This document shows positions 1-32,188 of a stretch of DNA of 32,188 nt, in pieces. The notes below the pieces were generated by a model. It ran no database searches and was not told where the DNA came from. It was given only the letters and a program-made list of their open reading frames with translations. Each line of letters begins with the position of its first letter. Position 1 is the stretch's first letter. A program made the translations under genes and the position numbers. This DNA comes from a bacterium (GTDB lineage Bacteria; RBG-13-66-14; B26-G2; WVWN01), in NCBI GenBank assembly GCA_035529855.1, contig DATKVX010000033.1:1-32188 (forward strand), in the 5' to 3' direction.

Positions 1-12
1 CGACTGGCCAGT

Positions 13-106
13 CGCCCCTACCGGCCGGTCGCCCCTACCGGCCAAACGCCCCTACCGGCCAAACGCCCCTACCGGCCGGTCGCCCCTACCGGCCGGTCGC
101 CCCTAC
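13..106. repeat. 17-bp tandem repeat, about 5.5 copies
   Basis: The unit CGCCCCTACCGGCCGGT repeats head to tail from 13; copies start at 13, 30, 47, 64, 81 and 98, the last partial. Copies 2 and 3 end in AAA instead of GGT. Each GGT copy contains the palindrome ACCGGCCGGT, so the array can fold. There is no spacer between units, so it is not a CRISPR. It lies in non-coding DNA at the window edge and may extend beyond it. Confidence 0.9.
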
Positions 107-168
107 ATTATTGCGTAAAAGATCGTAATTTATCGCTACGACGCCGTGGACGTAATTCGCCCGCCGGT

Positions 169-197
169 TTGACTAAAAGGCCTTTTCGTGTTATAAT
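169..197 (+). promoter_or_regulatory. Sigma-70-type promoter with palindromic spacer
   Basis: TTGACT (169-174), a 17-nt spacer and TATAAT (192-197) make a near-consensus promoter. The spacer begins with the perfect 12-bp palindrome AAAAGGCCTTTT (175-186), a possible operator. No protein gene follows on this strand; the expected product is the RNA described next. Confidence 0.65.
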
Positions 198-203
198 TAT
201 ACT

Positions 204-436
204 AGGAGCGTACGAGAGCGGACGTTAAACTATTCAGGCTCGAGCCGCGACTAAATAATGATGAAAGAAACGATAACTATTCGGAGTACGTCTCCGTGAT
301 AAAATTGGCCGGCCGCGTACGGCGCCTGGCGGTGGTGGAAAACAGCGCAGACGCCGCACAACGCGAGACCGGCCGATTGTTTTAATCAACTTCTTCGCTT
401 GTACGCGGGCCCGGTTCCGGGCCCGTTTCTTTTTTT
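204..436 (+). ncRNA. Candidate small RNA, about 230 nt
   Basis: A good promoter (169-197) and a strong intrinsic terminator (406-436) on the same strand bracket about 230 nt without a convincing protein. The only short frame is 14 codons (258-299) with no clear ribosome site. The segment contains the palindrome GGCTCGAGCC (about 239-248), a small hairpin CGGAG/CTCCG (282-296), and a possible long-range pairing between the GGCCGG near 308 and the CCGGCC near 370. The last 55 nt are antisense to the 3' end of the GT2 gene, so it could act in trans or as a 3' antisense RNA. I do not recognise a known family. Confidence 0.45.
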
Positions 437-1122
437 CGGCGCTCGGCCAGCAGCCCCCCTATCTCCCGGAGAGTCGTAAAAATATGCGTCGGCGATACCG
501 TCGAACGGCCGTGTTCGCGGGGCAGGTGGCGGACGCCGCGCTCGAGCACCGGCACGCCGGCGCGCTTGAGCTTCACCATCAGCTCCGTATCTATGAAAAA
601 CTTATCCGAATGGAGCCCCAGCGCCTGCAGCTCGCGCCGCGGCAGGAATTTGAACGAGCAGTCGACGTCGCGGACCTTCAGGCCGAAGAGGACCCTTACC
701 AATAAATTGTAACCCCGGGAGACGAAGCGGCGGAGCGCCCCCTCCGCGCGGCCCACGCGATACCCGACGACCGCGTTTCCGCCGTCGAGCAGCGGCAGGA
801 ACGCGAGCATCTCGGCGAGGTCGAACTGGCCGTCGGCGTCGGTATAGAAGACGTAATCCTTGGCCGCCGCGGCGAAGGCGTCGCGCAGGCTCTTGCCGTA
901 ACCTTCGTTACTTGGGTGCGCCACGACGCGGAGCGCGGGCACCTCGCTCCGAAGGCGCTCGAGGACCCGCGGCGTCTCGTCGCTCGAGCCGTCGTCGACG
1001 ATTATTATTTCGTAATCTACGCCGGCGCCGCCGAGCGTATCGGCGAACGCGCGCACGACCCGCTCGATATTCCGCGCTTCGTTGAAGGCCGGCGCGCACG
1101 CGCTAATAGAGTAACCCGCCAC
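382..1122 (-). CDS. GT2 family glycosyltransferase (polyprenyl-phosphate sugar synthase-like)
   Basis: A 246-residue enzyme of the dolichyl-phosphate mannosyl/glucosyltransferase-like GT2 family. These move a sugar from a nucleotide donor to a polyprenyl-phosphate carrier at the inner membrane face. The N-terminus shows the GT-A start (APAFNEARNIE, about 10-20), the EIIIVDDGSSDET strand-loop (about 38-50) and the donor/metal site YTDADGQFD (about 93-101). No C-terminal membrane helices are present, unlike the longer GT2 flippase-linked forms. The start is GTG with no strong ribosome site. The 3' end overlaps the plus-strand terminator of a candidate RNA. The exact sugar cannot be told from sequence. 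Confidence 0.88.
   Translation of the reverse strand: MAGYSISACAPAFNEARNIERVVRAFADTLGGAGVDYEIIIVDDGSSDETPRVLERLRSEVPALRVVAHPSNEGYGKSLRDAFAAAAKDYVFYTDADGQFDLAEMLAFLPLLDGGNAVVGYRVGRAEGALRRFVSRGYNLLVRVLFGLKVRDVDCSFKFLPRRELQALGLHSDKFFIDTELMVKLKRAGVPVLERGVRHLPREHGRSTVSPTHIFTTLREIGGLLAERRKKETGPEPGPRTSEEVD
406..436 (+). terminator. Intrinsic terminator embedded in the GT2 coding 3' end
   Basis: A perfect 9-bp inverted repeat, CGGGCCCGG / CCGGGCCCG (406-414 and 417-425), is followed on the plus strand by TTTCTTTTTTT (426-436). On the opposite strand the same bases encode the Pro/Gly-rich C-terminus of the GT2 protein, so this is a plus-strand signal overlapping a gene. Confidence 0.7.
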
Positions 1123-1180
1123 GACGCCACTATAAAACTAACTACGCAAGACCGCAACCCCAAAGCCGAGGCACCGCGGC

Positions 1181-1209
1181 TTGACTTAATCCGAGATTTA
1201 GGCTAAAAT
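1181..1209 (+). promoter_or_regulatory. Promoter of the cupredoxin gene
   Basis: TTGACT (1181-1186), 17-nt spacer, TAAAAT (1204-1209). It lies 22 nt upstream of the start codon, with the ribosome site AAAGGAGGT in between. Confidence 0.65.
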
Positions 1210-1230
1210 ATTAGTAAAGGAGGTAAAGTT

Positions 1231-1587
1231 ATGAAAAGGTGGGGTTTTATAATTGCGGCCTTGGTAGCGTGCGGGACAGGGGCGCTCGCGCTAACCGAAA
1301 TCAAAATACAGAATTTCGCCTTCGTACCCCAAAACGTGGTAGTCCCCAAGGGTGAAATGGTCCAGTGGACCAACCTCGACTCGGCGGTCCACACGTCGAC
1401 TTCCGACACGCTCGTCTGGGACTCCGGCGACATCCAACTGAACGAGTCCTACAAGCGGAAATTCAACAAGACCGGTTTCTTCCCCTACCATTGCAAATAC
1501 CATACGCTGATGAAGGGTACGGTGCGCGTCACGGAGACGGCCGTAGCGCCGACTTCTTTCGGCCGCGTCAGGGCGCTGTTCCGCTAA
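1231..1587 (+). CDS. Secreted plastocyanin-like blue copper protein
   Basis: A 118-residue exported cupredoxin, probably a small periplasmic or surface electron carrier. A Sec signal peptide covers about residues 1-20. All four type-1 copper ligands are visible in the right order: His54 (in AVHT), then Cys88, His91 and Met94 in PYHCKYHTLM. The copper domain ends near residue 102 and is followed by a short tail, VAPTSFGRVRALFR, which is not part of the fold. The next gene ends in nearly the same tail. It has its own promoter, a strong AAAGGAGGT ribosome site and its own terminator, so it is a single-gene unit. The redox partner is unknown. Confidence 0.9.
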   Translation: MKRWGFIIAALVACGTGALALTEIKIQNFAFVPQNVVVPKGEMVQWTNLDSAVHTSTSDTLVWDSGDIQLNESYKRKFNKTGFFPYHCKYHTLMKGTVRVTETAVAPTSFGRVRALFR

Positions 1588-1611
1588 AGGAAACTACCGG
1601 AACCGGAGAAT

Positions 1612-1639
1612 AAAGCCGCCCCTTGGGGCGGCTTTAACT
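1612..1639 (+). terminator. Intrinsic terminator
   Basis: Perfect 11-bp arms AAAGCCGCCCC / GGGGCGGCTTT (1612-1622 and 1625-1635) close around TT, then a short T-rich tail. The same 24-nt hairpin recurs at 2497-2520 after the next gene. Confidence 0.8.
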
Positions 1640-1693
1640 TTCGACGTGCTTTATCCCTCGCCGCGGAAAGACGGTGAGACATGAGGAATTCTT

Positions 1694-1722
1694 TTGCAAT
1701 TTTCCGATACTTCTGTTATATA
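1694..1722 (+). promoter_or_regulatory. Promoter of the secreted propeller gene
   Basis: TTGCAA (1694-1699), 17-nt spacer, TATATA (1717-1722), 28 nt upstream of the start codon, with AAGGAGG before the ATG. Confidence 0.5.
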
Positions 1723-1750
1723 GTAAAAGAGTCGAAAAAGGAGGATACAC

Positions 1751-2473
1751 ATGAGAACAGCAGTTTTAATTATCGCGTCGTCGTTGGCCGCGGCGACGGC
1801 GTGGGGCGCATTCGGTGACGTATTAGCATCGTTCCCCGGCCCGGGCACCACCCCGCTGGCGCTGGCGTGGGACGGCCAGTACCTCTGGTGCACTACCCAA
1901 ACGCCGGACTACACCTTCCGGATTAACCCCAATAACGGAAGCGTCATATCGTCCTACACGACGGGCTTCGGTTACGCCGCGCGCGGTTTGACGTGGGCCA
2001 ATTCGAGTATTTACGACGGAAACGACACCCCGAATTACGTAAACCGACGTAATACTTCAGGTAGTATCATGAGTTCATTCGCCGTTACTGCTCTTTACGG
2101 CGGCCTCACCTACGACGCGACCAATCTCTGGGTTACGTCGACGTCCCCTCACATGTTCTGGCGCGTTACGACCACCGGCTCGCTCGTCAGCTCTTTCACG
2201 GCCGCTTTCTACCCGTTCGACCCCGGCTGGGACGGGACTTATCTATACTGCGGCACGTACAGCCCGGCCCACCGGATATACAGGCTTACGACTACCGGTT
2301 CGGTCGTGACATCCGTGGCGCCCCCGGCCAACTTCCCGTGGGGTTGCTGCTCCGACGGCAAATACCTGTGGATATCCACCACGTCAGGTACCAACCGGGT
2401 CTGGAAGTTGGATTTGGGGAATACCGGCGTCGCACCCGCGTCGCTGGGCAGGGTTAAGGCCGTCTTCCGTTAA
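1751..2473 (+). CDS. Secreted beta-propeller-like protein with C-terminal tail signal
   Basis: A 240-residue exported protein. Residues 1-19 form a Sec signal peptide. The body is built from repeats of about 40 residues with the pattern 'W/Y-D-G-x-Y-L-W ... R-hydrophobic ... T-T-G-S-hydrophobic-V-S-S' (for example WDGQYLWC, YDATNLWVT, WDGTYLYCG, SDGKYLWIS), as in NHL/SMP-30-like propellers. About five blades are visible, so the fold may be incomplete or may need partners. The C-terminus VAPASLGRVKAVFR matches the tail of the cupredoxin just upstream. It has its own promoter, ribosome site (AAGGAGG) and terminator. Ligand and role are unknown; it may be a surface or extracellular binding protein. 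Confidence 0.85.
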   Translation: MRTAVLIIASSLAAATAWGAFGDVLASFPGPGTTPLALAWDGQYLWCTTQTPDYTFRINPNNGSVISSYTTGFGYAARGLTWANSSIYDGNDTPNYVNRRNTSGSIMSSFAVTALYGGLTYDATNLWVTSTSPHMFWRVTTTGSLVSSFTAAFYPFDPGWDGTYLYCGTYSPAHRIYRLTTTGSVVTSVAPPANFPWGCCSDGKYLWISTTSGTNRVWKLDLGNTGVAPASLGRVKAVFR

Positions 2474-2496
2474 CCGTAAAAATAAGATGACCCGAA

Positions 2497-2523
2497 AAAG
2501 CCGCCCCTTGGGGCGGCTTTATT
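2497..2523 (+). terminator. Intrinsic terminator, copy of the one at 1612
   Basis: AAAGCCGCCCC TT GGGGCGGCTTT (2497-2520) followed by ATT. It is base-for-base the same hairpin as 1612-1635. Confidence 0.8.
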
Positions 2524-2637
2524 CAAATAGCCGGGGGGGAGGACCGGCCGCATTTCGGCGCGGTTCTCGGCACCGCTCGCGCGTGAATTGACTTGACACG
2601 GGCCCCCCTCCTTTTATAAATTTGGGGTAGTTGATAA

Positions 2638-2904
2638 ATGCCTCCCGGAAGCCGAAACCCGCCGGCGCGTAACGGCGCCGCTAAAAATAAATTCGCCGTC
2701 CTCCATTTCCCGTCGACCCACGATACGATATTGGCCGAACGGCTCGCGACGCAGCGGGGTTACGACGCGGAGGTTATCCCGCGGCCTCCCGGGAAAATAG
2801 GCCGGTGCGGCGTCGCGCTCCAAGTGGCCGCGGCCGACGTGGAGGCGCTGACGGAGATATTCGTCCGCGGCGGCCTGGCGGACCTCGACGTCGCGGAAGG
2901 TTAA
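2638..2904 (+). CDS. DUF3343-like small protein (putative Se/S carrier-like)
   Basis: An 88-residue cytoplasmic protein. After a basic N-terminal stretch it shows the pattern known from DUF3343: a FPSTHDTILAERL start (about 24-36), an 'EVIPRPPGKIG' middle and a single conserved-type cysteine in GRCGVAL (about 56-62). Family members are annotated as putative Se/S carrier-like proteins, but the function is not firmly established. The start is an ATG with only a weak GGGG ribosome site, so an internal start is possible. It ends 7 nt before the next small gene and is probably co-transcribed with it. Confidence 0.65.
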   Translation: MPPGSRNPPARNGAAKNKFAVLHFPSTHDTILAERLATQRGYDAEVIPRPPGKIGRCGVALQVAAADVEALTEIFVRGGLADLDVAEG

Positions 2905-2911
2905 CCGGATT

Positions 2912-3151
2912 ATGTCTATCGAAAACGAAGACGAAGCGGCGAAACTCGCCGATGAGCTCGCCCGGGAGATGGTGGCGTCGCTGGACGCCGATATGTTGAG
3001 CGAGGCCAAGGCCATGGGAATGGCGACCTCGGTCTTCGCCCCCCAACTCGAAACCTACCGGGCGAGGTTTAACGAACGGGTTTCGGCCGAAATCGCCGAG
3101 AAGGACCTGTTCGGCGTCGCCGCGTCGCGGCTTTTAATAGAAACGGAATAG
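2912..3151 (+). CDS. Small acidic helical protein of unknown function
   Basis: A 79-residue soluble protein with no signal peptide or membrane segment. It is rich in Glu, Asp and Ala and is predicted to be mostly alpha-helical. I recognise no motif. It starts 8 nt after the DUF3343-like gene, with an AAGG stretch upstream, so the two likely form a bicistron. Its high third-position GC matches its neighbours, which supports a real gene. Confidence 0.55.
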   Translation: MSIENEDEAAKLADELAREMVASLDADMLSEAKAMGMATSVFAPQLETYRARFNERVSAEIAEKDLFGVAASRLLIETE

Positions 3152-3189
3152 TCCGGGCGCGCGCGCAACCCGGGCTGGCGCGGTGGGTA

Positions 3190-4083
3190 TCACGCGCCGG
3201 CTTTTTTATTCCCGAAAAGTAGGCGGATTAATTTACGGGCGCCGAAGAGTAAACAGGCCAGGGCCGCGGCCGCGGCGACCGTAGCGAGACCCAAAACGGC
3301 GCGCGAGAGGAACGGGACGCCGGCGGCGCGGGCCAGCGCCGGCATCGGCCCGAGCACGCCGCCGTAGGGCGGTACCCACGGCGCGGCGCCCGCGGCGAGG
3401 ATTACGGCCGTAACGGCCATCCAAAAGCCGCCGCGCCACGAACGCGGCGCCCAACGCTCGAGCCGGCCGTCGCCGCGGTAGCGACGGCTGAGAGTTAAAG
3501 TGTATCCCCAGGCCGCCAACACCCCTTCGGCCGCCGCCAGCGCCAGGCCGGCCGCAACGACGCGCCACGCCGCGTCCGCCGTGACGGGCCCGCACGCCGG
3601 CGAGACTGCCAGGTACGTCAACGCGACGACGGCCGCGCCGGCGCCGCCGACCGCGAAGGCTAAAACGTAGCCCGCGGCTTCGGAGGCGAAGACGCTTTTC
3701 AACCTCGAGTACAGCCCCCAAACGAGCCAGGGCGCAACCGCGACGTGGACCAGCAGGTTCGCGCCCAACGCGGCCCAATCCACGTAGGGCGCGACCAGCC
3801 CTAGCGCGAGCGTCGCCGCGCAAAGACAGCAGACGCCCACCTCCGCGCCGAAGACGATTACGACCAGGCCCACGGCCGCGACGGTGCCGCCGTAGAGCGC
3901 TTCGGCGTGCAGCGGAAATTCCAGCAACCGCAGCGCCGCGACCAGCGCCCCGGCGCCCGCGAACGTCCATATGGTTACGCTCGAGCGGCGCAGGCGAACG
4001 AGCGCCGCGGCCAACGACGCCGCGGCGGCGAGCCAACCGAGTACGCCGAGCCAGGCCGGGACCGTTCCGATGGGTAAATACAT
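3190..4083 (-). CDS. CbiM/NikM-like polytopic membrane protein
   Basis: A 297-residue integral membrane protein with about eight hydrophobic segments. The N-terminal two thirds resemble the substrate-binding permease of cobalt/nickel ECF transporters (CbiM family). It begins MYLPIGTVPAW, and the segment LGANLLVHVAVAPWLVWGLY (about 131-150) resembles the CbiM signature where a GxNxxNM motif precedes GYxxY. In working CbiM the residue after the initiator Met is a metal-binding His; here it is Tyr, so metal specificity may be lost or changed. No EcfA or EcfT gene is adjacent. Its start abuts the stop codon of the GT9 gene, so the two are co-transcribed. Assignment is moderate. Confidence 0.55.
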   Translation of the reverse strand: MYLPIGTVPAWLGVLGWLAAAASLAAALVRLRRSSVTIWTFAGAGALVAALRLLEFPLHAEALYGGTVAAVGLVVIVFGAEVGVCCLCAATLALGLVAPYVDWAALGANLLVHVAVAPWLVWGLYSRLKSVFASEAAGYVLAFAVGGAGAAVVALTYLAVSPACGPVTADAAWRVVAAGLALAAAEGVLAAWGYTLTLSRRYRGDGRLERWAPRSWRGGFWMAVTAVILAAGAAPWVPPYGGVLGPMPALARAAGVPFLSRAVLGLATVAAAAALACLLFGARKLIRLLFGNKKAGA

Positions 4084-5277
4084 TTACGTACGCCCCCCCT
4101 CCATAAGCTCCGTCGCGGCGGCGACCACCGCCGCCGGCGTTATGGCCTCCATACAATAGTGGCGGTCCTGGAAGCACCGCGCCGACTTGCAGCCGCGGCA
4201 GCGCGCGTCGCCGACGACGGTCCGGTGCGGCACGCCGAGCGGCGCCCACATCGTAGCGTCGCCCGGGCCGTAAAGCGCGACGACCGGCGTACCCATCGTA
4301 GAGGCTATGTGGACCGGCGCGGTGTCGAGCGTGATAACCAAATCCGCCGCCGCTACCAGCGCGCACGTCTCGAGCAGCGATAGGCCGACCGCCGAGGCCG
4401 CGACGCCGGGCCCGATTCCTTCGGCTACCGCCGCGGCGCTCTCCTCCTCGCCCGGGCCGCCCGTTATAGCCAGCGCCGCCGCTCCCCTCCGCGCGAGCTC
4501 CCGCCCGACCTCGAGCCAATTCTCGCGCCGCCACAGATACGACGGGTTGGCGGCGCCGGGGTGCATTATGACGAGCGGCGTCGGCCGCCCGCCCCACGCG
4601 TCGCGGATGAAGGCCGCGGCGGCCTCGCGCGCCGCCGCCCCCGGCTCGAGCGGCGGATAAGCCGCAGGCGCCGGCGCCTCCGGCTCGAGCAGCCGCAGCC
4701 ATATCGCCGCGTTGTGGACTTCCGGAGTCGCGGCGTCGTACGAGAACGCCGGGACGTTGGCCCTGGGCGGCGGAGCCCGGCGGTCCGTCAGCGCCGTCCC
4801 GCGCGCGGCGTAGTCATAGCCGGTTATCTCCCCCGCGCCGGCGAGCCACGCCAGGTACGGCGACCACCGGTCCGGGACCAGCACGTACGCCCGCGCCGCG
4901 CCGAACTCCTTTGCTTCGCGGGCGGCCCGACGGAAGGCCGATAAACCGGCCCCGGCGACAACGACGCGGTCGACGAGGTAGTCGGCCTCGCAGAGCGGCG
5001 CGAGGGCCGGTCGGCATACCACCGCCAGTTCGGCGTCCGGGTACCTATTTCGGATGGCGGCGAGCGCCGGCCTGGCGACGAGCGTATCGCCGATGCGCAG
5101 AATGCGCTCGAGCGCCAGGACGCGCCCCTCCCGGGCGGCGCGGTTGCGGGGCCAGGGTCGCGCCAAAGTAAAAACCGGCCGCAACGCGCGCCACGCCGCG
5201 GCCTCGACGGCGCGCCGGGCGTTAAACCTCCCGGTGTATCGCGCGATGCGGGCGGCCGGGTTAGGCGGCGGGGTCAT
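4084..5277 (-). CDS. GT9 family glycosyltransferase (heptosyltransferase-like)
   Basis: A 397-residue cytoplasmic enzyme of the ADP-heptose:LPS heptosyltransferase family, which adds a sugar to lipopolysaccharide core or a similar glycolipid. Visible marks are the N-terminal RILRIGDTLVARPALAAI segment, MHPGAANPSYLWRRENW in the donor-binding half, and the C-terminal LVITLDTAPVHIAS and GTPVVALYGPGD blocks typical of GT9. A cysteine group (CRGCKSARCFQDRHYC) near the C-terminus could be structural. I chose ATG 5277: the longer frame to 5373 would run through the promoter at 5305-5333. The downstream CbiM-like gene starts where this one stops. Confidence 0.88.
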   Translation of the reverse strand: MTPPPNPAARIARYTGRFNARRAVEAAAWRALRPVFTLARPWPRNRAAREGRVLALERILRIGDTLVARPALAAIRNRYPDAELAVVCRPALAPLCEADYLVDRVVVAGAGLSAFRRAAREAKEFGAARAYVLVPDRWSPYLAWLAGAGEITGYDYAARGTALTDRRAPPPRANVPAFSYDAATPEVHNAAIWLRLLEPEAPAPAAYPPLEPGAAAREAAAAFIRDAWGGRPTPLVIMHPGAANPSYLWRRENWLEVGRELARRGAAALAITGGPGEEESAAAVAEGIGPGVAASAVGLSLLETCALVAAADLVITLDTAPVHIASTMGTPVVALYGPGDATMWAPLGVPHRTVVGDARCRGCKSARCFQDRHYCMEAITPAAVVAAATELMEGGRT

Positions 5278-5304
5278 GGGCCTTGACGCGGGCCGACGAT
5301 AATT

Positions 5305-5333
5305 AGTATAATTACGGGCGTAAGAGACATCAA
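5305..5333 (-). promoter_or_regulatory. Promoter of the GT9/CbiM-like unit
   Basis: On the minus strand: TTGATG (5333-5328), 17-nt spacer, TATACT (5310-5305). It places the transcript start near 5298, just before the ATG at 5277, which decides the start codon. Confidence 0.65.
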
Positions 5334-5343
5334 TATAAAGTAT

Positions 5344-5407
5344 CGGCGCGGCACGCCGGACGGGTCGAAACAACCCGGCGGCCGCGCCGGCGTTTTAACC
5401 TTTTTTT
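5344..5407. terminator. Long GC-rich hairpin with T-rich plus-strand tail
   Basis: CGGCGCGGC (from 5344) pairs imperfectly with GCCGCGCCG (5381-5389), with an inner GGGT/ACCC stem. On the plus strand it is followed by TTTTAACCTTTTTTT. It sits between the 3' end of the minus-strand gene at 5435 and the next promoter. On the minus strand the T-run is poor, so it may be an insulator or may stop antisense transcription. Confidence 0.45.
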
Positions 5408-5434
5408 AGTCATTCCCGCAAAAGAGGCCCGAAC

Positions 5435-5920
5435 CTATTCCAGGATGTATCCGGCCCGCTCCAACGCCGACTCGAGCTCGGTGAAGCCGGAGTCGAGGAA
5501 CGTGCCCGCGGCGTTGTAATCCTGCACGCCGCCGTTGAAGGTCTTGACGTAGTTGCGTTGGATGCCGGAACCGCAGCGGCTCAGCGCCGTCATGTAAAGG
5601 TTGAACGCACCGGCTATAAGCTTGTGGGCCTCGTCGAAGCCCTCGGGGACGGCCAGCGCGCCCATCTCGTCCGCCAGTTGGCCCAAGTCGTTGATTATCA
5701 CCTCGATCTTCCAGGCGAGTTTATCACGTTCGTCCTGGTCGAGGTCGCTGCCGGGCCAGACGAGGAAAGGTTGGGCCTCAATAAGTTTTTCGTTGAACCG
5801 GGCGGTGATATCCTGAACGGTATCCGAATAAGCGAGTACGGGGTCGTCGGGAGTTTGGGCCTGCGCCGCGGCCGCCGCGAGCGCCACGACGAATACAACT
5901 CCGATGAATTTACGTTTCAT
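5435..5920 (-). CDS. Secreted helical protein of unknown function
   Basis: A 161-residue exported protein with a clear Sec signal peptide (MKRKFIGVVFVVALAAAAAQAQ). The mature part is mainly alpha-helical and acidic, with two Trp and a single Cys. I recognise no family; it resembles small periplasmic four-helix proteins only in general composition. The start is ATG 5920, because AAGGAG lies nine bases upstream; a TTG further upstream overlaps that ribosome site. It is probably monocistronic, between the GT9 promoter and the repair gene. Confidence 0.75.
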   Translation of the reverse strand: MKRKFIGVVFVVALAAAAAQAQTPDDPVLAYSDTVQDITARFNEKLIEAQPFLVWPGSDLDQDERDKLAWKIEVIINDLGQLADEMGALAVPEGFDEAHKLIAGAFNLYMTALSRCGSGIQRNYVKTFNGGVQDYNAAGTFLDSGFTELESALERAGYILE

Positions 5921-6103
5921 AAGCCGCAACTCCTTAAGTTTGAATTGAAACAGCTAACCTAATTTTACGCCATATATCCCCCGCAGGCAAGGAATTTCAC
6001 ACGCCGCAGATATGACTCGAGACGTACGTAAAAACAACCACAACAGCCTCATACGCCGGGCGATGCGTATTTCCGTCGCCGAGGGCGCGTCTGCGTAAAC
6101 GGA

Positions 6104-6757
6104 ATGACGACGACTAAAGACCTCTTGCCGGAAATTTACCGGCGTCTCGACGCCGCGTACGGCGACCAAGAGTGGTGGCCGGGCGAGACGCCGCTCGAGG
6201 TCGCCGTGGGCGCCATCCTCACGCAGAACACCGCCTGGGCCAACGTCGAGAAGGCCATCGCCAACCTTAAAGCCGCCGGCCTGCTCGAGCCGGCCGCGCT
6301 GGCCCGCCTGACGCCTTCCGAAATCGCGCCGTTGATAAAACCGGCCGGTTATTATAACGTTAAGGCAAGGCGGCTGCGCGCGTTCCTCGATTTCTTGTGG
6401 GAAGAATACGACGGCGACGTCGCGGCGATGGCGCGGGAGGAGTTGCCCGCGGTCCGGCCCAAATTGCTCGCGGTGCGGGGCGTGGGCCCGGAGACCGCGG
6501 ACTCCATCCTGCTCTACGCCTGCGGCCTGCCGACGTTCGTGGTGGACGCTTATACTCACCGGGTACTTCACCGCCACGGCCTGGCCGACGAGGCCGCCGC
6601 CTACGACGAGTTGAAAGAGCTCTTCGAGGGCAACGTCGAGGCCGACGTCGCGGTATATAAGCAATACCACGCGCTGCTGGTGCGCGTTGGGCGGGAACGG
6701 TGTCGCCGCGGCGAGCCGCGCTGCGCGGGCTGTCCGTTGGAGGGGTTGAACGCGTAG
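6104..6757 (+). CDS. EndoIII/MagIII-like HhH-GPD DNA glycosylase, atypical
   Basis: A 217-residue base-excision repair protein of the endonuclease III superfamily. Visible are AILTQNTAWANVEKA (about 38-52), the helix-hairpin-helix VRGVGPETADSIL (124-136) and the catalytic Asp148 in FVVDAYTHRVL. Two features differ from true EndoIII. The lyase lysine position in the hairpin is Glu130, which suggests a monofunctional glycosylase like the MagIII group. The iron-sulfur loop has only three of four cysteines (C200-x6-C207-x2-C210; the fourth position is Asn216). Substrate may be alkylated rather than oxidised bases, but that is inference. Convergent with birA. Confidence 0.85.
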   Translation: MTTTKDLLPEIYRRLDAAYGDQEWWPGETPLEVAVGAILTQNTAWANVEKAIANLKAAGLLEPAALARLTPSEIAPLIKPAGYYNVKARRLRAFLDFLWEEYDGDVAAMAREELPAVRPKLLAVRGVGPETADSILLYACGLPTFVVDAYTHRVLHRHGLADEAAAYDELKELFEGNVEADVAVYKQYHALLVRVGRERCRRGEPRCAGCPLEGLNA

Positions 6758-6801
6758 TAACGGGGGAAGGGGCGGTTTTCCCGAACGAGGCGGCGAGGGC
6801 C

Positions 6802-7755
6802 TTAAGCGTCGGCGGAATATATGATGCGACGGCCGCCGGCGTCGTCCTCCACCACCAGCGCGCCCTCTTCGGTCAAATCGACCGCGGTCCCGGCGACGCC
6901 GGTGCCGGCGATGCGGATGCGGCGGCCCAACGTCACGTTGCGTTCGCGCCACGCCTCCACTACGGGGCCCGGCCCCGCCTCGAGCCAACGCTCGAGCCAA
7001 CGGTCCAAGGCGTTCAACGCCGCGGCCGCCAACGCGTTCCGGTCCGTACTTTCGGCGCCCGCTATGACGAGGGACGTCGCCGGATAGAGGACGCGGGGAG
7101 GAAAATCGTAAGGGCATTGAAAGACGTTCAGGCCGACGCCTAAAACGACCGTATCGGGTTCGCCGTACGATTCGGCCAGGATGCCGCCCAACTTCGCGCC
7201 CTCCCATAGGAGGTCGTTGGGCCACTTCAGCTCGACGGCCCGGGCGGCGACGGTCGTTATCGCGTCGGCGACGGCGACGCCGGCCGTTAACGGCAATAAC
7301 GTAAACGCGGGCGGGAGTTGTCCTTTCTCGAGAATGACCGATACGTAGAGGCCCAGGCGCCGGGGAGACGACCAACCGCGGCCGTACCTGCCGCGCCCGG
7401 CGGTTTGTTCCTCGGCCAATATCGCGGCGCCGTGGCGTTGGCCCTCGCGGGCCAGCTCCCGCGCCGTCGCCATGGTGCTCGCGACGGCGTCGAAGAGGTA
7501 TATCGCGCTCCCCATCCGGCCTTCGATTTGGGCGGATATGGCGGCCGCGTCCAACGGCGGCGGCAGCTCGCGGCGGTAGCCGCTCCGTTCGTCGCCGACG
7601 ACCGCGGCGCCCGCGGCCTTGAGCGCGTCGACCGCGGCGGCTATGTCGCCGGCCTCGAGCGACGACGCCACGGCGAGCTCCGCGGCCGGAGCGGAAGCCG
7701 TAGTCGGCAGACTGTCGTAAAGCAGGCGGAGCCTCTCGTCCGTTTCGCCAACCAC
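6802..7755 (-). CDS. birA: Biotin-[acetyl-CoA-carboxylase] ligase, BirA-type
   Basis: A 317-residue biotin protein ligase that makes biotinyl-AMP and biotinylates carrier proteins such as the BCCP encoded in this window at 26836. An N-terminal region (about 1-62) looks like a degenerate winged helix. The catalytic domain shows DAVASTMATARELA, the biotin/ATP loop TAGRGRYGRGW (about 118-128), KWPNDLLWEGAKLGGIL and VLGVGLNV; a C-terminal SH3-like domain follows. The start is GTG. The divergent 46-bp gap to mazG holds a small inverted repeat, CTACG/CGTAG (about 7765-7781), that could be an operator. Repressor activity is uncertain because the N-terminal domain is weakly conserved. Confidence 0.92.
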   Translation of the reverse strand: MVGETDERLRLLYDSLPTTASAPAAELAVASSLEAGDIAAAVDALKAAGAAVVGDERSGYRRELPPPLDAAAISAQIEGRMGSAIYLFDAVASTMATARELAREGQRHGAAILAEEQTAGRGRYGRGWSSPRRLGLYVSVILEKGQLPPAFTLLPLTAGVAVADAITTVAARAVELKWPNDLLWEGAKLGGILAESYGEPDTVVLGVGLNVFQCPYDFPPRVLYPATSLVIAGAESTDRNALAAAALNALDRWLERWLEAGPGPVVEAWRERNVTLGRRIRIAGTGVAGTAVDLTEEGALVVEDDAGGRRIIYSADA

Positions 7756-7801
7756 GCCGGAATTCTACGCTAAACCGTAGGACCCGTCAAGGCGGTTTAA
7801 T

Positions 7802-8560
7802 ATGGAAGAAAAGCTGAAGGAATTATGGGACGTCGTCGTGCGGCTTCGGCTCGAGTGCCCGTGGGACCGCGAGCAAACGCACGAGTCCATGCGGCGCTTC
7901 CTCATCGAGGAGGCGTACGAGGCCGTCGAGGCCATCTCCGAAAAGGACGACCAGGCGCTCAAAGAGGAGCTGGGCGACATACTGTTGCACGTATTCTTCC
8001 ACGCGCGTATGGCCGAGGAGCGCGGCGCCTTCGACGTCGAGGCCGTCGCCGACCACATCATCGAGAAATTAACGCGCCGTCACCCCCATGTCTTCGGCGG
8101 CGCGGAGGTCTCCGGCGCGGCGGAAGTCATCACGAATTGGGAGACGATAAAGTGCCGCGAGGAGAGCGGCCGCCTGCTCCTCGACGGCATCCCCAAGAGC
8201 CTCCCCGCCATGCTCCGCGCGCGGCGCATCCAGGACCGCGCGCGCTCGGTGGGCTTCGAGTGGGAGGACGCGCGCGGCGTGTTGGATAAAATCGAAGAAG
8301 AAGTGGGAGAACTGAAGCGCGAGCTCGAGCGCCGCGACCCCGAGCGGCTGCGCGCCGAGCTGGGGGACCTATTCTTCTCGCTGATAAACCTGTGCCGCTA
8401 CCTGGACCTCGAGCCGGGCGAAGCCCTCAACGTGACGAACGACGAGTTCGTGCGACGCTTCCACGCCATGCAGGCCGCGCTGGCCGCGGAGGGGTTCGAG
8501 CTGGCCGACGCCACGCTCGAGCAGATGGAGGAGAAATGGCAGGAGGCCAAACGGGGTTAG
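7802..8560 (+). CDS. mazG: Nucleoside triphosphate pyrophosphohydrolase MazG
   Basis: A 252-residue house-cleaning NTP pyrophosphatase that hydrolyses NTPs/dNTPs to monophosphates and pyrophosphate. It has the two-domain MazG layout. The first domain carries CPWDREQTHESM and the metal-binding pair EEAYEAVEAI ... EELGDILLHVFFHA (about 36-66). The second repeats the pattern with EEEVGELKREL ... ELGDLFFSLINL. HPHVFGG lies between them. Length is normal for E. coli-type MazG. It is divergent from birA, with a short 5' leader, and is followed by an intrinsic terminator. Confidence 0.95.
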   Translation: MEEKLKELWDVVVRLRLECPWDREQTHESMRRFLIEEAYEAVEAISEKDDQALKEELGDILLHVFFHARMAEERGAFDVEAVADHIIEKLTRRHPHVFGGAEVSGAAEVITNWETIKCREESGRLLLDGIPKSLPAMLRARRIQDRARSVGFEWEDARGVLDKIEEEVGELKRELERRDPERLRAELGDLFFSLINLCRYLDLEPGEALNVTNDEFVRRFHAMQAALAAEGFELADATLEQMEEKWQEAKRG

Positions 8561-8584
8561 GAGCCGCCCAAAAGCCTACGCCCA

Positions 8585-8608
8585 AAACCCGCCGGAAGGC
8601 GGGTTTTT
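8585..8608. terminator. Bidirectional intrinsic terminator
   Basis: AAACCCGCC GGAA GGCGGGTTT (8585-8606) followed by TT on the plus strand and flanked by AAAA on the other side. It can serve both mazG and the convergent cyclophilin gene. Confidence 0.8.
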
Positions 8609-8624
8609 GGGGGAGGCGGCCCGA

Positions 8625-9284
8625 CTAGTCCTCGACGGTCGTCGGCGTTTCCCCTTCGCCGCCCACCGTGAGTACGCGGACGCGTTGGATGGCGTCGCCC
8701 TGCTCGACGGCGTCGACGTCGTCCATACCGGTCACGACGACGCCGAAGACGCAGAAGTCCGGGTCCAGCCGGGGCGTATCCGATTTCAGAATGAAGAACT
8801 GCGTCGGGCTGGTGTCGCCGTAAACCACGTCACCCGTATCCTCGTCCCGCCGCGCGAGCCGGGCCATGGAGACGGCGCCGCGCACGCATTTACGTACGTC
8901 GGGTTCGGTCTCGAGGGATATATCCGGGTTCTCCCGGCCCACCAGCGTCGCGTCGCCGGCCTGGACGACGAAGTCCGGGACGACGCGGTGGAAGATGATG
9001 CCGTCGTAAAAGCCGTCCTCGACGAGCGCGACGAAGTTGCCGGCCGTCTTGGGCGTTTCGTCCGCCAGAAGCCGGACCTCGACGACGCCGCCATCGGCTA
9101 GCTCCATCACGGCGATTTCGGTGCCGGCCGGAAGCTCCCGGGCGGCCGCGGAGAGCTCGAGCGGCATCTCTTCCTCCTCGACCGGAAAGGCCACGGTATT
9201 GTCCCCGAACACTTCGACCGCGGCGAGCGCCAGGGCCGGCACGAGCACGGCGGCCGCTGCGGCGAGATAATAACGAAACCTCAT
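8625..9284 (-). CDS. Exported cyclophilin-type peptidyl-prolyl isomerase
   Basis: A 219-residue periplasmic PPIase of the cyclophilin family. An N-terminal signal/anchor hydrophobic stretch (about 1-22) is followed by an acidic linker. The cyclophilin fold shows ETPKTAGNFVALVEDGFYDG, FHRVVPDFVVQAGD (with the catalytic Arg), RGAVSMAR, SPTQFFI and FGVVVTGMDDVDAV. The start is ATG 9284, with AAGGAG eight bases upstream; a GTG further upstream lies in the ribosome site. It is a tandem paralogue of the gene at 9416. This copy has no lipobox and may stay soluble or membrane-tethered. Confidence 0.9.
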   Translation of the reverse strand: MRFRYYLAAAAAVLVPALALAAVEVFGDNTVAFPVEEEEMPLELSAAARELPAGTEIAVMELADGGVVEVRLLADETPKTAGNFVALVEDGFYDGIIFHRVVPDFVVQAGDATLVGRENPDISLETEPDVRKCVRGAVSMARLARRDEDTGDVVYGDTSPTQFFILKSDTPRLDPDFCVFGVVVTGMDDVDAVEQGDAIQRVRVLTVGGEGETPTTVED

Positions 9285-9371
9285 AATCAACACTCCTTAA
9301 CGTCTTCGAAGCGACGTTTGACCCAATAATATAATTTAAAGAGGGGCGCGCCGTCTACGGTCAGGGTTTTT

Positions 9372-9393
9372 AAACCCGCCTCGCGGCGGGTTC
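9372..9393 (-). terminator. Hairpin between the two cyclophilin genes
   Basis: AACCCGCC TCGC GGCGGGTT (9373-9392) lies just after the stop codon of the upstream cyclophilin. The T-run on the minus strand is only about three bases, so termination may be partial and some read-through into the second cyclophilin is likely. Confidence 0.4.
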
Positions 9394-9415
9394 GGCGCCG
9401 GGCCGAAACGGCTTA

Positions 9416-10090
9416 TTATTCCGTCTCCGCTGCGGCCTCGGCGGTCGCCGGCTTCGCCTCGCCGACTCTCAACACCCGTATGCGCTTGACTACGTCGTCC
9501 TTCCGGGTGTTATCGACGACGTCCATTCCGGTAACTACTAAGCCGAAGACGCAGAAGTCGGGGTCGAGGTGGGGCGAGTCGCCGGTGAGGATGAAGAACT
9601 GCGTCGGGCTGGTGGCGCCGTACTCCGTCGCGCCGGGGGCCATCGAGCGGGCCATAGACACGGCGCCGCGGACCGTCTTGCGCTTATCGGGCTCGGCCGG
9701 AATCTCGATCGCCGGGTTCTCGCGCCCCACGAGCGTCGCGTCGCCCGCCTGCGCCACGAAACCGGGTTCGACACGGTGGAAGGGAATGCCGTCGTAGAAC
9801 CAGTCTTCGACCAGCTTGATGAAGTTGCCCGCCGTCTTGGGCGTCTCCTTGGTCAGGAGCTCGATCTCGACTATGCCTTCCTCGGTCTCGATTACGGCGA
9901 CCTCGGTCCCGGGCGGGAGCTTCTGCGCGTCCGCGGACAACGTGAGGGGCGTTTCCGGCGTTTCGGCCGTGGCGGCGGTCTCGACGGTCTCGGCCGTCGC
10001 CGGCTCCTCGACCTTTTTTTGGCATCCCGCGTAAGCCAGCGCCAGCGCCATAACGACCGCGGCTAAGACAACATAGTTAAAACGCTTCAT
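9416..10090 (-). CDS. Cyclophilin-type PPIase lipoprotein
   Basis: A 224-residue lipid-anchored periplasmic prolyl isomerase. The signal peptide ends in the lipobox LAYAGC (Cys23). A Thr/Glu/Ala-rich linker of about 25 residues follows, then the cyclophilin domain with ETPKTAGNFIKLVEDWFYDG, FHRVEPGFVAQAGD, RGAVSMAR, SPTQFFI and FGLVVTGMDVVD. It is a close paralogue of the downstream gene, including the flanking 'ATLVGREN' loop. It has a strong AGGAGG ribosome site and a promoter at 10137-10165. The two genes are probably a duplicated pair with different anchoring. Confidence 0.92.
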   Translation of the reverse strand: MKRFNYVVLAAVVMALALAYAGCQKKVEEPATAETVETAATAETPETPLTLSADAQKLPPGTEVAVIETEEGIVEIELLTKETPKTAGNFIKLVEDWFYDGIPFHRVEPGFVAQAGDATLVGRENPAIEIPAEPDKRKTVRGAVSMARSMAPGATEYGATSPTQFFILTGDSPHLDPDFCVFGLVVTGMDVVDNTRKDDVVKRIRVLRVGEAKPATAEAAAETE

Positions 10091-10136
10091 AATAATAACC
10101 TCCTGCTTGGGAAAACCCGTTCCGTCGGTAGATATT

Positions 10137-10165
10137 AATATATATAAAAACCCCCGATTTGTCCA
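10137..10165 (-). promoter_or_regulatory. Promoter of the cyclophilin pair
   Basis: On the minus strand: TGGACA (10165-10160), 17-nt spacer, TATATT (10142-10137), in an AT-rich stretch upstream of ATG 10090. Confidence 0.55.
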
Positions 10166-10269
10166 GTTTGAAAAACGTTTATACCATAAATTCGCTTGAC
10201 GCCGGGAGGGTATTATAATAATGATAATCAGCTATTCGGGCCCCCCCCGACGGGGACGGCGGAGGCGAG

Positions 10270-11133
10270 ATGGCCATAAGCAGGAAATATCACGCCATAG
10301 CAATAGCGGTCCTTATCCTGGCCGCGGGCGCGGGATTGAGTTGGTGGTGGCCGTTGCCCTTCGAACGGTTCCTGCCGGCCGGCCCGGCCGTGGCGCTCCT
10401 CCTGCTGGCTTTCGCATCCGGGTACGTAGACGCCACGTTGGGTATGGGCTACGGCGTAACCCTCACCCCCGTCCTCATCCTTCTGGGGTACGAGCCGCTG
10501 GCGGTCGTCCCGGCGGTGGTGGCGTCGCAGCTCGTACTGGGCTCCGTCGCGGCGCTCGCCCACCACACCATCGGCAACGTTGACTTCAGGCCCGGGACGC
10601 GGGCTTTCCGGATAACGCTGGCGTTGGCGTCGACGTCGGCCGCGGGAACGGTCGGCGCCGCGGCGCTGGCCGTACGCATCCCCGAAATAGCGCTCGAGGC
10701 ATGGATCGGCATCGTCGTGTTGGGCGTGGGCATCGCGACGTTGGCGACCTTCGGCCGACACTCGAAATTCTCGTGGCCCAAGATCGTACTGCTGGGCGGG
10801 TTCGGCGGCTTCAACAAGGGTACGACGGGCGGCGGCTACGGCCCCATCGTCACCGGCGGCCAGATCCTCTTCGGCATCTCCCCCGCCAACGCCGTCGCCA
10901 TAACGACGCTGGCCGAGACCATAGCTTGTTTAGCCGGTTCGTTGATGTACGTCTTCGGTACCGGCAACGTCAGTTGGGACTTGACGCCCTTCCTCACGAT
11001 GGGCGCCGTGGCCGCGGTGCCGTTCTCCGCGCTCACGGTGCGCGTCCTGAAACCGCTCCAATTAAAAATTTCGGTGGGCGTGCTAACTTCGGCCTTGGGC
11101 ACCCTCCTGCTGCTAAAACTGTTCGTGTATTAA
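10270..11133 (+). CDS. TSUP (TauE/SafE) family anion exporter, copy 1
   Basis: A 287-residue inner-membrane protein with about eight TM segments. The TSUP family moves sulfite, sulfoacetate, thiosulfate or related organosulfur anions. The two repeated family motifs are visible: the N-half GYVDATLGMGYGVTLTPVLI (about 57-76) and the C-half FNKGTTGGGYGPIVTGGQIL (about 181-200). GGAGG precedes the ATG, and a TTGACG (10195-10200) may be a -35 box. It is a clear paralogue of the gene at 11864. An Rrf2 regulator lies between them, which suggests sulfur control; the actual substrate is unknown. Confidence 0.9.
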   Translation: MAISRKYHAIAIAVLILAAGAGLSWWWPLPFERFLPAGPAVALLLLAFASGYVDATLGMGYGVTLTPVLILLGYEPLAVVPAVVASQLVLGSVAALAHHTIGNVDFRPGTRAFRITLALASTSAAGTVGAAALAVRIPEIALEAWIGIVVLGVGIATLATFGRHSKFSWPKIVLLGGFGGFNKGTTGGGYGPIVTGGQILFGISPANAVAITTLAETIACLAGSLMYVFGTGNVSWDLTPFLTMGAVAAVPFSALTVRVLKPLQLKISVGVLTSALGTLLLLKLFVY

Positions 11134-11316
11134 ACACCCTAAAAACGTTCGTTAAAAAAAAGCCGGCGCGGCGCGGCGTTTTCGCGTAAAGGCCGCCGTC
11201 GGACTACGTAAAATTCGGCGCCTCGGCGGCGCTTCTTTTCTTGCTTTAAGTAGAGTAATATGATATACCATATAGGGCATATAACTATATAGTCTTTCCG
11301 AGGGGGGCACCCTGCT

Positions 11317-11718
11317 TCAGGATACGTCGGCCAACGTCGTGGTCTCGAGCTTCTTAGCGGCGTAATCGCGGACGTCTTTGAACAACGCGACGAGTTTCTT
11401 CTCTCTCTCCACCGGCGTGGATTCGTAGAAGTGTTCGCTAACGGAGTCGGTGGGCGCGAGGGCGCCGTCGAAGAGACGCACGATTTCGGCCAGCGTTATG
11501 TCCGCGGCGGGTTTCGCCAGCTTGTAACCGCCGTGCTGCCCTTTGGAGCTCCGCACAAACCGTGCGCGCTTCAGCGCCAGCATTATTTGCTCGAGGTACT
11601 TGTGGGGTATGTGCTGTGCCGTGGCTACGGTTTCGACCGTGTTGTACTTCTCGGAGTAATGGCGTGTCAGGTACAGTAACGCCAGGAGAGCGTATTCGCT
11701 GCGGGTGGTAAGTTTCAT
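11317..11718 (-). CDS. Rrf2 family transcriptional regulator (CymR-like, no cluster cysteines)
   Basis: A 133-residue winged-helix regulator. The N-terminus MKLTTRSEYALLALLYL and the HTH region PHKYLEQIMLALKRARFV...GGYKLAKP are typical of Rrf2. It contains no cysteine at all, so it cannot bind an iron-sulfur cluster as IscR, NsrR or RsrR do. This favours the CymR type, which works with a cysteine-biosynthesis partner. Its place between two TSUP sulfur-anion exporters fits a sulfur-status regulator. It has a strong AAAGGAGG ribosome site and a promoter with an overlapping dyad (11754-11782). Confidence 0.88.
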   Translation of the reverse strand: MKLTTRSEYALLALLYLTRHYSEKYNTVETVATAQHIPHKYLEQIMLALKRARFVRSSKGQHGGYKLAKPAADITLAEIVRLFDGALAPTDSVSEHFYESTPVEREKKLVALFKDVRDYAAKKLETTTLADVS

Positions 11719-11753
11719 AAGTCGGCCTCCTTTAATATAGTTTTCCGATAGGT

Positions 11754-11782
11754 ATAATAAAACATATTGGACTCCAAGTCAA
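11754..11782 (-). promoter_or_regulatory. rrf2 promoter with candidate operator dyad
   Basis: Minus strand: TTGACT (11782-11777), 17-nt spacer, TATTAT (11759-11754). The -35 box is part of an imperfect inverted repeat, TTGACTTGGAGTCCAA (11782-11767; core GACT-TGG-AGTC). The dyad lies in the rrf2/TSUP-2 divergent region, so it could control both genes. Confidence 0.6.
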
Positions 11783-11863
11783 GGCGTCAAGAGACCGTCA
11801 ACATAACCTGAGCTTTACGCCGGATAAGGCACACCCCCCGTAAGGCCTTTCGAGGAGAATTGT

Positions 11864-12745
11864 ATGAAGAAAGCCACCATCGTCTGGCTCTTGTTCGTCG
11901 CCGTTTTTATAGGCGTAGTCGCCGTACACGCCGCGGTAACCGGCGGCGAAGCGCCCGCGGGCGGCCGGGCAATCGAGCTCATTTCCTGGGGAACGCTGGG
12001 CATCTTATTAGTCGCCTTCGGGTGCGAGTTCGTGGACTCCACGCTGGGAATGGGATACGGAACGACGCTCACGCCGCTGCTCATCCTCTTCGGCTTCGCG
12101 CCGCTTCAGATCGTCCCGGCGGTTCTCGCTTCGGAGCTCGTTACGGGAATCTCGGCGGCCTTCGCCCACCACCGCGCCCGCAACGTCGACTTGTCGCCGG
12201 GCACCCGCGCGTTCAAAGTAGCGATGGTGCTGGCCGCCTGTTCCGTCGTCGGTACCCTCGCCGCGGTTCTTATAGCCGTCAGCATTCCGAAAATAGTGCT
12301 GAAGACCTGGATCGGCGTGTTGGTCCTGGCCGTCGGCATCCTGATACTCGTAACGGTAGCCCGTAGGGCCCTGGTGCGGTTCTCGTGGCTTAAGGTCCTG
12401 GGCCTGGGAACGCTGGCCTCGTTCAACAAAGGGATGAGCGGCGGCGGTTACGGCCCGCTCGTCTGCGGCGGCCAGCTCCTCTCGGGGATGGAAAGCAAAA
12501 AAGCCATCGCCATCACGTCGCTCGCCGAGGGCCTGACTTGCGTGGTGGGCGTTATAGTGTACTTAGTAATAAGGGAGGCGTTCCCGTGGCGACTGGCGCT
12601 GCCGTTGGCCGTCGGCGCGTTGTGCTCGGTGCCCCTCTCGGCTATCGCGGTGAAGAAGATAAAGGCCCGGCCTTTGACCATAGCCATCGGCATCCTGACG
12701 ACGACCCTGGGCATCTTTACCCTCCTCAAGACGTACGTCTTCTGA
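11864..12745 (+). CDS. TSUP (TauE/SafE) family anion exporter, copy 2
   Basis: A 293-residue polytopic membrane protein, paralogous to the TSUP gene at 10270. It keeps the paired motifs FVDSTLGMGYGTTLTPLLIL (about 51-70) and FNKGMSGGGYGPLVCGGQLL (about 187-206), one per half. A hydrophobic N-terminal helix precedes them, and GAGGAG lies upstream of the ATG. It is divergent from rrf2 and followed by a strong terminator. Two paralogues flanking one regulator may handle related anions under different conditions, or may form a pair. Confidence 0.9.
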   Translation: MKKATIVWLLFVAVFIGVVAVHAAVTGGEAPAGGRAIELISWGTLGILLVAFGCEFVDSTLGMGYGTTLTPLLILFGFAPLQIVPAVLASELVTGISAAFAHHRARNVDLSPGTRAFKVAMVLAACSVVGTLAAVLIAVSIPKIVLKTWIGVLVLAVGILILVTVARRALVRFSWLKVLGLGTLASFNKGMSGGGYGPLVCGGQLLSGMESKKAIAITSLAEGLTCVVGVIVYLVIREAFPWRLALPLAVGALCSVPLSAIAVKKIKARPLTIAIGILTTTLGIFTLLKTYVF

Positions 12746-12761
12746 GCCGTTTATCGCCATT

Positions 12762-12789
12762 AAGGCCGGGCCTTCGCCCGGCCTTTTTT
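12762..12789 (+). terminator. Intrinsic terminator of TSUP copy 2
   Basis: AAGGCCGGGC CTTC GCCCGGCCTT (12762-12785), with the T-run continuing to 12789. Confidence 0.9.
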
Positions 12790-12858
12790 CGTGAAACTTT
12801 CCCGGTGCCGGTACCGTATTACATACTGAACGTAGCGGTGGAATAAGGAGGCACCGGC

Positions 12859-13062
12859 ATGCTTAAGAACAACGCGATAAATATTTTGGGGACCTTTGCC
12901 GCTCTGGCTTTGTCTTTACTTTTTCTGGCGCGCGCCGCGGCGCCGGCCGAAACGCAACCGCGCAACTCGAGCGCCTACGCCGCCAAGCGCGCCGACGCGG
13001 TAGTTATCCAAGCGTTGCCCCCCGACGCCATAATAATTCAAGCCCTACCCGCGAACGACTAA
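12859..13062 (+). CDS. Small secreted peptide with tandem IQALP repeat
   Basis: A 67-residue protein with a signal peptide or single anchor helix (about 9-27, ending near ARAAA). The short mature part ends in two imperfect copies of an 11-residue unit: DAVVIQALPP and DAIIIQALPA, then ND. No family is recognised. It has a good AAGGAGG ribosome site and its own terminator, so it is an independent unit just upstream of the phosphodiesterase operon. It may be a processed peptide, an envelope stress peptide or a small surface protein; none of these can be shown. Confidence 0.7.
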   Translation: MLKNNAINILGTFAALALSLLFLARAAAPAETQPRNSSAYAAKRADAVVIQALPPDAIIIQALPAND

Positions 13063-13088
13063 GTAGACCACTCTCCTCTCCTAGCGCG

Positions 13089-13114
13089 AAGCCCGCCCCC
13101 CGGGGCGGGCTTTC
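13089..13114 (+). terminator. Intrinsic terminator of the small peptide gene
   Basis: AAGCCCGCC and GGCGGGCTT arms (13089-13097 and 13104-13112) around a CCCCGG-type loop, followed by TT. Confidence 0.7.
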
Positions 13115-13229
13115 TACGCCCGGGGCCCCGCCGCCGACTACCGCGGCCCGGCTCGAGGCGCCCCATCGCTATTTGCATACCGCCCTGCTTCAGAGGCCCG
13201 CCCCCGGCCGGCCCTTTTGGTTATATAGT

Positions 13230-13258
13230 TTGACATACATCGTTTGATAACTTACAAT
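13230..13258 (+). promoter_or_regulatory. Near-consensus promoter of the phosphodiesterase operon
   Basis: TTGACA (13230-13235), 17-nt spacer, TACAAT (13253-13258). It is the best promoter in the window. It puts the transcript start near 13265 and rules out the upstream TTG start at 13244 for the next gene. Confidence 0.8.
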
Positions 13259-13297
13259 TATTGTTTGGGGACGCCGAAACCGCGGACCTTTTCCGCT

Positions 13298-14581
13298 ATG
13301 GGTTTATTCAGCAAAAACAATAAACGCGCCGTCGTCGTGGGCCTGGACGGCGTGCCGCATTCGCTGGTAGAAAAGCTCACGGCCGACGGCGTAACGCCGC
13401 ACCTGGCCGAGCTCGGCGTAGCGAGCCCGTTCGCGCGGATGACGGTAACGCTGCCGGAAATTTCGGCCGTGTCGTGGCCCTCCTTCGCCACCGGCCTGAA
13501 CCCGGGAGGCCACGGCGTCTTTGGCTTCACCGAGCTCAAGGCCGGCACGTACGACGTCCGCTTCACGAACTCGGCCGACGTCAAGGCGCCGACTATTTGG
13601 GACCGACTGGGCCGCATCCGCAAGCGCGCCGTCGTGGTTAACCAACCGTCGACGTACCCCGCGAACGCCATCAACGGCGCCCTCGTGGCCGGGTTCGTGG
13701 CGGTGGACTTCGACCGCGCCATAATGCCGCCGCCGCTCCGGGCGAAGCTCCGCGCGCTGGGCTACGAAATCGACGTCGACACCGTGAAGTGCCGCGAAGA
13801 CCACGACCTCCTGCAGAAGCAGCTGATGACGACGCTCGCCGGCCGCCGCAAGGCCGCGGCGTACCTCTGGGAAAACGAGGACTGGGACTACTTCGAAGTG
13901 GTCGTCACCGGGACCGACCGCCTGCAACATTACCTGTGGGACGCGCTGATGGAGGAGGCCCACCCGCGCCACGGCTTCTGCCTCGAGTTCTACCGCGAGG
14001 TGGACCGCTTCGTCGGCGAGATGTTCGCCCGCGCCCGCGACGCGGGAGCGGCGTTCTACCTGCTGTCCGACCACGGCTTCTGCGGCGTCGAGCGCGAGGT
14101 GTACCTTAACACCTGGCTCGAGCAAGAGGGCTTTCTCGCCTTCGACGGCGGCAAGAACGACTCCCTGGCCGCTTTGGCCGCGGGGAGCCGCGCCTTCGCC
14201 CTCGACCCCAACCGCATCTACGTCAACGTCGCCGGCAAGTACCCCCGCGGCGGCGTGCGCCCCGGCGACGTCCCCGCCGTGCTGGCCGAGATAAAAGAGG
14301 GCCTGCTGGCGCTGAGCCACAACGGCCGCCCCGTAATAAGAAAAATATTCCACCGCGACGAGATTTACGACGGCCCGTACGCGGCGAGCGGCCCCGATAT
14401 GGTCGCGGTGGCGCATCCGGGCTTTGACCTGAAGGCGCACCTCGGCAAGGCCGAGGTCTTCGCCGAGACCAATCTGACCGGGATGCACACCTACGACGAC
14501 GCCGTCTTCTGGTCGGCCGAGCCGCCGCCCGCCGACGTAAAAATTACGGACCTGGCGAAGCTGGTATTGGCCAATTATTAA
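13298..14581 (+). CDS. Alkaline-phosphatase-superfamily phosphodiesterase, soluble form
   Basis: A 427-residue protein of the type I phosphodiesterase/nucleotide pyrophosphatase branch. Metal-site and nucleophile residues are in the usual order: Asp17 in VVVGLDGVP, a candidate Ser56 nucleophile in EISAVSWPSFATG, the TDRLQHYLW pair, SDHGF and a late GMHTYDD histidine. No signal peptide is visible, so it is probably cytoplasmic, unlike the next two genes. I start at ATG 13298 because the earlier TTG lies inside the promoter; no clear ribosome site is present, so initiation may be leaderless-like or weak. First gene of a five-gene run. Substrate unknown; phosphodiesters of lipids or nucleotides are plausible. 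Confidence 0.88.
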   Translation: MGLFSKNNKRAVVVGLDGVPHSLVEKLTADGVTPHLAELGVASPFARMTVTLPEISAVSWPSFATGLNPGGHGVFGFTELKAGTYDVRFTNSADVKAPTIWDRLGRIRKRAVVVNQPSTYPANAINGALVAGFVAVDFDRAIMPPPLRAKLRALGYEIDVDTVKCREDHDLLQKQLMTTLAGRRKAAAYLWENEDWDYFEVVVTGTDRLQHYLWDALMEEAHPRHGFCLEFYREVDRFVGEMFARARDAGAAFYLLSDHGFCGVEREVYLNTWLEQEGFLAFDGGKNDSLAALAAGSRAFALDPNRIYVNVAGKYPRGGVRPGDVPAVLAEIKEGLLALSHNGRPVIRKIFHRDEIYDGPYAASGPDMVAVAHPGFDLKAHLGKAEVFAETNLTGMHTYDDAVFWSAEPPPADVKITDLAKLVLANY

Positions 14582-14591
14582 TACCCCCCGC

Positions 14592-16704
<2,113 letters not shown>

Positions 16705-16718
<14 letters not shown>

Positions 16719-18687
16719 TTTTATAAAGGCGACCGGGACCGGCGCCGCGGTCGCCGCGGCGGGGGGCCTCGCGCCGCTGCTCGAGGCTTGCACCGGCAAG
16801 GCCAGGCCGATAGGCCGCAAGGTCATCGTCCTCGCCATCGACGGTATGGACCCGAAGCTGGTGCGGCGCTTCGTCGCCCGGGGCGGGATGCCCACCTTCG
16901 CGAAGTTCATCGAGAACAATACCTTTATGCCTTTGGGAACGAGCCTTCCGCCGCAGAGCCCGGTGGCGTGGTCCGACTTCATTACCGGCGCGGGCCCGGG
17001 CGTCCACGGCATCTTCGACTTTATACACCGCGACCCGCACACCCTCTACCCCTTCCTCTCCATTTCGCGGGCGATTCCCCCCTCCCGAACGATAAAGCTC
17101 GGCCGGCTGGTAATACCGCTCTCGGGCGGCAAGGTCGAAAACCTGCGCCGCGGCCCCTGCCTTTGGGAAATCCTCGCCCGCCACGACGTCCCGGCGACGG
17201 TCTTCAAATGCCCGTCGAACTTCCCGCCGGTGAAGACGGACGCCCGGACGGTATCGGGCCTGGGGACGCCGGACCTCCGCGGCACGTACGGCACTTTCTC
17301 CTACTACACCGACGACCCTCCCGCCGACGCCGACGAGTTCACGGGCGGCGAGTGCTACCCGGTCCGGCTGTGGGACAACACCTTCACCGCGGAGCTGGTC
17401 GGGCCGCCCAATACCTTCCGCGAGGGCTCGCCCCCGGCGAAGCTCCGCTTCACGGTCCACCGCGACCCGTCGCGCGACGTCGCGAAGGTGGCGTGGGACG
17501 GCGACGACGTAGTGCTCCAAAAGGGCGAGTGGAGCGGCTGGCGCCGGGTGCGCTTCAAACTCGCCGGGCCGCTGGCGGACGCCGTGGGTATGGTCCGACT
17601 TTACTTAAAAGAGGTTCGGCCGCATTTTAAGCTCTACGTCTCGCCGGTGAACGTCGACCCGCTCGAGCCGGCGCTGCCCATAAGCACGCCGGGCGACTAC
17701 GCGGCGCAGGTAGCGCGCCGCGCTGGCCGCTACTACACCCAGGGGTTCCCGGAAGAGACCAAAGCCCTGTCGCACGGCGTCTTCGAGGAGGAGGAATACC
17801 TGGCGCAGGCCGGGATCGTCCTGAACGAACGGTTCGCCTGCCTCGACGAAACGCTGGCCGACTTCGACGACGGCTTCTTCTACTTCTACATCTCGAGCAT
17901 CGACCAGAATACCCATATGATGTGGCGGACGATGGACCCCGAACATCCGCTGTATCAACCCGACGCGTCGCCCGAGGTCAAAGGCGCGGTGGAACACTTT
18001 TACCGCGAAATGGACGGCGCGCTGGCGCGCGTCCTCGCGAAGGTGGACGACAAGACGACGTTCTTCATCATCTCGGACCACGGCTTCGCGCCCTTCTACC
18101 GCGAGTTCAACCTCAACACCTGGCTGCTGGACAACGGCTACCTGGTGCTGGCGGACCCGACGCGACGCGCCGAGACCGAGTTCCTGGACAACATCGACTG
18201 GGCACGCACGGTGGCGTACGGCTTCGGCCTGAACGGCCTGTACGTCAACCTCCGCGGCCGCGAGCCGCACGGCATCGTCGAGCCCGGCGACGCCGACGGC
18301 CTCTCCCGCGAGCTAGCCGCCAAACTGGAGGCTTACAACGACGACGAGACCGGCGACCGCGTTATCGTCAAAGCGTACGTAAGTCGCGAGTCGTACCGGG
18401 GGCCGGCGGCGGCCTCGGCGCCGGAGCTCATCGTCGGCTTCGCGCCCGGGTACCGCCTGGCCGACGACTCCGCCGTAGCCGAATTCCCGGAACGGATATG
18501 CAAGGTGCGGGAGGACAAGTGGGCCGCGGACCACTGCGTCGACCCGGGGCACGTCCCCGGCGTGCTGTTCTGCAACAAACCGGTGGCCGCCAAAGCGCCC
18601 GCGCTCAAAGACCTCGCGCCCACGATATTGAAAGAGTTCGGCCTCGCGCCCGCGCCCGAAATGACCGGGCGGCACATACTCGGATAG
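16705..18687 (+). CDS. Alkaline-phosphatase-superfamily phosphodiesterase, Tat lipoprotein
   Basis: A 660-residue exported paralogue. Residues 1-29 form a twin-arginine signal (KRRDFIKATG) ending in a lipobox-like LLEAC (Cys29), so it is likely folded before export and lipid-anchored outside. Catalytic motifs are Asp46 in VLAIDGMDP, Ser85 in PPQSPVAWSDFITG, IDQNTHMMWR (a variant of the DRxQH motif), ISDHGFAPF and AADHCVD. It shares the cap-domain insert with the previous protein. The start ATG overlaps the previous gene by 14 nt, indicating translational coupling. With the two preceding genes it covers cytoplasm, membrane and outer face with the same chemistry. Confidence 0.88.
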
Positions 18688-18703
18688 GAGTCGCCGAGTG
18701 CCT

Positions 18704-18735
18704 GGAGGTGCCGTCAGTTGTTTCCAACTGACGGC
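18704..18735 (+). promoter_or_regulatory. Intra-operon RNA hairpin 1, preceded by GGAGGT
   Basis: GGAGGT (18704-18709) is followed at once by a perfect 11-bp stem, GCCGTCAGTTG / CAACTGACGGC (18710-18735), with loop TTTC. No T-run follows, so it is not an intrinsic terminator. It matches hairpin 2 with paired base changes. Confidence 0.8.
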
Positions 18736-18757
18736 GGCGGTTCGGAGAAGAGGATGC

Positions 18758-18788
18758 GGAGGTTGCGTCGGTTGGTAACAACCGACGC
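18758..18788 (+). promoter_or_regulatory. Intra-operon RNA hairpin 2, preceded by GGAGGT
   Basis: GGAGGT (18758-18763), one base, then a perfect 10-bp stem GCGTCGGTTG / CAACCGACGC (18765-18788) capped by GTAA, a GNRA tetraloop. The true ribosome site GGAGGT (18798-18803) of the RHH-like gene comes right after. Two stem positions differ from hairpin 1, and both partners changed together. Confidence 0.8.
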
Positions 18789-18806
18789 CACAAATACGGA
18801 GGTAAT

Positions 18807-18995
18807 ATGGCGAAAATAAAATTGGACGGCGAGCTGTGGGACCGGGTCAAGAAGGTGGCCGAGACGGCGGGCTACGCTACGCCGGAGGAGTTCGTGACCC
18901 ACGTTATCGAGAAGGAGCTTTCGGCGCTCGAGGGCGGCGCCGAGGACGAGGAAGAAATTAAAAAGAGGCTTCAGGGCCTGGGATACATCTCGTAA
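18807..18995 (+). CDS. Small RHH/CopG-like protein with C-terminal LGY motif
   Basis: A 62-residue protein. The first 45 residues (KIKLDGELWDRVKKVAETAG, then a second helix) fit a ribbon-helix-helix fold, which normally dimerises and binds DNA or partner proteins. The acidic C-terminus ends in EEEIKKRLQGLGYIS, a tail that also closes the APS kinase of this window ([14 protein letters not shown]). It has a strong GGAGGT ribosome site directly after the two hairpins. It lies between the phosphodiesterases and a membrane protein. It may be an autoregulator that binds the hairpin region, or an adaptor; both ideas are inference. Confidence 0.75.
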   Translation: MAKIKLDGELWDRVKKVAETAGYATPEEFVTHVIEKELSALEGGAEDEEEIKKRLQGLGYIS

Positions 18996-18998
18996 TAC

Positions 18999-19805
18999 GT
19001 GTGGTACTTTAACCTGGCGTTAACGCGGTTCTTCGACGCGCTGGCCTGGCCGTTCCAACGGTGGCCCGCGGGCGGCCTGCTGTTGATATCGGCGCTGACC
19101 GGCGTCGCGATGCTGCTCGTCTTCAAGGCGACGTCGAACCAGCGCGCCATCCGCCGCACCCGCGACCTCATCCGAGCGCACCTGCTCGCGATGCGGCTCT
19201 TCCGGGACGACGCCCGCGTCGTCGTCGAGAGCCAGAAGAAGGTGCTGCGCACCAACCTGACCTACCTCCGCTACGCCGTCGTGCCCATCGTCTTCATCCT
19301 CCCGATAGTGGTGCTCATAATGGTCCAGCTCAACCTGCGCTACGGCCCGGCGCCGGCGCGGCCGGGCGAGGCCGTGGTCGTGAAGGCGATATTCAACGGC
19401 GCCCTCGACGACGACGTGACGCTCGCGGCGCCGCCCGGGGTCGTCGTCGAGACGCCGGCGCTGCGCGTACCGTACGAGCGCGAGGCCGACTGGCGCGTTA
19501 GGCCTGCGAAACCCGGCACGTACGAATTGTCGTTAAAAACGAAAGACGCGGCGTACGGCAAGGAGTTGGTGGTGGGCGCGGCGGGCGTAGGCCGGGTCAG
19601 CGCGCGGCGCGTCTCGGGGCTCTGGTCGCAGCTGATGAACCCCGGCGAGCGGCCGCTCTCCAGCGACGTGAAGGCGATAGAAGTGAAGTACCCGGACCGC
19701 CGAAATAAACTCTTCGGCCTCGGCGTCCACTGGGTGATAACGTTCTTCGTCGTGTCGCTCGTGGCCGCGTTCGCGCTTAAGGGGGTTTTGAAGACCGAGG
19801 TTTAG
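18999..19805 (+). CDS. Three-TM membrane protein with periplasmic beta domain
   Basis: A 268-residue protein starting at GTG, 3 nt after the previous stop. TM helices lie at about 25-43, 91-111 and 241-261. Between TM1 and TM2 is a strongly basic helical loop (SNQRAIRRTRDLIRAHLL...). Between TM2 and TM3 is a probably extracytoplasmic segment (about 118-200) with the alternating pattern of an Ig-like sandwich. The TM-loop-TM core recalls the Oxa1/EMC3-type insertase superfamily, but I see no decisive motif. Position at the end of the phosphodiesterase run, with tight spacing, suggests a common job at the membrane. Confidence 0.7.
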   Translation: MWYFNLALTRFFDALAWPFQRWPAGGLLLISALTGVAMLLVFKATSNQRAIRRTRDLIRAHLLAMRLFRDDARVVVESQKKVLRTNLTYLRYAVVPIVFILPIVVLIMVQLNLRYGPAPARPGEAVVVKAIFNGALDDDVTLAAPPGVVVETPALRVPYEREADWRVRPAKPGTYELSLKTKDAAYGKELVVGAAGVGRVSARRVSGLWSQLMNPGERPLSSDVKAIEVKYPDRRNKLFGLGVHWVITFFVVSLVAAFALKGVLKTEV

Positions 19806-19817
19806 CGTCGATTGTTT

Positions 19818-19847
19818 ATGACAGCTGGTCGACCGGGATATTATAAT
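19818..19847 (+). promoter_or_regulatory. Promoter of the zinc-ribbon/TPR gene
   Basis: ATGACA (19818-19823), 18-nt spacer, TATAAT (19842-19847). It lies just after the stop of the three-TM gene, so the following gene is a separate unit. Confidence 0.6.
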
Positions 19848-19908
19848 GCGGGGGGCCTGAATCCAGGTCGCCCTTTTCGTATCGCCCCCGCCAAGGAGAT
19901 GCGTACTC

Positions 19909-20769
19909 ATGCCGAAACGTAAAAGTACCACCCCTTCGGGTACGCCGCCGCCGCGGCCTTGTCCCAAATGCGGCGCGGCGCTCGAGCCGCAGGCGGAGGG
20001 CAAGGTGACGTGCGAATACTGCGGCGCCTCGCTCGACGCCGACGGCCCCGGCGAGGGAAAGCCGGCCGACCCGGTGGCGGAGCTGTACGAGCGCGGCCGC
20101 GAGGCGTTCGCGCGCGGCGACTACGCCGCGGCCTACGAAACCTTCGACCGAATAACGGACGAGCATCCCGACGAACACGAGGCCTGGCTCGAGAAAGGGC
20201 TCGCCGGCGCGTACAAGGAGTTGACGGAGGAGGGGCGCGTCGACGCCGACGAGCTGCTGCTTCGGCTCGAGAAGGCGCTCGAGCTCTACCGGGGGGAAGG
20301 CCGCGAGGCGTTCGAGCGGAAGGCCGCCGACCGGCTGGGCGCCGCCGCGCTCGAGCTCTACGACCACGCCATCCAGCGGGGCGCGGACGACGAGGCCAAC
20401 GTCAAAGGCCTCCTCGATTTGCTCTTCTTCTGGGAGACCTCCGGCTCGGACGAGGCCGCCGCCTGGAACGGCATCGTCAGGCTGGCGGAGGAAACGGCCA
20501 CGCCGGAGGGGACGCGGCCTCTCGCGCACGTCGCCGAAAAGTATCAGAAGAAAATCCGCGAAAAAGCCGAAGCCGAGGCCCGGGCCGCAACCGAGGCCGG
20601 GGCGAAGGCCGCGGCCGAAGCGAAGGGCGAAGCGCCCGAGGAAAAGGCGGCCCCGTCGCGCCGCAAATCGGGCCGCACCGCTTTGACCGTGGTCGGAATC
20701 GTCGCCGGCATCGCGGTCCTCTGCGTACTATGTTTCGTAATTTTAGCCGTAATCGTTTCGGTTAGCTAA
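19909..20769 (+). CDS. Zinc-ribbon, TPR-like, tail-anchored membrane protein
   Basis: A 286-residue protein in four parts. A zinc ribbon has two CxxC knuckles (CPKCGAAL about 18-25 and CEYCGASL about 35-42). A TPR-like helical pair follows (YERGREAFARGDYAAAYETF, about 60-79), then further helices with unclear repeats. A charged Ala/Glu/Lys segment of about 60 residues precedes a single C-terminal TM (about 262-284), leaving the bulk in the cytoplasm. It probably serves as a scaffold or adaptor at the inner membrane; the partner is unknown. It has a good AAGGAG ribosome site and its own promoter. Confidence 0.78.
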   Translation: MPKRKSTTPSGTPPPRPCPKCGAALEPQAEGKVTCEYCGASLDADGPGEGKPADPVAELYERGREAFARGDYAAAYETFDRITDEHPDEHEAWLEKGLAGAYKELTEEGRVDADELLLRLEKALELYRGEGREAFERKAADRLGAAALELYDHAIQRGADDEANVKGLLDLLFFWETSGSDEAAAWNGIVRLAEETATPEGTRPLAHVAEKYQKKIREKAEAEARAATEAGAKAAAEAKGEAPEEKAAPSRRKSGRTALTVVGIVAGIAVLCVLCFVILAVIVSVS

Positions 20770-20805
20770 TCGGCAACGAACCTGGCGGGTATACCGCGGA
20801 CTTAT

Positions 20806-20910
20806 ATGGCCGATAAAGTAAACTCTACGCCGGAGGCGGTAGCGGCCCGCTGCCCCAAGTACGGCGGGGCGAAGGGATTAAGGGTCGTACTAGCTCGATT
20901 ATGCTTTTAG
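20806..20910 (+). CDS. Possible 34-codon ORF, degraded zinc-ribbon-like
   Basis: ATG 20806 opens a 34-residue frame containing RCPKYGGAKGLR, which looks like half of a CPxCGG zinc knuckle with the second Cys changed to Tyr. No ribosome site is visible. It follows a gene whose N-terminus is a zinc ribbon, so it may be a decayed duplicate rather than a working gene. Confidence 0.2.
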   Translation: MADKVNSTPEAVAARCPKYGGAKGLRVVLARLCF

Positions 20911-20943
20911 TAACCGGTCAATAGCTTGGAAAGGAGAGGAGAA

Positions 20944-21822
20944 ATGAACAGGTTAATAGCCGTAGGTTGCGCTCTTCTATTCCTTATCGGTTGCGCGGAT
21001 GAGACGCCCACCGAGCCGGCAGAGGAAAAACACCCCGTTTTCCTGGGAAAATGGCTTTGCGACGACCACCCTATGGGCGTCGCGGCCTCTCCCAAAGGCT
21101 TCGTTTACGTTATATATTGGTACCCCGGGCAGGGCGGCGGTTTGGCGTTTTTCAGCCCCACCGGCAACCGCCTGGGCGAATGGGTCGTAACGGGCGATTA
21201 CAGCGTCTATGGGGTAGACGTCGCTCCGAACGGGAACGTCTACGCCACAACCGATTATGAAATAAAGTACTATACGCCCACCGGCAGCCTTCTGGGCGAA
21301 TGGGGCTCGAGGGGGTCGGGCCCAGGCCAGTTCCGCTACGCCGAGAACGTAGCTGTTGCCCCCGGCGGAAACGTATACGTTTTAGACTCGGGTAACGGCC
21401 GCATCCAGTATTTTACCGCGGCCGGCAGTTACCTCGGCGAATGGGGCGGCGTGGCGGAGTGCAGCGGCCTCGCGGTCGCCCCCGACGGCAACGTGTACGT
21501 GACTGCTTCCTATGACGAATGCGTGAAATATTTTACGCCCACCGGGAGCCTGCTCGGCAGCTGGGGCTCCGAAGGAACGGGCGAGGGTCAGTTCAAGTGG
21601 ATTTGGGAAATCGCCGTGAATAAAAGCGGCCGCGTCTTCATCGCCGATAGACGGAACAACCGGATACAGTTCTTCACGTCCACGGGCGAATTCTTGGGGA
21701 AATGGGGCGCGAAAGGCGCTAACGACGGCCAATTCGAACAGCCCTACGGCCTCGCGGTCGCCCCGGACGGAGTAATCTACGTTACGGACGAAGGAACGGA
21801 CCGGGTACAATACTTCAAATAA
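20944..21822 (+). CDS. NHL-repeat beta-propeller lipoprotein
   Basis: A 292-residue lipid-anchored extracytoplasmic protein. The signal peptide ends in the lipobox FLIGC (about residue 18). The rest is a six-bladed NHL-type propeller. Each blade repeats 'V-A-x-x-G-x-V-Y-V ... D-x-G-x-x-R-I-Q-Y-F ... T-x-x-G-S-x-L-G-x-W-G', for example APGGNVYVLDSGNGRIQYF and GRVFIADRRNNRIQFF. The start is ATG 20944, right after AAAGGAGAGGAG; a TTG further upstream lies in that ribosome site. It is monocistronic. The ligand is unknown; such proteins often bind proteins or carbohydrates. Confidence 0.88.
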   Translation: MNRLIAVGCALLFLIGCADETPTEPAEEKHPVFLGKWLCDDHPMGVAASPKGFVYVIYWYPGQGGGLAFFSPTGNRLGEWVVTGDYSVYGVDVAPNGNVYATTDYEIKYYTPTGSLLGEWGSRGSGPGQFRYAENVAVAPGGNVYVLDSGNGRIQYFTAAGSYLGEWGGVAECSGLAVAPDGNVYVTASYDECVKYFTPTGSLLGSWGSEGTGEGQFKWIWEIAVNKSGRVFIADRRNNRIQFFTSTGEFLGKWGAKGANDGQFEQPYGLAVAPDGVIYVTDEGTDRVQYFK

Positions 21823-21966
21823 CGACCCCGCGTCGGCGGTAGCCCGGGTTCGACGCCGAGCCCTCGCGCCGGGGGTTACGCGTAAAGCGGCGGCCGGGAA
21901 AGCCTAAACCCCGGCATCCTTTATCCGGCTACCCGGCCGATGCCGCCGTTCGTCGGGGCGAAATCA

Positions 21967-21993
21967 TTTAAAAAGCCGGCCCGAAGGCCGGCT
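21967..21993 (-). terminator. Intrinsic terminator of the cysC-PHP unit
   Basis: AGCCGGCC CGAA GGCCGGCT (21974-21993). On the minus strand it is followed by TTTTTAAA, directly after the PHP gene stop codon. Confidence 0.8.
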
Positions 21994-22000
21994 ATTATCA

Positions 22001-22879
22001 TTATCGTATCGCCGCGCGTCGTGCCCGGACGCCGAGACGCGCTTTCATACGGGCCACCAGCTCGTAGGGGACCTTAAGGTCGCCGCGGCCAATGCCGAGC
22101 TCTACGCCGGGCTTAGCCGCGCCGTGGAAGTCGGTACCGCCGCCGGCCAACAAGTCGTACTCGTCGACAAGCCGCCTCAGGAACGCGGTATCGGTCGGCA
22201 GGTGGTCGACGTAATAAACCTCGACGCCGTCGAGGCCGGCGCGGGCGAGCTTGAAGACCATACTCTCCAAAATGCGGGGCGGCAGCGCGTAGACGCCGGG
22301 GTGCGCCAGGAAGGCCAGGCCGCCGGCGCCGTGAATCAGCGCAAGGCCCTCTTCCGCGGCGATGCGCCGCCGGCCGACGTACGCCGGCTTGTGGTGGGCG
22401 AGGTACTTGTCGAACGCCTCCTGGAAATCGGCGACGTACCCCTTCTCCACCATTACCTCCGCGATATGGGGCCTGCCGACGGTCCTACCGCCGGCTTTGG
22501 CCGCGATTTCTTCAAGCTCGATGTGCATCCCGAGGTCGGCGAGCTTCGCCAATATTTTGGGGTTGCGGCGCTTGCGGTATTCCCGCACGTCGACGAGCGC
22601 CTCGGTCAGCTCGGCGTTCGTGGGGTCGATGAAGAGGCCCACGACGTGGACGTTGGTGGGCGTGAAATCGCAACTTATCTCCACGCCCGGAATGACCTCC
22701 AGGCCCTGTTGGGCGCCCTCGGCGAACGCCTCGGCGTTGCCGTCCACGCCGTCGTGGTCGGTTACGGCGATCGCCGCCAGGCCGACGTCGACGGCCAACC
22801 ACACGACTTCCGCCGGGGTCAACGAACCGTCCGAAAACGTGGTGTGGACGTGGAGGTCGACGTATTCGCACTCGGCCAT
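22001..22879 (-). CDS. PHP-domain phosphoesterase (RNase AM / pAp phosphatase-like)
   Basis: A 292-residue metal-dependent phosphoesterase of the YciV/TrpH-type PHP family. Motifs are DLHVHTTFSDGSLTP (about 8-22), VTDHDGVDG, VIPGVEIS, FLAHPGVYALPP and GGGTDFHG, which supply the trinuclear metal site. Studied relatives hydrolyse 3',5'-nucleoside bisphosphates such as pAp or trim RNA 5' ends. The ATG overlaps the stop codon of cysC (TGATG); a GTG three bases earlier is an alternative start. Coupling to APS kinase suggests removal of pAp, the by-product of PAPS-dependent sulfation. A terminator follows. Confidence 0.88.
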   Translation of the reverse strand: MAECEYVDLHVHTTFSDGSLTPAEVVWLAVDVGLAAIAVTDHDGVDGNAEAFAEGAQQGLEVIPGVEISCDFTPTNVHVVGLFIDPTNAELTEALVDVREYRKRRNPKILAKLADLGMHIELEEIAAKAGGRTVGRPHIAEVMVEKGYVADFQEAFDKYLAHHKPAYVGRRRIAAEEGLALIHGAGGLAFLAHPGVYALPPRILESMVFKLARAGLDGVEVYYVDHLPTDTAFLRRLVDEYDLLAGGGTDFHGAAKPGVELGIGRGDLKVPYELVARMKARLGVRARRAAIR

Positions 22880-23487
22880 CACATATAACCCAGCGCTTCC
22901 AGGCGCTTGCGGACTTTCTCCTCCTCCTCTTCGGAGTATACTCCCTCCGTACCCGGCGCCGCGAGGTAGCCGAGCTCCTCCAGCTTGGCGATTACTTTGG
23001 CCGCGCTCCCCTCCGGCGTTTCGACGTCGGTGTTACACACGACCTCCGGCGTCGGCGGCTCCTCGTACGGGTCCGAGACGCCGGTGAAGTTCTTTATCTC
23101 GCCCGCGAGCGCTTTCTTGTATAACCCCTTAACGTCGCGCTCCAATAGGACTTCGAGCGGGCACTTACAGAAAACTTCGACGAAGTCGCCGACCAGCTTC
23201 CGGTTCTCGTCGCGTATCGCGCGGTAGGGCGAGATGGCCGCGGCCACGGCGGCGACGCCGTTGCGGCTGAGGATATGGCACACGAAGCCGATGCGGCGTA
23301 TGTTGGTGTCGCGGTCCTCCTTGGAGAAGCCCAGGCCCTTGGAGAGGTTGGTCCGAACGACGTCGCCGTCGAGCACTTCCACCTTGCGGCCGCGACGCCG
23401 GAGTTCCTCTTCGACCAGTTTCGAGACGGTGGTTTTGCCCGCTCCGGACAGGCCGGTGAACCAGACCGTGAATCCTTTCTCTTCCAT
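22879..23487 (-). CDS. cysC: Adenylylsulfate (APS) kinase with LGY tail
   Basis: A 202-residue enzyme that phosphorylates APS at the 3' position to give PAPS. Motifs are the P-loop GLSGAGKTT (about 12-20), [38 protein letters not shown] and [11 protein letters not shown]. The usual C-terminus, AKLEELGYL, is followed by about 28 extra residues ending in [14 protein letters not shown], the same kind of tail as the RHH-like protein at 18807. It has its own extended -10 promoter (23505-23510). The PHP phosphoesterase starts on its stop codon. No sulfurylase or sulfotransferase gene is in the window. Confidence 0.93.
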
Positions 23488-23504
23488 CCAATACTCCTGT
23501 CTAT

Positions 23505-23512
23505 ATTATAAC
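23505..23512 (-). promoter_or_regulatory. Extended -10 promoter of cysC
   Basis: Minus strand TGTTATAAT, with TATAAT at 23510-23505 and a TG one base upstream. The -35 region is weak. It lies between cysC and the acyl-CoA dehydrogenase stub, so cysC need not depend on the catabolic operon. Confidence 0.55.
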
Positions 23513-23546
23513 ATAAAACCTGTCGGCGATGCCACCGTGTAGCCCC

Positions 23547-23667
23547 GCCGGTGCGTCGGTTACTTCTTTTTCTTAAGCCGTAGAATATTCCGGCTTATGA
23601 CTATTTTCTGGATTTCGCTCGTACCCTCGCCTATTTCGTCGAGCTTGACGTCGCGGTAGATGCGTTC
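23547..23667 (-). pseudogene. Stub of acyl-CoA dehydrogenase 3' end
   Basis: About 121 nt duplicate the last 35 or so codons of the intact gene at 24488. The stub reads ERIYRDVKLDEIGEGTSEIQ on to NILRLKKKK and a stop at 23560. A 41-nt core is identical (23624-23664 versus 24552-24592). Beyond it, toward the stop, the copies differ at many silent sites, and one codon differs (Arg for Gln). A TAA two codons upstream of the homology prevents read-in. The homology continues about 13 nt past the stop codon. It is separated from the intact gene by a MNT/HEPN pair. Confidence 0.9.
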
Positions 23668-23703
23668 TCTTTATCTTCAATTTCCCGTAAGCTGAACTTC
23701 ATT

Positions 23704-24120
23704 TCACCGCCGCTTCGGGGCCTCGATTTTTACGGTTTCCTCAGCCCACTTAACAACACGTTCAACCTCCGCGGTTAACTTCGCCCGGTCTATATCCGGC
23801 GGGGGTTCGTCGTAATCCTCGTAACGGTACTCTACCGCGAATACGGTCAAGAGGCCCGGTTCGGATACCGTCGGCTTATTCTCCACTTTCGCCTTTTTTA
23901 TTATATCTAAAAGGACCGAGACATTATGCGTTAACGGGAATTCTAAGCCCGAAGCCGCAATGACCGCCTTTAACGCCTTCTCGATCGCCGGTTGAGCATG
24001 GAAACCGAAGACGAGGTCATACTCGTCGCGCTCCGACCCGAGCTTTAAAAGGACGCCGTAATCGGCGCGGGCTTTCCGCATCAACGTTTCAATTAGTTTA
24101 CGTCGGCCGCTGCGCGGCAT
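23704..24120 (-). CDS. HEPN-domain protein, toxin partner of the MNT at 24098
   Basis: A 138-residue HEPN protein. Its most typical stretch is FGFHAQPAIEKALKAV (about 40-55), followed by LTHNVSVLL and the C-terminal VEYRYEDYDEPPP block of the classical HEPN family. HEPN proteins of this kind pair with MNT nucleotidyltransferases as toxin-antitoxin systems, the HEPN part usually being an RNase. I do not see a clean RxxxxH catalytic motif, so RNase activity is uncertain. The start overlaps the MNT gene by 23 nt. The pair fills the space between the intact 3' end of an acyl-CoA dehydrogenase gene and its stub. Confidence 0.85.
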   Translation of the reverse strand: MPRSGRRKLIETLMRKARADYGVLLKLGSERDEYDLVFGFHAQPAIEKALKAVIAASGLEFPLTHNVSVLLDIIKKAKVENKPTVSEPGLLTVFAVEYRYEDYDEPPPDIDRAKLTAEVERVVKWAEETVKIEAPKRR

Positions 24121-24463
24121 ATAACGTCACGCCCTCCTCGACGGCCCGGTTGACCAGCGCCCCCCGCACACCGCGGTTTTTCCTTAAATCGTTTTCGGTG
24201 GCTACCACGACATCGGCCGGGACGTGGATATCCGCGAGCGCCTCATAGATTTTAGCCGCCAACGCCCGTCGTGACCTTACGCTTTCAACTACGACCAGCA
24301 GGTCGACGTCGCTTCTCGCGTCGGCGTCGTTTCGGGCCTGCGAGCCGAACAGTATTACGCGGCTAGGGCTTGCCGCTTTGACGACCCGCTCGATAACCTC
24401 CTTAAGGAACTGCGGCGGTTTTCTTTTTCTTATAGTTACCATTCGCTTCACCGTCGGCGCCAT
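24098..24463 (-). CDS. MNT-type minimal nucleotidyltransferase, antitoxin partner
   Basis: A 121-residue member of the DNA polymerase beta-like minimal nucleotidyltransferases. The signature VILFGSQARNDADARSDVDLL (about 38-58) provides the GS motif and the two metal-binding aspartates. In known HEPN/MNT pairs the MNT protein neutralises the HEPN toxin, in some cases by AMPylating it. The first ATG is at 24463, 24 nt after the dehydrogenase stop, with a poor ribosome site; ATG 24442 is an alternative. It is the upstream gene of the inserted pair and is transcribed with the host operon. Confidence 0.88.
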   Translation of the reverse strand: MAPTVKRMVTIRKRKPPQFLKEVIERVVKAASPSRVILFGSQARNDADARSDVDLLVVVESVRSRRALAAKIYEALADIHVPADVVVATENDLRKNRGVRGALVNRAVEEGVTLYAAQRPT

Positions 24464-24487
24464 AACGGAATCCCGCCGGCGCGTCGG

Positions 24488-25648
24488 TTATTTTTTCTTT
24501 TTAAGCTGTAAAATGTTACGGCTTATGACGATTTTTTGAATCTCGCTCGTCCCCTCGCCTATTTCGTCGAGCTTGACGTCGCGGTAGATGCGCTCCAGCG
24601 GATAGGATTTATCGTACCCCAGCGCGCCGTGGACCTGTATGGCGTCGTAGGCCGCTTCGCGCCCCACCTGCGAGGCGTAGTACTTCGCCATCGCGGCCTC
24701 TTTGGTATAGGGGAGGCCGGCGTCCTTAAGCGCGGCGGCGGAGTAAACTAGGAAGCGCGCCGCCCGGACTTTGGTCGCCATCTCGGCTATTTTCCATTGT
24801 ATGGCCTGCTTGGTGCCGATGGGCTTGCCGAACTGGACGCGATTTTCCGCATGCTTGACGGCGAGGTCGAACGCGCCCTGGCCCAGGCCGAGCGCCATAG
24901 CGCCGATGCTTATGCGGCCCGCGTCCAGCGCCACCATGAAGATCTTGAAACCCTCGTTGACCTCGCCGAGCAGGTTCTTCTGGGGGACGCGGCAGTCCTC
25001 GAAAAATATCTCGCTGGTATCCGAGCCGCGCAACCCCATCTTGTTCTCCTTGCGGCCGTAGTTGAACCCCGGCGCATCCACGGGAACGATTATGGAGCTG
25101 ACGCCGTAGACGCCCTTGGACTTATCGGGGTCGGTCCGCACCGTCGCGAAGCAGACGACGGGCCAGTCGCGCTTGGTGTTGGTGATGAAACACTTCTGGC
25201 CGTTGATGACCCACTCGTCGCCGTCGAGGACGGCGGTGGTCTTGGTGTTGCCGGCGTCGGAACCGGCGCCCGGCTCGGTAAGGCCGAAGGAACCCATTAC
25301 TTCGCCGGAGGCGAACTTGGGCATATATTCTTTTATCTGCTCTTCCGTCCCGTACTTTTGCAGCGGGTAGGTGACCAGCGAGCCCTGGACCGCAAGCATG
25401 ACGCCCGCCGACCCCGACGCCCGCGATACCTCCTCCACCATAATGGCGTACCGGACCGTGTCCCATCCCAGGCCGCCGTACTCGGCGGGCGCCAGGGCGC
25501 CGAACCATCCGACTTCGCCGATGGCCTTCATGACCTCGTCGGGAATATGGTCGTCGGCGTCTATGGCCGCGGCGTGAGGCGCGACGATCTCGTCGACCTT
25601 GGCCTTTACCTCGGCCCGAAAATCCTCGTACTCGATATAGTCCAGCAT
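24488..25648 (-). CDS. Acyl-CoA dehydrogenase (short/branched-chain type), 3' end regenerated
   Basis: A 386-residue FAD enzyme that makes the alpha-beta double bond in an acyl-CoA. Visible marks are AVQGSLVTYPLQKYGTEEQ, FGLTEPGAGSDAGNTKTTA (FAD/substrate loop), INGQKCFITN, the RVQFGKPIGTKQAIQWKIAE region and GEGTSEIQKIVISRNIL, where the Glu of GEGTSE is the expected catalytic base. The first ATG lies 4 nt after the preceding dehydrogenase. Its last 35 codons exist a second time as a stub at 23547. The final codons here are more AT-rich than the stub and end in LQLKKKK, suggesting this end came with the inserted HEPN/MNT pair. Confidence 0.93.
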   Translation of the reverse strand: MLDYIEYEDFRAEVKAKVDEIVAPHAAAIDADDHIPDEVMKAIGEVGWFGALAPAEYGGLGWDTVRYAIMVEEVSRASGSAGVMLAVQGSLVTYPLQKYGTEEQIKEYMPKFASGEVMGSFGLTEPGAGSDAGNTKTTAVLDGDEWVINGQKCFITNTKRDWPVVCFATVRTDPDKSKGVYGVSSIIVPVDAPGFNYGRKENKMGLRGSDTSEIFFEDCRVPQKNLLGEVNEGFKIFMVALDAGRISIGAMALGLGQGAFDLAVKHAENRVQFGKPIGTKQAIQWKIAEMATKVRAARFLVYSAAALKDAGLPYTKEAAMAKYYASQVGREAAYDAIQVHGALGYDKSYPLERIYRDVKLDEIGEGTSEIQKIVISRNILQLKKKK

Positions 25649-25652
25649 GGGT

Positions 25653-26801
25653 TTATCCTTTCAGAAGCTTTCCGGCGATTACCAACTTCTGCACCTCGGA
25701 GGTCCCCTCGTAGATCTCGGTTACGCGGGCGTCGCGGAAGAACCGCTCGACGACGTAATCTTTCATATAGCCGTAGCCGCCGTGGATCTGGACGCCGAGG
25801 TTGGCGCAGAAGTTAGCGGCCTCGGAGGCGTAGAGCTTCGCCATCGCGGCCTCGGCGGAGAACGGCTCGCCGGCGTCCGCCAGCGTCGCGGCCCGGAGCG
25901 TCAAGAACCGCGCCGCCTCGAGGCGCGTCGCCATCTCGACCAGGTAAAACTGTATGGCCTGGAAGCTCAGGATGGGCCGGCCGAACTGCTCGCGTTCTCC
26001 CGCGTACTTCTTGGCCTCGTTGAACGCCTGCTGGCCTATGCCGACGGCCTGCGCCCCCACGCCGATGCGGCTGCCGTCCAGGCTGGCGAGCGCGATCTTG
26101 AGGCCCTCGCCTTCGGCACCCAGGAGGGCGTCGGCGGGCACCTCGCAGTTCTTGAACTCGAGCCGGCGGACGTCCAACGCCCGCATCCCCATCCCGTCGA
26201 AGCGTTCGCCGACCGTGAAGCCGGGCGCGTCCCTCTCCACTAAAAAGCAGGACAAGCCCTTGCCGCCGGCCGCCGGGTCGGTGGAAGCGACGACGAGGAA
26301 GAGGCCGGCGAAGCCGGCGTTGGTAACGTATAGCTTACGGCCGTTGAGGACGTAGCCGCCGTCTTTCTTCGCCGCGGTCGTTTGGACGTTGGCCGCGTCC
26401 GAGCCGGCATCCTCTTCCGTAATCGAGAACGCGCCCAGCAACTCGCCGGAGGCCACCCGGGCCAGGTACTTCTCCTTCTGGCCTTCGGTGCCGTACGTCA
26501 GGATAGGTTTGCCCACCAGCGCGTTCTGCACCGATACCACCAGCGCCACCGCCGGCGAACCGCGCGAGAACTCCTCGATCGTCAGCGCGTACGTGGCGAA
26601 GTCGAGCTCGGCGCCGCCGTATCGCTCGGGGAGGAACATGCCGAAATAGCCCTGCTCGGCGAGGAACGCGAGGAGCTCGCCCGGGATTTCGCGATTCTCC
26701 TCCATCTCCTCGGCCTTGGGCGCGAGCTGCTCGTCCGCTATTTCCGCGGCCACCTGGCGCATCATCTTCTGTTCGTCGTTCAAGTTGAAATCCATTTTCA
26801 T
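25653..26801 (-). CDS. Acyl-CoA dehydrogenase
   Basis: A 382-residue FAD-dependent acyl-CoA dehydrogenase. Motifs include LPERYGGAELDFATYAL, FSITEEDAGSDAANVQTTA, LNGRKLYVTN, FGRPILSFQAIQF and EIYEGTSEVQKLVIAGKLL. The catalytic Glu is in YEGTSE, as in short-chain, butyryl and 2-methyl-branched enzymes; the alternative position used by isovaleryl-CoA dehydrogenase does not carry a Glu. ATG 26801 or, better spaced from AAGAGG, ATG 26795 is the start. It sits between the biotin carrier and the second dehydrogenase, tightly spaced on both sides. The second copy may differ in chain preference. Confidence 0.93.
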   Translation of the reverse strand: MKMDFNLNDEQKMMRQVAAEIADEQLAPKAEEMEENREIPGELLAFLAEQGYFGMFLPERYGGAELDFATYALTIEEFSRGSPAVALVVSVQNALVGKPILTYGTEGQKEKYLARVASGELLGAFSITEEDAGSDAANVQTTAAKKDGGYVLNGRKLYVTNAGFAGLFLVVASTDPAAGGKGLSCFLVERDAPGFTVGERFDGMGMRALDVRRLEFKNCEVPADALLGAEGEGLKIALASLDGSRIGVGAQAVGIGQQAFNEAKKYAGEREQFGRPILSFQAIQFYLVEMATRLEAARFLTLRAATLADAGEPFSAEAAMAKLYASEAANFCANLGVQIHGGYGYMKDYVVERFFRDARVTEIYEGTSEVQKLVIAGKLLKG

Positions 26802-26835
26802 CCTCTTTTAAGCGGTATTAAAAATAAAGCCGAAC

Positions 26836-27348
26836 CTAGCCGTTCCCCTCGATCTCTACTTCGGCCAACGGCTGGTCGGCGTCGACGTTTTGCCCTTCTT
26901 GACACGATATCTTCTTTACGATGCCCGGCCCCGCGGCCGTAAGGGGGTGTTCCATCTTCATCGCCTCGACGACGACGACGGTTCGCCCCTTCTCGACGGC
27001 GTCGCCCTCCGCGGCGGCGATCTTGACCACTTTGCCGGGCATCGGCGCGCGAATCGTTTGGATGCCGGCGACGACGTCCTCCACCGCGGCGGCGGCGCGC
27101 TGCTCCCGGCCTCCCCCCTCCTCGAGTATAAAAGAATGCCCGCCCACCGCGACGTAGCGCCTCGAGCCGTCGCGCACGACGACGACGTCCGTAACCTCGC
27201 CGTCCGCCACGAACGAATAACAACCCGGTTCCGCGGCGACGAGGTCGACCTCCATCGCGCGGCCGTCGACCGTGACGCGGAAGCCGTCGCCGCTCTTCTC
27301 GACCGTTACCGCGTATTCGCCGTCGCCGGATTGGAATTCATACTCCAT
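26836..27348 (-). CDS. Biotin carboxyl carrier subunit of an acyl-CoA carboxylase
   Basis: A 170-residue protein. The N-terminal half (about 1-75) resembles the BT-type linker domain of methylcrotonyl/propionyl-CoA carboxylase alpha subunits. The C-terminal half is a biotinyl domain with APMPGKVVKI and the biotinylation site VVEAMKMEH (Lys131). It carries CO2 from the biotin carboxylase encoded next door to the carboxyltransferase, which is not in the window. In many relatives this part is fused to the biotin carboxylase; here it is separate, starting 11 nt after that gene's stop. It is a substrate of BirA. Confidence 0.92.
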   Translation of the reverse strand: MEYEFQSGDGEYAVTVEKSGDGFRVTVDGRAMEVDLVAAEPGCYSFVADGEVTDVVVVRDGSRRYVAVGGHSFILEEGGGREQRAAAAVEDVVAGIQTIRAPMPGKVVKIAAAEGDAVEKGRTVVVVEAMKMEHPLTAAGPGIVKKISCQEGQNVDADQPLAEVEIEGNG

Positions 27349-27359
27349 GTATTAAGTAA

Positions 27360-28877
27360 TCACGCCCCCCGGCCTATCTCCCACGGCCCGACGGTCTGCC
27401 AGGGCGTCGGCCCCCCCCCCGCCGCCCGGCCCGAGCCGCCGTCGGAGTAGCGCATCGCGGGCCCCGCGGCCATCTCGGCCACCGCCGCCGCGGCCAGCGC
27501 CTTCTCCATCAAGCCCTCCGGCACCTCCTCCCGCCAACCGTCGAAGTGGTCGGTTATGAAGCCGGTATTGGTCTCGCCGGCGACGTAGGCCGGGTGGTCG
27601 ATAACGTCGCGCAAGAACGGTATCGTCGTTCCGATACCAATTATAACATATTCCCGCAGCGCTTCGGCCATGCGGCGCCGCGCTTCTTCCCTGTCCGCGC
27701 CCCACGTAATCAACTTCGCCAGTATGGGGTCGTAATAAACCGGCACGTCGTATCCGGCGTAGATGCCGCCGTCCAACCGGACCCCCGGGCCGCGCGGCTC
27801 GCGCAGGAACAAAATCTTGCCGGCCGAAGGGAGAAAGTTCGCCGCCGGGTCCTCGGCGTAGATGCGGCACTCGACGGCGTGGCCGCGCCGGCTCACGTCC
27901 TTTTGCGCGAAAGGCAACTTTTCGCCGGCGGCTATCGCGAGCTGCGCCTTTACTATATCCACCCCTATAACCATTTCCGTCACCGGGTGTTCGACCTGGA
28001 CGCGGGCGTTGACCTCGAGGAAATAGAAATTTTTATTTTCGTCCAACAGAAACTCGACGGTCCCGGCGTTGGTATACCCCACGGCGCGGGCGACCTCGCA
28101 CGCCGCCTCGCCCATCTTCTTCCGCAGCTTCGCGTCCAGCGCCGGCGACGGCGACTCCTCGACGATCTTCTGGTGGCGCCGCTGGATGGAGCACTCGCGC
28201 TCGAAGAGGTGGACGACATTACCGCGCGCGTCCGCCAGGATTTGGAATTCGACGTGGCGCGGCCTCTCGACGTACTTCTCCAGATAAACGGTGTCGTCGC
28301 CGAAAGCGCCTTTGGCCTCGCGGCGCGCCGCCTCCAGGCACTCGGCCAACTCGCCGTCGCCGCACACGACGCGCATCCCCTTGCCGCCGCCTCCTCCCGC
28401 GGCCTTGACCATTACGGGGTAGCCGAGCTTCCCCGCCTCGGCCGTAACGTCGTCGGCCTCGCCGGCGCCGGCGGACATCCCGGGGATGATGGGGACGCCG
28501 GCCGCGGTCATCGTCCGGCGGGCGCCGAGCTTGTCGCCCGCCAAGCGGAGGGTGTCGCCGCTCGGGCCGATGAAGGCCAACCCCGCTTCGGCGCAGGCGT
28601 CGGCGAAGGCACCGTTCTCGGCCAGGAAGCCGTAGCCGGGATGGACCGCTTCGCAGCCGGCCTCTTTCGCGGTCTCGACTATCTTCTCTATATTTAAATA
28701 GGACTCGAGCGGCGGCGCGGGGCCGATGCAGTAGGCCTCGTCGGCTCGAGCGACATGTAAGGCCGCGCGGTCGGCCTCCGAGTATACGGCGACGGCGCGC
28801 ACGCCCAGCTCGCGGCAGGCCCGGATGACGCGGCAAGCTATCTCGCCGCGGTTCGCGATGAGGATTTTTTTAAACAT
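27360..28877 (-). CDS. Biotin carboxylase subunit, methylcrotonyl-CoA carboxylase-like
   Basis: A 505-residue ATP-dependent biotin carboxylase. It starts [20 protein letters not shown], then shows HPGYGFLAENGAFADAC, the glycine-rich ATP loop KAAGGGGGKGMR, the FLEVNARVQVEHPVTE block and AVECRIYAEDP. The C-terminus contains TPWQTVGPWE, like the linker that joins BC to the BT-BCCP part in fused alpha subunits. The next gene encodes that part, so an ancestral fusion was split. A run of ten G (minus strand, 27420-27411) lies near the 3' end. The ATG at 28877 overlaps the stop of the inserted HD gene (TGATG). Neighbouring hydratase type suggests leucine catabolism. Confidence 0.93.
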   Translation of the reverse strand: MFKKILIANRGEIACRVIRACRELGVRAVAVYSEADRAALHVARADEAYCIGPAPPLESYLNIEKIVETAKEAGCEAVHPGYGFLAENGAFADACAEAGLAFIGPSGDTLRLAGDKLGARRTMTAAGVPIIPGMSAGAGEADDVTAEAGKLGYPVMVKAAGGGGGKGMRVVCGDGELAECLEAARREAKGAFGDDTVYLEKYVERPRHVEFQILADARGNVVHLFERECSIQRRHQKIVEESPSPALDAKLRKKMGEAACEVARAVGYTNAGTVEFLLDENKNFYFLEVNARVQVEHPVTEMVIGVDIVKAQLAIAAGEKLPFAQKDVSRRGHAVECRIYAEDPAANFLPSAGKILFLREPRGPGVRLDGGIYAGYDVPVYYDPILAKLITWGADREEARRRMAEALREYVIIGIGTTIPFLRDVIDHPAYVAGETNTGFITDHFDGWREEVPEGLMEKALAAAAVAEMAAGPAMRYSDGGSGRAAGGGPTPWQTVGPWEIGRGA

Positions 28878-29982
28878 CAATAAGGCAAAACAGGGCGGAA
28901 CTCGATAAAAACGTGCTTATCATTTAGCTTTCTACTTAGTAGTTCTTCCTTTTCGGCAATAATATGACGAGGAAGGATCGTCTTGCAAATAATCTCTTCT
29001 CCTTCTTCACCCGATGCGGAAATATTTACCCCAGTTGGAGGTATTAAGTCCTTATCTATAGAAGGCCTATCCCAATCTTGGAGTTCGTCAGCTAATACGA
29101 GTAAATACGCCAAAGGGTTATCTTCTAAATCTAAACGAATGTCCTTTTCTAAATTGTGAAGGGTTATGGCGCCAGCGATATCCATAATACTAGAATCGAA
29201 TTCGCCCATATTAAGAAACTTTCTTAAAACGAATAGGCCACCGAAAATACCGTGGTTTATAATTCCTTTATTCGAACATTCCCTCTCAAAGTATTTTTTT
29301 ATATCGAAGTCCTCTATCCCGCACTCCGTAATAAAATAATTGCGTAAATAATCCCATAAATCGAAATCACCTTCGCTAAGTCTAACTAATACCTCATCGG
29401 TAATTCTAAAACCTAAAACGGTTTTATCCTTTTCGTCAGGGAATTCCTTTTCTAAAAAACTTCCTATTTGTTTACTATGTAATTCTAAAGGGTATGCAAT
29501 ATCGTGCAATGACGCCGTCATCCCCCATTCGAACAAGAAGTACTCTTTGTCGTCCCAACAATTCTCCCTTATAATACCGGATACACTAATTAAATAATGG
29601 CCTAATAAATATACGTATAAAGAATGTACTAAATGGTCCCGGTTATCTTCGTCAAATATTAAAGCGGCAACTTCGGTCGTTTTTAATCTTTCTAAATAAG
29701 GTACGAAAGCATCTTGTCTTTCCCAAATCGTCCAAAGCTCTTTTATAGCTTGAACCGCAGTTTCTTTACGCTCTATCCTATTTTTCGTAGTTAAAAACGT
29801 CCCGACATTTTCTAAAAAAAGTCTATTTAAAGGGCGCTCGATTTCCTCGCTTAGATGTGGCGAATTAATAAGCGTAGTTAGTAATAATTCGTTAAAACTC
29901 TCCGCCATATAACTCCGCCCTCTTAGGTTTGGTCTTATCTAGGGAGTCCGCTATACCCTCGTATAATTCCCCGCGGTCGGCC
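28777..29982 (-). mobile_element. Cargo cassette 2 (HD gene plus regenerated carboxylase 5' end)
   Basis: A 1206-nt period joins repeat copies B and C of the biotin carboxylase 5' end. One period holds the HD gene and one copy of the gene start. The intact carboxylase reads from copy C; copy B is left upstream as a stub. No recombinase gene is present. Confidence 0.6.
28877..29908 (-). CDS. HD-domain protein, AT-rich foreign cargo
   Basis: A 343-residue cytoplasmic protein. A pattern of metal-type residues fits an HD phosphohydrolase: RDHLVHS (His92, His95), SLHD (His135-Asp136), NHG (His219), TLHNLEK (His251) and LADELQDW (Asp274). I do not recognise a narrower family. Lines I counted have about 35-42% G+C against 60-78% in neighbouring genes, so it was recently acquired. 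Its start overlaps the end of a truncated biotin carboxylase frame by 17 nt, with GGAG before the ATG. Its TGA overlaps the ATG of the intact carboxylase. Nucleotide or phosphoester hydrolysis, perhaps in defence, is plausible but unproven. Confidence 0.8.
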
Positions 29983-30083
29983 TCCGAGTATACGGCGACG
30001 GCGCGCACGCCCAGCTCGCGGCAGGCCCGGATGACGCGGCAGGCTATCTCGCCGCGGTTCGCGATGAGGAGACGGTTGAACAT
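29892..30083 (-). pseudogene. Biotin carboxylase 5' stub B, reads into the HD gene start
   Basis: A 63-codon frame whose first 36-37 residues repeat the biotin carboxylase N-terminus ([20 protein letters not shown] and on to AVYSEADRG). Then it leaves the family and ends 17 nt inside the HD gene. An 88-nt core is identical to stub A (29983-30070 versus 30606-30693) and differs at one base from the intact gene. It may act as a translational leader for the HD gene. Confidence 0.9.
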
Positions 30084-30605
30084 AATAAAACGACTATATT
30101 AAACTCGGAAAGTAAACAACGATACGATTTATTGGGAAGGACGCGGATATTTCTTTATTAATTCTAATATATCTTTAGCTGTTCGGGTATTTTCCTCTAT
30201 ATCGATAGATACTTCGATACTCTCGGCGAGAGCAAAACATATTAAAGCCCAAAACCCGCCTCCTATCAACGAAACGATACTCGTTAGCAATAAAGTTAGT
30301 AATAAAGAACCGCTATTATATTTAACAGCCAAAATTAAACTAATGAAAAAGGAAATGCAGGCTAATAAGATTATAATCCAACCCAAAAAGCGAAAAACAG
30401 TAGTTATTGTCTTTAACGCGGGATATCTAATATAAGTTCGAAACGGTTTATAGTCGGCAACGGTTTTCGGAACATAATCAGACGGCGTTTTTACTACGGT
30501 GCCGCATTTCTGGCATTCGTAACTCTTACCGGGTTTAGGTACCATAGTTACTACCGAACCGCATTTGGAACAATATATAAAACTCATTCGCTACCTCCGT
30601 CCGCG
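29983..30605 (-). mobile_element. Cargo cassette 3 (zinc-ribbon gene plus carboxylase 5' end)
   Basis: A 623-nt period separates repeat copies A and B of the biotin carboxylase 5' end. It contains the zinc-ribbon membrane gene and one copy of the gene start. Copies A and B share 88 identical bases. No recombinase is encoded. Confidence 0.6.
30129..30587 (-). CDS. Zinc-ribbon two-TM membrane protein, AT-rich foreign cargo
   Basis: A 152-residue protein with an N-terminal zinc ribbon (Cys6, Cys9, Cys25, Cys28), a linker, and two TM helices (about 66-89 and 94-120), leaving a short charged tail. Both ends should face the cytoplasm. No family is recognised. Two lines I counted have 27% and 42% G+C, far below the operon. 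Its ATG overlaps the stop of carboxylase stub A (ATGA), and GGAGGT lies just upstream. It sits between two stubs of the biotin carboxylase start, so it is a cargo of the cassette type described here. Confidence 0.8.
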
Positions 30606-30706
30606 TCCGAGTATACGGCGACGGCGCGCACGCCCAGCTCGCGGCAGGCCCGGATGACGCGGCAGGCTATCTCGCCGCGGTTCGCGATGAGGATTTTTTC
30701 GAACAT
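30584..30706 (-). pseudogene. Biotin carboxylase 5' stub A, probable original gene start
   Basis: A 40-codon frame repeating the biotin carboxylase N-terminus ([16 protein letters not shown] and on to [11 protein letters not shown]). Its ATG directly follows the TAA of the hydratase stub, which looks like the ancestral junction of the operon. Its TGA overlaps the ATG of the zinc-ribbon gene (ATGA), so it is placed to couple translation of that cargo. Confidence 0.9.
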
Positions 30707-30770
30707 TTATTCCGCCCAGCCGGGCTTGCGCTTCTCGAGGAAGGCCGCCATGCCCTCCTGGCCCTCCGCG
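30707..30770 (-). pseudogene. Stub of the hydratase 3' end
   Basis: The last 20 codons of the hydratase gene repeated (EGQEGMAAFLEKRKPGWAE, stop TAA at 30709-30707). A 46-nt core (30722-30767) is identical to 31573-31618 in the intact gene. The end differs: Gly for Lys, and TAA for TGA. It starts directly after the stop codon of the HEPN gene at 30771. Confidence 0.9.
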
Positions 30771-31202
30771 TTACCTTTTCGTTTTCTTTCCGCCTTCTCG
30801 TTCAACATCCTTGCCGGCTTCCATCAACTTCTCCACAGCGGCGATGAACTTGGCCGCGGCGTTCATTTCGCGCCGGGCGTCGTCCGCCGCAACCTCGATA
30901 TAATCGTCGTAATCGGCCGCTTCGCGAATTCCCTTCGCCCTCTTAGCTAACTCGGCCAGTTCCCTCGGGAATAAACCCGTCTTAACGTAATGTTTCTGGA
31001 ACAAAAGGAATGCAGCCTGGTGAGTCTTACTATCAATCCGTTTCAAAGCGAGAAGGGCACGTAAGGCTGTAAAAATCGCGTAATAAGCTCTATTAATCGC
31101 GCCGGGGTAACCGCGGGTCTTTAATGAATTGCGGGCTTCGGCCAAACGCGCTTTAGCGGATTCGAGTCGCCACCGAGCTAAACTTATTGCTTCATCGCTC
31201 AC
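30771..31202 (-). CDS. HEPN-domain protein, UPF0332-like, toxin partner
   Basis: A 143-residue HEPN protein of a different family from the one at 23704. INRAYYAIFTALRALLALK (about 36-54) and the HQAAFLLFQKHYVKTGLFP block (about 61-79) are typical of UPF0332-type HEPN proteins. The C-terminus is basic. The start overlaps the MNT stop (ATGA), as in many HEPN/MNT toxin-antitoxin modules. Its stop codon touches the hydratase stub. I infer a toxin role from the pairing only. Confidence 0.88.
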   Translation of the reverse strand: MSDEAISLARWRLESAKARLAEARNSLKTRGYPGAINRAYYAIFTALRALLALKRIDSKTHQAAFLLFQKHYVKTGLFPRELAELAKRAKGIREAADYDDYIEVAADDARREMNAAAKFIAAVEKLMEAGKDVEREGGKKTKR

Positions 31203-31558
31203 AGCGCGACCCCCTCCGCCTCCACCGTTTTTATAAACGGCGAACCTAACCGCTTACTCCGTTCGTAACGGCGCCGGAAATAGACGATAGGCGAAAGGGG
31301 TGTATTCGTCGCTAACTCCACGTCTACGAGGATACTAAAAATTTTATCTTCGGCTTTATAATTTTTAACGCGCAAGAGGATGAGTAAGTCGACGTCCGAT
31401 TCAGGGCCGTAGTCGCCGCGGACTTTAGACCCGAACAACGTTACGCCCACGAGGTCATCGCCCAGCGCCTTCCGAATCCCGCGTACGAAAGTCGCCACCG
31501 CTTTCTTCTCGGCCGGTGTCAGGTACGTTTTATCCAGCGGGTTCGTCTTCGCCTTCAT
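31199..31558 (-). CDS. MNT-type minimal nucleotidyltransferase, antitoxin partner
   Basis: A 119-residue nucleotidyltransferase. VTLFGSKVRGDYGPESDVDL (about 39-58) holds the GS motif and the catalytic Asp-x-Asp. The start codon ATG overlaps the TGA of the upstream hydratase (TGATG), so its translation is coupled to the host gene. A longer frame upstream would only be a shadow of the hydratase. With the HEPN gene it forms a second, unrelated toxin-antitoxin pair in the same operon. Confidence 0.9.
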   Translation of the reverse strand: MKAKTNPLDKTYLTPAEKKAVATFVRGIRKALGDDLVGVTLFGSKVRGDYGPESDVDLLILLRVKNYKAEDKIFSILVDVELATNTPLSPIVYFRRRYERSKRLGSPFIKTVEAEGVAL

Positions 31559-32188
31559 CACTCCGCCCATTTGGGCTTGCGCTTCTCGAGGAAGGCCGCC
31601 ATGCCCTCCTGGCCCTCCTCGGACGTGCGCATCTTCGCGATCATCTCCGCGGTGTAGGGGCCGGCCTCGTCCAGGTCCATCTGCGGCACGTTCCTGATGA
31701 GCTCCTTGCACTTCGCGATCGCGACGGGGCCCGAGGTCACGAGCTGGCTGACCCACTTCGCGACGACGACGTCGAGCTCGCCCTCCCTGGCCACTTCGTT
31801 CACCAGGCCGATGGCCCGGGCTTTATCCGCCGGTATGCGCTCGCCGGTGAGGAAGAACCCCCGCGCCGGCCCCTCGCCTATCTTCTTAATAACGTACGGC
31901 GAGATGCAGCTCGGGATGAGGCCCAGCTTGACCTCGCTCAAGCTGAAGCGGGCGCTCTCGGCGGCCACCGCCAGGTCGCAGCAGGCCACGAGGCCCGCGC
32001 CGCCGCCGATGGCCGGGCCGTTAACGCGGGCGATGGTCGGCAGCGGGCAGTCGTAGATACGCCGCATCACCGCGGCCACCTGGTTCGATTCCTCCAGGTT
32101 CTGCTCGTACGTGAAGTCGCGGACGGCGCGCATCCAGTTGAGGTCGGCGCCGGCGCAGAAGGCGGAGCCGACGCCGGTGAGGACGACG
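31558..32188 (-). CDS. Enoyl-CoA hydratase family, methylglutaconyl-CoA hydratase-like (5' end outside window)
   Basis: About 210 residues are visible, and the N-terminus lies beyond the right edge. AFCAGADLNWMR at the start of the visible part, then PTIARVNGPAIGGGAGLVACC and SEVKLGLIPSCISPYVIKKIG, resemble LiuC/AUH-type methylglutaconyl-CoA hydratases of leucine breakdown more than general crotonases. The context of an acyl-CoA carboxylase and acyl-CoA dehydrogenases agrees. The last codons (KRKPKWAE, TGA) overlap the start of an inserted MNT gene; a second copy of the 3' end lies at 30707-30770. Confidence 0.88.
   Translation of the reverse strand, partial: VVLTGVGSAFCAGADLNWMRAVRDFTYEQNLEESNQVAAVMRRIYDCPLPTIARVNGPAIGGGAGLVACCDLAVAAESARFSLSEVKLGLIPSCISPYVIKKIGEGPARGFFLTGERIPADKARAIGLVNEVAREGELDVVVAKWVSQLVTSGPVAIAKCKELIRNVPQMDLDEAGPYTAEMIAKMRTSEEGQEGMAAFLEKRKPKWAE

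What the first reader, a model, noticed from the sequence alone, without database searches (positions are those of the whole stretch)
1540..2473. Common C-terminal tail VAPxS(F/L)GRV(R/K)A(L/V)FR on two exported proteins
The cupredoxin and the propeller-like protein share no fold but end in almost the same 14 residues, outside their domains. Both have signal peptides. This resembles a sorting or anchoring signal, comparable in logic to the C-terminal signals of type IX secretion, but with a different sequence. Convergence is unlikely for such a close match.
Basis: partly seen in the sequence, partly recalled or inferred. Interest (0 to 1): 0.7.

Follow-up and report, generated by a model that had tools for sequence, protein, structure and literature searches.

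The report
Short C-terminal export tag, superphylum-wide
About a hundred unrelated exported proteins of this uncultured bacterium, and many more across the Bacteroidetes-related superphylum, end in nearly the same ten to fourteen amino acids; this looks like an undescribed molecular address label used alongside the type IX secretion system.

Summary
Both window proteins end in VAPxS(F/L)GRV(R/K)A(L/V)FR. The same genome, from Candidatus Coatesbacteria, holds about 120 matches against 2 for the reversed control. At least 93 are C-terminal tails, carried by unrelated bodies (cupredoxin, several beta-propellers, MAM-like and unknown folds), most with a recognisable signal peptide. The tail is fixed at the very C-terminus, has no membrane segment, and is conserved at amino-acid rather than DNA level. 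A tryptophan version, [ST]WGx[IV]KA[LM][FY][RK], occurs across the FCB superphylum: 6-34 per genome in Eisen-/Krumholzibacteria-type lineages, but exactly one per genome in Ignavibacteria, KSB1, Calditrichota and Marinimicrobia, on an FN3-domain protein ending TWGSIKA[ML]F[RKQ]. Every tail genome tested (36/36, then 38/38) has SprA, the type IX translocon, against 29/42 tail-less Bacteroidota. Tail and canonical type IX C-terminal domain never co-occur but swap on homologous bodies. Lipoprotein homologues in the same genome lack the tail. No Pfam/NCBIfam model or held paper describes it. Best reading: a new minimal class of C-terminal sorting signal, probably served by the type IX system. That dependence is inferred, not shown; no receptor or processing enzyme was identified.

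The parts
1231..1587 (+). Cupredoxin (plastocyanin/azurin-type) gene with N-terminal signal peptide and C-terminal tail
   Evidence: ORF; PF13473 1.1e-07, PF00127 7.5e-07; homologues in 11 of 14 genomes of the phylum keep the tail
1231..1290 (+). Signal peptide of the cupredoxin (approximate; MKRWGFIIAALVACGTGALA)
   Evidence: hydropathy and ribosome-binding site; cleavage site inferred by eye
1543..1584 (+). C-terminal tail VAPTSFGRVRALFR
1613..1634 (+). Terminator-like hairpin AAGCCGCCCCTTGGGGCGGCTT after the cupredoxin gene
   Evidence: exact repeat of the hairpin at 2498-2519
1751..2473 (+). Small propeller-like exported protein gene (240 aa) with C-terminal tail
   Evidence: ORF; weak DUF6923/Vgb_lyase matches
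1751..1810 (+). Signal peptide of the propeller-like protein (approximate; MRTAVLIIASSLAAATAWGA)
   Evidence: hydropathy and ribosome-binding site
2429..2470 (+). C-terminal tail VAPASLGRVKAVFR
2498..2519 (+). Terminator-like hairpin, identical to the one after the cupredoxin gene
20926..21822 (+). Natural control: NHL-propeller lipoprotein (lipobox LIGC), homologous to tail-bearing NHL proteins but without a tail; ends ...GTDRVQYFK
   Evidence: ORF; NHL PF01436 1.3e-25; homology to tail proteins at 45% identity over 268 aa

Best explanation
The tail is a short linear C-terminal sorting signal. Proteins cross the inner membrane by an N-terminal signal peptide. The last ~10 residues ([ST]-[W/L/F/V]-G-x-[IV]-[KR]-[AS]-[LMI]-[FY]-[R/K/Q/E]-COOH, usually preceded by VxPx) are then recognised by an envelope receptor shared by all tail proteins and conserved across the FCB superphylum. 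The most likely client machine is the SprA-type type IX translocon with one of its PorV-family carriers; the tail would replace the ~75-residue type A beta-sandwich CTD on small cargo. Shown by computation: the tail exists, is widespread, is under amino-acid selection, is strictly C-terminal, occurs only with SprA in every genome tested, and swaps with the CTD on homologous bodies. Inferred: that it sorts, that SprA/PorV is the receptor, and whether cargo ends up surface-attached or released.
For: 120 genomic matches against 2 control. 93 tails with 91 distinct 42-nt sequences and all four Gly codons, so selection acts on protein, not DNA; no hydrophobic 19-mer in the last 60 residues of any of them. 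Information content is concentrated in the last 10-14 residues. Tails were found at the C-terminus of most of the 116 loci of a scan over 84,980 species, almost all FCB lineages. Cupredoxin homologues at ~34% identity keep the tail with F->W, e.g. VEPTSWGRILSLYR. The class-1 FN3 protein varies at 25-48% identity, yet T, S and I of TWGSIKA, not fixed by the search pattern, are invariant. SprA in 36/36 tail genomes; in Bacteroidota 38/38 tail-plus against 29/42 tail-minus (Fisher p 1e-4). Type A CTDs and PorV family in 20/20. Tail and CTD never on one ORF (0 of 290) but swap on homologous bodies: E 9e-33, 1e-13, 3e-13. Apart from class-1 tail proteins, all seven other ORFs matched by the class-1 FN3 profile end in a CTD-like terminus. 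Six of 13 tail-less NHL-type homologues in the genome are lipoproteins, no clear case among 75 tail proteins.
Against: The same genomes carry many canonical CTD proteins (29 in G000), so a second signal is not obviously needed. SprA is common in the superphylum, so co-occurrence is confounded by phylogeny. In class-1 genomes only one protein has the tail, which fits a docking element of one component at least as well as a general export signal. The motif is far shorter than any known type IX signal. A few tail proteins outside this genome look like lipoproteins (L117, L152, L205). No dedicated receptor gene was pinpointed. AlphaFold puts the tail in a C-terminal helix at only pLDDT 69-78, and neither helical nor strand periodicity is significant.
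Confidence: 0.55

Rival explanations
1. The tail is a sorting or retention signal for a different, unknown envelope receptor (for example a periplasmic or outer-membrane anchoring protein). The type IX system is merely common in the same lineages.
For: Coexistence with many canonical CTD proteins in the same genome. Lipid-anchored homologues lack the tail, as if tail and lipid were alternative anchors. SprA is near-universal in these phyla, so linkage may be incidental. Near-invariance of nearly every residue suggests a specific protein partner.
Against: Tail and CTD swap on homologous bodies, and the class-1 FN3 profile otherwise hits only CTD-type proteins. No tail genome without SprA was seen, while SprA-less Bacteroidota lack the tail.
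Confidence: 0.28
2. Docking element: the ancestral single-copy FN3 protein is an accessory part of the type IX apparatus that binds its partner through the tail. Lineages such as Coatesbacteria and Eisenbacteria reused this docking tail to attach many exported proteins to the same partner.
For: Exactly one tail gene per genome in class-1 lineages with an almost invariant TWGSIKA[ML]F[RKQ]; strict SprA co-occurrence.
Against: The class-1 gene lies beside Maf, flippase, MATE, RuvB and SpoIID-type genes, not beside sprA or porV. Its FN3 domain is cargo-like.
Confidence: 0.12
3. In-plane membrane anchor: the tail is an amphipathic basic helix that binds membrane lipid non-specifically.
For: Net charge about +2.7 in the last ten residues; helix predicted at 123-134 of the class-1 model.
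Against: Helical hydrophobic moment is no higher than in position shuffles. Lipid-binding helices do not need an invariant G, K and small residue at fixed distance from the carboxyl end.
Confidence: 0.05
4. The shared ends are a by-product of recent gene duplication or a mobile 3' sequence, with no function of their own.
For: Some tail genes form tandem arrays of paralogues; the two window genes share an identical terminator hairpin.
Against: 91 of 93 tails differ at DNA level with diverse synonymous codons; the tail persists on cupredoxins at 34% identity and across phyla.
Confidence: 0.02

Closest known systems
Type IX secretion system type A C-terminal domain (TIGR04183, Por_Secre_tail)
   Same: N-terminal signal peptide plus a C-terminal signal on diverse bodies; FCB distribution; same homologous cargo bodies; present in the same genomes; a conserved Lys near the C-terminus in both (PMC10994853 for the CTD)
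   Different: CTD is a ~70-100 residue seven-stranded beta-sandwich; the tail is ~10-14 residues, was not found together with a CTD, and gave no listed TIGR04183 match
Type IX type B CTD (TIGR04131) with PorP/SprF carriers
   Same: Shows that the type IX system can use more than one signal class, each with its own carrier (PMC12618676)
   Different: Type B signal is ~100 residues with five motifs and is often genetically paired with its carrier; no such pairing was noted for the tail
PEP-CTERM/exosortase, GlyGly-CTERM/rhombosortase, LPXTG/sortase
   Same: Many unrelated exported proteins share a short C-terminal homology block (PMC1569441, PMC3237569)
   Different: Those need a motif, a transmembrane segment and a basic end; the tail has no transmembrane segment
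Outer-membrane protein beta-signal read by BamA
   Same: Very C-terminal, aromatic residue near the end
   Different: Tail proteins are soluble folds, not barrels; the aromatic is penultimate and the last residue is usually Arg or Lys

Membership tests
T9SS type A CTD (TIGR04183) | C-terminal ~70-80 residue beta-sandwich domain matching the family model | tested here: not met
   TIGR04183 not among the 25 listed NCBIfam families for 70 tail proteins at E<=1, the other 15 families not shown; 0 of 290 tail ORFs match a CTD profile built from this genome
T9SS (as a machine that could serve the tail) | SprA outer-membrane translocon in the genome | tested here: met
   36/36 tail genomes; 38/38 tail-plus Bacteroidota. 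G000 itself has a contig-edge fragment (G000:C87); congeners have full-length genes
T9SS (as a machine that could serve the tail) | PorV-family carrier and PorU-type C25 peptidase | tested here: met
   10 PorV-family genes in G000; Propeptide_C25 + Peptidase_C25 protein next to a PorV gene, L257
T9SS (as a machine that could serve the tail) | GldL/GldM motor | tested here: inconclusive
   TIGR03517 rang nowhere, including Ignavibacteria with SprA; a two-ExbB, two-ExbD cluster follows sprA in this genus
T9SS cargo | Secretion or surface localisation depends on SprA | not testable with these tools
   needs genetics or proteomics
T9SS type B CTD (TIGR04131) | ~100-residue C-terminal domain paired with a PorP/SprF gene | tested here: inconclusive
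   TIGR04131 not among the 25 listed families; PorP/SprF genes were not searched; the conserved block is only ~14 residues
Sortase/exosortase/rhombosortase substrates | C-terminal transmembrane segment between motif and basic end | tested here: not met
   no 19-residue window with hydropathy >=1.6 in the last 60 residues of 93 tail proteins
Lipoproteins | lipobox Cys at the signal peptide end | tested here: not met
   no clear lipobox among 75 tail proteins of G000, four ambiguous Cys; six tail-less homologues have one
BamA beta-signal | C-terminal aromatic residue on a beta-barrel | tested here: not met
   last residue R/K/E in 84 of 93; bodies are cupredoxin, propeller and similar folds

The most novel reading that the evidence does not exclude
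A third, minimal type IX secretion signal, or a new FCB-wide C-terminal sorting system, in which a ten-residue peptide with a free carboxyl end does the work of the 75-100 residue CTD. It would have arisen from a single conserved FN3 protein and expanded to over a hundred cargo proteins in Coatesbacteria-like lineages.
Probability: 0.6. Interest if true: 0.85.

Novelty: new variant of a known kind. Interest (0 to 1): 0.75.

Why it matters
Known C-terminal sorting classes need either a transmembrane anchor or a folded domain of about 75 residues or more. A ten-residue tag shared by cupredoxins, propellers, beta-helices and others across a superphylum would be a new address code. It would label large sets of otherwise unannotated proteins in uncultured phyla, give a sharp handle on how SprA/PorV (or an unknown receptor) recognises cargo, and could serve as a compact secretion tag. 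Single tail genes in Melioribacter- and Ignavibacterium-type genomes make it testable in cultured bacteria.

Tried and rejected
Sortase/exosortase-type signal: rejected, no transmembrane segment. Canonical CTD in disguise: rejected, no CTD-profile match and no ORF carrying both. DNA-level repeat or duplication artefact: rejected, 91 of 93 distinct DNA tails. Helix or strand periodicity test: uninformative. GldM model search: uninformative, it rang nowhere. Neighbours of the class-1 gene: housekeeping (MATE, Maf, SpoIID, RuvB, flippase), no type IX gene next to it. PDB sequence search with the class-1 alignment: only weak FN3/Ig hits; fold search: FN3 domains. Literature: no paper with the motif strings, none linking type IX secretion and Coatesbacteria. 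A PorE-family hit among tail proteins probably reflects propeller repeats and was not followed.

Full report
OBSERVATION. The two ORFs are as described. The cupredoxin (window 1231-1587) and the small propeller-like protein (1751-2473) end in VAPTSFGRVRALFR and VAPASLGRVKAVFR. A degenerate DNA pattern for the tail matches only these two places in the window, with none expected from shuffles. Pfam supports the cupredoxin; the other protein is only weakly propeller-like.

GENOME SCALE. In the window's own assembly (G000, 2.62 Mb, window = contig 33) the pattern matches 120 places with up to three mismatches; the same pattern read backwards matches 2. In the stretches read around the hits, 93 ORFs end in the tail, and most of the complete ones start with a signal-peptide-like N-terminus. 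A scan of 70 of them against NCBIfam and Pfam shows NHL propellers, other propellers, cupredoxin, Omp28-like and MAM-like domains and many unknown bodies. No model covers the tail among the families listed (NCBIfam listed 25 of 40). The conserved block is V-[AE]-P-[AT]-S-[LFV]-G-[RK]-[VI]-[KR]-A-[LIV]-[FY]-[RKE] and stops abruptly upstream. The 93 tails have 91 different DNA sequences with mixed synonymous codons, and none has a hydrophobic segment nearby. The constraint is therefore on the peptide and on its fixed distance from the carboxyl end.

ORGANISM. The phylum is small in the collection (14 genomes). RuvB of G000 is 81% identical to that of CP070633 (Candidatus Coatesbacteria bin961, G031), against 62-64% in other members of its own class. 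The genome is therefore placed in Candidatus Coatesbacteria by inference.

DISTRIBUTION. Congeners carry 100-115 tails, other genera of the class 6-14, and the other class 0-2 by the strict pattern. The strict pattern undercounts there. Homologues of the window cupredoxin were found in 11 of the 14 genomes and keep the tail in a W form, for example VEETSWGKIRAMYR and VEPTSWGRILSLYR. Most of them show ORFs ending in the tail, and almost all are from FCB lineages: Ignavibacteria, KSB1, Calditrichota, Marinimicrobia, Zixibacteria, Delongbacteria, Eisenbacteria, Krumholzibacteria, Latescibacterota, Fermentibacteria, Coatesbacteria. The Pantoea locus gave no such ORF and the Syntrophobacterales one only a 58-aa ORF, so both look like chance; the 'Reyranella' contig probably comes from a contaminated MAG (its protein is homologous to an FCB locus). 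Two modes appear. Class 1 has exactly one tail gene per genome, encoding signal peptide + FN3-like domain (25-48% identity) + TWGSIKA[ML]F[RKQ] (FN3 fold confirmed by AlphaFold and Foldseek). Class 2 has about 6-34 W-form tails per genome on diverse bodies.

LINK TO TYPE IX SECRETION. SprA (TIGR04189) is in 36 of 36 tail genomes and 0 of 14 controls. Congeners have full-length genes of ~1950 aa, with tail genes just upstream and two MotA/ExbB plus two ExbD genes downstream. Type A CTDs and PorV-family proteins are in 20 of 20 tail genomes; G000 has 29 and 10 matches respectively. A PorU-like C25 protein sits beside a PorV gene in G000. Among Bacteroidota, 50 of 198 genomes have the tail, each one copy. 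SprA is in 38 of 38 tail-plus and 29 of 42 tail-minus genomes tested (Fisher p 1e-4; phylogeny not corrected). So SprA looks necessary but not sufficient.

TAIL AND CTD ARE ALTERNATIVE ENDS. No ORF carries both (0 of 290, with some duplicates from overlapping loci). Homologous bodies occur with either end: beta-helix proteins L196 (CTD) against L145, L171 and L201 (tail), E down to 9e-33; FN3 domains of two CTD proteins in L210 against class-1 proteins, E 1e-13; and in G000 itself L251 (CTD) against L075 (tail), E 3e-13. A profile of the class-1 FN3 domain without its tail finds, besides class-1 proteins, seven ORFs that all end in a CTD-like terminus. Some of these loci were fetched because they held a CTD, so the sample is partly biased.

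TAIL AND LIPID ANCHOR. NHL-type homologues in G000 that lack the tail include six clear lipoproteins, among them the window's own protein at 20926-21822; no clear lipobox was seen in 75 tail proteins. Elsewhere a few tail proteins do look like lipoproteins (L117, L152, L205), so the two are not strictly exclusive.

MECHANISM. Shown by computation: a strictly C-terminal, transmembrane-free peptide tag on exported proteins, conserved across a superphylum, found only where SprA is found, and interchangeable with the type IX CTD on the same bodies. Inferred: it is read by a specific envelope receptor, most likely a PorV-type carrier at the SprA translocon, as type A CTDs are read by PorV and type B by SprF-like carriers (PMC10994853, PMC12618676). 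The final location of the cargo, any cleavage, and the receptor are unknown. The main rivals are a different receptor, or a docking element of a type IX accessory protein later reused for many cargoes. AlphaFold suggests a short C-terminal helix with moderate confidence, and the periodicity test does not discriminate.

NOVELTY. No held paper contains the motif strings or links type IX secretion with Coatesbacteria, and the family libraries show no model for it. It is filed as a new variant of a known kind (C-terminal sorting signals), not as a member of the CTD families, whose defining domain is absent.

Noticed in passing
L237 (G000:C87), L235, L236: In this genus sprA is directly followed by two MotA/ExbB-type and two ExbD-type genes, a possible alternative motor for a type IX system in which the GldM model found nothing (the model also rang nowhere else).
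   Followed up: partly
window 1613-1634 and 2498-2519: The two tail genes are followed by an identical perfect terminator hairpin (AAGCCGCCCCTTGGGGCGGCTT), found in none of the other fetched loci outside the window region.
   Followed up: partly
window 13244-18687: Three consecutive genes for large alkaline-phosphatase-superfamily (nucleotide pyrophosphatase-like) proteins, an apparent tandem family; identification is from reading the translations only.
   Followed up: no
window 8625-10090: Two tandem exported cyclophilin-type proteins, one of which looks like a lipoprotein; neither has the tail.
   Followed up: no
class-1 loci such as L121, L135, L138, L210: The single-copy FN3-tail gene of Ignavibacteria and relatives repeatedly sits next to MATE, Maf, SpoIID-like and flippase-like genes, a conserved neighbourhood without obvious type IX genes.
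   Followed up: partly
L177: A MAG labelled Reyranella (Alphaproteobacteria) carries a tail protein homologous to an FCB-lineage protein; probably contamination of that MAG.
   Followed up: partly
L251 2236-2994 (G000:C60): A tail variant ending SVSPASFGKIKALQR (aromatic replaced by Q) lies between two canonical CTD proteins.
   Followed up: no
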